A stretch of 64,000 nucleotides of DNA from Cloeon dipterum (taxonomy: Eukaryota; Arthropoda; Insecta; Ephemeroptera; Baetidae): contig NC_088788.1 in assembly GCF_949628265.1 (NCBI RefSeq), forward strand, positions 310,001 to 374,000. The letters run 5' to 3'. The notes beneath the pieces were generated by a model that did no database searches, had not been told where the DNA came from, and worked only from the letters and a program-made list of their open reading frames with translations. Positions 1-64,000 of this stretch are shown here, one piece after another. The first letter of the stretch is position 1, and every line of letters starts with the position of its first letter. A program made the position numbers and the translations under genes.

Positions 1-3000
1 ACACCAGTCCGGGCGTGAACTTGACGACGCTCCACTAGCACGAGACTCTGAAAACAGAGCAGAGGAACTCATTCACATTGGCACCGAATCCAGAAAGGAA
101 AATACTTTTTTTAAATAAAAAATAATGAATTTGACCATTAGATTCCTTGTTTTCTTATGTTTTGAATATTCCAGTAAATAATTCTGATGTGGTTCCGTAA
201 GACACACAAAGCTTACCAAGATTTGAAGCAAACAGCGTCACGCCAACAATTGAACATATTGAATAAGGGTGTTAAAATAATGATTTGGCTCCAGAAGAAA
301 ACTTAAAAATAGATATTTGGGACGCATAAAATATGACCAAATAATTTCACTACAATAAATATTCGATTCTATGTAGAGGTCTCGGCCGGCCGCCAAATTT
401 GAGTCACTTAAAGCCAGCCGCCGGCTTCAAAGCCCCAAAAAAATTGAAATTTTAAAAATGGGTACTTTTCGTGAGAAAATATTTGTAATGATCTTTTCCG
501 AACTTCAGTTTCAAACCAGAAATTGAAGAAATACCTTCCGTTCCATAAGAAAACAGCCTGAAAAATATGCAAACTTTCATGAAGAAATTTGTGCGTCAAC
601 CCTCTAGGGTTCGCCAATTTAGCATTGCGCAAAAAACCTCCATTTCTCCGAATGGAACCAAATTTATATTTCGCGCCATGAGAGGTCGTTTCAATTTTAG
701 TTATCACGAGCGTCAGCAGACGCTAAATTTTGAGCGCGCAGTTTGTGTAGAGAGCGATTCCAAACTTACCATTTCGCCCCTGGTGCACGCTGTAGCAGAT
801 CGCTGCATCGATTGTTAATTAAAGCAGAGGCAACATAAGCCTATAAATAAATATATTCCGACTGGATTACTAGCAAGTTACAGCTGCGAAAATCTATTTT
901 GGCTCAACGAAATACCGCTGATATTAGAGAAATCCTTTTCAGTGTTGCGCGAAAGCTACTTCTAAAAAGTCTTTTAAAAAAACTGCTTGGTTTGACTAGA
1001 TCGGTTAATTAAGGTAAAACACCGCTGCATTACTTTGATCCTCCTGATTATTTCCTCCCTTCGGCTGCGCTGCTTTTTCTCCTTTCTCCGCTAAAACAAG
1101 ACAGAACACAAAATAATCGATTAAATTCGTTGAAGATACCAATAGATAGCAATAATTTTAGATTTGAAGGAAATCGTTTGTTAAATAATGGAAATCCTTG
1201 ATTTTTGACGAGGGAACCCTGGGCTGGAAACTGGAAGCGCTCCCCTATCCTCAAACTTACCTCAAAGCTAGTAGACGCTTTATTAAATAAAATTACCATG
1301 AATAATTTCAGAGTTGCGAAACCACACAATATGGCGCCTAATAAGTTATTCAATGCTTATTTTTTCCCCAATATTTCGTTTGGTTTGGCCTGGGCCTTGC
1401 CCCGGCGTCACGAGGTTGGTTGGTAATGCACAGGCACAAAGCGGTTATCTTCGTAGTCTTGAGAAATTCGCTGAGGAGTGTCCCTCTTTGCCTATTTTGG
1501 AAGGCCCTATTAATTGTTTTAACTATTAGACTTACTTTGGCTGCCACGACATTTCAATCAAGGAATAGGCACAGAATCCAGAAAAGCAAAAAAAGTCATC
1601 TTGTAAAATTTAAGAAAAATACTGACCGTCAGATTAATAATACACAAGCTCAGCTAGAATTAACGCCAACAGCTTGCGTGGGCTGGCGTTCACTTAAAAT
1701 GCCAAGAATTCAAAAGGTCGCAGCACAAAAAAATTCCAGAAAGTAATTTAATAAAAATAAATGTTCGATATTACGTTGAGGTCTCAGCCAGCCTGGCTCC
1801 GCCGCGCCGGCCGCCAGAGTCAAAATTTTAAAATATTCATGGTAACAAAATGTCTTGCATTAATAACCACAATGAAACCGCGCCAGCCGCAGAACCGAGG
1901 CCAGCCTGAATAATTATATTCCGACTGGAGAGTATTTCTTTCGCTTTTTCGGGAGAGCACTTTTGTTTAAACGCGCCCGATTTGAGCTGAAAGGGTTTCC
2001 CTGGCTCACCTTCTGGATTTTGGATTTCAGCAGCTTCCTCTGCATCGCTGCTCAGTGTGAAAAGTGGAAGGAGACACCTGTGAACACTTTTTTTTCTCGT
2101 TAAACGAAACACAAAATAGCAAAAAGCGATTATCATTAATAAAAATAAAATTAAATAGAAAATAAAACTTCATCAAAGAGGAATTGCTGTGAATTTCCCC
2201 GCAAAATCCTTTGCTGCCAAATGAGGCTCAACAAGTCGAATTGAGAAGTACAAAAAAATTTTGAGAGCTAACAAGAATGTCCAACTGAATGCCCAACATT
2301 GTTTGTCGGACACGAACCTGACAAACAGGTGTGACCATGACAATACTTGCCACCGAACATCTTCGTCGTCTGCTTCACTGCATCGTTTCTGTATGATTGC
2401 ACTCTTTTTTGGAACTTTGGAGGCCTATGCAAAAATCTTACTAAATAGCAAAGATGACTAACCATTACCAAACTACGCAGAAAGATGTGAATTGCATTTA
2501 GATTAGATTTTAAAGCAAGTCATTTAAGGGATTGTGCATGTAAATATATAACAGACGAATCGAATGCATTGATTATGCACATAAAACTAATCCTTGTTGT
2601 CTTAAAGTATGTACACACTTTTGTATACGTAAAAAGTACCTAGTGCACCCCTAAAATACATACCAAAATAAAAGACTTTTAAAAATTAAGGCGCAGTCAC
2701 GATTCAGGATATGATTGGTGCGTACAAGACTAAGATTTCGACAATTTCCCGGCAAGCAGCGAATGTACATGAATTTTTTAAATTGTCTAGAACAGATTTG
2801 ATTAAAACCTGGGTCACGTACGTAAATAAATAACAATATCCTGACCGCATGTCTTCCTTCCTCAAAAGGAGTTTTTCCATATTTTGGTTCGATGCCGGCT
2901 AATACATACTACAATACTACATATAAGAGGCAGGTGGCTGGCAAGGGGACTCGTCTTCCTTTTTACAAACTTGAACCAAATCAATGCACCCTGAATTCAA

Positions 3001-3060
3001 TACGCAGAAATGTAGACACAAATTTCTAGCATTGACTTAAAGGTCGTGTGTAGATAGAAA
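1..3060. other. Gene-free stretch with old internal duplication
   Basis: I see no convincing exon here. Parts of the first 450 bases are repeated in diverged form further on: the GGCACCGAATCCAGAAA-like stretch near 78 recurs near 1,568, and the block around 341-400 (ending in a GAGGTCTCGGCC-like sequence) recurs around 1,745-1,815. A TATTCCGACTGGA stretch near 855 recurs near 1,917. This points to a partly decayed segmental or mobile-element duplication of roughly 1.1-1.5 kb spacing. Short open frames, for example on the minus strand at 1,837-2,136, have no recognisable domain. Confidence 0.4.
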
Positions 3061-3076
3061 AGAAAAATCTGTTCTG

Positions 3077-3268
3077 ACCTTTGTTTTGTAGGTTTGTTTG
3101 CAGCCGTTACACGGGACTGGACCATCGTCCCAGTAGCCGGCACCAGAAAGGGACGCTTCAGGTTTCAACCTCGACGTCATGAAAGCAGTCCCGCGAGCCT
3201 GGTTCCAAACTGGGCATCGTCATCTCGCTCAAATTCGACGTCTCACATGAGGGTCCTGTGATGCAATG
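3077..3268 (-). other. Repeated module upstream of array 1 (possible exon relic)
   Basis: This block recurs at 8,752-8,947 and, shortened, at 7,397-7,474. On the minus strand it contains a short open stretch reading GYWDDGPVPCNGCKQTYKTK, followed by a donor-like AAAG/GTCAG. That could be an exon of a duplicated gene with a C-x2-C motif. The copies differ in sequence and no acceptor is certain, so coding is only a possibility. In all three places the block runs directly into the 183-bp fold-back element. Confidence 0.35.
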
Positions 3269-3451
3269 CACTGCAAGTCAGGGGTGAGAAAATGTCACTG
3301 CGCTGCAGTGAGAAAATCTCACCCCACCGCATGTCACTGCTGTTACGTGTGAAAACAACTCCCCTTTGAATCCCCAAGAATAGTGGCATGCGGTGTGATG
3401 AGATATTCTTAATGCAGCGCATTGACATTTTCTCACCCCTGACTTGCAGTG
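3269..3451. mobile_element. 183-bp fold-back (MITE-like) element, copy 1
   Basis: The ends are inverted copies: the left end CACTGCAAGTCAGGGGTGAG matches the reverse complement of the right end for about 38 bases. A weaker inverted match continues inwards through the ACCGCATG / CATGCGGT pair, so nearly the whole element can fold on itself. It has no coding capacity. The same 183-bp element lies at 7,475-7,657 and 8,948-9,130, each time just before a tandem array. I could not define a target-site duplication. Confidence 0.75.
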
Positions 3452-3478
3452 TGGGGATTGGGAAATAAACAGAAGGAA

Positions 3479-6358
3479 TTTAAGGGAAAAAGTTAACAGC
3501 AGGGTATTCCCACTCGCGCCACAGGCACGAGCAGGATCCCTCTGCTGGGAATTAAAAGGAAAGGGAATTTAAAGGAAAAGGAATTTACAGGAAAAAGGAA
3601 AAGGTTAATAGCAGGGTATTCCCACTCGCGCCACAGGCACGGCCAGGATCCCACTACTGGGAATTAAAAGGAAAAGGAATTGAAAGGAAAATGGAAAAGG
3701 TTAACAGCAGGGTATTCCCAGCCGCACCACAGGCACGGCCAGGATCCCACTACTGGGAATTAAAAGGAAAAGGAATTGAAAGGAAAATGGAAAAGGTTAA
3801 CAGCAGGGTATTCCCAGCCGCACCACAGGCACGGCCAGGATCCCACTACTGGGAATTAAAAGGAAAAGGAATTTCAAGGAAAAAGGAAAAGGTTAACAGC
3901 AGGGTATTCCCAGCCGCACCACAGGCACGGCCAGGATCCCACTACTGGGAATTAAAAGGAAAAGGAATTGAAAGGAAAATGGAAAAGGTTAACAGCAGGG
4001 TATTCCCAGCCGCACCACAGGCACGGCCAGGATCCCACTACTGGGAATTAAAAGGGAAAGGAATTTAAAGGAAAAAGGAAAAGGTTAACAGCAGGGTATT
4101 CCCAGCCGCACCACAGGCACGGCCAGGATCCCACTACTGGGAATTAAAAGGAAAAGGAATTGAAAGGAAAATGGAAAAGGTTAACAGCAGGGTATTCCCA
4201 GCCGCACCACAGGCACGGCCAGGATCCCACTACTGGGAATTAAAAGGAAAAGGAATTTAAAGGAAAATGGAAAAGGTTAACAGCAGGGTATTCCCAGCCG
4301 CACCACAGGCACGGCCAGGATCCCACTACTGGGAATTAAAAGGAAAAGGAATTTAAAGGAAAATGGAAAAGGTTAACAGCAGGGTATTCCCAGCCGCACC
4401 ACAGGCACGGCCAGGATCCCACTACTGGGAATTAAAAGGAAAAGGAATTGAAAGGAAAATGGAAAAGGTTAACAGCAGGGTGTTCCCAGCCGCACCACAG
4501 GCACGGCCAGGATCCCACTACTGGGAATTAAAAGGGAAAGGAATTTAAAGGAAAAAGGAAAAGGTTAACAGCAGGGTATTCCCAGCCGCACCACAGGCAC
4601 GGCCAGGATCCCACTACTGGGAATTAAAAGGAAAAGGAATTGAAAGGAAAATGGAAAAGGTTAACAGCAGGGTATTCCCAGCCGCACCACAGGCACGGCC
4701 AGGATCCCACTACTGGGAATTAAAAGGAAAAGGAATTGAAAGGAAAATGGAAAAGGTTAACAGCAGGGTATTCCCAGCCGCACCACAGGCACGGCCAGGA
4801 TCCCACTACTGGGAATTAAAAGGGAAAGGAATTTAAAGGAAAAAGGAAAAGGTTAACAGCAGGGTATTCCCAGCCGCACCACAGGCACGGCCAGGATCCC
4901 ACTACTGGGAATTAAAAGGAAAAGGAATTGAAAGGAAAATGGAAAAGGTTAACAGCAGGGTATTCCCAGCCGCACCACAGGCACGGCCAGGATCCCACTA
5001 CTGGGAATTAAAAGGAAAAGGAATTTAAAGGAAAATGGAAAAGGTTAACAGCAGGGTATTCCCAGCCGCACCACAGGCACGGCCAGGATCCCACTACTGG
5101 GAATTAAAAGGAAAAGGAATTTAAAGGAAAATGGAAAAGGTTAACAGCAGGGTATTCCCAGCCGCACCACAGGCACGGCCAGGATCCCACTACTGGGAAT
5201 TAAAAGGAAAAGGAATTGAAAGGAAAATGGAAAAGGTTAACAGCAGGGTGTTCCCAGCCGCACCACAGGCACGGCCAGGATCCCACTACTGGGAATTAAA
5301 AGGGAAAGGAATTTAAAGGAAAAAGGAAAAGGTTAACAGCAGGGTATTCCCAGCCGCACCACAGGCACGGCCAGGATCCCACTACTGGGAATTAAAAGGA
5401 AAAGGAATTGAAAGGAAAATGGAAAAGGTTAACAGCAGGGTATTCCCAGCCGCACCACAGGCACGGCCAGGATCCCACTACTGGGAATTAAAAGGGAAAG
5501 GAATTTAAAGGAAAAAGGAAAAGGTTAACAGCAGGGTATTCCCAGCCGCACCACAGGCACGGCCAGGATCCCACTACTGGGAATTAAAAGGAAAAGGAAT
5601 TGAAAGGAAAATGGAAAAGGTTAACAGCAGGGTATTCCCAGCCGCACCACAGGCACGGCCAGGATCCCACTACTGGGAATTAAAAGGAAAAGGAATTGAA
5701 AGGAAAAAGGAAAAGGTTAACAGCAGGGTATTCCCAGCCGCGCCACAGGCACGGCCAGGATCCCACTACTGGGAATTAAAAGGAAAAGGAATTTCAAGGA
5801 AAAAGGAAAAGGTTAACAGCAGGGTATTCCCAGCCGCACCACAGGCACGGCCAGGATCCCACTACTGGGAATTAAAAGGAAAAGGAATTGAAAGGAAAAT
5901 GGAAAAGGTTAACAGCAGGGTATTCCCAGCCGCACCACAGGCACGGCCAGGATCCCACTACTGGGAATTAAAAGGGAAAGGAATTTAAAGGAAAAAGGAA
6001 AAGGTTAACAGCAGGGTATTCCCAGCCGCACCACAGGCACGGCCAGGATCCCACTACTGGGAATTAAAAGGAAAAGGAATTGAAAGGAAAATGGAAAAGG
6101 TTAACATCAGGGTATTCCCAGCCGCACCACAGGCACGGCCAGGATCCCTCTGCTGGGAATTAAAAGGAAAGGGAATTTAAAGGAAAAGGAATTTACAGGA
6201 AAAAGGAAAAGGTTAATAGCAGGGTATTCCCACTCGCGCTACAGGCACGAGTTAGATCCCACTGCTGGGAATTAAATGGAAAGGAATTTAAAGGAAAAAG
6301 GAAAAGCTAACAGCAGGGTATTCCCACTCGCGCCACTGGCACGGGCGGGGCCGCCCTG
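3479..6358. repeat. Tandem array 1, 96-bp unit, about 30 copies
   Basis: The period of 96 bases is direct from the text: the GGTTAACAGCAGGG phrase recurs every 96 positions from about 3,600 to 6,100. Each unit contains an inverted pair (ATTCCCAG ... CTGGGAAT) around a shorter GCCG/CGGC pair, then an A/G-rich linker. Edge units at 3,490-3,690 and 6,140-6,350 are more diverged than central ones. Shared variants such as GGTGTTCCC at two places 768 bases apart (8 units) show block duplication. Because 96 is a multiple of three, short frames without stops appear; they are by-products. Confidence 0.95.
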
Positions 6359-6392
6359 CTGAGAAAATTAAAGAAAAAGAAATTGGACTCAC

Positions 6393-6477
6393 CCTAAATG
6401 TGCCCGTGGTCCTCGATCGTCGGCTGGTGGTCGCTGGCCCCTCAATCATTGCTGCAGACAAGTACCGCGCACGTCAT
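6393..6477 (-). pseudogene. Degenerate first-exon module, copy c
   Basis: On the minus strand an ATG at 6,477 starts MTCAVLVCSND and then meets a stop. The copy keeps a downstream GGTGAGTCC donor-like end. It aligns with copies at 12,683-12,767, 11,926-12,016, 7,257-7,376 and, more weakly, 13,782 upwards. Upstream (higher coordinates) lies the shared promoter-like segment with a CGCATGCGCA site. I read it as a decayed duplicate of a promoter plus first exon. Confidence 0.4.
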
Positions 6478-6511
6478 CCTACCGTCACTGCCAGTTAAAG
6501 ACTAATGAGTG

Positions 6512-6545
6512 TTAAGGAGAGTAAAGGTACCTTTACTCTCCTTAA
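6512..6545. repeat. 34-bp perfect palindrome flanked by a direct repeat
   Basis: The 34 bases centred on GGTACC read the same on both strands (arms of 17). AATGAGTG occurs at 6,504-6,511 and again at 6,544-6,551. The homologous module at 12,030-12,060 lacks the palindrome, so it looks like an insertion or a template-switch product in this copy. Confidence 0.8.
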
Positions 6546-6556
6546 TGAGTGTGAGA

Positions 6557-6684
6557 GTAGGAGCAGCGAAGCAACAGCAAGACACCAAAACAGGGGAAGG
6601 AGTGGGGGCAATCGTTGCTTGTTTAATGGTTGATCGCTCCCCACTCCTTCCCCTCTTTTGGTGATTCTGGCTGCTTCTCCTTAA
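6557..6684. repeat. Imperfect inverted repeat in promoter-like module, copy 1
   Basis: The left arm begins AGGAGCAGCGAAGC and runs through CACCAAAA and GGGGAAGGAGTGGGG. The right arm carries the reverse complement (CCCCACTCCTTCCCC, TTTTGGTG, GCTGCTTCTCCTT). The loop is about 25-30 bases. The same structure recurs at 12,057-12,168. Confidence 0.7.
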
Positions 6685-6700
6685 GTGCCACCGCTAGCTA

Positions 6701-6710
6701 CGCATGCGCA
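6701..6710. promoter_or_regulatory. NRF1-like site CGCATGCGCA in repeated promoter-like segment
   Basis: CGCATGCGCA matches the core of the NRF1/Ewg palindrome. The surrounding segment, with GTCTGGCTCCGCC and GTTTAGCCCGCGAAATA-like phrases, recurs at 12,176-12,260. It sits upstream of the minus-strand first-exon copies, which fits a promoter. Activity is inferred. Confidence 0.4.
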
Positions 6711-6789
6711 CATGTGCCGTCTGGCTCCGCCTCCTACTTCACATGCACAACGTTTGGCTTTTAGCCCGCGAAATACGCTTGCCTGCAAT

Positions 6790-7256
6790 CACGCGCTCCG
6801 CGATTCAAAGCCAATTTATTAAAATTTTACATATATTTAGTTTTTTTAAACTATCGGCAGGACCAATAAACACGAATAAAATTTTTCGATCAAATATTTC
6901 GTCCTGGTCCCGGTCAAATTGCGCCACGTTCATCAAACTCCCGCATTTTCATTGTCGAATTGATTGTTGACCTTGTCACTCAACAAGGGAATTCGCGTTT
7001 GGTTGATGAAAGTTGCGCAATTTTACCTAAACCAGAACGATTTAGTTAATTTTGCGATTCCTTTAAATTGCGGTATTTTTTACAAATTCTAATTAATTAT
7101 TAATGTTTTTTAAATTCGAAGAATATAGACTAGTAAGCACAATTTTTCCGCCATCAAAGTGCTGTAAGTACATAAAGAGTTGCTCGCGATTATGTGACGA
7201 AAACGCGAGGAAATTCTTGGCCACCAGATTAAGAAATAATAAGTATTTGCACTCAC
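6790..7256. other. Spacer inside the repeat cluster
   Basis: AT-rich sequence without a recognisable gene. Its right end (about 7,165-7,256: CTCGCG, GAAAACGCGAG, then CACTCACC) matches 12,608-12,685 and more weakly 13,695-13,782. The duplicated module therefore includes some intron sequence below the first-exon donor. Confidence 0.5.
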
Positions 7257-7376
7257 CCGAAAATGTGGAAGTCGGCCGCCGGTCAGCCGAATTCCACACC
7301 ATCCTTGGTAGCTATCTGGTTGTCGCTAGCCGGTCAATCATCAATCGCGGCTGCAGACCAGCACCGCGCACGTCAT
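7257..7376 (-). pseudogene. Degenerate first-exon module, copy d
   Basis: The minus-strand ATG at 7,376 gives MTCAVLVCSRD and then a stop. The copy is expanded relative to copy a and ends at a GGTGAGT donor-like site. At about 7,390-7,400 the module is fused directly to the sequence found inside the 3,077-3,268 block. The intervening promoter segment is missing, so this is a rearranged junction. Confidence 0.4.
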
Positions 7377-7474
7377 CCTCCCGTCACTCGACGTCGTGAA
7401 CGCGAGCCTGGCGCCAAACTGGGCATCATCTTACTCAACTTCGACGTCGCACATGAGGGTCCTGTGATACAATG

Positions 7475-7657
7475 CACTGCAAGTCAGGGGTGAGAAAATG
7501 TCACTGCGCTGCAGTGAGAAAATCTCACCCCACCGCATGTCACTGCTGTTACGTGTGAAAACAACTCCCCTTTGAATCCCCAAGAATAGTGGCATGCGGT
7601 GTGATGAGATATTCTTAATGCAGCGCATTGACATTTTCTCACCCCTGACTTGCAGTG
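7475..7657. mobile_element. 183-bp fold-back element, copy 2
   Basis: Near-identical to 3,269-3,451, including the internal sequence. It is again followed at once by a tandem array. The flanking bases on the left (CCTGTGAT.CAATG) match copy 1. The element and its neighbours were therefore probably duplicated together rather than inserted three times. Confidence 0.75.
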
Positions 7658-7659
7658 TG

Positions 7660-8749
7660 GGAAAAAGGAAAGAGCAGGGTCACACCCACAAGCGTCTAAA
7701 ACACAGGCGGGCATGACCCTGCTGGAAATTAAGTTTAAAAGGGAAAATTAATTGAAAAAGGAAAAAGCAGGGCCACACCCACAAGCGTCAAAAACACAGG
7801 CGGGCATGACCCTGCTGGAAATTAAGTTAAAAGGGAAAATTAATTGAAAAATGAAAGAGCAGGGTCACACCCACAAGCGTCAAAAACACAGGTGGGCATG
7901 ACCCTGCTGGAAATTAAGTTAAAAGGGAAAATTAATTGAAAAATGAAAGAGCAGGGTCACACCCACAAGCGTCGAAAACACAGGCGGGCATGACCCTGCT
8001 GGAAATTAAGTTAAAAGGGAAAATTAATTGAAAAATGAAAGAGCAGGGTCACACCCACAAGCGTCAAAAACACAGGCGGGCATGACCCTGCTGGAAATTA
8101 AGTTAAAAGGGTAAATTAATTGAAAAATGAAAGAGCAGGGTCACACCCACAAGCGTCAAAAACACAGGCGGGCATGACCCTGCTGGAAATTAAGTTTAAA
8201 AGGGAAAATTAATTGAAAAAGGAAAAAGCAGGGCCACACCCACAAGCGTCAAAAACACAGGCGGGCATGACCCTGCTGGAAATTAAGTTAAAAGGGAAAA
8301 TTAATTGAAAAATGAAAGAGCAGGGTCACACCCACAAGCGTCGAAAACACAGGCGGGCATGACCCTGCTGGAAATTAAGTTAAAAGGGAAAATTAATTGA
8401 AAAATGAAAGAGCAGGGTCACACCCACAAGCGTCGAAAACACAGGCGGGCATGACCCTGCTGGAAATTAAGTTAAAAGGGAAAATTAATTGAAAAATGAA
8501 AGAGCAGGGTCACACCCACAAGCGTCGAAAACACAGGCGGGCATGACCCTGCTGGAAATTAAGTTAAAAGGGAAAATTAATTGAAAAATGAAAGAGCAGG
8601 GTCACACCCACAAGCGTCTAAAACACAGGCGGGCATGACCCTGCTGGAAATTAATAAGTTTAAAAGGGAAAATTAATTGAAAAAGGAAAAAGCAGGGTCA
8701 CACCCACAAGCGTCGAAAACACAGGCGGGCATGACCCTGCTGGAAAACT
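7660..8749. repeat. Tandem array 2, 92-bp unit, about 12 copies
   Basis: Spacing is 92 bases (GAGCAGGGTC at 7,857, 7,949 and 8,041). Each unit carries a perfect 10-base inverted pair, AGCAGGGTCA and TGACCCTGCT, about 30 bases apart, then an A-rich linker ending GGGAAAATTAATTG. Units alternate between GCGTCAAAAAC, GCGTCGAAAAC and GCGTCTAAAAC variants. Confidence 0.95.
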
Positions 8750-8751
8750 CA

Positions 8752-8947
8752 GTACTGACCTTTGTTTGGTAGGTGCGTTTGCAGGCGTTGTTCTGGACTG
8801 GACCCTCATCCCAGTAGCCGGCACCAGAAAGGGACGTTTCAAGTTTCAACCTCGACGTCGTGAACGCAGAGTCCCGCGAGCCCGGCACCAACTGGACATC
8901 ATCTCACTCAACCTTGACGTCTCACATGAGGGTCCTGTGTTACAATG
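8752..8947 (-). other. Repeated module upstream of array 3 (possible exon relic)
   Basis: Second full copy of the 3,077-3,268 block. On the minus strand it reads GAGYWDEGPVQNNACKRTYQ, then TK at an AAAG/GTCAGT donor-like site. The cysteine spacing differs from copy 1. No upstream acceptor is certain. It may be a relic or a rapidly diverging exon. Confidence 0.35.
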
Positions 8948-9130
8948 CACTGCAAGTCAGGGGTGAGAAAATGTCAATGCGCTGCAGTGAGAAAATCTCA
9001 CGCCGCTGCATGTCACTGCTGTTACGTGTAAAAACAACTCCCCTTTGAATCCCCAAGAATAGTGGCATGCGGTGTGATGAGATATTCTTAATGCAGCGCA
9101 TTGACATTTTCTCACCCCTGACTTGCAGTG
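8948..9130. mobile_element. 183-bp fold-back element, copy 3
   Basis: Same length and ends as the copies at 3,269 and 7,475. In this copy the left arm has GTCAATGCGC and so pairs perfectly with the right arm. Copies 1 and 2 carry GTCACTGCGC there. Confidence 0.75.
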
Positions 9131-11898
9131 TGGGAAATAGGAAAGAGCAGGGTCATCCCCACAAGCGTCAAAAACGCCGGCGGGGACGTCCCTGCTGGAT
9201 ATTACAAAGAAAAGGGAAAATTAAGGAAAAAATGGAACAGCAAGGTCATCCCCGCAAGCGTCAGAAACGCCGGCGGGGACGTCCCTGCTGGATATTACAA
9301 AGAAAAGGGAAAATTAAGGAAAAAATGTAACAGCAGGGTCATCCCCGCAAGCGTCAGAAACGCCGGCGGGGACGTCCCTGCTGGATATTACAAAGAAAAG
9401 GGAAAATTAAGGAAAAAATGGAACAGCAAGGTCATCCCCGCAAGCGTCAGAAACGCCGGCGGGCACGTCCCTGCTGGATATTACAAAGAAAAGGGAAAAT
9501 TAAGGAAAAAATGGAACAGCAGAGTCATCCCCGCAAGCGTCAGAAACGCCGGCGGGCACGTCCCTGCTGGATATTACAAATAAAAGGGAAAATTAAGGAA
9601 AAAATGGAACAGCAAGGTCATCCCCGCAAGCGTCAGAAACGCCAGCGGGCACGTCCCTGCTGGATATTACAAAGAAAAGGGAAAATTAAGGAAAAAATGG
9701 AACAGCAGGGTCATCCCCGCAAGCGTCAGAAACGCCGGCGGGCACGTCCCTGCTGGATATTACAAAGAAAAGGGAAAATTAAGGAAAAAATGGAACAGCA
9801 AGGTCATCCCCGCAAGCGTCAGAAACGCCGGCGGGCACGTCCCTGCTGGATATTACAAAGAAAAGGGAAAATTAAGGAAAAAATGGAACAGCAGGGTCAT
9901 CCCCGCAAGCGTCAGAAACGCCGGCGGGCACGTCCCTGCTGGATATTACAAAGAAAAGGGAAAATTAAGGAAAAAATGGAACAGCAAGGTCATCCCCGCA
10001 AGCGTCAGAAACGCCGGCGGGCACGTCCCTGCTGGATATTACAAAGAAAAGGGAAAATTAAGGAAAAAATGGAACAGCAGAGTCATCCCCGCAAGCGTCA
10101 GAAACGCCGGCGGGCACGTCCCTGCTGGATATTACAAATAAAAGGGAAAATTAAGGAAAAAATGGAACAGCAAGGTCATCCCCGCAAGCGTCAGAAACGC
10201 CAGCGGGCACGTCCCTGCTGGATATTACAAAGAAAAGGGAAAATTAAGGAAAAAATGGAACAGCAGGGTCATCCCCGCAAGCGTCAGAAACGCCGGCGGG
10301 CACGTCCCTGCTGGATATTACAAAGAAAAGGGAAAATTAAGGAAAAAATGGAACAGCAGGGTCATCCCCGCAAGCGTCAGAAACGCCGGCGGGCACGTCC
10401 CTGCTGGATATTACAAAGAAAAGGGAAAATTAAGGAAAAAATGGAACAGCAAGGTCATCCCCGCAAGCGTCAGAAACGCCGGCGGGCACGTCCCTGCTGG
10501 ATATTACAAAGAAAAGGGAAAATTAAGGAAAAAATGGAACAGCAGGGTCATCCCCGCAAGCGTCAGAAACGCCGGCGGGCACGTCCCTGCTGGATATTAC
10601 AAAGAAAAGGGAAAATTAAGGAAAAAATGGAACAGCAGGGTCATCCCCGCAAGCGTCAGAAACGCCGGCGGGGACGTCCCTGCTGAATATTACAAAGAAA
10701 AGGGAAAATTAAGGAAAAAATGGAACAGCAGGGTCATCCCCGCAAGCGTCAGAAACGCCGGCGGGAACGTCCCTGCTGGATATTACAAAGAAAAGGGAAA
10801 ATTAAGGAAAAAATGGAACAGCAGGGTCATCCCCGCAAGCGTCAGAAACGCCGGCGGGGACGTCCCTGCTGGATATTACAAAGAAAAGGGAAAATTAAGG
10901 AAAAAATGGAACAGCAGGGTCATCCCCGCAAGCGTCAGAAACGCCGGCGGGCACGTCCCTGCTGGATATTACAAAGAAAAGGGAAAATTAAGGAAAAAAT
11001 GGAACAGCAAGGTCATCCCCGCAAGCGTCAGAAACGCCGGCGGGCACGTCCCTGCTGGATATTACAAAGAAAAGGGAAAATTAAGGAAAAAATGGAACAG
11101 CAAGGTCATCCCCGCAAGCGTCAGAAACGCCGGCGGGCACGTCCCTGCTGGATATTACAAAGAAAAGGGAAAATTAAGGAAAAAATGGAACAGCAGAGTC
11201 ATCCCCGCAAGCGTCAGAAACGCCGGCGGGCACGTCCCTGCTGGATATTACAAAGAAAAGGGAAAATTAAGGAAAAAATGGAACAGCAAGGTCATCCCCG
11301 CAAGCGTCAGAAACGCCGGCGGGCACGTCCCTGCTGGATATTACAAAGAAAAGGGAAAATTAAGGAAAAAATGGAACAGCAAGGTCATCCCCGCAAGCGT
11401 CAGAAACGCCGGCGGGCACGTCCCTGCTGGATATTACAAATAAAAGGGAAAATTAAGGAAAAAATGGAACAGCAAGGTCATCCCCGCAAGCGTCAGAAAC
11501 GCCGGCGGGCACGTCCCTGCTGGATATTACAAAGAAAAGGGAAAATTAAGGAAAAAATGGAACAGCAGGGTCATCCCCGCAAGCGTCAGAAACGCCGGCG
11601 GGCACGTCCCTGCTGGATATTACAAAGAAAAGGGAAAATTAAGGAAAAAATGGAACAGCAGGGTCATCCCCGCAAGCGTCAGAAACGCCGGCGGGGACGT
11701 CCCTGCTGAATATTACAAAGAAAAGGGAAAATTAAGGAAAAAATGGAACAGCAGGGTCATCCCCGCAAGCGTCAGAAACGCCGGCGGGGACGTCCCTGCT
11801 GAATATTACAAAGAAAAGGGAAAATTAAGGAAAAAATGGAACAGCAGGGTCATCCCCGCAAGCGTCAGAAACGCCGGCGGGCACGACCCTGCTGAGAA
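9131..11898. repeat. Tandem array 3, 93-bp unit, about 30 copies
   Basis: ATGGAACAGC recurs every 93 bases from 9,232. Each unit folds as nested pairs: AGCAGGG/CCCTGCT outside, CCCCGC/GCGGGG in the middle and GCGT/ACGC inside, around a CAGAA loop. A 31-codon unit leaves one plus-strand frame open for 422 codons (9,418-10,686) and 329 codons (10,720-11,709), and a second frame open near the left edge. Breaks come from single TGG-to-TGA changes shared by units. Variants CAGAGTCATC, CAGCGGGC and AAATAAAAGG recur 558 bases (6 units) apart, showing block duplication. I treat the array as non-coding. Confidence 0.95.
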
Positions 11899-11925
11899 AA
11901 GAATGAAAACAGAATTTGGACTCAC

Positions 11926-12016
11926 CCTAAATGTGGCCGTGGTCCTCTGCAGTCGCCTGGTGGTCGCTGGCTGTAAATGATGAAGCGCGGCTGCAGACCG
12001 GAACCGCGCACGACAT
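11926..12016 (-). pseudogene. Degenerate first-exon module, copy b
   Basis: The minus-strand ATG at 12,016 starts MSCAVPVCSRA and runs 29 codons to EDHGHI. The codon that is TAC in copy a is TAG here, immediately before G/GTGAGT. One base thus separates it from the open copy. The promoter-like segment with the NRF1-like site follows at higher coordinates. Confidence 0.45.
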
Positions 12017-12056
12017 CGTCCCGTCACTGCCAGTTACAGACTAATGAGAGTGAGAG

Positions 12057-12168
12057 TAGGAGAAGCGAAGCAGCAGCCAGACACCAAAAGTTGAAGGAGT
12101 GGGGGAAAAGGTAACTTGTTCGCTTCCACTCCTTCCCCTCTTTTGGTGACTCTGGCTGCTTCTCCTTA
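12057..12168. repeat. Imperfect inverted repeat in promoter-like module, copy 2
   Basis: Counterpart of 6,557-6,684. The arms contain CACCAAAAG...GAAGGAGTGG and CCACTCCTTC...CTTTTGGTG, and outside them AGGAGAAGC and GCTTCTCCTT. The loop sequence differs from copy 1 while the arms are kept. Confidence 0.7.
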
Positions 12169-12175
12169 AATGCCA

Positions 12176-12185
12176 CGCATGCGCA
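12176..12185. promoter_or_regulatory. NRF1-like site CGCATGCGCA, second copy
   Basis: Same ten bases as at 6,701-6,710, in the same surroundings. It lies 160 bases upstream (minus-strand sense) of first-exon copy b, a plausible promoter distance. Confidence 0.4.
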
Positions 12186-12682
12186 GTTGTTCGGTCTGGC
12201 TCCGCCTTCTATTTCACATGAACAACGTTTGGCGTTTAGCCCGCGAAATAAGCTTAGTGAAATGAAATGATATGCGTAAAATCAACGTTGTGTTTAAAAT
12301 ATTATTCGTACCGTAAAACTGCGCAACTTTCAACAACTAAACGCGAATTTCCCTGCTGCAAGAAAAGGGCAACAACTGATTTAACCCCGAAAATCTGCGT
12401 TTGACTTTAGTGATGCACAATTTTTCCGCGAGCAGGACGAATGGCAGGTTTAAAATGGCGGATGCACCCGAACTTCAACTCAAAAAACAAACTCAATGTC
12501 AATTCTATTATTGCCCATTTCATTCATCAAGAAAGTCGTGTTTGTTTGTTAAGAATATGATGTTCTGCGCAATTTATTTAATATCAAGACTCAATAATTA
12601 ATGCTTAGTGGCTCGCGAGAATTTAGCGAAAACGCGATGAAAATCTTAGCTCCCAAAATATGATATAATGTAGTGTACTCAC

Positions 12683-12767
12683 CGTAAATGTGACCGTGGT
12701 CCTCTATCGTCACCTGGTGGTCGCTGGCCTCTCCATCACGGCTGCAGACCAGCACCGCGCACGTCAT
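12683..12767 (-). CDS. Candidate first coding exon of an unknown minus-strand gene (copy a)
   Basis: This is the only one of the duplicated first-exon modules that stays open from ATG (12,767) to a good donor (G/GTGAGTAC, with the intron starting at 12,682). It encodes 28 residues beginning MTCAVLVCSRDGEASDHQ and ending EDHGHIY, then one base of the next codon. I do not recognise the family. No matching downstream exon is certain: the GYWDDGPV modules at 8.8 and 3.1 kb lie in the right direction and are candidates, with the arrays as introns. It may instead be the least decayed of a set of pseudogenes. Confidence 0.3.
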
Positions 12768-12789
12768 CTTCCAGTCTTCCAGTCGTTGC

Positions 12790-13469
12790 CAGTAAAAGAC
12801 TAATGATATAGTAGGAGAAGCGATAATAACACTCCCACAGCTTTAGGCAATCATATAAAAATTAGCCCAGATAGGACTGAAAAAATACAAATGATAAAAG
12901 TGCATGAGTTATGAAGACCACATCCGGGAAATTTTTCAGCACCACACTGATTTAACCATCTTGAAAGAGCAACCAAGTCAGAGGTAACGCTCATTCCGAA
13001 TGAGATGCTTTTAATTAATGCGCGTGTAATCGCCTCTGGAAGGCAATCGACGGGTGTGTGTGTGTGTGCGATAGCTCTTTGAATGCATGAAATAGAGGGT
13101 GGACGGGGTGGTGCTATTTTTTATGAAGGCATGCAACCCGCTCGTTCCCTGTGACCGCAGCCGGTTGCATAATTAGAAAAACAATTGCTTTCAAGTTTTC
13201 AATCCGTCCATTCATTGGACAATTCTGTAGCTTTTATCAGAAAAAAATGAATGAATCTCTACATGAATGTGTTCTGATCAGACTGCTAATTAAAAATCCT
13301 CTAAATAATCGAGTTTTCAATGATGCGTCACACTTAAATGAGTAGTTGTCTTTAAATTTGAGCAATAATTGATAGCCTTTTTTAAATATCACTACATAAT
13401 TGTAATAGTTTTTTTCCACTTCCAAACATTTAAGTTAGACAAAAAAATAAACAAACTCGATTATTTCAG
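12790..13469. other. Non-coding stretch
   Basis: No exon or repeat family recognised, apart from a short (GT)n run at about 13,053-13,069. The right end, TTATTTCAG at 13,461-13,469, is the acceptor of the next feature. Confidence 0.5.
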
Positions 13470-13626
13470 GCACGATTTTAATGAAGCCGAACACGACAGC
13501 TCCGAGCCGGGTCAGCTGTGCACGCGGCTGGACGGCAGGGTCGACCTGAACGAGTTGCTGGAGGTCAAGTCGAGTCGAGACGGCCGGTCGAACCGAACGA
13601 ATCGCCCGACGAGGAGGACTAGTTAG
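13470..13626 (+). CDS. Probable terminal exon of an unknown plus-strand gene
   Basis: A clean acceptor (TTATTTCAG) is followed by G and then an open frame of 51 codons, starting HDFNEAEHDSSEPG and passing through RLDGRVDLNELLEVK, with GC-rich third positions like the coding exons elsewhere. In this frame it ends RTS and a stop at 13,624-13,626. Shifted by two bases, the last stretch reads RPVEPNESPDEED with a stop at 13,620-13,622, which looks more like a natural acidic C-terminus. A small frameshift late in the exon is therefore possible. I found no convincing upstream exons, and the repeat cluster lies immediately upstream. The family is not recognised. The exon may be a relic of a gene broken by the cluster. 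Confidence 0.4.
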
Positions 13627-13781
13627 TATTCGGCCAAGACTGCACCTGCGGAAGGTGTGCAATTTGTCGCTCAAATCATTTGACGCTGCTATAATAACAA
13701 TGCTCTCGCGAGCGATCTGATTGAAAACGCGCACACATGCTCTATGACTCGCACATTCGTGCATTGCGGGGTTGTACTCAC

Positions 13782-13990
13782 CCCGAATTCGGGCAATCCA
13801 TCTGTAGCCGTCGGCCGTGGTCCTCCGAGGCCATCCATCCACCATGCACGCTTGTCCGTTCACTCTGCCAGCTGACAGCAGACTACCAGACTAGCAGAAG
13901 CAGAAGCAGAGCTCCTAGTAGTGGCAGTAGCCTGCGCGCCTCTGTGACAGCTGACAAAGAAAGAATGTCTCGTCAGGCTCCGCCTCTTCT
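13782..13990 (-). pseudogene. Diverged promoter/first-exon module, copy e
   Basis: On the minus strand a GGGGTGAGTAC donor-like end at 13,782 is preceded by GAGGACCACGGCC, which matches copies a and b. The region upstream keeps CTGACAGCAG and CAGGCTCCGCC phrases of the promoter segment. It is the most diverged of the five copies. An open frame of 142 codons here runs through the donor and across the opposite-strand exon at 13,470; it is not supported. Confidence 0.35.
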
Positions 13991-13999
13991 TGACAATCA

Positions 14000-15950
14000 C
14001 CACGCTAAGCGTGTCTTATTGCGTCTGGCACCGTGTCCTCAAGTTCAAGTCAATTAAATACAAAATTTTGAGAATCATTTCTATGAAAATGTCGGCAAGA
14101 GTGCAAAACTTTTTTCTATAAAAAATAAAATATTTATCAGTTGACAAATATATTGCAGGCCATGTCTTCTGCTGGACGTGATTATTTTAAATAGCAACAC
14201 AAAATTGGCGCCGCTCTCTGATACATTGTTACACGCTGTATTAAGGCTGATTCAATTAAATAAATTTATTTTTCCTGAGAGTTCAACTCGTTTTTTAATT
14301 TCAATAATTGTACAAATGAAACGGTGCGGTTCTTGGGTAGCGCCTTTGGGTCTGCAGGCGCGCGTCTCAGGGCAGAGGAGCAGGCTGAGGACTGTATATC
14401 TTGTCACGACAGAAGCCGGGTCCTTTTGTGGTTGGTCGAGAGAATTTTTGCTGCTCTTTCGAGCGAGCGAGAGGGTTAGATTACATGTGGTAAAGTGTCC
14501 CAACATCCAAACTGCCACCGATATATGTTTAGAATTCAGATATTTATTCGCTTAACATGCACTTAATTGACCATGTAACATGACACTATAACAAATTATT
14601 CTTAAATATGATCTCTCATCAGGATAGAGCTTGTACCACAAATTTTGTTAACTGCGTAGACAATAAAAAGGAGTTGTTTCTAATTGTTGTCACTTATTTC
14701 TTCTCGTCTCATTTATTTCCGCGATTTTGCCCTCCAGGAAGCTCTTGTTTTCGGCAGTTTCTCTCATGAGAGCAGACTTATCCTTTTCTAAGTCGCCAAA
14801 GAACGAATTTCTGCGGATAAGTCACAATAATTTTTAGCAAAATAAACAGCAAACCTCAAGTTTGGAACGCACCTATTTGAAAATCCCCAATAAAATGCGC
14901 CAAGGATAGTTCCAAATACCAGCGGATATCGGATTTTCGTCGCAAAGTCTGTTGATCGCAACATTTTGCAAACTTTAAATTCTGTAAACCTGCGTATAAA
15001 TGCAAAAAGACTGTATTGGACTTGGGACTCGACTCAACGTGAGTTAAATCACATTTTTTGTAGCAATAACAGGTTACGCCCACTTATTTAACAGCTTTCG
15101 AAGTGGAATGGCGCGAATCTGGGAGTTAAATCTGAGGTCTCGAGCATTTTTGATCGTTTATAATTAAAGATAATAATAATGAACGACGTTATAAGTTGTT
15201 ATTTAATTTAATATTAATTTCCTTACCTTCTTTTGTTCAACGGGGTAACGAATTTCCATCAAAAAGCCGATATTTTCTTTTCTTATGACGAAGTTTATTC
15301 ATATTGGTTCATCACTTTGACAGGCACCACGAGTGCTGTTTTCCTTTTAAAGCTACCCTAAATAATTTTCTCTAGTTGCAATTTTCTTTTCTGTTTCGTT
15401 AACAGTGTATCATTTGATCTCCTTATCTGGAGTAATATGTATAATATAGTCTTTTATGGATTGCACGGAGAGTGAGTGAGTGTGTGTGTGACATAGTTAC
15501 ACACAGCTTTTGTGATCGATATTTTATTGTAGTTGCTATGGTTGTTTTTAAACAAAAAAGATTAGTACACCGAAAATAAGAACCTTTAATGGTGATAATT
15601 AAATAAGTAGAGCTATAGTGTATTTATATTTTACATAAATCTCTGTATATGACTTAATAGGAAATTTGTATTCTCACAACTCCCGTCATCTCGATAGAAA
15701 GTAACACGCTAAGACACCCTCGTTGAAACAACGCAAACCCTTGACTTGGATTAATTAATATAAAACATTAATCGGAGGCGGAAAAATTACCCAGAAGTTA
15801 TTAAAAGCTCGCTGCGGGCAAGCAATAAATAATACCAAACAAGTGATCAATTGCTAAATTCTACCTCAGAAGTTAAAACCTCTAGACACAGATGCACACG
15901 GCTGATTAGATGCTTTCGGACGATGGGCACGAGGAAAAGTGAAAAGGAAA
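14000..15950. other. Non-coding stretch downstream of nudE
   Basis: AT-rich, with no domain-like reading frame and no repeat family seen elsewhere in the window. A short GTGAGTGAGTGTGTGTGTG run sits near 15,471. It probably holds the nudE 3' untranslated region near its right edge and intergenic DNA for the rest. Confidence 0.5.
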
Positions 15951-15984
15951 GGGTGGGTGGGTGGGTGGGTGGGTGGGTGGGTGG
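15951..15984 (+). repeat. (GGGT)n microsatellite, G-quadruplex candidate
   Basis: About eight GGGT repeats on the plus strand, starting 16 bases past the nudE stop codon (16,000). The run lies in the 3' untranslated region as C-rich RNA, and the G-rich strand is the transcription template. Four or more GGG runs with one-base loops satisfy the usual quadruplex pattern. Confidence 0.85.
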
Positions 15985-15999
15985 TTTAAGCCAATTTTA

Positions 16000-18766
16000 T
16001 CAGGCTCGGATTAATCCAGAAGGAGTTTTGCCGCTTTTCGTCGGCGAGTTGTTGTTGTTGACGCTCTTGGCTGGGGTGTTTGATGTGGAGGTGCGGGCGC
16101 TTTTCACTCTCGTCCTGCCAAACAAATCAAAAGGTCAGCCGGAAACGAATCGAATTGCATGCAGTGCACATGGAACAAACTAATATTAAAGCAGCCATGA
16201 TGAATGATATATCATGCTGTATGGTGAATATTTATTAAAAAATATCATGAGGTTAGTCGGTCCAAATAAAAAGGAGAAATCTCTGAGATTGTTCCATGCC
16301 ATCAAAAGCTGACAAGGAAACTCCTTTAAGGATTTGACGTTCCAATTTTTTAATCTTTTAATTGAGATAAACTGTCAAGGGAGTGATAATTATTGTAGAT
16401 ATTATCGAATTCATTGTTGATTTTAGCCAATATAACAATATCTGTTGAACCGACGATTTCGTCAACAACTAAAACGTCAAATCTAAAGAGATTCCTTGTT
16501 AAAAAAAATCAGATGTAAATAAATTGCAAACCACGAAGAGAGAAATTGGTTGATGCATGCCCAAAGAAACACAAATTAGTTCTATAATCCAATTGAGAGT
16601 GAGACCACAGGCACCCTGATGAAGTAACCCTGCACACTTTCTTTCTTTCTTTCTTTAGTCGGCTAACGAGAAAAGCAGCGTTAAGATGTCAATAAAAGTG
16701 AGTGCTCGTTGTTTAATTGCGCATTCTAGCTAATCAAATCAGGTGGTGTCTCACTTGCTTCAAACCCTGCGAGTCCGGACAAACCTTGGTGACTCGGTCG
16801 AGTTGGGGTCGCTGCGCCGAGGTAGGCTCCGAGCGTGCGCCACCTTGTTCTCCAGGGCGCTGACGTTGCGCAGCAGGTCGCCCACGATGTTCAGCGCGGA
16901 AATGCGCGCTGACGGCGTCAGCGCTGGCGAAGCGGCACCTGCATTGTGCTGCGTGCTCACCTTCAACGGAGTCCCTGCAAATTTAAAATTACAAAATTCG
17001 TGAAATCTGTTTCAATAACATTTTCTGAATGTTTTTAAGTACTTTTTCTACAAAAAATAACAAACCGAAACAGATCGACGGTCACTCGGAAGGACCAAAA
17101 GGATCGAAAAGTCCCGCGAAAGGACCGAAAGGATTGAATTGCCCCGCGAAAGGACTGAAAGGTCACTCAAAAGGACCGAAGTGACTGAAAGGTCCCGCGA
17201 AAGGAACGAATTGCCCCGCAAAATGACTGAAAGGTCCCATGAAAGGACCGAATGGTCGAGCAAATTGTTTGGTCCTACGTGGGACCAGATGGTTCCTAAT
17301 TAAATCGACGCTAAGACTATCAGTCAGATCAAACCGTAGTTTTTTGACTCGGCGTGGATCTGCGCAGAACGAACGCGCGTCGGCCAAGCTAATCCGCGCG
17401 TGACTCTTAATTAAACATGTCAAAGATGCCTGGATTTCTTGTGTGAAATCTTCAAAACTGTCGAACCGTTATCTCATTGCCATAGAGTGAAAGACTGATA
17501 GTCCGTGTGAGAGATTAAGTAGTTATATAAACGCTAAATTCAAATTTTTATATCTGATCGGGAAAAAAACGATTTTTTGAAGTGATTATTAGATTTTAAA
17601 TGGGATACGTACCAGGTGATTCAATTTCATACTTGATCAGCTTGTCATGTGATTTGCTCAGTTCCAAATTCTTCTTGTTCTCAACGTCAGGCAATTCTCT
17701 CCTTTGTTCCCTCACTTTAAGCTCGTGTCGCAAATCACGAGACTCGTCCTTTAGCCTTTGAACCTGGAATCAAAAGTTTTTAATTGTTAAATCAAAACAT
17801 GTTTTCAGATTGCCAGCAAAAATTTAACGCCATATCATGGAAATAAATTTGTTTAACTTATTTCTTGTGTCAGCTAATTAAAAATTCTTTGTATGTAGAA
17901 CAGGAAAAGATAAGAGCGACTGACAAACAAATTGAAAAGGCTAAAGAGCGAGGATTACCATAGCCTTTAGGCTCTCTTTGTCATCTAGCTCTGACTCGAT
18001 GAAGACGTTTCTCTCGATCGACAAATTGAGCCTGGTCTCGAGGTCTTCGATGGTGGCGTGCATGATCCGAGAAGACTTCTCAAACTCGTCGTTGCTCTGC
18101 TCGAGGTCCCGAATGTACTTGTGGAGTCCCTCGGCGTTGCGTCGGTGCTGCTGCAGCTCGCTGCCCAGGGTGTTTAGTTCTTGGTGGTACTCCTGCTGCA
18201 TTTCCTCGTTTCGTTTCTTGAGATCTTCGTAGTCCCTCTGTAATTGGTTGTAGGCCGATTCCAGGCCGTGCAGCCGCGTCTCCGCCTGCTCGCACTGCGC
18301 TTCCAGCTCGCGTTCCAATTCGTGCGAATTTAGCTGCAACACAATAAAATTGCCACGTTAATAATTATCGATTGCTGTCCTATAAATTAAATTTCCTGAC
18401 GCAATTGCACACACACACGTGTGATTGAACTTGAGTCTATTAACTATTATATAAAAATCAACTTGACATACTGCCAAATTTTAGCCTTGATCAGCCTTGC
18501 CGTTACATATTGGTGGATTACGCCCTTGAAAATTTCGAAAATATCGACCATTTCACGCGAAACAAATAACGTGTGTGCATCGGAAGGCCCGGCAGCAAGG
18601 GCGTTTGCAAACTTGCGGATTGAATGGAGTCGTGACGCATGTATACCTGAAATTCCTCGAGGTCCTCCCTGGCTTCCTTCATTCCTTGTTGGTATTGAAG
18701 AGCCAAGTGTTTCCAGTATTTGGCCTCCTCTTCGGCCGAGCCGAAATTGGGCACGTTGTCGGCCAT
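16000..18766 (-). CDS. nudE: Nuclear distribution protein NudE (NDE1/NDEL1 family)
   Basis: NudE is a dynein regulator that bridges LIS1 and the dynein complex in nuclear migration and mitosis. Exons: 18,647-18,766; 17,959-18,333; 17,613-17,763; 16,785-16,974; 16,000-16,114. These total 951 bases, 316 residues, about the family's usual length. All junctions are GT-AG and in phase. The start [19 protein letters not shown] matches the family start. Residues about 5-215 are almost entirely coiled coil, with the conserved [19 protein letters not shown] stretch in exon 2 (LIS1-binding region). Exon 4 carries the hallmark [18 protein letters not shown], followed by ALENKVA. The C-terminus is short and ends in SGLIRA. 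A 15-30-bp imperfect minisatellite fills part of intron 3. Identification is secure; only the last exon rests on splice phase alone. Confidence 0.95.
17075..17275. repeat. Imperfect minisatellite in nudE intron 3
   Basis: Variants of GGACCGAAAGG, TCCCGCGAAA and GAATTGCCCCGCGAAA alternate at 15-16 and about 30 bases. There are about a dozen degenerate units. It lies wholly within the intron 16,975-17,612, and any open frame through it is incidental. Confidence 0.8.
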
Positions 18767-19939
18767 TCAGCTGCTTTGCCAATGATTTCCGCTAAAAAAC
18801 CATGGAAAGAAGTGTCGAGGGGCACTTGGAAATCGACTCCTTCCGTCCGAGCTTTCCCTGCAGATTATTATTCCGTCTCGAGGCTCGATGCGTCAACTGC
18901 CTGTGAAATCGAAAGTAAAGAACGGACTGTTAATGCGCTGTTGCCAGAGTTACGCGAAAGGGGCGGGGACACACTGGCCCATACCTAACGACACCGCGCC
19001 AATATTCAAAGTCTTAGACTTCTGGTCACTTTTTTATGAATCAAATTCTTCCGCTACAAAAAATACCAAGCGAAGAGCAGCTGGCCAGCTCTATATAAAT
19101 TCTAATCCTAATATTTTTCAATCTCACAGAGCATAAAACTCATTCTCTAGTTCATGAAAAAGGCGCCTTAAGATTTAAAAATTTGAAAAATTCGCAAGCA
19201 AACAACTTTAACATTATCAGAGGACGTTAGCCGTTTTATCCAAAATCGGTTCCAAGGTCCAAAATGGCGTCAAATATGGGAAATTTCGGAAATTTCAAGC
19301 TTTTTTCCTTTTTATAAAGAATTTCGCGCGTTTTACCGTTTTTTCAGATGCAATCAGCGTATTTAACTCTTGCAGTGTGAATTAAATCACTATATTGCAG
19401 TCAAAAACTCGTCTCTTTATCCAAAATTCTTTTGTTGTCAACCAGAAAATAGTTATGAACAACAATCGAATCCAGGAAGCGGAAGATAGGGAATTTCCTG
19501 CGTCTCTAAACTTTCTTCGATACATTGGATTATTGAGAAAGGAAATTGTGTTAAACATTTATGGTAAGCATTAAATATTTTAATAGTTTTCCCACTGTAA
19601 CTTTGCTATAACAAAATTCAAATGAGAAATCAACACCAACATAATATGACAGAACACATGACAATGCATTAGGAATTTCGGGCGATAAAAAGTTAAAATT
19701 CAAAGTTTTATTCTATTTCTGCGGGGGGACGTGGAACTGCGAGTTCAGGAGTAGTGTCAATATTGCTTTTTCCAGGTCAATTCAAATGTAAAATTTTGCA
19801 CACGACATAAAATAAGTTAGGGAGGCATAATATGTGAGAAATTTGACTTGTGGGCTTGTGGGTGGTTTAACTCGGGGCTTGAAAATGCCATGAGCACGTC
19901 TAACAAATTTGATATCACATCGTCCTCTTCTTCACAATA
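18767..19939. other. Intergenic region between nudE and ARMC8
   Basis: Both neighbours are on the minus strand, so this holds the nudE promoter (right of 18,766) and the ARMC8 3' end. A TTTATT (AATAAA on the minus strand) near 19,707 is a candidate ARMC8 polyadenylation signal about 230 bases past its stop. I see nothing else recognisable. Confidence 0.5.
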
Positions 19940-22900
19940 TCATGAATCAGAAAACTGGGTCATTGCTGTTTTGACTCTGCAAAAATAAAACTGCTGATCA
20001 GAGAGAAGTTTTGGTTTGAATCAATGCGTCTTACTTGTCAAACAAAAGCGTATCTGAAGTGTTGATCAGCTGCTGCAGCAGTTTGTGAACGCCCATTTCC
20101 TTCAACCTAGCTTGCCTTTCCAATGCTCCGTTCTCCTCTTTCCACACCAGGTTTGACACGCAGAATATAGCGGCCACTTGTAATTTTACACTCGAATGCA
20201 TCTAAAAATTAATTCAGACGTTAATTTAATTTCGCTGTTCGTTGAAATGGATTAAGTTACCATGTAACTGGCCAATTTCTTTAAAACGTCTTCATTGGTC
20301 ATGATAAAATCTTTGGCACTGTCGCCGTCGGCAATATTCGCGAGGATGCAAAGAGCCTGCTCCTTGACCTCTGCACTGTGGTTCCCTTCCAGGATTAAAA
20401 TTACCGCCTGTAATGCAAAAAAATAATTGTCTGCTCTGCTAGTTACCCTGACGAAGCGCACAGACCTGCATGATTTGAATGCCGTGCAGGTTCATGATTT
20501 GATCAATGTGAGGTTTTGTCGACAGCAGGTTTCTCAGCAGTCCGAGCGTTTTCATCAAAACATTAACCTCAGGGTCGGAAAGCAGCCTAAAAATTTGCTC
20601 CGTGCCGAGCGCTTTGAGAATCTGTGATTTAATCTTCTGCTCCGCCTGGAACGCCATGTTCTGCAAACAAAATAAATCGTTTTAAGAAATTAAAAGACGC
20701 CGGCTTTCAATTTTACGAACCATTAGTGCCCATATCCCGTTTAACCTGAGAGCTGCTTCCTTTCTTCTCGTCAGGCCGCACAGTAGGTCGATGGCTCCAA
20801 GCTCCAAAATTGGTTCTTTCGAAGGGGAAAACTCAAGCAAAAGGTTGCAAAGCGTAGAAGAGGCGACTGTAACTACGTCATCGTCCGATGCGTGTTTTAA
20901 AAGGTTCATCAAAGGTTTCCAAACCAGATGGTCCTGTAGAGGAAACACGAATCAATCAATACTAACCTGAGGAAGGTCAGTGATGCGCAAGGATAAAATA
21001 AAAATGTCACCGAGTCTCGCCAAATGTGCTCAAAATTAGTGAAATAGCATTAAAAACCGAATCTCAGGTTGAGGTACCCTGAAAAAGGTCGTTATGGTAT
21101 GCGAGGTCAAACCCCTTGCCAAGACCTGTCCGATGGGGGTCGTGGTCGACAGTCAAACAAACGGCCAAATTTTAATAAAAATCAAACCTTTTTTTAAACA
21201 TTCCGACTTTGTCGTGGAATCAGCCGAAAAAAATTCTTAAAAATTCAAAAAATGGTCTGATTTGAAAAAACCGGACACGGGCAGACGCACCTCACCAAGG
21301 GGCATCGATTGGAACTCTAATCAGCACCTTTCGGCCCAAAGGGCCCCAAAACCCAATATTTAAAATGTCGCAAATCGCGTTTTTTCAACTTAAAAAATTA
21401 TTAACTTGGCTCCTATGGGTCGTAAATTAAAAAACCAAAGTTTATCAGACTCACCGTGATATTGTGCGTCTTTTAGACCAATTTTCCGCCGCCCACCATC
21501 CCCCAAAATCTGCGCTTTTAAATAAATCTTTTGAAAAAGCCTTAAAAACCGGTCTCGGAGCGGATCTCAGGTTGGGTTACCCTGAAAAAGGTCGATAGGG
21601 TACCGCAGGTCAAAGTCCCATCCAAGACCTGTCCGATGAGGGGTCGCGGTCGACGATCGGACCAACGGCCGAATTTTAATAAAAATAAAACCTGTTTTTA
21701 AACATTCCGACTTTGTCGTGGAATCAGCCGAAAAAAATTCGTACAAATTCGAAAAATGGTCCGATTTTGGAAAATCAAATATGGGCAGACGCGTCTCACC
21801 AAGGGGCATCGATTGGTACTTTAATCAGCACTGTCTGGCCCAAAGGGCTCCGCCTGGGCCCCTAAAACCAATATTTGAAATGTCGCGAATCGCGTTTTTC
21901 CGACTTTAAAAATTAATAACTTGGCTCCTATGGGTCGTAAAATAAAAAACCAAAGTTTATTAGACTTGCCGTGAAATTGTGCGTCTTTTAGATCTGATTG
22001 CCACTGCTGCCAAAGCCCCAAAAATTTTCGCTATATTTTTAATATTTGTTTTTATAAATTCACTTATGAGCGGAGTTCGGTTTCTTATTTGAAAATACGC
22101 CTTCCCGCGGCAAAATGCGCGGAAACTCTTACAAAATTTTAAGGCAACGCTTATTAGTGGAGAAAAGGTATTGAGGTTTAGGTGAAATTATCAAATTCCT
22201 ACCTGAAAAGTGGTCCTGAGTTGTTGTACAGATCTTGACAGAGAGTGAAGGCATCTAATAGCAGCTAACCTGACGCCAGGACTCGAATCCTGAAGGCCGC
22301 ACACTATGTGATCCATTAGGCCCTCAGTCTCGATGATTTTCTTCCTAATGTCTTCGTCGTTCGCGCCGAGAGATGCGAACGCCTGGTTTGAGGAATAAAT
22401 AAATACACAATCCAATAGCATTAAAATTGGGACCTACCCGAAACGCTGCTTGTCGGAGTTGCGCTTGCAAAGGCGGAACTTCTTCCATTGCATATTTAAA
22501 ATACATAGCAAGATTGGTAATCAGGTGGTTCAGGATGGACGCGTCCTTCTGCAGGATCATGTCCACCTCGGTCAGGTAGCCGAGCGTTTCCGCGGCGATG
22601 GCTTTGATGCCGTTGTCGTGGTTTTTGTCGCAGAGCCGCGTGAGGCAAGACAGGGTCTTGCCTTTGATTATGTCGTCCGAGGCGCTGAGCGCGCCCGCCC
22701 GGTGCAAATACGTCAGACACCGGGCGGCGGACAGTTGCATGCCTTTCGGCATGTCTTGCGCCATCAGACTGGTCAAAATATCCGGAAGAGGTCTCCCTCC
22801 GAAGCTGCAAATGTATCGAATTTGTGTTTAATCACTAATCGTGCGACTGAAAAAAATCCCAAACCTTGCCGAAGCAGCTGCCAAGGCAACGCCTCGATTT

Positions 22901-23860
22901 TGGAAGATGATTTTGGCCAGGCAAGAGAGGGCGGGCATTTGAACTTTGCGGTGAGGAGAGCAGAGAAGCGCAGTTAGACTGTAAACGGCTCCGTGGGCAG
23001 AGAGCAGGTCCTGACACTCAGGCGTCTAAACGAGTGAGCAACAACAATTTTAGATTGGGAATCGAGTCAATCGGATACTAGCCTTGCACTCGGCGGTTAA
23101 AATAGTGGCGATGGCCATTTGAGAGGTTATCGATGCCCTGAGGAGCGCGAGCAAGTGTTGTACAAAATCACTGTCCTGAGCGAGGGTGCCGGTGGGGGCG
23201 AGCCCGCTTTGTAAGAGAGTCCGCAAGCAGCAGAGGGACGCCTCCACCAGCCGAGCACTGCTTTCGTCGCCGTCTTCCAGGACTCCTGAGGGCCGTTTGC
23301 ATTATTTACACATCAGGTTCGGTGCTGGAAGCTCCGGAGGCTCACCTTTGACAAGGAGAGGGATGATGTTCATGTCCACGAGCGCCTTGACGTGCTCGTC
23401 CGTGCCTTTGGCGATCGAGCCGAGGATTATGGTCGCCTCGATCCTGACGCTCACCGGCGACGAGTCGCAGGATATGATCTGGATGAGCCTGGAGATGACG
23501 CCGTGCTGCACGACGAACCCCTTTTGTCTGTTGCTGCCGATCACGGCGTTTTTCAAGCAACTGCAAGCAGAATTAGTGCGTCAGAAGAGGCGCCTACGCA
23601 AACGTACACTCAATCGCATATCATACATCAAGGCGTGGAGACACTTGGCTTCGTCTGTCGAGTAAATTTCTTCGATGTACGGCCTGCCATTGTTGGGGTC
23701 CTGCCGAAAAGAGGGTTGCTTAGTGTGAAGGGTCTGGCCCAGGGGCAGTGGGACGAGCTGGACGAGCACGTCGCCGCGATACGCGAGTATTTGGCCCATT
23801 CGGAGGCGGAATTAGGGTGTAATGAGGTCTTACCACGAACTGTTGCATGATCGTAGTCAT
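19940..23860 (-). CDS. ARMC8: Armadillo repeat-containing protein 8 (CTLH/GID complex subunit)
   Basis: ARMC8 is a scaffold subunit of the CTLH (GID) E3 ubiquitin ligase. Exons: 23,834-23,860; 23,627-23,700; 23,346-23,560; 23,083-23,285; 22,865-23,025; 22,438-22,804; 22,203-22,382; 20,721-20,933; 20,466-20,660; 20,261-20,407; 20,035-20,201; 19,940-19,976. Total 1,986 bases, 661 residues, close to the human protein (about 673). Hallmarks seen are [73 protein letters not shown] and CILANIADG. The whole chain is armadillo/HEAT-like helices. The exon 4/5 junction needs a GC donor (AAG/GCTAGT); the others are GT-AG. The start is the first ATG joined in phase to exon 2, and this N-terminus is shorter than the human one. 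Intron 7 (1.27 kb) holds two tandem copies of a dispersed repeat. Confidence 0.95.
21005..22065 (+). repeat. Two tandem copies of dispersed repeat R1 in ARMC8 intron 7
   Basis: About 21,005-21,535 and 21,536-22,065 align with each other along their length. Shared phrases in order are TACCCTGAAAAAGGTCG, CCAAGACCTGTCCGATG, ACATTCCGACTTTGTCGTGG, AAGGGGCATCGATTGG, CTCCTATGGGTCGTA and ATTGTGCGTCTTTTAGA. Related copies are in introns of the Culd-like gene at about 33,436-33,720, 37,190-37,380 and 37,740-38,030. No coding frame or terminal repeat is evident, so the class is unknown. Confidence 0.8.
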
Positions 23861-24100
23861 CTAGGACGACTCACACCAGCGTCACTTGCGTAAATGCAGC
23901 GGATTTTCGCGAAATATCCGCGACGACGACGAAATCTGCGGCGGAGCCGAATTTCTCTCACAGCTGAATGCGTCCTCAGTCTCGCGGGCCAATCAGAGCG
24001 CCGCGATTCGAGGCGACCAATCAGCGGCCTTCGGAAACGGCGCGAGAGGCAAAAACTACGACTCACTTTAGCCGTGACTGTCACAAGCGATAAGAATAAA
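23861..24100 (-). promoter_or_regulatory. ARMC8 promoter region with two CCAAT boxes
   Basis: Immediately upstream of the ARMC8 start, a GC-rich stretch holds CCAATCAG at 23,989-23,996 and 24,017-24,024, 28 bases apart and within 170 bases of the start codon. This is the usual arrangement of NF-Y sites in TATA-less housekeeping promoters. No TATA box is seen. The function is inferred. Confidence 0.5.
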
Positions 24101-26192
24101 TGAAAATCGCAATGAAAATCGTGTTGTGCCATCAACTGTTGATCCGAGATAGATACCGACATTATTATTGATAGTGCAAATTCCCGGGAAATCCTTGTCA
24201 TCTATCTGTGAAATAATATTAAAATAAAATATATTTAAAAAATTAAAGTGAGGCTGCTTTTTAAACGGAGAACTTTAACCATTTTGATCTTTATTATAGC
24301 CAACAATTATTTCCACTTTAAATTAAAATCGCATTACTTTGCTGAGATGGTTAATTTCGAGAGTTCATTAATGAACTGATTTAAAACGTCAATATTTTTG
24401 TACAAAACCTAACATTTAATATTTTTTTAAACTATTAACAGCAGGATTTCAAAATTTGTGATGTTACTTTCCATGAGAAATAGCGACGACTCGACAGCAA
24501 ATCAGTTAATTCGAAAATGTTTATCACCCTTGGGCCAATTATTATCATCTGCACATACTAATTTCTGTAATTCCCTTTTTTAAACGGAAATTAGACAGCC
24601 TATAATTAAAACCTAATGGCTATTGACGGAATGTGAAGGAAATTGAAATAAAATTCGAGTTCAGGTATAAATATAATGCATTTATATCCAGATATTATAA
24701 TATAGTCAATACAATTTAGCAATAATTTGACACATGCATTAAATTTAACTTACAATCATATTATTCTTAAATGTACGTCACCCCCGATGAGTCGCATCGT
24801 TTTTGTTTTTCAACTCAAGGTACACGAAAGAAATAATCAAACGGGTAATTAAAGCTCTGTACACAATCTGTCACTTATAATCTGCAAATTATTTTCAAGC
24901 CTTAGTCCACAACGCAAATGCATACGATAACTTAAAACTGGTTAAACTGATTCATTGTCACTTTCAATATAATTATGCGCGCGCGTCTATTGCTTAATTA
25001 AATGAGACCACAAAAGCAGATCACATATGACGAACATCGAAATTTAAGGAACCTGTGATAAATAAGGCCTTCTTTGAGTCAAAGGGAAGTTTGTCCGTTG
25101 GATCGAGGAAACAATTAAAATTTGGGAAAATAATTCACGACGAGTAACCTGGGTCCAACGCCCACGCGCTTGAAAGAAGTTAATTAATCACAGGGAACAA
25201 CGAGGAATGCTGAGGGACAAATGAAATGAAAAAAATGCAATTGAATGCCTGGCAAATTGAGGAATTGTTTCATGAGTTGAGTGGAGGTGGAGAAAGAATG
25301 AAATGGTCCTCCCGAATATCACGTCGGCTGAGTCATCACATTGGAACAATGCCTGCAATGCGCTCGTTTTGTACTGCACGAACAGCGAAACCAATCTAAC
25401 TTTAAATACAAACAGCAACAATGCACGAGGATTTTTTTGTTATCTCGAATCGAGTCACCGAAATGGAGGGAGTTGATACTTTTCCAGGGTTCCGAACAAC
25501 CCGGCGCACTGGGTTTAACAGGCTAAAACAGGGTTTAAGACGACTTTTATGTCACTGTCAGATAATTTTTTTATGCTACGTGAAATGAAAAACCCGAAAA
25601 TCCGGGTTTTATGATCTGGTTTTAACCTGTTCGATACATAACTCGGAACCCTGCCTTTTTTCATACAACATTGTCTCTCGACACGTGGCATCAAATTTAG
25701 ACAGGAAACAGAATAACCCTATAATCACAATTAACATTCCAAAAATTGTGTGAAATGGTCTATTTGGAGAATTGTTGTTGGCAACGCTAATGCTGCTACA
25801 TCCAAGGTTTATTATCGCGTGTGCAAACGATCATGTGCTTTGATTGATTTATCCCAAAATAGAGAGTGCAGTCTCCGCAAAAAGAACATGACGGGATCAC
25901 TTCAGCGCTCAAAAGTATTTACAGAAAAGCATCATGGCGCTTCGTCTGCGTGTTTTTATTTTCATTTCATTTTTTTCTTGCTCAATTACCTTTGGCAGAA
26001 CTTGATTGTTTTTTCAAACGAATGCTCACTTAGGTAAAAAATTAAATATCATTCAGCGAGAGTCCACATGGATACGTCTATAACCCCACTCAAATTTTTG
26101 TGTTAAAAAGATTGTGATTCCGACGACACGTATAATTCGCTACATCAAACCCACTGATAGTACGAGCACGGCGGAACCATCACAATTTCCTC
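24101..26192. other. Intergenic region between ARMC8 and the tetraspanin gene
   Basis: AT-rich, with no supported exon. A TTTATT near 25,955 (AATAAA on the minus strand) lies about 235 bases past the tetraspanin stop and is a candidate polyadenylation signal. No repeat family from elsewhere in the window was noticed. Confidence 0.5.
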
Positions 26193-29013
26193 TCATGTTC
26201 TCCACCGCGACCTCTGCAGCTCCACTTGGCCCTCCAGCGTTTTCGCCAGGTATATGACAAACAGCTGCAATCAGAAATTATAATCATTCATTAATCACTC
26301 TGCACGGAGGTGACGAGGGGTGGTTTCAATTACTTGAGCCAGAGCAACGCCCAGCGCCACGCTGGCAATGGTGTACAGGTTTCTTTCTAGCCAAACTCTC
26401 ACTTCTTCCACACAACCGGTCGTGTAGATTTTCTTTGCAGCTTCAGAGGCCTTCAAAAATTAAAATTACAAAATTTAATTAAAACACTAGAGATAGTATC
26501 AGTGTAGATGAGGTTGGAAATCGGTAAAGACGCTGATGGGAGTGTGAAATATCTATTGTTTTAAAAAAAATAGAGGGTTGGAATTTATTTAGTTTTTGAT
26601 TGCCGATTTTAATTACTATTGATTAAACTTCAACTAAAAGTGGCAGGTAATTCTAAGATTTTGCTCAAAAGAAGTTTCAATCCAGCCTAGAAACCTCAAA
26701 AAAGCCGCCGAACGCTTTTCCTTCAATAAAAACCCAATGTTAAATAATTCCTCTGGTAAATCGCTTACCATTCTGCTGCAAATGAGCAGAAACCCCCGAT
26801 TTTATCGTGTCTACTTGCAGCTAAAGAGATGATCTATCGATTTGTAATCTCAGAAACACATTAGAAGTTGATTTAATTGCGAATGTAAACACGCAAATCG
26901 GAAAAAGCCTCAATAATTTTTTGCCCAAACAATCCTCGACGCTGATTGGCTGCCCGCAACGCGCAGGTCAGCAGCTCCCGCGGTTGCCTAGCAACGGGAC
27001 CAAATGTATTGTAAATTTCGCGGGAGCCGCTGACGTGCGTATTGCGTGCAGCCAATCAGCGTCGAGGATTGTTTGGGCGAAGAATTCTTGCTGCTTTCTC
27101 CGACTTTCGTGTTTTCAATCGCATTTATACCAGTTTTAAACTACTTTAAATGGGTTTCTGCTAAAATAAATCGATAGAACAACTCTTTAGCTGCAAGTAG
27201 AGACCACAAAATTGGTTTTCCGCTCATCCGCTGATTTACCAAAGGCATTCAACAATGGAGCTTGAAGGAGAATTATTTTTATGACTACTCTTTTCTCTTT
27301 TTAAGGTCCCTAATCCTGCCTAACGACCAATAAAATAAAACTAGCAGGGATTATTCTTCACATTTTTTTCAATGCAATTCTTTTTCCTCTCATTTTACTA
27401 AATTTAAAAATTAGAATCGGTTTAATATCTATAATAAGCAATAAATCAAAGCACCGGCAATAAAATATTTGTAATTTAAAACTGAGCTCTACTTACAGTA
27501 ACTTTCTGGACTCCGTAACCGCACATTATGTTCACGAGACCACCCTGAAAAACAGATTATGTCATCATTCACACTATGATCTAAAAAGCAGTTAGAAAAT
27601 AAGCATTTTCCACCGATTTTAACGTAAATAACTTTAACAAATCCCACACAACTGAAATTTTCAGTTCATCTGAATAATTTGCTGAATATAAATTATCTTC
27701 GCAATTTATGTTGATATAGGGACGTTTCCTTCAACTTTTGTTACCGGAGATTTTCGTATTAAAAAACACTAGATTTTTTGGTCGATTTATTAATACAAAA
27801 AACCCAGTCGAAGGAAACAAAGCCCTAATAGGTTCTAAAATATTGCAACTTCCCTTTCCTGGATAAGACCACAGCGAGAATATTTTTGAAAACAACACAA
27901 CTATGTAAAAGATAAGAAAGCATAATGTGAACACAAGTGACATGACATTTTCCCGGTGACTCACCGTAATATCAGTCGCGTTGATGCAACACGAGAATGG
28001 CACACCGCAGCTCTCCACGCTCGGCGAGCTGCAGTTAAAGTACTCATTTTTGGACCAGTCCAAGTAGCCGCCGTGGCTCAAACCGCAGCAACGAAACTGA
28101 AATTAATTTTGAACAAATAAAAACCTGGCTTTCTTTACAAACGGTAAACACAGACCTCTTTCTGCCCAAAATCAATGAGGTTCTGGAGGTCAGGGTCTTC
28201 ACGGTAACTAGTGATGATTTTGTCCGAGAACTGCTCGTCCAGCAGCCCTTGCATTTTGTGCGGAAAGACGAAGCCGGCAACGGCTATGAACATTTCCAGG
28301 AGGAAGAACACCAGCAGGAAGAAGGAGTACTGCAATAGACAATTAATTGTTTAGATTGGTCGATGAATTATTATTTTTTTTTTTTGTCTCACAAATCTAA
28401 GAAGGCAGGTGTTTTCTCTGAGGGCTCCTATGCACCCTGTGAAGCTCATGAGGAAGATGATAGCGCCCATGATAACCAACACGAGGGAAATGTTGAGGAA
28501 CACGTCGTAGAAGCTGGACAGTTTCACTGATCCTATATTCTGCCACTTGTCCACAAATGCATAGAGGCCGATGGCGACCATCAAGCCGCCAAGCAACTGC
28601 AAAATTAACAATTAAAAATTATTAAAAAGATCAGAAAGAACTAAAAGCTCTCACGACAACCGCACATAATAATAATAATTGTTGGATGAGGCAATAAAAA
28701 GATTTTTTAATTTTGTAATTTACTACCATTAATTATGAAATCATCACTCGCCTTCAAGAACAAAGGTGAAACTCGAGAATCGAGAAAACACCACATCCGG
28801 CCTTGCGATTTTACATTACACGCCGACGATCCTTGACTCCTTGCACGATAGAGCGCAAGGCAAAAAACCTCGATGATTTCATGCATAAAGAATGCGAGAA
28901 GACCAATTAGTTCTCACCCAAAATAAGAAATTGAGGAGGAAGATCATGTATTTGTTGCAAGCGCTGACGTAGGTGAAGTTGTGCGGCATTCGCCGCCTTC
29001 TCGGTTGGTGCAT
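26193..29013 (-). CDS. TSPAN33: Tetraspanin of the TspanC8 group, TSPAN33-like
   Basis: TspanC8 tetraspanins escort ADAM10/Kuzbanian through the secretory pathway. Exons: 28,918-29,013; 28,393-28,596; 28,156-28,329; 27,965-28,096; 27,497-27,544; 26,334-26,450; 26,193-26,264. They give 280 residues, and every intron is phase 0. Membrane segments lie at about 22-46, 60-82, 98-122 and 235-262. The intracellular [13 protein letters not shown] stretch and the large loop from about 125 to 232 are typical. The loop has eight cysteines: CCG, FNC, SCG, PFSCC, MCG and [17 protein letters not shown] and the short C-terminal tail resemble vertebrate TSPAN33 more than TSPAN5/14/17. Drosophila Tsp86D is the likely counterpart, from memory. 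Intron 5 carries a fold-back element. Alternative: another TspanC8 paralogue. Confidence 0.93.
26752..27248. mobile_element. Fold-back element F4, copy 1 (in tetraspanin intron 5)
   Basis: The outer arms pair TGGTAAATC...CTGCTG...GAGCAGAAA...CTACTTGCAGCTAAAGAG with their reverse complement at 27,180-27,243. The inner arms at 26,923-26,953 and 27,048-27,078 pair perfectly over about 31 bases and include GCTGATTGGCTG/CAGCCAATCAGC. The centre is GC-rich and contains GTTGCCTAGCAAC. It has no coding capacity. A truncated relative is at 55,860-56,168. Confidence 0.8.
26983..26995. promoter_or_regulatory. X-box-like site GTTGCCTAGCAAC
   Basis: These 13 bases match the RFX X-box consensus (GTNRCC, spacer, RGYAAC) on both half-sites. 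The site lies at the centre of fold-back element F4 and is flanked by two inverted CCAAT boxes. The motif is visible; any RFX binding is inferred. Confidence 0.5.
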
Positions 29014-30191
29014 TTCGGCCGAATCGGGCGCCGACGGAAGTGCCTGTAGCTGTCACTCGCTTCTATTGCAGTTTGCGCGGCCGAATCGCGAGCCCCCGCT
29101 TCAGAAGCGCGACTAAATGCACATGTCCACGTTGGGGGATGAGTCCGTGCTCGAAATCGACGCCTCGAATGGTGCGTCGGGCCAAAATCCTGTGAGAACG
29201 CTGTGATTTGACACGGTTTTCCTTTGAGATCGGATCACAACAAGACCGCCATCTTTAAACCTCCTATAAATTTCTGTCTAAATGGTCTAAATCGCTCTGC
29301 TCTCCGACAGTGCTGCCACCTGAACTAATGGCTTGCTTTGAATAAGTACGGCGCGAAAGAAGCGTGCATTGCGCCACAGGCCTATAATGAATTAAATGGC
29401 CTGTTTTTACCATTTTCGCGCGCGTAAAGGCAGCAAAAGGTTTTAGACTTTTAAGGCAAATAGAAATTCTTTCAAATTCAACAGACTAGTACACAAAATA
29501 ACGTGAAAAGGTCGCCGAAAATCCGCTAAAATCTCTCTTTTAGGTCTATTATGTACGAAATTGTTTCAGAGTGATTAAAATTCTGGACCAAAAATAATAT
29601 TGACAAAAGTTCAAATGACCTCTTTTTTTATAGAAGTATTTTTGCGCTTCAAAGTAAATTTGACAAGCTTGCAGTTTTCATGCCGCATGTGGTGCTCTTT
29701 TCAGACTTTATTTTCAATAACGGTAATTCTCGTTACGTGCAATTGAAGCAAGTAGAACAACCAACGATCGTAATAAAAATAGAAGGAAAAATTGCATCAT
29801 TAAATATAAAGGCATTCCTGATAGGCGACAGTGGTGAAGAGGTTGCGACCGAGAGAGTCATCGCAGCTTTTCCTCACATTCACGTGCGACGAGCCGAATT
29901 TCACTTTACGCGTGAGAACCCGACGTAAATTTAAAATCAAATGTGCGAGCATCTCCTCGCTCGGAATAACTAACTATATATGAAATTTATTTGATTGTTT
30001 GCTCGGCTGTGCAAAAGAAACCTCAAGTGCAGCGCAAGCAGAGAAAGTATTCAGTGATTTTTAATCAAAACAGTTAGAAGTGGAGTGCGCACACCTGCCT
30101 GTATATAAATAGAATGTCAAACACTTTCCACCTTCATTTGCATTTGATTTCATTCAGCGGCGACACGTTTTTTCCCCTCGCCAGTGCGGAT
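29014..30191. other. Divergent intergenic region (tetraspanin minus, 173-residue gene plus)
   Basis: It holds two divergent promoters about 1.2 kb apart. Near 29,243-29,256 the minus strand reads AAGATGGCGGTC, a YY1/Pho-like motif plausible for the tetraspanin transcription start. A plus-strand frame at 29,680-29,928 (82 codons, starting MPHVVLFSDF) has balanced composition but no recognised domain and no clear splice partners, so I do not call it a gene. Confidence 0.45.
30102..30110 (+). promoter_or_regulatory. TATA box of the 173-residue gene
   Basis: TATATAAAT lies 82-90 bases before the start codon. A start site about 30 bases downstream would fall near 30,135, leaving a 5' leader of about 55 bases. 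It is the only clear TATA-type promoter in the window and suggests regulated, tissue-specific expression. Confidence 0.6.
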
Positions 30192-31175
30192 ATGTCGCGC
30201 AAAATCGTAAAGTACGTAATATAATTTATTCGCCGTGGGAAGAATGCGCCGAGTGACGTGTGTGTTTTGTTCCGCAGGATTCTGGTCGTCATCTTTCAAA
30301 CGCTGGCCTTCCTCTCGCTGGCCAAAGCTCAATTCCACATTGTCAAGCTGATCGTGCTTGCTGTTTTCGGACTCGGAGGACTTGTGCTCTATCAAGCTGT
30401 AGCATCAGGTGGGACTTATGATTTAATATTTAAATGCAATTTTTGTCAACCCTTTTGGCTTAGCAATTTTCACTCGGACCTTTTTTAATTTTATTCGATA
30501 AAAATTGTTAATTAAAATGTTTCGTAAAAATTTACCAATTAAAGACATTGCTTATTTTATATTTGGATTTTTAAACAATAGAAAATAATAAATTAAAATA
30601 AAAAATAGATTGTTGAGCATTATTTCATTTAGTAAATTTATTTAAAAAATTATGAAATTGATTTCAGGGAGCCCATTGAGCCACATTTCGACGGCAGTGG
30701 GGAAAAGGTCGATTTCCGAGTGGTCCCGGATCAGCAGACTGGGTTCGTCGCCGTCGCTGGCGCACGCACTGCAACTGGACGAGAAAGAATGCGCCCGGCT
30801 GTACATCTGCGAGATGGCCTGCTCGGCGATGCTGAGAAACGCCGACGACAAACTGCTGCCTTCCCATTTACGGTAACGATAGCCATCTCCGCGCGACTCC
30901 GCGAGTGACACTGTTTTTACTTTGCTTCTCTGCTCAATAATTTCGCCGTGTCGCAGGCGCGCGGAGAAAGCAACAATATTAATTAATCAGCTATTTGTCT
31001 CTGGCGCAGGGCTCAATCGGACGAAGATGAAATCGCTCTCGACGAGTTCAGAGCCGCGGCCAGCTTCGGAAAAATGCATAAAGATGTCAACATGTGCCTC
31101 CAGAGGTACAACAAGTGTCCCTTCAAAAGCGTCAGGCAGATGGAAAGGATCATTGGCCAGTATAGAAACTTGTGA
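30192..31175 (+). CDS. Uncharacterised cysteine-bearing insect protein, probably secreted or single-pass membrane
   Basis: Exons: 30,192-30,211; 30,278-30,408; 30,668-30,872; 31,010-31,175. They total 522 bases, 173 residues, with GT-AG junctions in phase. Residues about 6-25 (ILVVIFQTLAFLSLAKA) look like a signal peptide. A second hydrophobic stretch at about 30-48 (LIVLAVFGLGGLVLY) could be a membrane anchor. The rest has only four to five cysteines: ECARLYICEMAC in the middle and MCLQRYNKCPF near the C-terminus. This C-x6-C ... C-x7-C arrangement, with a CPF near the end, recalls a family of small uncharacterised insect secreted proteins known to me only by pattern. Function is unknown. 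The promoter has a TATA box, and AATAAA follows the stop by 46 bases. Confidence is high for the gene, low for its role. Confidence 0.8.
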
Positions 31176-31220
31176 GATGCGCATCAAAAAGTCTGAATCG
31201 TCATTTATTTGTAGTTTTTA

Positions 31221-31226
31221 AATAAA
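31221..31226 (+). terminator. Polyadenylation signal AATAAA of the 173-residue gene
   Basis: AATAAA begins 46 bases after the stop codon at 31,173-31,175, with a second near 31,245. Position and AT-rich surroundings fit a short 3' untranslated region. Confidence 0.6.
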
Positions 31227-31249
31227 AAATAATTTAATTTAAAAATAAA

Positions 31250-32226
31250 ATATTGGAGCGTGTTTTTTCCATTAGAACACTAAAAAAATGAAGTGATTTT
31301 GCAATTAATGAAATTTAATCATTAACCGGACAAATAATAAACAACATTTTGCATTTTTTTCTAGCTTTGACAAGTTTAGTGGTGCATTAGAATTTAATTT
31401 AGCAACCAAATTTCACTATAGCGCCCAAACTTTGGACTCGATTTGTCTTAGAAAATTAATCGGCGCAAGTTGAAAAAATGTAAAGTAAAGAGGAAATGAT
31501 TTTTCATAATTTTTATATCACCTAAAGCCGGTTTTAAGGAAATAAATGAAAATCCAGTAGTGATATTTCAATAAAACCACTTGCTACAACGTTTTTGTGA
31601 AGAGAAAAAGAGGATGCTGGGCAACGCCGCGACACTGCAAAAGGTCTTTGCCGAATTGGCAAAGGTATGGCGAGGTATGAGCAGCGAGGAGCGCTGCAGG
31701 TACAGCACCCCCTGACCGCACGCACCTTTGCTTTGTCGACGCGATATCAATAAATTAATTTTTTGATAAGCCACGCAGTATCTGTTTCTTACAACGCATA
31801 TAACCACAAAGAAAGCCGATATGAAATTTGTAACCGAATACATACAGATAAACAAAGGGATTCATGTTTCGTCTTCTGGGATTAGCAGCGAGGGAATTAT
31901 ATTTTCGTGTTGCGGTGGCAATTATTATGAATTTTGTTTGACGCAAACCTTACGCCACGCCACGCCACGCCACGCGCCACGCGCCACGCAGCATAATGCG
32001 GATTTGCAAGAACGAAAGCATGAGTGTCTCCGGTGGTTTTGTGACGCCCACGAATAAGAGGGAAAGAAAGGTGTTCAATTCTTCACCGCGCGGCCAGCCC
32101 CCTCTAACTTAATTAGGGGTGCGCTGCAAAGTCGCGCTAACAAGATTATGAGAAAACGCGCGCATTTGCCGGGCTTCGGCGCTCGATCGCCGTTTCGCAG
32201 CAGTTCGCCCGGACACCCTTCACGCC
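31250..32226. other. Intergenic region upstream of the Culd-like gene
   Basis: No gene. About 31,951-31,988 is a CACGC microsatellite with some GCCACGC variants. The last 150 bases before the Culd-like start are GC-rich with TCGCGC phrases and probably contain its promoter. No TATA box is seen. Confidence 0.5.
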
Positions 32227-35200
32227 ATGGACTCTTTCCGCATTTTTCACCCCTGCTTCATTGCAATTGGTACGTACACCACTTTTACAATTTATTTCCT
32301 TAGTATAGAATCGAGTTGGAACTGATGAAAAAGATAAAAAAAATAGTTAAATTTGCTGTATTTTGTTGGTTTAGATTTATTTCTAGGTTTACAGACCACT
32401 AAAATGGCATTTTAAAAATTTCAGATAGGAAAATTAACGCATATTAAAGAACAAAATCAGCCATTTAAGATTTGCAAACCCCTGATAAATATTCGTTATG
32501 CAACCTGCCCTGCACGATTCGATCCATGCTGTCTTTTTATGCTCTACTTGTTTTGCTGTGCACATAACATCTAATAATTCTAGTAATTTACACTCTTTTA
32601 TCTTGTTGCCCGCATTGCATTGTATGAAAAAAGGTTTTGCTGCAAAAGAAATGGGTCGATCGTCATTAATCTAATTGTGCTGCGTTAATCTGTCGCGATG
32701 GTGCGCTATGTAAGATCGCGTTGCACAACGCACAACGTGAGCAAAAAATGTGGTGCATCATTATTTTATTGTCTGACATTGTTAACCTGCTCTGGTTTAA
32801 ATTTTCCGTGTAAAAATCCACGAAGAAAATTGGTTACTGTTATTTAAAGAGGTTTAAAAAAATAGCTGCAAAACTAGCACTGTCTCCTTACTTGAAATCT
32901 TAATTTATTTCCCAACAAAGAGTTTCCCTAAATAGTTTCACACGCTGTTGGACAGATCTCGATCAGAGGAATCGAAATCTGCCAAGAAAAAGTGGTCAAG
33001 CGCTGCAAATTTTGGAGAAAATTAGAAAATGTAGAATTTATACTGTAGCAAGGTCCTTTTTTTAAAAAATAATGCGAATAAAAATGTGCGTGCAGGTGTG
33101 ACATGTCTGGTAGGCGTATCGTCAGGATTCACATACTCGCCGCCGCGGGTTGACGAGATCTGCGGCACTCACAACGGGCGCAAGCTGTACCTGGACCTGG
33201 GCGACCGGGGCACCCTGAGAGCGTCGTTCGTGGACGACGCCCTTCTGCAGCAGGAGCAGCGCACGTCGCACGCCACGTGCAGCCTCGAAATCGTCACTTG
33301 CCCCGCGTGCGTCATCACGGCCACCTTCAAGTACCTCAACCTCTCGTCCTGCAGCACAGACTCCTCTTGCAGGTCATTTTTTAGTTGTTTTTTTATCATT
33401 TAAAGTGGAAAGGCTTAATTGGGGGAAAAATGAAAGGATATTATTTTTTTCACGAATAATTCGCAAAAATTCAAAAAATGGCCCGATTTTAGAAACCCGC
33501 ACACGGGCGGGCACGCCTTACCCAGGGGCGTCGATTAGTGCCAAGGACGGCGCCGTCCGGCCCATAGGGCCACGATAACCCCAGTTGGCAAGTGTCACAA
33601 ATCGCGTTTTATCGACTTTAAAAATGTATAGCTCAACTCCTATGGGTCGTAGATTAAAAATCCAAACTTTATCAGACTACCCGTAAAATTCTGCGTGTTT
33701 TAAAGATTTGTTTTTATTTTCTTTAAATTCACCTATTTGCCAGATTCGGATTCCGACTTGAAAATATGCTTCTCCGTGATAAAACGCGTCGATTGCTCGG
33801 GTTTTGCGTCAGAATTCGCAACTTTGCCATATTTTTACACTGGAAGATAGGGAAGGGGCTCGCTTGAGGGGTCCAATTGAAAAAATATGTGTGCGTCGGA
33901 TTTCTCTCGTCAAATTTTAATGTTTTACGGATATTTTTACATGTTTAAATAGTCTGAAAAGCTCCTAAAAGGATATTTTTCTTTTTGAAAATATATTGCG
34001 CTTTCAAACCGAACAAAATAATTTAATAAATATTTTACCCTCAGAAACATCCAAATGAAAAGTTATTATTGAATTAAATTTGCTATCGTAGCCTATTAAA
34101 TTTTAAAAAATTAATTAAAATATTTAAAAATGCTCAAAGTTAAATTTGAAACGAAATTTGTTTCAGATGCGACTACGTTTGGATTTTTGAGCCGCCGTTC
34201 GAGTCGTCAGGCAGCCCGTTTTGCGGCAACAACGGCGGCGGGCAGTCATACAGGTCGCTCACCAGGACTTTGCACGTTTCCTACCTCTTCAGCACGAAGC
34301 GTAGGGATGCTTTCGAGATCGAGTACCGCGCAGAAAGTGAGTAAAAATTTTTATTTTTTGTCTATTTCGATCGGTCTTAATTTATTTTAATTTTTAAGGA
34401 AACAAGCAGGTTTTGGGCCTGACACCGTCCACAGCGATTACGAAGTCAGGCTTCGATGGCAATGCGACGCGCGGTGGTGAGCTCGTTTCGCCTTTCTTCC
34501 CTGCCAATTATCCGCGCGACATCGGCATCGAGTACGTGATCACCACCATGGACCAGAAGTCCAACGTCCAGGTCATTTTCACCGACTTCCAGCTTTCTTC
34601 CTCCAGCATAATCGAGGTTCCGTGGCAGAAGATTGAAATTTTCCTTCTAATTTAAAGTGTTAAAAATATACAGATGTACGATTGGAACGGGCAAAGACTG
34701 CAAGTGTCGTCCGGCGCGTCTTTCCGGCCGCCGATCGTCATTTCGTCAGGTCCATCCCTCATTATCAGGTTCTACGCTAACGGAGGATTTGGACTGGGCT
34801 TTAAGGCCGTTTACACCTTTCTAACAAATGGTGAGCAACTGCTACGAGACAAAAATATTTTTTTACGACAGTATTGGATTTTAATTATAATTTTTTTTAA
34901 ATTAATTTGTGGTTTTTCTCGAGACTGGAATTTCCATCAAGCTGAAGAAAGGAGGTTAAACGTAAAATTCACTCTATTATTTGATCTTTATAGGTTGGAA
35001 AATATATGAAACGACATCAAAATGACAGTCAAATTTAGTGACATTTAATTAATTAGGTTTGAAGTTTGATTTTAAACCCTGAAAAAATCATAACTATTCA
35101 AAAGGGACTCCAAATCTGACCAAAAATTGCATAAAAATAGTGTAATTCAAATTAAAGTTTAATTTTGCGGCGAAAAAACACGTTTATCTAAATTTAAATT

Positions 35201-38200
35201 CAAAATATCACAATAATGTGGAAAGATCGTGCTACAAATTTTGTTTCTTTTGTTTCTGGTTAAATTAGCCACATTTTGGCTGTCTCAAAAATATTTTTTT
35301 GCTCCCTTAGATATGCAGGAATTTCTTAAAATCTCAGGTCGAATTTTAGTGACCCTTGGCTTTCGACCTAGGAACTAGGAAGTTTTTAAACGTGGCAAGT
35401 TGTTGGGCGTTTAATTTAGATCATTATGGACACCCGATTTATCAATTTATCTTCACTCTAACTATATTTTTGGATTTTGGATGATTTGCAGAAGAAGCGA
35501 ACAAAAACCAACTGAAGCAACCTGACACGGACTGCGGGGGTTTCGTGGAAAATCCGGGAGGAGCAATTACCATGATGCACATGACGGAGGAAGGAAGCCT
35601 GAAGAACTTTGACTGCATCTGGGTTGTGAAGCCACCGCGAAATTACTTCAACCTCAAGTCGCACCTCTACGTCAAAATCACCCAGTTTTCAGATTTCGGT
35701 AAATTTAATTAAAATTAATACAAAATAAATAAATTATGCTTATTTTTGTAGGTGGAAATACGGAACTGATTGTGCGGCAAGGCATGACTTCCGAGGGTGT
35801 GGTGGTGGAGAGCCACCGCAGTCCTGTCTCCGAGATCCAGCCCAATTCGCGACTTTCCAAAGAAATGATCATCCCGGTGGACGTCGGTTTCTACATTTCG
35901 CTCAGAGGCGTCTTTTCCTCGCGCTCCAAACTAACCATCGTCTACGCAGCCTTCAGCTACATGGGTATAAACAAAAAATAATTTAAGGACGGTCTTTAAA
36001 TTAATTTAATATTAAAAAAAATAATAATAACCTATTTAGACTGCTTTGCGGGAACGGATTTTCTGTGCAAGAACCACCGGTGCATCTCGACGCGGCTGAC
36101 CTGCGATGGGTTCGACCACTGCGGAGACAACTCTGACGAGCCGACCGCAACCTGCATGCAGGGTACTTCCTATTTTTCACCTTTTCGATGTATTTTATTT
36201 TAATCCTAAAATGATTGCAGAGTTCTGGACGGAACACATTCAATACGACAAACGACGCTACACAGTCACGCCAAACTACTACTTTCCCAAGATGGAGCGC
36301 TACCCTGACCTCAGGACGGCCACCCTGGTCTTCTTGATCAGCAGTTTGGGTGCGGCTCTTGCGTATTTTTATTTGTTAAATGTTATTATTTTCAATGTTG
36401 AACAGGCCTAGTGATGCTGGTCGTTGCCCTGATCGTGTTGCTCTACAGAATGGGCGCCAGGGCCAGGCAGCAAAGGGACCTGCAAAATAGACTCCGCACC
36501 ATCAGCGAACTTTTGGGTTTGTTTCACAATTTACCTCGAAATCGCAGTGTTCTAATAAATGTAATTGGCTTTTTCTTAAAGCAGACAGTGCTAGCATTGA
36601 ACCCGAGTTGGCCCCTGACGAGCCGCCGACCTACGAGGCGCCACCTGGCTACGACGAGATCATCAAGGTGGTCAGCAGGCGCAGTCTCGAGCTGGCCGGA
36701 CCCAGCGGCGTGCCGAGCAGCGCCGAAGGACGCGGCAGGACCAGGAACAAGAGCAAATCCAGGGGCAGGAGGCGCGCCAAGTCCACGCCAGGCATCCCCT
36801 CCACGTAACTAAAATTAAATTTGATTGATTTTTGTAATTTTTAAAATATGGATTCGATTTGGTGTCTCAGGAGGGAACACAACGTGACCCTGAGAGTGGC
36901 TCTGCCGCGCTCGAGGTCGCCTCCTTCTCGCAGGGCCTCTACCGCCTGGTCCGAATCCCAGGGAGGCTCGGCGCCGATAATTTTGCACGCAGTCAGGTTG
37001 GTTCAATTAAATACCCAGCTTTGTGTACAATCACTCTCACAGTCTTTTCCAGCAATCCAGGAACAACCCCCATCCCTGATTCTCCGCCTCCGCCATATAT
37101 GACAGAGCCTTCGTTGGCAGGTAAAATCTCATAAAAACATTTCGGGGCCAGATTTTCAGGTCGGTGACTGGCAAGGGTAAAAATTGTCGCCAATTGTGCT
37201 CGAAATAACTGAGAAAACTGGCCTGGGAGCGAATCTCAGGTCGGGGTACCCTGAAAAAGGTTTTTAGGGTATGCCAGGTTCAAGCCCCGTCCAAGACGTG
37301 TCCGATGAGAGGTCGTGGTCGAAGATCGGACCAACGGCCGAATTTTAACAAAAATAAAACCATTTTCGCCCTTGACCTTAAGCGCGTTGCGAAGCCAAAA
37401 AACTGAAAAAAATAATTTTAATTTTTTATGGTCGCACAAAATCTGATAATCGGGTTACAGGCCGGCGGCGGTCATACGCGTGCGACGGAGTTGGTGAGAC
37501 CCTTAAAGTTTTCTCCGTTAAGAAAACAATCGCGAATTTCCGATGGAGAATGTGCAAAAATCACGTTTTTAAAAGCTAAAAAATTATCTTCTCCAAGGAT
37601 TTTGATCGGATCAGCTCGTGTTTGGTCTTAAAATGATTCCAGATAAATTGTGCGTCGATTTGTGAGCAACCTTTCGAATTTTAGCGCCAAGACGGAGATT
37701 TGGCCGGTGGAAGAGGCAATGAAAATTTCTTCTTTTTGAAGATGAGGCCGAAAATAATTCGCGAAAATTCGGGAAATGGTCAGATTTAAAAAAATTTAAT
37801 ATGGACAGACGCGCCTTACCAAGGGGCGTCGATTGGTACCAAAATCAGTGCCGTCTGGCCCATAGGGCCCCGCCTGGGCCCCAAAAACAAAAGTTTGAAA
37901 TGTCACTAATCACGCTTTTTTACTTTAAAAATTAATAACTAGGCTTCTATGGGTCGTAGAGCAGAAAACCAAAGCTTTTTAGACTTGCCGTAAAATTGTG
38001 CGTCTTTAGAGGTCTTTTTTTAGCCGCCCGCCCCCGTCACCGCCTTTGTCCTAATTTTTAGATTTCAATAATTAAAGGTTGTAAGGATTTTTCTCAAATT
38101 TTCCCTGTAAATCTTTATTAGAAATTGTTGGTTATGAATTTAAAAATAAAAAAATGTTCCACCAGGAAACTTCTCTCAAGACTCGCTGTTCGCGCGTTCA

Positions 38201-39300
38201 GCCCTTCAGGAGGTTGACACGCTGTCCACCCTGAGTACCCTGAGCAGTCAGGACGCCGCGGAGGCGACGTCGCCGACGAGGAGCGTCGTCGAATCAGCGC
38301 TGCAACTGGCGGCGCCGACGCCGTGCAGCGTCATCTGCAAGCTGGCGTCGGTGGAGGCGTTCGAAGACCTGGAAGCGTCGCGCGAGTCGGTGCTGAGCGG
38401 CGTCGGCGCGTCGTCGTCGCCGGCGGCGGCGTCGGCCAATTTCGCGCACTTCGAGTGCGTGGACGAGTACCCGGCGTGCGGCTCGGCCACCGCCAGCAAG
38501 AGCACCAGCATCGACGGCGACCTGTCGGTCGGCACCGCCGCCGAGGACCTGCTCTTCTCGGCGCCCGTCTCCGCCCTCCACTCCAGGACGCCCAGCTCCG
38601 ACTGCCTCGACGAAATGCAGGTGGATTTTAACTAAACTCTTTCTGACAATATCAATTTTAAAGTGGAATCATTTTTTTTTTAAATAGAAAATCACTGTCA
38701 TTCCACTTTAAAATGTTGGTAAAGAAAATTTGGCTTATCTCATTGTCAGCAGCGAACCTTGCGAAAACAGAAAACAGTTCCATTTAAATGACAGGCATTT
38801 TCTGCTTATAAACAGAAAGAGAAAAAAGTGTTGACAGTTGACAGGCGTCGTGCAGCCATCCGTATTTTTCCAACCCAATTGTTTTTGTCCTTCGTTCAAA
38901 ATCAGATACCACGTCTGACATTATCGATTGCTTATTTTTTTTTTACTTTTAAAAAATAGTTTTTGTCACTTCACTCTATTTTGACACTTCAATTCAAATG
39001 GAATTTTGGTTGCAGTTGCTGCCGAAGCCGCCGACCAAGCACGACAACCTGAACCTGAGCCATCAGGTCAAACTGCTGAAGACGCAGATCCAGGAGCAGC
39101 GCGCCAAAATGAGCGGGGAGGACGAGTCGGAGGGCAGCGGCAGGCCGGGGCCCAGCTCCGGCTCGGCGTGGGTCTTCGGGCCGGCCCTGATCGACGTGGA
39201 GACGGAGAACATGCTCAACAGGTTCATCGAGGTGGTGCAGCGGCGCGAGAGCAGCTGCAGCAGCTCCTCCGACGACTCGCAGACAAAACATTTCTTCTAA
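32227..39300 (+). CDS. Culd: CUB and LDLa domain transmembrane receptor, Culd-like
   Basis: Drosophila Culd is a photoreceptor-enriched membrane protein needed for rhodopsin endocytic trafficking; the role here is inferred from architecture. Exons: 32,227-32,269; 33,096-33,372; 34,167-34,336; 34,399-34,616; 34,674-34,830; 35,492-35,698; 35,752-35,964; 36,040-36,162; 36,221-36,349; 36,406-36,516; 36,585-36,804; 36,871-36,996; 37,053-37,120; 38,166-38,620; 39,016-39,300. Total 2,802 bases, 933 residues. Signal peptide about 1-25; CUB-like domains about 34-165, 180-288 and 300-425; one LDLa module about 429-465 (CKNHRCISTRLTCDGFDHCG, then DNSDE); transmembrane helix about 501-526 with the basic stop RMGARARQQR. 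The 400-residue cytoplasmic tail is disordered, with PPxY motifs PPTY (about 563) and PPPY (about 677). All exons stay in phase; the exon 4 donor (GAG/GTTCCG) is weak. Confidence 0.88.
32883..33062 (+). repeat. Dispersed repeat R2, copy in Culd-like intron 1
   Basis: Phrases CTCCTTACTTGAAATC, TTTCACACG.TGTTG.ACAG, GAGGAATCGAAATCTGCC and AGCAAGGTCCTTTTTT recur in the same order at 39,404-39,577 (plus strand) and, reverse-complemented and more diverged, at 48,184-48,306 and 62,690-62,875. It has no coding frame. The class is unknown. Confidence 0.75.
33436..33720 (+). repeat. Dispersed repeat R1, partial copy in Culd-like intron 2
   Basis: Matches the right half of the ARMC8-intron copies: AAAATGGCCCGATTTT, CCCAGGGGCGTCGATTAG, GGCCCATAGGGCC and CTCCTATGGGTCGTAGA. 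It inserts between exons 2 and 3 and leaves both splice sites intact. Confidence 0.7.
37190..38030 (+). repeat. Dispersed repeat R1, interrupted copy in Culd-like intron 13
   Basis: The left half lies at 37,190-37,380 (TACCCTGAAAAAGG, CCGATGAGAGGTCGTGG, GACCAACGGCCGAATTTTAA). The right half lies at 37,740-38,030 (AAGGGGCGTCGATTGG, CTTCTATGGGTCGTAGA). About 350 bases in between are not shared with the other copies and may be a nested insertion or a longer family member. Confidence 0.7.
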
Positions 39301-39403
39301 AGCAAATTAACTGCAGAAATCTTTGCTTAAAGTACAGCTTTACAGCGCCAAAATTGAAGAGCATTCAGTTCAAGCCAAAATTGAGGAAAGTTAGCAAATG
39401 GCG

Positions 39404-39577
39404 AGGAGTGTCTCCTTACTTGAAATCCTATTTAATTTAAAAAAAAAGAGTTTTCCTAAAAGGTTTCACACGGTGTTGCACAGATCTCGACGAGAGGAAT
39501 CGAAATCTGCCAGCGAAAATGTGGTCGAGCGATTGAAATTTTGGAGAAAATTTGAACTTTACCTGGAGCAAGGTCCT
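39404..39577 (+). repeat. Dispersed repeat R2, copy 3' of the Culd-like gene
   Basis: Starts about 100 bases past the Culd-like stop and aligns along its length with 32,883-33,062. It would be included in the Culd-like 3' untranslated region if the transcript runs that far. Confidence 0.75.
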
Positions 39578-40767
39578 TTTTTATTATTTCAAAATATCTC
39601 ATCGACCAACTGCAACAGCATCCCAATTGATTTTTTCGCTTTATTTCGATCCCTCTCGTCACAATGGAATTATGTGCGAAATTGTGAAATGAATCGTGAT
39701 TTTCCAATTAATGCTCGCCGCTTGATTAGCATAAGCTGATTTACTCAAATATTTTAAACGGCAACCTTTCAAAAATGTCTGCAAAGCTTTACTTTAACTA
39801 CTCTGGAAAATCCGCAACTACGCGAGATTTAAATAAGTTGTTTTTGCTGGAGAAACTGCAATACTTAAAATATTGCTTGGCAAAAGCCAGCAGTGTTAGG
39901 AAAATAAGTTAAATATAATTAATTCTTCAGTTATTTGGAGACTGTTAAACGAATGAATCAAATCCGACCACTTCGAACATATCAAAAAATAATAATTTAA
40001 AACCGTGTCAAAGGAATAAAATGCCGTCGATGTAATTTCTGTTTTAATTGCTTGTTTCTTATAAAATTTTAATAGGGAATGATTGAGAGCTGTGATGATA
40101 CGATCTAATATTTTTGTAAAATACTCCTCGTAGGTACATAAATAAAGTAAAAATGCTAGCAAAAGTATAATTAACCATTTTTATTTTGATTATAATAATT
40201 CATCGTCCGAAACATGTCAATGCGTTTAAGAAAACAGTTTATTTTCTTTTTCTTCCAGCAGCACTCGCATGGCGCTCGCAAAGAAACCAACCAACATGCA
40301 CACGACAGGACTCAAAATGCAGAAATATTTTGAGCAATTCACGGTGACACATGCGTCAAGTCGAATCGGGTCTCTCACAGAGGTGTCAACAATTTTGTTT
40401 TTAATCAGCGCAAACAAAAGGAAAGAATAAGAGCCCTTACAATTGCGGTTCGCTTCTCCGGCACATTTTACGCATAAAAACCGTTATTTTGAGTTAATTA
40501 ATTTCCTCGCTGCTTTCGCGCGCGCGAGCATCCACTAGGCAATAATTTAAACTAACCTGTACACAAATTTCTACACAAAGAAACGGATAATAATTATATG
40601 TACTATTAACATTATGATTCTTTCTTCATTTCTGCGCGCTAAGTCCGATGGCAATAAATATATATATTTTTACTTTGCTTACAAACTACAACATTTTTGC
40701 ATTATCTCTTACTTATTATTAAATTTTACAATGTTTCATGAGACAGTGGCAAAAAAAACTTAAACTA
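39578..40767. other. Intergenic, no supported gene
   Basis: AT-rich. A minus-strand frame at 40,226-40,417 contains a hydrophobic cysteine-rich stretch (YFCILSPVVCMLVGFF) but has no good acceptor and no recognised family, so I leave it uncalled. Confidence 0.45.
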
Positions 40768-41146
40768 TAATTTTAAGACAGTTTTTGACGAAAATTCTGA
40801 GCCCACCAATCGATTCCTGAGGGTCGAATTAGTTAAGGGGGATGTTTTTTCCGTTAAAAAAATTGCAGCGAGACGTGCGAACTTATTTCCCGCCAAAACA
40901 AATGAATGCGAGAAGTGCGCATGCGTCAGAGCTGGTTTCAGCACTGCCTGTGCCAATGACTTCTTTGTCTCAGATCCAGCCAGCTCTCACGCATGCGCAC
41001 TTCTCGCATTCATATTGTTTTGGCGGGAAAAAAGGTTCGCCCGTCGGGCTGCTCTTTTTTAACGGCAAAAACATCCACTTTAACTAATTCGAGCCTCAGG
41101 AATCGATTGGCGTGCTCAGAAACTTCGTCAAGTACAGTCTTTAATG
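40768..41146. mobile_element. Fold-back element F2 with NRF1-like sites
   Basis: Two arms of about 155 bases are inverted copies: TTGACGAA, CAATCGATTCCTGAGG, TCGAATTAGTTAA, CCCGCCAAAACAA, GAATGCGAGAAGTGCGCATG and GAGCTGG appear on the left, and their reverse complements on the right. The centre is about 60 bases. Each arm has a GTGCGCATGCG NRF1-like motif near the centre. A half copy is at 63,603-63,763. No transposase is present. Confidence 0.85.
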
Positions 41147-41149
41147 TAT

Positions 41150-43570
41150 AAATCTCGAAATGGCTCGACTCTGCACGCAGTTCTGTACAGCCAGCTGTGT
41201 CGCGCACGTTAGGCGCGCAGAAAACCAAACTGTACGTTTTATGTAAATGAAAATTCCGCGCATCATGGAGCCACTTCGCAAATCCTTAGTTACTCAGAAC
41301 AATTCCCTGGGTGTGTATTTCTTTCAATTTTCCGCTCGCAAATAAAGGTGTTACATTTGTCAACAAGAAAACAAAAAATATTCAAACTGACGAAACAACA
41401 ATCCGATGCTAAAAAGTCTGGATATGCACATGTGTGTGTGTGTGTGTGTGTGTTAAATATATATTTATATACGATTTAAATTTACACATTTCTGGAAAAA
41501 CTCCCTCTACTGTCAGTCGCGTCAGCAAAATAATTATCATTTTAAGTATACAATAACATGTACATATGTGTGGGTGTGTTTGTGTGTGTGTGATTAGGTA
41601 CACCTCTCTGCATTCCACCTCAACCTGCAACCAATCTTTGACTCATCTAATAATCAACGGGGTCCGGGTCGCGATCTGTGTTTGTTCCCGCCAATCAGAA
41701 TTCAATATGGTGTCGAAATAAAATGGAGGGCAATCAGAAGCGTCGAAAAAGGGGGCGTGCCGACCTAATAATTTCATTCCCGCGAATATTGCTACATTTC
41801 CTTTAGCCTGATGTGCCATCTAACGGTCGTTACCTCAATTTACCGGGCTAATCAGCTCTTAGTAAAGAAAAAACAACAAAATTATTCAATTTTCAAGCCA
41901 ATTTTGTAATTTTCCCGCCGTACGCGTGAATATCCGGACCCCGATGCTAATAAAATCTAATTTAAAAGCAACACACTCTCGAGTAGAAATAAAACTAAGT
42001 CTGCGCAGTGCAATTTTGACTAGCAATTTCCATTCGACCGTAAAAACTCAATATTCGGAATGCGAGTATACCATTTTATTAATTAGTGTGTTTATTCATT
42101 TATTTATTTATATCAAGTGATGAGCAAGTTTGATAACCGTTTTTCTCCCTCACGTGTCTGTAGGTTGGTTGGTTGGCTGGTTGGCAACTCAGTTTTGCGC
42201 AGTCTGCCTCCGTAAGTATTTTTAATTACATTGTATATAAATTAGTTAGCTGATAAAGAGTGCAGGTTGCTATGCAAGGTATTCAGGTGGTGACGCACGC
42301 GCACGCGCACACGCTTTCAACCGGCCCTTCAACTTGGAATAGGCGGTCAATCTGCCAGTTTCCAGGGTCGCCCACACTGATTTTGTCCGAATGGAATTAA
42401 TGTATATCATCGATCGTTAATCCGAACTAGATAAAAACCAATTTTTAGTTATGCTTTTCAGACCAGAATTGTCATCCAATAACAAATTCTTGTAAACCAG
42501 GGAAATTTACAGCCTCTGTTGTGACCTGGAGTTTTATTTTATATACAGAAACGATCTCGGAGGGCCGAATTAGTTCGAAAAGACGTGCCAAAGTAAAACA
42601 AAACGTTACTTTGGCGGTTTGTGGTTTGAATCTGAATCAATCAGGCACAAGATCGAGACAGCAGCGCCACAGCGACAACCAGCGGAGGTAGCTGGTCGAG
42701 TTACTGCGCTTCAAACCAATTTTTGACTGAGAGTGATTCCTAATTTATTCTCAACCCTCAAAAACCGAATAAACAAAAATTTAATGCCAGGAATAATTTA
42801 ACCTTTTAAGAAAAAATTACAAGCATTTATATTCACCAGAGACCAAAAGTAAAAATGGTCAAAAATGTATAAATCACAGCTGTACATTGTAAAACAAAAT
42901 AAATAAAAATTTTCATCCAATTAAGCTCAATAAAATATAAAAACCGTTTCAACAAAGTCTAAAATTGTGTTTAAATCCGAAAAAATAAATTCCATTTGAA
43001 CAAACAAAGTGCGCGTTGGCCAGGTTCGCGAAATTCCCTTTCGGAAGCGGAAACTGGGCCGACTGCAGAGCGTGTTTGTTTTGTTTTCATTCATTTTCAG
43101 CATAATAGTTCAGTCATGTCCTCGACTGTGGCAACAACAATCAAATTTTGTCTCAGAGCTGCGACGCAAAATACTTGAATTTATTTCAAATTGTTTGCTA
43201 CACACTCTCATTGTCAGTTCTTAGTAAAATATGGAGAGTGAGATATTTGCCTGCGGGAGGAATGCGAACAAAATCATTACAATCCTCTAGCAAGCGTTTA
43301 GCAATTTTTGCGTCGCTGGCCAAAAACCATCTTACTTTACGGTGGAGAAGTTCTGCTGGTTCTGCTGGTTCGAAGAGACCCAATTGGAAAACACGTCCCT
43401 GAAATCACGAGACACACAAATTAATGAGAGCCGTCAATTTTCAGGGAAACAATAAATAGTAATTATGATACTTTCGTTATATTTTGCGCTTAACCTCTCA
43501 ATTTGTGGGAAAGGATCCTATCCTGCGCCGCCAATAAATTGTCCCGTTCGGTCTTGAGTTAAATTTCATC
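41150..43570. other. Intergenic, simple repeats only
   Basis: (TG)n at about 41,431-41,452 and near 41,570-41,592, (GGTT)n near 42,163-42,185, and a GCACGC run near 42,296. A short fragment at 42,550-42,600 (AGGGCCGAATTAGTT, then GACGTGCCAA) resembles F2. No exon is supported. Confidence 0.45.
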
Positions 43571-43579
43571 AGTTGTATT

Positions 43580-43970
43580 AGCCGTTAGTGTCCGAAGCCG
43601 GTAACAGATGGCGCCACTGCGTACACTTTCGTAAAAATTTAATTTTAAATTAGTTCTGCTGTGATTTTCAGATTTCAGACTCAATCCTGCCTGACTGTGC
43701 ATTCCTTCACTTAACATTCTTTCTTTAGACGTGCTGGAAACCAAAATCGGTTAAGCCAATCGCCGTAGAATCGTGAAAAAACTATTTTTTGAAAGATAAA
43801 ATCTTTTCCAACGATTCTACCGCGAATGGCTGGACTGATTTTGGTTTTCAGAACATGCAAAGAAATTTTATTGAGAGAAGAATGCACAGTGGTCAAGTCA
43901 CCTTAAAATTAAATTTACTACGAAAGATACGGTGACGCCACCTGTTGGCGGCTTCGAAAACTGAGGGTTC
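43580..43970. mobile_element. Fold-back element F3
   Basis: The left arm runs GAAGCCGGTAACAGATGGCG, CTTTCGTA, AAATTTAATTTTAA, CTGTGCATTC, GAAAACCAAAATC-like and GCCAATCGCCGTAGAATCG. The right arm is its reverse complement, ending in GGCTTCGAAAAC. The arms are about 180 bases and diverged. Relatives are at 54,165-54,315 (partial) and 63,865-64,000 (cut by the window end). Confidence 0.8.
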
Positions 43971-43974
43971 ATCC

Positions 43975-45952
43975 AACTGGTGAATTTTTGCATTTTCAAC
44001 TTTTCTGATGTACATATATGTTATATGTATATATGTTTAATATAGGTGTTTCTTTTCATATTTGGTAAATCTTTCATTTCCACTGAGAAGCCAAATTAGT
44101 TTTGTTTTCTTTCGCTCATTAATAAAAAAGAGCGTATATTGAGTTAAAACCTTCAGCTGCGAAAATAATTAATTTAAGAAGCAGAGACTTAAGGCAGCTA
44201 GAATTAACTCATAAATATTGAAAAAATTTATAGATTTCAGCAGTTTTGATTCGGAACAAGCCGAATTCGTTTTAAGGAAAGCTCTTTTAGAAAAATGTGC
44301 TAATAAGCACAGAGCCGAAATAACATTTATCAATTTTTTTTTATTTTCCTGTATTAGCTACAGGTTTCTTTATTTTTATTTTTCAAGATGGCAACAACTC
44401 ATTTTCAACCTAATAAAAATTAATTAACAATTGGCTGAAGTTGCCAGCAACTTTTCTCACAGAGTTCTACAATATATGCAATCAAAGTGTTACTTACATT
44501 TTAATAAAATTAATAAATTAAGCGTTTCTGTTACTCCTAAAAAGGTTCGAGCTTTTAAGTAATCAGTAAATGAAATCCGTTTCAACTCATCTCGTGATTG
44601 TGGAAACGGACTTTCAATTGCCTGGAGTCGATACACATTTCAAATTAAACCTAAAAATGAGTTAAAACTAACAATTTCCCTGTTTTCCGATTTTCTTAAA
44701 CTTAACCTGCTGTTCTTCGGTCCTGATTTCATTATGTACTGCACTGTTGATAAATTTCTCAAACCATTGCCAATTCTCAACAACGCAAATAGTCTGTAAT
44801 TCTCTTCTTATTACTATAAAGACGGAGTATCTTCACGATGTCACGGAATCATTCAGATTCATGCAGAAATTCCGCATGTAGCTCAACAACCAAACGCAAC
44901 TTTCCTTTTTGTAAGAAAATTTGGTTGTTTGTTGAGCGATGGGTGTCGCGTGTGTGTTTTCCCGAAAGAATCAAAGCTAATTGTTTCAATTTTGATTTTC
45001 ACGTGTTAATGAGGACGGGTGCAACAATTTTTCTGCCGAAGCGCCAGAATTTTTAAAAACTCCTTTCTAACGCCTTTCCATAATGAAATATTGTTCATTT
45101 GCAACCTTAATTCCGATTTTTCGAAATGATTTTTAAGGTGAACAACGTTTCTGCGAGCAACTTAAAATTTAACTTAGAGAATAGGTTACAATACCCGCAA
45201 CCAAATCTAATATATGATTGTTCTTAATCAATAAATTCTTAATTCTATAAAAATCAAATTATTTACAAAGAGGTCTCAGCAGCGGCATAAAAGGCTATAG
45301 GAGCCATTTTTGAGCCGTTGCTGGCAGCTGCCTGAGATATCCGCAATAATACATATACAGATCCTCATTCATTTTAATTATTTTTTTATATCACATTCGA
45401 TTTAGGCAATCTCTGATCTCGTCCCAATAAAATGGGATAAGAGCGAGTCCTATTACACAGCCCTGTTCTTAAAAGTCTTTTGATTGAATTGTTAGACTAG
45501 AAAAGTATATTTTTGTACTTGAACCAGACGCAAATTGTCCGAACGTAAGCGCATAAAACACGTTCTCGACCTTCAAACACGGTTTTCTCAAATTGCTACT
45601 GCCCCTAATATTTAATTTTTAACCTGTGACCAGTTTCTTTTCCCTGTATCGAAGTATTTGAGCAACTGGAACGGTGCAAAATGCAGCCTGATGAGCTATT
45701 TGAGCATAGAATTTCGAGTTTCGCCTTCTAAGACATTGGGCAGCCAGGAACAGATTGCCAAAAGCTCCTAATATCTCCAAGCCGTTACTCTTTTAGGAAT
45801 TTCTTAGCAATACTACATTAAAAATGTACAGAAGAATTGTTCCCGTGAAAATATTCGGTTCGGCAGTAACGAAATCACCACAATTTTCCAATTTGGAGTT
45901 ATAAAAATCAGCAGAACTTTGTCTGCTTAATGCGTAGAAATCAAAATGGGCA
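43975..45952. other. Intergenic or TOX 3' region, nothing recognised
   Basis: AT-rich with scattered short frames and no family resemblance. Part of it next to 45,953 is likely the TOX 3' untranslated region. Confidence 0.4.
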
Positions 45953-47764
45953 TTATACTCCTCTGAAAGTTGCAAAACAACGAGCTATTCTTTCGAAAAA
46001 GACACCCTCATCATTTGGCAAATTTAAATCGCTATCATGAAATTGATCATGTTGCACGGATGTGACCTGGTCCGTCCTGAAGATGAAACGGAAGCTGAGA
46101 GAAATGAAATTAAAATGTGAATGGTGAACAAAAGAAATAAAATGAAATGAAATGATATTCAGGGCAATTGTGTTGAAGCAGGGGAGACACACGTACCTGC
46201 AATGCGAGATGACGCACTCATTGGAACAGTACTCGTCTTGCCACTCGGGGTTGTTGATTGCCCGGTTGTGGCAGCCGCTCCTCACGCAGATCTGAATCGG
46301 CTGCGTGTTCCAGCCCTGAAATAATCAAGAACAACAATTCCAGTCAAAACAGTTCATTGTCGTAATTAAAAGAATAACCAAAAATATTTAAATGTTAAGG
46401 AAGCACGCAATTTAAAAGTAGAGGTGTGCGTTCAACTCTTCTCGTCAAGCCGGAGCGAATGAACATCAAATTTGAGGTCGTTGGTCGAGGTCAAAGGTAA
46501 CCAAGGCTCATTTTCGAACATTTCCGGGTGTTTTTTTTAATTATAAAAAACAGGGCTGTACTTTAAAAATCCAGAACACCTTTCAAAAGCTGTATCAGGG
46601 TACGTGGGAACTTGTGTAGAAATTTCAAGGTGGATTTCGACTTCGTTTTCGAGAAAATAATTTTTTAATTTATAAGAAAGACGAATTTTTCAATTTATGC
46701 AAATGTTCGGACTTCCAAATCTCGGGTTCAAAGGGACAGAAATACAAAAACTGCACACCATTCGACTTGGCTTGACGTCCCCTGGTGTGCTAAATAGTTT
46801 CTGGGGTGCTCACCTCCAACCCCTATTTATCCCCTTGAGTCAAAAAGTGAAAATTTTAAATTTTAAACCATCGCAATTTTTTTAATGTGGGATTTTGCAA
46901 TTTGACACTCCTGTTTTGAACACAGTTAGAAGGTTGTAATGCAGGACGGGTTATAACCTTTTTTGAATTGGTATATGACACGCATTAGACGTTCAATAGC
47001 CAAAACCCGGCTGCCGTAAATTTTATATAAAATTAATTTTAATTTAATTTTTTATTCGAAACATTTTTTAACGGCCTGCTGTTTGCATTTCTGATGTTTA
47101 GAACCCGAGAAAGTAATAAAGCAACCAAATTGTGCTCCAATTTTGGTCTTTTCAATTGATTTTAGTCAGAAAATTCCCAAAACTGAGGTTCCGGGAATAC
47201 TTCTGAAGTTTCTCAACTTTTTGCTTCATGTTAATCAGGAGTTTCAGTATTTTTACCTTCCGACCTGAATATCTCGGTCCGCCTGATTTATTTACTAGCT
47301 GCCCTGACATATAGTTTTGAACGCAGGGCAGCACAGCCCTGTCAAAACTCACAAACACGAAATAATGTCGAAAATTAACGTTTTTCGGACTTTAAAAATT
47401 AATAGCTCCGGCCCTGTGGGTATGATGGGGCAACACTAAAAATTGAATTGATGCCCATTAAGTTTCGCGTCGAACGGTGTGTAAATAAACCCGATTGGAC
47501 TTCATGAGACTCATCATGCTCCGTGCTCGGCAGACTGGTAAAAAAAGCCAAAAAAACGATTTTAATTTCTTTGCGGGGCCCCTATGGGCCAAAAAGGGCC
47601 GTAAAGGGTCTCAAAAGATGCGGCTTGACGAGAGGCATCGATTGCGTGGGTTTTATTTAGTATTTAAGAAATTGTATTTGCGCACCTGATTGTCTGGGGG
47701 CATCTGGTTTTGCTGATCGAGGTGGTGCCTCGCTTGCTGCTCATGAATGTGGTGCTGCTGCTCC

Positions 47765-47799
<35 letters not shown>

Positions 47800-50700
47800 G
47801 GCGTACTGCTGCTGTTGATGCTGCTGCTGGTGCTGCCGCGTGTGCTCGGGGGCCAAAGTGGGCGTGAGGGGCGCCTGGCCCATCATCTCGTGCTGCTGCT
47901 GCATGTGCTGGTACTGCTGCTGCTGCTGGCCAGGGTACTGCTGCCCGTACTGCGGCTGCTGGGGGTTGTAGTACATTTGCTGCATCTGCTGGTGAGGCGG
48001 TGGCTGCTGCATCGGCGCAGGAACGTGCGGCTGCTGCACCATGCCCGAGCCGTCCGCGTTGCCCTCCTGACAAATTAGAAACGAATTTATTCAATTGGAT
48101 CGAAACAGGGCGCAAATTATTTCAATTTTTGGATGGAATAAATAGTTTGGAATAATTAATTTAGTTCCTATTCGAAAACTTGAAGCGCTTGACCACATTT
48201 TCTAGGCAGATTCAAATTTCTCTCGTCGAGATATGTCCAACAGTGAATGAAACCTTTTAGCGAAACTCTTTTTTGAAGAAATAAAATCAGATTTCAAGTA
48301 AGGAGACATAATCACTTATCTTTATTTCGAATTTTTTAAAATTCGAGTAATTTCCGAATTAATATTAAATTTTGGAATACCGAAAATACGGCATGTTAAA
48401 TTATTTTCTAGGTATAGGAAAAATGTTGCCTAGAAATTTTCAGAGTCTTTCGAACAGTGAGAAATTCTAAATCGGATTGTTTTGACGCAGGGAGCCTGCC
48501 AGGAGTCATTCCAGAGTTCAGATAAGATTATTAAAACAGATTAAAATTATGTAAACATAATCTAAAGATGCACGATCGTCACATTTTCGCGATTTTCCAC
48601 AGACACGTATTGGTTTACTGTAATTGCTACCAGTTCGATGCGGTTTTTGCGCTTAATTCCAGATTGACTGGTTTTTCCACCTTCTAAATCAACCATAAAT
48701 CCAGTAGAGGACTGCTATTTAAGGACATGTAACTTGGTCCGCAGGAACTAATTTTAACTCGCAAAACATGTGTGGGAATCCCTTTTTAATGTGAATATCT
48801 GCGGATAATCCCACGATACTGATATCAGCAAAGTCTCAAAACTGAAGGACATCCTCAGTCTAATTATACGTTAAATTATCAGATTCAGTCTAAATCAAGG
48901 TGAAATAACAGAAACAAAAATATAAAATTAAAAACAAATAACCAAGACGCTTAATTTGAATTATTTGTCAGACTTTACTGACCTTTGAAACCAACGTGGC
49001 GCGGTAAGCAGCCAAGGCCTTGAGGTAATCCTTCTTCGCCAATTCTGTCTTTTTCTTGTATACCTGAAAAGGAAGTCGCGTTAGAAATTGGAAGTGCGCA
49101 TTTCTAACGAGTGAACAACTTACGTTTTTGTTATCGACATCCAGTCCGTCCCACATGCTGGCCACGATTTTGGAAACTTCGCCAAAGCTGGCATTTGGAT
49201 TCGAGGTCTTGATCGCCGCCTGCGTGTCTCGGAAAAATAACGCGTACGCAGACACAGGCCTGAAACAAAATTTTAAATTATTAGGCAAAATTATGAAAGC
49301 GACACAATATTTTATTTCTTTTATTAAATGGGCAGCAGATAAAATTAAAATAACGATGAAATGCCGTTCTATTTTAACCTTTGATTGGTAATCAACTTTC
49401 TCTTTTCGTATTTGAGAGAAGAAGGGGTTTTTAATTTTCAGCAAAAGCGTGTATCGTTCGGTTGCAACACGGAGAATGTCCTCGCTTCCGATTTTTTTTA
49501 AATAAATAAATTTATTCCGGTCGCAAGGACACGCGGATTTTTCGTCCTCCATTTCTTCGGTTGTGTGCAAATCGGGAAAATAACACGGGAAGATGTTGAG
49601 TTTAGCGAGGAAGACGTGTACGCGGATTCGGTCGCTCGCGCGCGATAATATTCGTGAAAGTCGAAAGTTAGAGCTTGCGCCGCGAGTTGGATGTGAAAGC
49701 AGAACTGCTTTTTATAAATAATGATTTACATCATTGATCTTTGAGCGAGCCAGTTTTCAGATTTGATTACGTCACAAAAATGCGCTCGGCGCAGCGGCGG
49801 CGAAAATCCGATTTGTCTTTTATTGCGTTACGTTTGTAGCCTTTTACGTGTATTATAGCCGTTCTTCCTCTCTGCGCGAGTCAAATGAAAATTTAATTTC
49901 CTTTGAATTGTGTACCGCTATACACACATCTCTTCTGAGCAACTCTGTCAGCGCCGTTCGATAAAATGCAACAAACTTGTTAGCAGCACAAGAGCTTTAA
50001 ATTTTAGGTCAACTCGCGAATAAAGCAAGAGACGACGCGATTCCATCATTCAGGCAAGAAAGAAAATCGATTGCCTGTGCTCTGTTGTACTAATCATCCC
50101 TGCCATTCAGCCATTCAGCCGGCGTTTATATATATCTATATAATATTACTTTCTTTTTTGTGTTGCGTTGCGTCTCGTGTAATGGACGAGGGGGAAAAAG
50201 GGGGAAAACTTTGATGAACGCTCTCAACGTTGCAAGTTTGTAAATTGCAATATCAAAGCGCGGAGAACAAAAGAAAGACACGACTTCGCGGAAGCGAGCT
50301 CCGTTTTTTTCTTATTTGCTTTTAGGGATTTGCTTTTAGCAGGAAAGTTGTTTACAACAAAACTAGGCTGCAAATTCAATTTCAAATAACGCCACCAACA
50401 TTAAAATTTAATTTTTCCTTAAAAATAAGATTTGAGTGACGGCAGAGCAAAATGCACTCATCATCATGGTGTTTATTCCTTTTTTTTGTTGTTTATAATT
50501 CGGCTGGCCATTGTGTTGGAAATAAATAAATAAATAATTGAGCCGGGCACAATGGAGTGCTGAGCGCGAGTGCAGCAGCGCTGGAGGGGAATCCGTCAAA
50601 GGAGAGGAGAAGGGCCTCGTCAACAGGTACACGCGGAGGAAAAAATTAGAGTTTGAAGGTAAAGGAAGGTCAATCCGGTCGGGCGGTCGGGACGGATGGT

Positions 50701-53700
50701 GGGAACTGAACGAAAAAATGTGTTCTCTCTCTCTCTCTCTCTCTCGACGTGAAAAGAGGGAGACGAACGAAAAACGACGGACGGCATTGTGTTGAGATCG
50801 GATGGAGCAACATCTCCGGGACTCACAAGCTTTGTATTGAAATCTGGAGCAAATTGATTAAATATTTCATTTGAGCTGCACACACACAAGTTTTATATGA
50901 AAACTTGGCGCAGATGAGGGAAGAAAGCGACGGAGAGAGAGAACGCGCAGAATGAGGGGGATAAAAGTTTGTTAAGCTTTCTATTTGAGTTTGAGAAACT
51001 TTTCCAAGATAAATTACATTTCAAGTTTTAAAAAGAAGCAGTAGAAGTTTGTATGTAGAGGAGAGGGAGGGGGTGCGGGGCGCGGGCGGAGGGGAATCGT
51101 TTTATTATCCTAGTCGATTATCGAGCTTCTCGATTCATTCCCTTCTCTCTCTCTCTCTTTGTGGCCCGGGAATCGCGGCCTAAGAGTGGCGACAAAATCG
51201 GCCTTCCCCGAAATTCGGCCTAACGGGATTACTTCCGGTGCGCGAGGACAAAAGTTGGGTTCGAATTTGACGGATTTGGGATGGAAATCGATACGAATTG
51301 AATGCGTCAGCGTAAGGCTATGCTACACACCGATTTATTGCTCTGGAAACGGGCATCAAGTGCAAGCCGCTCTAAGCGGTTGCGCAAATACGCCGAGCTC
51401 GGCCCAACAACTTCTCAAAAACTTAAAAAGAGAAAATTCAGACTGGCAATGGAGGAAAATTCACGGAAGCAATCTAATTAAGCGTCGGAAACATTTTCTA
51501 AGAGATAGTTGTTTGTTGAAAATTGTGTTTCCTTGTACCCCGGAAAATCGATTGTAGAAATGAATATTTTCCTGCTTGCTCGTCTGCAAAGGAGAAAATA
51601 AGTAAAGCGTCGCTTGTAAATGAAATAACTGTATTTTCCCTGTGCAAAATAACGAGGCGACTATTAAAACTTTTATGCTTGTTACGAAAACGTTATTTGA
51701 TCGTTGTTAATGTGGCAGACAAACACATTCGCTTTGTAAAAATGGTCGCTCGTCAACGCAAACAATAAAGGAATCCAGGTTGCCAAGTCATTTCCCGGAC
51801 TGCGAAAGCGTTTTATTCCATTTGGACCACGTAAAATGGAAATTAGCCGAAAGGAATTAATCCAAAGACGGTTTTTGTTATTCAATTGGACAATTGCCTT
51901 CCCGGATAAATTTTATTTGACGTTCCGGGCAAATTCTTTTCGGTAACCCATTGTAACCGGGCTTCATCAATTTTGCAATTCGCAAAAATGCATAATTTAT
52001 TTTTTTACGGAGAAACCAGCTGGAAACCCCGCAAGTTTGGGGATTTTCCGATTTCATCCGAATTTAAACCTCGAAAATAACCATAAATCGAGCCAAAAAA
52101 TTGGAAAATTACGATAAAGTGTTTCAATCTTCAGTCTTTCGGTGAAACCAGTGGCTTTGTAAAAATTCCTATATTTCATTATTAGAGAACAAAGCGGATT
52201 TTAGAAGAAGAGCTGCGGTATAGAGTACAAATTAAAACAAAAGTGCAGCCGGAGAGCCGGTTGAGCGCCGAGTCCAGTTGGCGATAGCGGATACAAAAAC
52301 CGGAATTGAAACAAATGACCGTGAAATCATGCGCGCGCGAGATGATATTAATTACTTTTACTCCATAAACAGCGGCTGTGTGCTGTGAGTGCAGCTTTTT
52401 CAGAAATTTCTCTCTATAACGGCACAATTTCTTAATAAGTAACACACACGCGGTCGGTCACTCCTTGCCACTTGCCACCACAAATACCTCGACGCGCGTT
52501 TGTAAATAGCTTAATAGACACTTGTACTCATGTTAACAAAACGCAGAATTATGCAGGAATTTAACACTTACTTTTGTGGCTCGTTCGGATCTCGTTTCTT
52601 CTTTTTCTTCTGCGCCTTCGGCTTTTTGGCGTTTTTGCTACTCAGCGAGTCGATAGGTTCGGGACTTGGTCTCTTTGGGGCGCTGCTTACGTACTGCAAA
52701 CAGGACATTATTCAATTTTCAATGCAAAAAACGCTTCAAAATTGTTACTTAATATTTAAAAATATATTTGATTAGGAATTTAGCCTTGTAAGGAAGCAAA
52801 TGGACAATGAAAAAGGCAAAAAAGCGAAATCACAGCAACACTAACAAGGAAAAACAGCTTTCATGTTCTTTAAAAGTATATTATTTAAGTACTTCTCAAC
52901 GAACTAAGTGAAAAGTTACCGGCCATCTAAGCGAGTTTTGAAGCTCCGAAGGTTAAAATCCTACTCTACTCGACGAGATGAATCGATTTTTTAATGTCTG
53001 GTAGTTATTTTAAATCTATGGTTGTCTGGTTTGATCCGAGTAAATTTTGCGTAACGTTTTAACGGTTTCAGGTAATTTATTCTATTTTCGGAGCCGCTTA
53101 AAACCGGATTTATCCAACTGATATGAGCAGAAAACTATGATTTATTCCCTCAAAAGGACTAAATTGAAACAAAAATTAAATTTTCGCAGAGCTAGTCAGT
53201 TTAAGTATCATTTATATCAAGTGGAAAAAATCTCACACCTGGTAAAACGGTTTTTCGCGTACAGAAATTTAGAAAAACGACTGAAAGGATGGAAATGGTT
53301 TTCACTATTTCCATTTTTGCCACAGGGAGAGATTGGAAACCAATATGGTGGAATATAAAAGCTTTGAGCAAAAAGAGAGCCGGCGATTGCCTCATCGAGG
53401 TTAGGAGAAAGCGCTTTTCAGTTGTCACAACAAGCTGCTATAAAATGTTCCTTTTCGAGTGTAAATTAACATGCTAATCAAAATGGGAGGAAAAAAGACA
53501 ACGACTAACCATGTTGTTGGCGTTTGGAATGCTGTCGTCGCTGTCATCGCTGGTGCACGGCTCGCCAGGCTGCCCAGGCTGCTGCTGCGTTTGTTGCGGC
53601 TGTTGTTGTTGTTGTTGTTGTTGTTGTGGCTGTGACGGCTGCTGAGGGTACGACTGTTGTTGCTGTTGCTGCTGCGGCTGTTGTTGCTGCTGAGGCATCA

Positions 53701-56700
53701 TCAGGTTGGCCTGCGGGTGCAGCATTTGCTGCTGCTGACTCTGCAGGGGCTGCTGGTACATTTGGTTGTTGTACTGCTGGGGAACACTGGCAGGAACACT
53801 GTACACCCTGAAAAGACGCCACACTCAATGAGTTTGTCGGCGAAATCAAGAACGAGCTATTTTTGGACTCTTCTCAACGAGAAAATACGGCTCCAGAGAG
53901 AGAGAGAGAGGCACTTAATTTGGTTTGGAGCCAATTTGCGAGAGGAATGTCGTCCCGAATTGCTGTACGGCTTTTGCAATCCGATAAAATGAGAATTTTG
54001 CTGCGAGCCAACGCTTTTTTAAAATAGAAATAATCACTTCATTCAGATTAATTAAATTCGCCTCTTGGAACGGAAAATTTGCGTACTTGGACATGATTTA
54101 ACTTAATTAAAACCGTCCAAAGCTTCAACTACATAATATACTGTTTATTTTTAGACGCTCCAGGCGATTTTACGGCATTTCCGAAACGATTAAAGACTCA
54201 ATCCTGCTAATGTGCATTCTTTATCTTTTTTTTTCATTGGAAAAACAAAAATCAGTCTAGCCAATCGCCGTGGAAACGTCTAAAAAATCTCTTCCTACAA
54301 CTGATTTTTAGTTAAGCACATCAATTGAAATAATTTCAAGTGCAGAATTTACACATTAAAGGCTTACGAACTCGTGAATTGGGAATGTTTCAATTCAGAT
54401 AAAAAAAATTGAATATTTTAAAAGGTTTTCTAGGACGGAGTTTTTAATTAACTTTCGAATGTTAAACAGGTTATTTGTTGCTTTCTAGTAATTGATTGAC
54501 GTCATTTCATTGAACTTAACAAGAAGCGTGCATAAATGAATGAAGGTCAAGCAAATTGCAGTACACATACTTTCGAATGCAGAATAGGCTCAACTATGAG
54601 TTGGTTTTAACATTTAAAAAATATGCGAAAACTCTCATTACATAAAACACCAGTTAGATTCGCATCTTTTCAAAAGCTCCATTGTTATTAAAGCAGCCGA
54701 GAGAGAGAGAGAAGCGGAGAGAACATTATTTCCGGCCCTTTTGAACGTGCCATAATGCTAGTGGCGTATATTATACCGCGTATCCTGCGCCGCGCTTGCA
54801 GGATTTAATTTTCACCGATATACTGACAGCATGTAAATTCACGTCGTCGAATCAAAAGCAAATTATTTTCTCTCTAAAACAAATGTATAATCTTTTTTAT
54901 GCGATGGCGGTTCGTTTATTCCGCGCAAGAGCTGGACGGATCGATGCTGCGCGATTTGATTAAAGGAGCGAGAGAGACTCACTGGGTCTGTTGAGGCTCT
55001 TCACTCATGTAAATCTGGTTGTTGTAGTTGTTTGGCTCCATCGTGTGCATCGACATCTGCGAACAGAGACAAAAGTGCAGGATTCAATCAAGCAGCGATA
55101 GATGTGTGCATATAGAGAGTCAAATAACCAATTATCGCAATCAGTTTGCGAACGGCAGGAATCTACGTACGTACGTACGTACACACACACACGCGAGCGT
55201 CAATCGGGGAATTGGTGGTTTTGATTCGCAAATGAGCAATTACTCGCTCAATCAGTCATTTCCGCTGGCACACAGCCTGTGTGCCGCCTTTTGCGCGCAT
55301 AAAGAGAAACAAATTGACAAAGAGCAGGCAGATTGAGCCGCTCCAAGACTGATTGAGATGATCGTATCCACTCTGAGGCCCCGGAGAAATAAATAAAACT
55401 CGCGTTTGACTGATAACGAGAGAGGCAAGACTTTTAAAAGGCCTCGACGATAATAATATTTAATCAGAGACGCGAAAAGGGCGCGTCTTTTAATCTGCTT
55501 ACCTGGTGGTTTTGGCTTGGTTGGTACGAATTTTGCAGGTTCATCTCACCCTGGTTCACGAGCGGCAAGTTGTGAATTTCAAAACTCTCGTCGCCGAAAC
55601 TCGGCGTGTGAAAGGGCTGAAATCAAAACAGATAAAAGCAAAATTAGAGCGAAACGTAAACAAGTTATTGGGCTAACACAGATAAGATCACCGAATTTAG
55701 AAATCTAAATCGGTCATATAAGTGAATGGTTAAGAGGCCCTGGCTAAAATAAAAACTTTTGATTGCGTTTAAAAATAAATACAGCACTTGAGAATTAAAT
55801 GTTAAAAATCTGCAGATGAGCGGCAAAAAAATTTTTTGGTCTAAATTTTTTTCTATCGGTTTATAGAAATACATTAAAAGTTGATTTAATTGAGAACAGA
55901 AACACGCAAATCGCAGAAAGCAGAAGGAATTCTTTGAAAATCCCCGACGCTGATTGGCTGACGCTAAACAACCATTGCAGCTACAACCAATCAGAGTAGA
56001 GGATTTTTTGAGCTAAGAATTCTTGCACTTTTCTCCGATTTGCGGGTTTCTATTCGAAATTAAATCAAATTTAATGTGTTTCCGCGATTTCAGTTTCGCT
56101 GCAAGTAGAGACGAAACAATCGGTTTTCTGCTCATCTGCAGCAGAATAGTAAACGATTTACCACAAGCATTTGACGTGGAATTAAAGTGCGCCTCTAACT
56201 AGTACCGAGATGTGGACATTTCCGCTAAAAATTTCCTATCACTTTCTCTGCCGAGTTAAATCTTCTCTTTTAAGATGCCAAAAGAGTCGCGACTGGCGTG
56301 CGAATTTAGATATTCTTATTATGAAAGCAAATATTTATTAATTACTGGAAAGTGGCAAACTGTCCCCAGGCGTATTTAGAAATTTAAATGCCAAATAATA
56401 TTCTCTGATATATAGTGAGTAAAGGACAAATTTTGCACAAATATAGCTTATATGTCCTTGCGATGGTTTGGAGCGGCGTGGCATTTCAGACGAAGCCTGC
56501 GATATTTTCATTTCCTGCAGTCGGGAAACGAACAAAAATACAAGCTGTGTGTGCCATATTTTTCAAAATGGTCGCGAATTGAACGTCATTGTGCGGCTTA
56601 ATTGCGGGACATTATGTCAGGCGGCGCTTAATGGCCGCTTTGCTGCATGTTGCCAAATAATGGCTGATGCGCGCTGCTATTCAGCCCAACAACCAACAAC

Positions 56701-59700
56701 GACAAGGCCCATATAAATGCCATCGTGATGCGAAAGAGAATAAGATGACGGATCAATAAATTTCCTCAAAGTGTGCGAGAGAGCGCGCGCGAGAGAGAGA
56801 GAGTCAGAGAGAGAGAGAGAAGATAGATGGAGGCTGGATACATGTGCATACATTTCGGGGCGGAAAAACGAACGAAGGGGGTGAGTGAGTTGAAGAGTGA
56901 ATTTTGCATACATGCTTGTATCTTGCAAGAGGCATATCGATTGTTAGAGCCAAAGCCGCGCGAGGGGGCCGAGGGGGTCGCGCTTTACGGGCCGCAGGGG
57001 GAGGGGGAGGCATTTCATATTGTGAGAGAGAGAGAGCTTTCCAAAAGGGATGCAAATAAAGAGAAAGAGACCCATTCATGTATGTTTGCTGTTTATTTTA
57101 CGAGTATGCGCAGCCAGAAAACGACAATTTACTCCGGTTTTCTGCTTATGCAGTGGTTCTTTTTATATTTTTATTGCGTACGAATGAGTTTTGCATTTGC
57201 AAAGCACTCAATTAATGAGAGTACAGCTTCCAGCTTGAATTAACACACAAGTGCGAAAGCAAATGGGATATTTTGTACACGGAAAAATGATTCAAATTTG
57301 AATGTTTACAAAAATATTTAACTGTTCTGTGAATAATTAACAAATTAAATCTCTTTTTGTATCGCTTATTTATTTGGGAATGATTTGTGGGCGACGAGGG
57401 AGTGGAATAAATTTTGTTTGATCGATCCGAATTGGTTTGGCATGAAAAGCAAGTGGCTCTCTTATTCCTCGCGGTATTGATTCGTGGACAAACTAAAACA
57501 CGGGGCGCGTCTAGTAATTGGATTGAGTAATAGACGCGGCGGCGGGGGGATCGAGGTCGCTGGCAAACACTGATTAGAACAAAAATGTGTGGCAACCACG
57601 TTTTTATGCGCTCACCAATCGCTAATTGGATCAACACAGGTGCAGCGAATTAAAATAAAAACAAATAATATGAATTGAAATAAAGATATCGTCTCGACTC
57701 TGTTAGAAATATTTATTCCCATCTCATTTCTCTCCTCAGTTGTTTGTTGTTCAATTAGCCCCAGTCAGGGAGGAATTCTGAGCCTCTTATTGCCGAGGAA
57801 ATTCAATTTCCCCGAGCAACAAAGTGGAAAATTCTTGAGACAGTTTAATTCGGAGAAATCGTTCGTATTAAATGAAACAAGCAATTAATGGAATTTATTA
57901 TTAGCTCTCTTCCGAGAAAAATTATTTCGATAGAGATTGATAGATTTATCGAAATGGCTCGCCTCGAACCCGGGCAGAAAAAAACGAGCAGATTATTATC
58001 CGCAGCATTCAGCAATTTGGAGCAGGAAAAGCAGAGAGCAATTTCTCATCAAAGAGGTGAATTTGAGAGGCGCACAAACACACACACAATTCCATCTGCT
58101 GTACACAAGCAACAACTCAAACGAAGTTGCCTTTGGCGTAATGTAATTAGATTTCAACTTGAAAGCAGATTCGCAGAGAAATGACTTTTGTCGGAATACA
58201 CGCATAATTGGCAATTCCCGAAAGTTCCGTCCTTTGTAGCGAAGCGCGAGAATTATTATTTAGACGACAAATCGTAATAACATGCGAAATGAAACGAGTG
58301 ATGGATGGATGGATGCGTTCAGAGAAAAATCGATAGATTGTATGGAACAGCGGGAGAGCTCGCGTTCCCTTCGCGTTTCAGCCTCTCAGAAGAGAGTTCT
58401 GCATCAGTGAGCACCAAACGTGTGTTTTATATACGTACACACACGATTTTATTGCGCTTGAATTCTTGTAAAAAGAGCCATTTCTGTACTCGCGCGGTGT
58501 AATGACTTGCTCTTACTGTAAATTGCAAATGGAAAATGGCCATTTATGTGAAACGGTTTTCATTGCACGCTGCGCTTTGTTCTTATTTGACATGTAGATC
58601 GAGCTAATTAAAAGCTCAAATCGAGAGCCTAGACAAACGCAAACACATAATGGTTTCGAAATTCTTTTTATTATTTGCTCCAAATTTTTTATCCCTAAAA
58701 TATTAGCCATTTAATTCAGGGTTGCATTGGTTTTTTTCACCACTGTTTTTTTTACCAATTTCTTGCGCAAGAACTTTATTTTTTCTATTCTTTCCCTGAG
58801 AAAATCTAAAATTTGCGTTCAGAGTGACCAAAATTTCCTTTATTATGCAGATTTTTGTCTTTTAAATTGCCATTTGCTGCCTCAATTTCTCCAAAGGTTT
58901 CTCTCTGACAATTTTTCAAGTCGAGGTCATTCCAAATTTAATAAAATTTTTGAAAAAGGTACAAAACTGGTTGGAATTGAAAAAACTTCTTCTTACTGCA
59001 TTTAATTTTCAAAATACGGTTTTTTTGCAGACTAACAAAAGATTTATGCATTAATTTCTCAAGTAATAGCGGCGTTGTCGAACACAATGAGCCATTTACC
59101 GGGCAAGCGTCGGCCAATAAAACGCCGAATAGAAGGAACGATCGCGTCCGACACAAAATAAAGGACAGGAGAGAAAAGGTAGAAAAAGCGATTTATATAT
59201 TTTTCCATCGCGAGCGCAACAAACAACAAGTGGGGAAGATAACGCGGCGCAGCGCAGCGCAGCGAGCGGACGAGTGGGAGGGGAAACTCTATAACTGTTT
59301 GTTATATTAAGATAAAGGTACAGGTGTATTCAAAAATTGTTTTATGGCAGCCATTAGCTTTATTATTGTGAGCCCCGCAGTGCCAGAGAGAGAAAGAGAG
59401 GAAAAGAAGCATGGAACAAAATAGCATAAACGAGTGCATGTCAATAGACATTAAAAAAATAAAAATAAAAAACTGAAACTTGCGAGAGCGAGATTGCCGA
59501 TAAAAAAGGGTTGGCGCGTGTGTCGTGTCGCTTCTGGCGGATCGAAATCACCGACGTTCGCCTCTGGATTAAACGCGAGTTGAGCCTGAATACAATTTCC
59601 AGCTCATTTGAGAATAAAAATAAGCAACCAGAGTGAACGTAACAGCTTTATTTTGTTTGCTCTGACACACACTATTCAACCGAATTTATCCTGCTTGTCA

Positions 59701-62144
59701 TCGACAGCCAGCGAATCAGCGAATCGCTGGTTTCATCACCGTTTGCTCGGAAATGTCAGTGCGCCGTTCGAAAATAATTTCAAAATAATGTTGATGTCTG
59801 CTTCCATCGAAATGGGAAATAACAAACAAAAAACCAGAATTTTCTAATTTTAACCAGTTTTGCACATTATTTTTCGATAATTTTAAAATTTTAGATTTTT
59901 AAAGGGGTAAAATGGAATGAATTCATTTCTAGCGCAAGAAATTGGTATAAACCAACGGTGGTGAGCAAATGCAGCCCTGCAATTTAATTTTTTCAAATTT
60001 CTTTGAGGAAGGGGTGATAAATAAACTCATCCCTTGGAACACTTGGACCTTAAACAACATTAAATTCTTAATCAAAACAAAATTCTTGGTCCAAAATTTA
60101 CCCACTTCGTTAAGGAATCTGATTAAAATAAAAATTCTCTCTCCGTTGCATTAAAAATTTGTAACAAACAGCGCCTAATAACAATTAATCAATACCGTTC
60201 AAACCAAAAATAGAAAAGGAGTAGCGCAGCTTGGCTCCCCAATTCACGATTTCTTCAATATTTGTTTTAAATCTAAATTCAAAGGCAGGCACTGCTGTTT
60301 TCCTGGTAAAAGGGTTGCGCAACATTTTGCACAGATGAATGACTAAGCCGTGCAGTGTTTTCTGAGCGGATATTGCGATATTTTCCTCATTTCCAACCGA
60401 GCTGAAACGAAGTTTGAGGACTGTAGCGCAGTGTCTATTTATTTTCGAGGTCAGCGCGCAAATTGGTGATGCTTAAGGGAATAAAAGAAGTGATTTATTG
60501 TCCGCGTTGAATAAATATATGCTCTCTTAAAAGAGACACAACACGTAAGGCTCTTATCGCGAGCGAGCACACACTCGGCCAAATTTATAAGATTTAACGT
60601 AATTACAGCCATTTGTTTGAATTGAGTGTCGCATTTATCACAATGCAAATGTTTGTGGAATTGATAAATAATGCCTGCGCTCAGCCTTGGCACTAAATTT
60701 CAGCAATTTTGTTGCTGAAAACTCACCGCGTCTGTCATGTGATCGAGGGTGCCCAAAGTGGATGCGATACTGATATCGTCTCCGTTCTGAAACAAAATTA
60801 AATTTCAATTTAAATATAGAATTTATTTTTAAAAGCCATTAGGGAGGGGAAAACGTGGCACGTTTGATAACAAAATATAGATATAAAATGACGCGCGTTC
60901 GTTTTTTATCGTAGAAGTAGAAGCGTCGAATTTGGTTATCAAGTGCGCGAGTTTCCGGTATCGCCACCATTATTTTCCCACGCAACCAAGAAACATTTAA
61001 ACCGACATATTCTTGAATTTGTTGCAAAGGAGTGTTTGTGCGCAAAACGAGCGCGTTTTCCAGTTTTCCTTGCTCTCGGCGGGTGCATTTTCAATCAATA
61101 ATGCCTCGTTTATGGCAGCACTTGACAACCAGATTGAGAAAGCCGCCCGCCCGCCCGCGAGAGCAGATGTCATTTTACCGCAGCTACGGGCTTGCCCCAG
61201 CCCACCAACCCTTTTTCTTTCTTTCTTTCTTTTATTCGCGAATCTGATCGAGTTGGCAAAAAGTCGCCGGGTATGCCGATCAGAGCGAGTTCCTCCCACA
61301 GCAGCTGTTCAGAGGAAGTTATTTATTTTTCTCAAGCGAGCGAGTGAGTGAACGGCCAGCCCAAGGTCTTTTCGAAATTCTCAAAAGTTAACGCTGCTTT
61401 CGTGCTCGTTCCACGAACAATGGCATAAAAATTTGATCCCATCAACGAAGCGGCCAAATTAATATATATAAAAGTTTGTTTGGAATTCCTAATGACTGCA
61501 GGCATGAATAATGCAACAGGAATTTTGGTTCATTCGGTTCGCTGACTTAAATTGTGAAAATCGGTGGCGCAATTCGAGTAATATTATTGAAAGCTTGTCG
61601 CACTTTCACTTAGCAACATTGTAGCCAGGATAATTTCGCAGGCAAATCGTTATTCTTAGTTAGAATTTTATTGTATTTTTTGTTTGTTTTACGGCACTGT
61701 AAAAAGAACAGCTTGATGTTCAACGAGGTTGCAGATAAAATGTGCAAATAGCCAATTTAAGCACAAGGTCGGCTTCGATTGCCGCACATTACGTTAGAAA
61801 TATGAAATTAATTCCAATCTCGCACGGAAAAAATTTAAAAATGAGTCTACACGTGTTTATAAAAATTACCGTTGGGCCTGTTTCATTGAAAATTAATTCT
61901 CCTAAAAGAGTAGGGGGGAGGGAATATTTGACCTTTCTCAAAGATCTGTTCCAAGGCTAAATTTAAAGAGATTGACGCAATCAGGCGCTTATTTACTTCA
62001 TAATTCAAGATTTCTTAAAAAGGGATGCCCAAGCCATTAAAAATTAAAAAAATAATCCCTTCTATTTCCAATTATTAATTTTTTATGAATTAGAAAAATT
62101 AATTTCCCGGCTAATAAAAAAGGTACCTTGAAAGGAAAATCCAT
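45953..62144 (-). CDS. TOX: TOX-family HMG-box protein (TOX/TOX4-like)
   Basis: TOX proteins are nuclear HMG-box factors that bind distorted DNA in chromatin. Exons: 62,127-62,144; 60,727-60,786; 55,503-55,616; 54,983-55,056; 53,510-53,807; 52,572-52,693; 49,124-49,259; 48,983-49,063; 47,686-48,066; 46,197-46,315; 45,953-46,076. Total 1,527 bases, 508 residues. The first exon codes only [19 protein letters not shown] (exon 3) matches the TOX4 N-terminal motif. A lysine-rich nuclear signal ([13 protein letters not shown]) leads into the HMG box in exons 6-8, with [27 protein letters not shown] and [18 protein letters not shown]. Exons 5 and 9 are glutamine-rich. Exon 10 has the conserved cysteine module CVRSGC...[14 protein letters not shown]. 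The last exon follows phase but lacks the usual vertebrate tail; a second in-phase acceptor lies just upstream of it. Introns 2 and 1 are 5.1 and 1.3 kb. Confidence 0.92.
46480..47640. other. TOX intron with weak R1-like relics
   Basis: This is the 1.37-kb intron between exons 10 and 9. Phrases such as GACTTTAAAAATTAATAGCTC, GGCCCCTATGGGCC and GAGGCATCGATTGCG around 47,387-47,645 resemble repeat R1 but are too diverged to delimit. Confidence 0.4.
47686..48066 (-). repeat. Glutamine-codon-rich exon 9 of TOX
   Basis: Mixed CAG/CAA runs encode glutamine tracts of up to about a dozen, interspersed with H, P, Y and M. The frame is 127 codons without stops. The opposite strand reads as long leucine or valine runs, which are artefacts. 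Confidence 0.85.
48184..48306 (-). repeat. Dispersed repeat R2, copy in TOX intron
   Basis: Reverse-complement match to 32,883-33,062: the plus strand reads TTGACCACATTTTCT, GGCAGATTCAAATTTCTCTC and TTTCAAGTAAGGAGACA. More diverged than the Culd-side copies. Confidence 0.65.
49260..52571. other. TOX intron 6 (3.3 kb)
   Basis: No exon supported. It contains GAGAG/CTCTC tracts: (TC)n at 50,724-50,745 and CTCTCTCTCTCT at about 51,144-51,157. A minus-strand open frame at 48,968-49,570 reads through exons 7 and 8 and this intron's edge and is not a separate gene. Confidence 0.5.
53510..53807 (-). repeat. Glutamine-codon-rich exon 5 of TOX
   Basis: Encodes alternating Q runs with P, M and Y. It opens [20 protein letters not shown] and ends in an acidic serine stretch ([16 protein letters not shown]) just before the nuclear signal exon. 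CAA and CAG are mixed, so the tracts are less prone to slippage than pure CAG. Confidence 0.85.
54165..54315. mobile_element. Fold-back element F3, partial copy in TOX intron 4
   Basis: Matches the left arm of 43,580-43,970: GACTCAATCCTGCTAATGTG, CATTCTTT, AAACAAAAATCAGTCTAG and CCAATCGCCGTGGAAACG. The outer part and the right arm are missing or too diverged. Confidence 0.65.
55617..60726. other. TOX intron 2 (5.1 kb)
   Basis: No internal exon supported. It contains the F4 relative at 55,860-56,168, GA-rich tracts at 56,776-56,820 and about 57,021-57,035, and a GCGCAGCGCAGC run near 59,246-59,266. Its length and GA content suggest regulatory DNA, which is inference. Confidence 0.5.
55860..56168. 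mobile_element. Fold-back element F4, copy 2 (in TOX intron 2)
   Basis: Shares TTGATTTAATTG..AACA, ACACGCAAATCG, ACGCTGATTGGCTG, CCAATCAG, CTGCAAGTAGAGAC and CTCATCTGCAGCAG with the tetraspanin-intron copy. The GC-rich centre with the X-box is absent, as is the outer part of the left arm. Confidence 0.75.
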
Positions 62145-62500
62145 GTTCAGCACTGTCCGCACTGCATATTAAAAAAATGACACTCGCGTAAGTCGGTGCA
62201 CTCGAAAATCGGTTTGTTTACACACGAAAAAGCACGCACGCACGCACGCACACGTGTACTCCCGCGGCGGGCCCAGTGTTTTCTGGTTGTGGCGCGCGGA
62301 ACAGGCGGTGGCGGTGGCGGCGGTGGGGAACGGGACCCCGGTCTACTACTACGAGTCGAACGCACCTGCCGTGGTGGGTGGTGGGGGCACAGGCCGGGGG
62401 GTGGGTGGGTGGCGCTCGTGCGCCGCGGCGGCCGATTCAGGAAACGTCCCGCGCCGCGACCCTACTGCCCTGCCACCCTATCCCTAAACGGCTCCGCACA
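62145..62500 (-). promoter_or_regulatory. GC-rich TOX promoter / 5' leader region
   Basis: Immediately upstream of the TOX start the sequence turns GC- and CpG-rich, with (GCAC)n at about 62,230-62,252, a CACGTG E-box at 62,251-62,256, and GGCGGT repeats near 62,302-62,322. This contrasts with the AT-rich surroundings and fits a TATA-less promoter or first exon. The exact start site cannot be seen. Confidence 0.5.
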
Positions 62501-62689
62501 AATTGTCACTGCGCCGCACTACTACTTGTTGTTCCTCTTGCGGCCTCCGAGTGCATTTCGCCAAATTTTGATTTTGTGCTCTGCGCGCTGCGGTTATTTC
62601 CTTTCAACTGGTGACAATTGAAAATTATTCTAATTGTTTATCGAAAAACAATTTGTTCTAAATTTTAGAATAGTGAAAAAGGTACAAAA

Positions 62690-62875
62690 TTCAAAATTTT
62701 CCCAGCGTTTGACCTAATTTTCTCGGCAAATTTCGATTCCTCTGGTGGAGGTCTGTCGAACATCGCACGGAACCTTTTAGGGAAACTCTTTGTTGAGAAG
62801 TAAAATAGCATTTTGCAGAGCGTTTGTCGGTAGCGGGAGCTACCGGAACTCCTCCAGGTACTGTGAGACTCTCCT
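62690..62875 (-). repeat. Dispersed repeat R2, copy upstream of TOX
   Basis: Reverse-complement relative of 39,404-39,577: CGGCAAATTTCGATTCCTCT, GGTCTGTCGAACA and GGAACCTTTTAGGGAAACTC, with an extension that includes the inverted pair GGTAGC/GCTACC near 62,830-62,845. Confidence 0.65.
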
Positions 62876-62879
62876 TCGT

Positions 62880-63600
62880 CGACCGAAATTTTTGAAAAAT
62901 TACGTAATTTTGGAAATTTTTTAGTTGTGTTTTTTATATTTTTTGTAAATTTATTAAAAAAAAAATCTTTGCACATCCAAATCTCGGGTTCTAACCATCA
63001 GAGTTGCAAGACGTACCCACTTTTAAAATCGTCTCGACATCCACTAACAATAAAACACGATTGATGTAAGGCCACCTCGATCGTAACCCACGCCTCTTTT
63101 AGCGAACTCTGAGGGAACAACCCCTCAATTGTGAAATGAAACGTGATTTTACAGTTGGGATAGGGAGCACAAGTTTGCTTGGAAATTCCTTCCCAATTTC
63201 CAGAGAACAATTCATTGTAAGGCAAGGAAAAAATTAGTTATCCGAGTTTGACAGCAAATAAATATCTATTCACTTGCATTTGATTCGGGCGACCCAGAGA
63301 CCCAAATAAATGGACCAGGTGCATCGCCACAAAAGAAAACGCAGTTCAATAGCGGTTTCTAACGTCAGGGTCGTCAGGTAGAGAAGTGGGGCGGTTTAAC
63401 CAAAAACGTATGATGTGAACGAAACTTGTAGCAACGCAAACAATAAAATAAGGGTGCACGCCAGGCGCCAAACAAGTGAGTTCAGACGCAACCTTTTTAA
63501 AATTAGTTTTATCCCTAGCACCCGCATCGAAGAGAACGGACAAATAAAGACAATTTTCTATCCAGGCTCCAAACAAGATTTTAAAAACCGTCTCTGACCA
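62880..63600. other. Non-coding stretch
   Basis: AT-rich, no exon and no repeat recognised between the R2 and F2 relics. Confidence 0.4.
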
Positions 63601-63602
63601 CG

Positions 63603-63763
63603 TTTCTGACCACTCCAATCGATTTTCGAGGGTCGAATTCGGTAAAATGAATCATTTTTCCGTTAAAATAGTGCAGCGCGACGTGCCAACTTTTTTCCCC
63701 GCCAAAACAATATGAATTTGAGAGCTGTGCATGCGTGAGAGTTGGTTTGAGCACTTGCGGAGA
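63603..63763. mobile_element. Fold-back element F2, single arm
   Basis: Matches the left arm of 40,768-41,146: CCAATCGATT, GAGGGTCGAATT, TTTTTCCGTTAAAA, CAGCGCGACGTGCCAAC, CCCGCCAAAACAA and GTGCATGCGTGAGAGTTGG. The second arm is absent here. Confidence 0.75.
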
Positions 63764-63864
63764 GATATGATTCAATTCTTTGTTTTGGCTAAATTAATTC
63801 AAAAATCAAAAGAAAAATAAAAAAATCGTTCTCCATTGTTGCATACCCACCGGCAAACAATAAA

Positions 63865-64000
63865 CCGTCAGTGTTCGGAGCCACCAACAGATGGCGCCAC
63901 AGTATACTTTCGTAATAAATTTAATTTTTAGGCGTTTCCGCTGCGATTTAACACTCAATCCTGGTATTTGTGCATTACTTCACTTAACATACTTTCTTTT
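63865..64000. mobile_element. Fold-back element F3, cut by the window end
   Basis: Starts GTCAGTGTTCGGAGCCACCA and continues ACAGATGGCGCCACAG, ACTTTCGTAATAAATTTAAT, CACTCAATCCTGG and CACTTAACATACTTTCTTT, in step with 43,580 onwards. The rest lies outside the window. Confidence 0.75.

What the first reader, a model, noticed from the sequence alone, without database searches (positions are those of the whole stretch)
3077..11898. Three unrelated-length satellites launched from one repeated cassette
Three tandem arrays (96, 92 and 93 bp units) follow three near-identical copies of one cassette: an upstream block, then a 183-bp fold-back element, then the array. The unit sequences are too different to be one array simply expanded. 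Yet all share GCAGGG at the left, a centre with CAGGC, GGCGGG or GGCACGG, a right-hand inverted partner and an A/G-rich linker. This looks like a cassette whose right flank repeatedly gives rise to its own minisatellite, or one ancestral array that diverged in unit length after cassette duplication. I know of no described system that matches this arrangement.
Basis: partly seen in the sequence, partly recalled or inferred. Interest (0 to 1): 0.75.

Follow-up and report, generated by a model that had tools for sequence, protein, structure and literature searches.

The report
Mayfly gene-fragment cassettes carrying minisatellites
The three repeat arrays are not three unrelated inventions but, most likely, one small hairpin sequence that was multiplied separately inside copies of the same duplicated patchwork of gene pieces near mayfly chromosome ends, with an unrelated small transposon beside it.

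Summary
The window comes from the mayfly Cloeon dipterum, about 0.31 Mb from one end of a 37-Mb contig. Three arrays follow a 183-bp fold-back element, but the array is internal: a conserved right block follows arrays A and C; array B lacks it. All 34 cassettes read carry the array hairpin (one to about 73 counted units) at the same place. The fold-back element is a dispersed MITE: 30 stand-alone copies, 27 with matching 2-bp flanks, none with an array in the flank read. In cassettes it sits at one TG/TG site: a single ancestral insertion, a passenger. The unit classes are homologous: a 49-55-bp hairpin plus an A/G-rich linker of about 30-63 bp. Some arrays keep other variants at their edges than inside, and two cassettes hold a single unit, so a seed hairpin amplified and turned over locus by locus is the best reading. 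The flanks are mosaics of gene pieces: a myosin-X-like exon, an exon piece matching a FYRN-domain (KMT2/trithorax-like) gene, and conserved splice-site-like motifs. How the cassettes spread is unresolved; limited checks found no TIRs or LTRs, and a suspected Helitron end failed.

The parts
3062..3268 (-). Cassette A, left block. On the minus strand it reads as a decayed exon ('exon B') between an acceptor-like CACAG|G and a donor-like AAAG|GT; the last ~100 bp next to the MITE are the common core
3269..3451 (+). Cassette A, 183-bp fold-back element = MITE with termini CACTGCAA...TTGCAGTG, flanked by TG/TG
3498..6361 (+). Cassette A, array of class iv units (mostly 96 bp; 112 and ~94 bp variants at the ends); last unit intermediate towards class i/ii
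6384..6780 (-). Cassette A, right block; on the minus strand exon-like, ending at donor-like G|GTGAGTCC (plus-strand ACTCACC); contains an inverted repeat with 25-nt arms (6583-6607/6639-6663)
7316..7388 (+). Cassette B, fragment of right block fused to the left of the core at TCGACGTCG (mosaic junction)
7387..7474 (-). Cassette B, common core (proximal ~88 bp of the left block)
7475..7657 (+). Cassette B, MITE, identical to that of cassette A, TG/TG flanks
7673..8744 (+). Cassette B, array of class ii units (92 bp, 11.7 copies); no right block, runs straight into cassette C
8743..8947 (-). Cassette C, left block incl. common core
8948..9130 (+). Cassette C, MITE (97% to A and B), TG/TG flanks
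9146..11894 (+). Cassette C, array of class i units (93 bp, 29.6 copies; 51-bp hairpin + 42-bp linker)
11915..12255 (-). Cassette C, right block, donor-like motif at 11918-11926
12674..12823 (.). Second partial copy of the right block, ~760 bp further right (a similar second copy is seen in L011 and L018)

Best explanation
The finding is three members of a family of at least 34 duplicated, chimeric gene-fragment cassettes near the chromosome ends of Cloeon dipterum. Each is built as [gene-derived left block - common core - MITE - hairpin array - right block], some with parts missing. Inferred history: an ancestral cassette held one ~51-bp hairpin in a short intron-like stretch (minus strand: donor-like GGTGAGT in the right block, acceptor-like CACAG|G in the core). 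One MITE inserted at TG beside it. The cassette was copied among chromosome-end regions with much mosaic exchange, and at each locus the hairpin plus its A/G-rich linker expanded by slippage or unequal exchange. Turnover was faster inside arrays than at their edges, so loci show different interior units. Unit length differs mainly because the linker, which contains ~16-19-bp subrepeats, gains and loses pieces. Shown: same place and alike junctions in the copies read, homology of unit classes, single-insertion MITE, edge/interior difference in a minority of arrays, single-unit copies, gene-derived flanks. Inferred: the slippage/unequal-exchange mechanism, the intron origin and the order of events.
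For: 34 of 34 cassettes have hairpin units to the right of the MITE (32 of 33 by script; L045, whose MITE is split by an insertion, by inspection; L075, its first unit itself interrupted); 0 of 30 stand-alone MITEs do (29, L076). MITE flanks are TG/TG in 30 of 33 cassettes and in L075; stand-alone flanks are TA, AA, TT, CA, TG or CT and match in 26 of 29, plus L076 CA/CA. Hairpin length among 545 extracted units: 51 bp in 404, 53-55 in 108, 49-50 in 32, 39 in 1; linkers 30 to 63 bp, counting only spacings that leave under 75 bp. In 21 arrays with at least 8 counted units, interior units differ from their consensus by a mean of 0.51 positions (highest array 2.62), first units by 2.56 (16 comparable; median 1; 6 of 16 by 3 or more), last units by 3.8 (10 comparable; median 2; 4 of 10 by 3 or more) (which corrects for L047). 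L028 (44 units): interior class ii, both edges class i; L016 and L049: first unit class ii, interior class i; L019 the reverse. L021 and L024 have exactly one unit between MITE and right block, L029 three diverged ones. Myosin-X-like parent exon with intact frame at C2:0.27 Mb; exon-B relative next to a FYRN exon at C5:32.94 Mb. ACTCACC (minus GGTGAGT) at 20 of 20 right blocks tested, CCTGTG (minus CACAGG) within 20 bp of the MITE in 32 of 33 cores.
Against: In most arrays edge and interior agree in class: only 4 of 27 differ for the first unit and 3 of 17 for the last. Flank and array histories correlate only weakly (core vs interior unit r 0.20, p 0.034; core vs MITE r 0.25, p 0.018; MITE vs interior r 0.12, p 0.11; 27 arrays), as expected of mosaic exchange but also of arrays moved between loci by conversion instead of grown in place. 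L023/L024, whose left flanks are 94.7% identical over 2.2 kb, carry single units of different class (L023 also has a broken second unit). Class iv (array A) is the weakest homologue: its main unit does not exceed arms-fixed shuffles against class i (p 0.123); the link rests on its terminal units and position. Single-unit copies could be collapsed arrays instead of seeds. No cassette with the array but without the MITE was found, so the order MITE versus array is not fixed by an empty site.
Confidence: 0.72

Rival explanations
1. The 183-bp fold-back element (or the cassette) actively nucleates new minisatellites on its right flank, so that each copy generated its own array.
For: The element abuts the array within tens of bp in the cassettes read. 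Long palindromes promote rearrangement (recalled).
Against: 0 of 30 stand-alone copies have array units. Arrays share alike junctions and homologous units. The element has one and the same TG/TG site in the cassettes, i.e. one insertion.
Confidence: 0.05
2. The whole cassette is a non-autonomous rolling-circle element (Helitron/HINE type) with internal tandem repeats and captured exons, and transposition spread it.
For: Three different kinds of left sequence join the core at or next to one TCGACGTCG point (L011's second cassette and L019 join nearer the MITE). Captured pieces of two host genes. The right blocks of A and C contain an inverted repeat (25-nt arms, 96% complementary, and 17-nt arms, 82%), as a HINE right flank would. 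Organisation resembles Cg_HINE, related flanks with varying central repeats (PMC7492417).
Against: The apparent shared CTAAT 3' end is not an end: six other copies (L011, L017, L018, L021, L022, L028) stay homologous beyond it. Outer limits of homology differ between pairs of copies on both sides. TRF lists no microsatellite in the left blocks of A and C. The long palindrome beside the array is a TSD-flanked MITE. Copies cluster at contig ends, whereas Cg_HINE showed no positional preference.
Confidence: 0.22
3. The arrays are functional: tandem hairpins in an intron of a transcribed chimeric gene, acting as hairpin RNA or splicing-regulatory units, kept by selection.
For: Hairpin length is near-constant while linkers vary. 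Both-side changes in paired columns occur in 29 cells against a shuffled mean of 8.8 (0 of 500 reach it), and 85.6% of cells pair against 35-40% in slid controls. Class i and ii units fold better than all shuffles. The donor-like motif is present at 20 of 20 right blocks tested while the bases before it vary.
Against: The number of pairs with a both-side change (5) is no more than shuffles (mean 4.5; 266 of 500 reach it), every shuffle has at least as many pair types, and the rows are related, so few events are involved. The main unit of array A has lost the fold (z -1.04). Exon frames are mostly broken. No expression data.
Confidence: 0.06
4. The three arrays were brought together by misassembly.
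For: Repeats of this kind are hard to assemble; not tested with reads.
Against: The same arrangement occurs at 31 other places on five contigs, with various flanks and units.
Confidence: 0.02

Closest known systems
Cg_HINE non-autonomous Helentrons of Crassostrea gigas (PMC7492417; abstract, sections 7 and 9 and found passages seen)
   Same: Dispersed elements with central satellite-like arrays; related flanks can carry different monomers; some copies hold only about 1.5-2 monomers; some elements carry two consecutive arrays; a palindrome lies in the right flank, as an inverted repeat does here.
   Different: Here no left microsatellite was found and the 11-12-bp subTIRs were not specifically sought; units ~90-112 bp (plus ~65-bp variants) instead of mostly 140-180; up to about 73 counted units instead of at most 29; copies cluster at contig ends; flanks are host exons; the long palindrome beside the array is a separate MITE.
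Tetris foldback transposon and TIR-220 satellite of Drosophila virilis (PMC4079207; abstract and outline seen)
   Same: Fold-back structure associated with internal tandem repeats that expand into satellite-like arrays in heterochromatin.
   Different: In Tetris the repeats are part of the terminal inverted repeats; here the fold-back element and the array are separate neighbours, and none of 30 stand-alone fold-back copies carries the array.
MITEs with 2-bp target duplications
   Same: 183-bp element, 70-nt inverted arms, dispersed, 2-bp duplications (TA/TA in 16 of 29).
   Different: Superfamily not assigned; the duplication is not strictly TA. Likeness of the CACTG ends to CACTA/Mirage/Chapaev-type elements is recalled, not tested.
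Intronic minisatellites and concerted evolution of tandem arrays (recalled, general knowledge)
   Same: Homogeneous interior and, in some arrays, divergent edge units.
   Different: Here the same array recurs in dozens of duplicated cassettes with differing interior units.

Membership tests
MITE (the 183-bp element) | Terminal inverted repeats | tested here: met
   70-nt arms, 87-90% complementary in the three window copies; CACTGCAA...TTGCAGTG ends in all 12 stand-alone copies printed.
MITE (the 183-bp element) | Target-site duplication at dispersed insertion sites | tested here: met
   Matching 2-bp flanks in 26 of 29 stand-alone copies (its 30 no-core rows include the second half of the split L045 copy, left out here) plus L076, so 27 of 30.
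MITE (the 183-bp element) | Mobilising transposase identified | not tested
   No search for an autonomous partner was made.
Helitron | Common 3' end CTRR with hairpin, insertion at AT, no TSD | tested here: not met
   The one candidate end, CTAAT in L015, is not an end in the six other copies compared.
HINE / DINE-1 (non-autonomous Helentron) | subTIRs, left microsatellite, palindrome in the right flank | tested here: inconclusive
   An inverted repeat does lie in the right block of A and of C; no microsatellite in their left blocks; 11-12-bp subTIRs were not specifically sought.
TIR DNA transposon (whole cassette) | Inverted repeats joining left and right ends | tested here: inconclusive
   Self-BLAST of the first 15 kb shows no inverted match between left and right blocks, but the outer ends are not known.
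LTR retrotransposon (whole cassette) | Long direct terminal repeats | tested here: inconclusive
   The direct repeats found are cassette modules, chiefly right-block copies; outer ends not known.
Satellite/minisatellite with concerted evolution | Homogeneous interior, divergent edge units | tested here: met
   Mean mismatches 0.51 inside, 2.56 first unit (median 1), 3.8 last unit (median 2); class differs at the first unit in 4 of 27 and at the last in 3 of 17 arrays.

The most novel reading that the evidence does not exclude
The cassette is a mobile or actively copied unit of no known transposon class that carries its own exon-intron start (right block with donor, array as intron, acceptor in the core), has fused itself to exons of at least two host genes (a myosin-X-like gene and a FYRN-domain, KMT2/trithorax-like gene), spreads almost only among chromosome ends, and grows a private minisatellite in its intron at each new site.
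Probability: 0.13. Interest if true: 0.6.

Novelty: new variant of a known kind. Interest (0 to 1): 0.33.

Why it matters
It is a natural replicate experiment for minisatellite birth: homologous seed sequences placed at dozens of loci, with one-unit, short and long (about 73 units) outcomes and flanks whose divergence can be measured. That would let one estimate how fast arrays grow, how edges preserve other variants, and how unit length drifts through the linker. It also shows how a MITE can look causal beside an array while being a passenger, and it documents duplicated exon mosaics near mayfly chromosome ends.

Tried and rejected
Rejected or left open: (1) A Helitron end: one search suggested a shared CTAAT 3' end and seemed to repeat it, but printing the flanks showed continued homology in the other copies. 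(2) Zinc-finger nature of exon B: real translations gave no usable Pfam match (none for one, DUF7385 E 0.079 for the other); one search is discarded (see below). (3) Rfam: 0 matches in the window at gathering thresholds. (4) MITE-less cassette (empty site): the left-block places without the MITE that I read (L044, L046, L048) are fragments with no array units. (5) Covariation as proof of selection: mixed result. (6) Outer ends of the cassette: limits differ by pair of copies. (7) Edge/interior numbers included L047, where two arrays separated by a left-block fragment had been pooled; one search leaves L047 out, and one search shows that the first counted unit lies within 60 bp of the MITE in the other 32 cassettes. 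One search also mislabelled the last units of L012 and L026; one search corrects the labels. (8) Literature on mayfly satellites: (terms mayfly, satellite DNA) listed 3 papers, none about mayfly satellites by title and abstract start; one search listed the Cloeon genome paper PMC7250882, whose passages give a 180-Mb assembly with 5% transposable elements and no occurrence of satellite or Helitron in the main text. Searches were otherwise seen as listings only.
Full report
What is in the window. Tandem Repeats Finder gives arrays of 96 bp (3563-6191, with 112-bp and ~94-bp variants at the ends, together about 3485-6384), 92 bp (7662-8744) and 93 bp (9146-11894). Each is preceded by a 183-bp element with 70-nt inverted arms. 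Self-comparison shows that cassettes A and C are homologous over their length, 3062-6780 and 8743-12255, including a right block after the array. Cassette B lacks the right block and runs into C; a piece of right block is fused to its left. So the array is inside a larger unit, not launched from its edge.

Where it is. An ORF of a fetched locus is 100% identical to a Cloeon dipterum protein on a contig of 43,195,403 bases, the length of contig C1 of this genome. The genome has 190.1 Mb in 10 contigs, and the window is C3:310001-374000. The 33 cassettes listed lie within 20% of the contig's length from an end; the 34th, L075, is at C2:35.31 of 37.46 Mb. On C1, C3, C4 and C5 the cassettes read are at one end only; on C2 nine are at the low end and one at the high end. 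Stand-alone copies of the 183-bp element, in contrast, also occur in the middle of contigs.

I read 34 cassette copies and 30 stand-alone copies of the 183-bp element: 62 (63 rows, because the interrupted copy in L045 gave two) plus L075 and L076. They include all 40 best-scoring places (28 cassette, 12 stand-alone) and the 18 stand-alone places that one search added. Those searches scored only 40 of 161 and 40 of 167 first-look candidates, so weaker copies were not read. All 34 cassette copies have hairpin units to the right (L021 and L024 a single one; in L045 the MITE and in L075 the first unit is interrupted), and 0 of 30 stand-alone copies do in the 220-500 bp read on each side. Stand-alone copies have matching 2-bp flanks in 27 of 30 cases, most often TA (16 of the 29). 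Cassette copies have TG/TG in 30 of 33 and in L075. The element is therefore a MITE that entered the ancestral cassette once.

The arrays are one thing. The stretch between MITE and first unit (33 printed) and between last unit and right block (20 printed) is alike in most cassettes; array A's left junction is the most different. Hairpins of 51 bp (classes i and ii) and 53-55 bp (class iii) align over 55 columns with 80% mean column identity in 43 selected sequences. Among 545 hairpins extracted by an arm-based pattern, 404 are 51 bp, 108 are 53-55, 32 are 49-50 and 1 is 39, while linkers vary from 30 to 63 bp. The pattern misses some units, so counts are lower bounds, and it misses the short ~65-bp unit type of L025, L026, L030 and others, in which the inner part of the hairpin is absent. 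Class iv of array A is the most divergent, but its last unit matches class i at 38 of 53 and class ii at 36 of 51 alignment columns, exceeding arms-fixed shuffles (p 0.005 and 0.000); its main unit does not against class i (p 0.123).

Edges and seeds. In 21 arrays with at least 8 counted units, interior hairpins differ from their consensus by 0.51 positions on average, first units by 2.56 (16 comparable, median 1) and last units by 3.8 (10 comparable, median 2). In class, the first unit differs from the interior in 4 of 27 arrays (L016, L019, L028, L049) and the last in 3 of 17 (L012, L018, L028). In L028 the interior is class ii and both ends are class i. So the edge effect is strong in a minority and slight or absent in the rest. 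L021 and L024 have exactly one unit, L029 has three diverged ones, and L023 breaks off in its second. This is what local amplification from a seed with interior turnover predicts; collapse of longer arrays is the alternative for the single-unit copies.

What the flanks are. Two main left-block types exist. Type 2 carries, on the minus strand, a decayed exon of a myosin: the fragment alone scores weakly (Myosin_head E 0.035, IQ E 0.075). A protein search of the genome finds 15 places. The one at C2:269549-269698 has a 291-aa open frame that is clearly myosin (Myosin_head E 1.3e-22, IQ E 1.4e-7), with myosin-X as nearest solved structure. Its 606-1078 segment matches nine type-2 cassettes at 70-80% DNA identity, and pieces of it match others. 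Comparing coordinates, I place the other 14 next to type-2 cassettes. Type 1 carries another decayed exon; its most intact form (L029) has relatives at C5:32.94 Mb (68% over 31 residues, 187-aa open frame) and C1:35.75 Mb (57% over 35, 280-aa open frame). The C5 place also has a FYRN domain (E 2.1e-9, above the curated cut-off). That this is a KMT2/trithorax gene is inference from the FYRN domain and a Taspase-site-like QLDGADD motif recognised from memory.

An intron-like setting. On the minus strand the right block ends in GGTGAGT: plus-strand ACTCACC is present at 20 of 20 right blocks tested (18 of 20 in the narrower stretch), while the bases before it vary. CACAGG lies within 20 bp of the MITE in 32 of 33 cores. 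The array therefore lies where an intron would lie. If the two sites were used, the frame of copies such as L015 would run on from ...DHGHIK to GPSCET.... Most copies have stops, several already at that point. This is inference from sequence; no transcript was examined.

Hairpins. The 92- and 93-bp units and a 94-bp unit of L028 fold better than all 200 shuffles (z -5.8, -4.9, -3.5); the main 96-bp unit does not (z -1.0), nor does the L030 slice tested, which was cut across two units (z -1.3). On the 43-row alignment 85.6% of cells pair against 35-40% in slid controls, and both-side changes occur in 29 cells against 8.8 in shuffles; but the number of pairs with such a change (5) equals shuffles (4.5), and every shuffle has at least as many pair types. 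I read this as few compensatory events, which either weak constraint or template-switch correction of quasi-palindromes could produce (the latter recalled).

How the cassette spread. Unresolved. Outer limits of homology vary by pair. Three kinds of left sequence join the core at or next to TCGACGTCG, while L011's second cassette and L019 join nearer the MITE, and the right block recurs as its own module. The suspected Helitron end failed. The right blocks do contain an inverted repeat, a point for a HINE-like element. Flank and array distances correlate weakly (core-MITE r 0.25, core-interior r 0.20, MITE-interior r 0.12, first-interior r 0.80; 27 arrays), consistent with mosaic exchange. Segmental duplication among chromosome-end regions is my favoured route; a rolling-circle element remains possible.

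Known relatives. Cg_HINE elements in oyster are the closest described arrangement that I found (PMC7492417) and Tetris/TIR-220 of Drosophila virilis the closest fold-back case (PMC4079207). Membership in neither is shown. The result is ordinary in principle, minisatellite growth inside a dispersed duplicated unit, and unusual in detail: homologous seeds at dozens of loci, gene-exon flanks and a passenger MITE.

Noticed in passing
window 9418-10686 and 10720-11709: Because 93 bp is 31 codons, array C contains chance open frames of 422 and 329 codons; automatic gene prediction may call them genes.
   Followed up: no
window 6512-6545: Perfect 34-nt palindrome TTAAGGAGAGTAAAGGTACCTTTACTCTCCTTAA in the right block of cassette A; none such was listed for cassette C in the same call.
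   Followed up: no
window 6898-7026 and 12313-12441: A ~130-bp sequence lies to the right of both right blocks, in opposite orientations (72% identical).
   Followed up: no
window 15951-15984: (GGGT)8.5 simple repeat, telomere-like in look, about 326 kb from the contig end.
   Followed up: no
window 17090-17264: Degenerate 30-51-bp tandem repeat rich in AAAGGACCGAAAGG.
   Followed up: no
window 48968-49570, minus strand: Open frame with an HMG-box-like stretch ([41 protein letters not shown]), TOX-like from memory.
   Followed up: no
L045 346-492: The MITE of this cassette is split by an insertion with a long poly-A run, SINE-like in look.
   Followed up: no
L012, oriented 5902-8001: A separate 163-bp tandem array (12.9 copies) lies just beyond the right block of a cassette; L046 holds a 175-bp array after a left-block fragment.
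   Followed up: no
L025, L026, L030, L050, L052, L054: Class iii arrays mix ~91-bp and ~65-bp units, the short one lacking the inner part of the hairpin.
   Followed up: partly
window 3269-3451 and 7475-7657: The MITEs of cassettes A and B are identical and C is 97%, although the left blocks of A and C are only 84% identical, suggesting local gene conversion of the MITE.
   Followed up: partly
L047 517-2601: Two arrays of different unit class (ii, then i) follow each other, separated by a fragment of left block.
   Followed up: partly
L074 (C1:35.75 Mb): A relative of the FYRN-gene exon in which further coding-like sequence follows without the break seen at C5, like a retrocopy.
   Followed up: no
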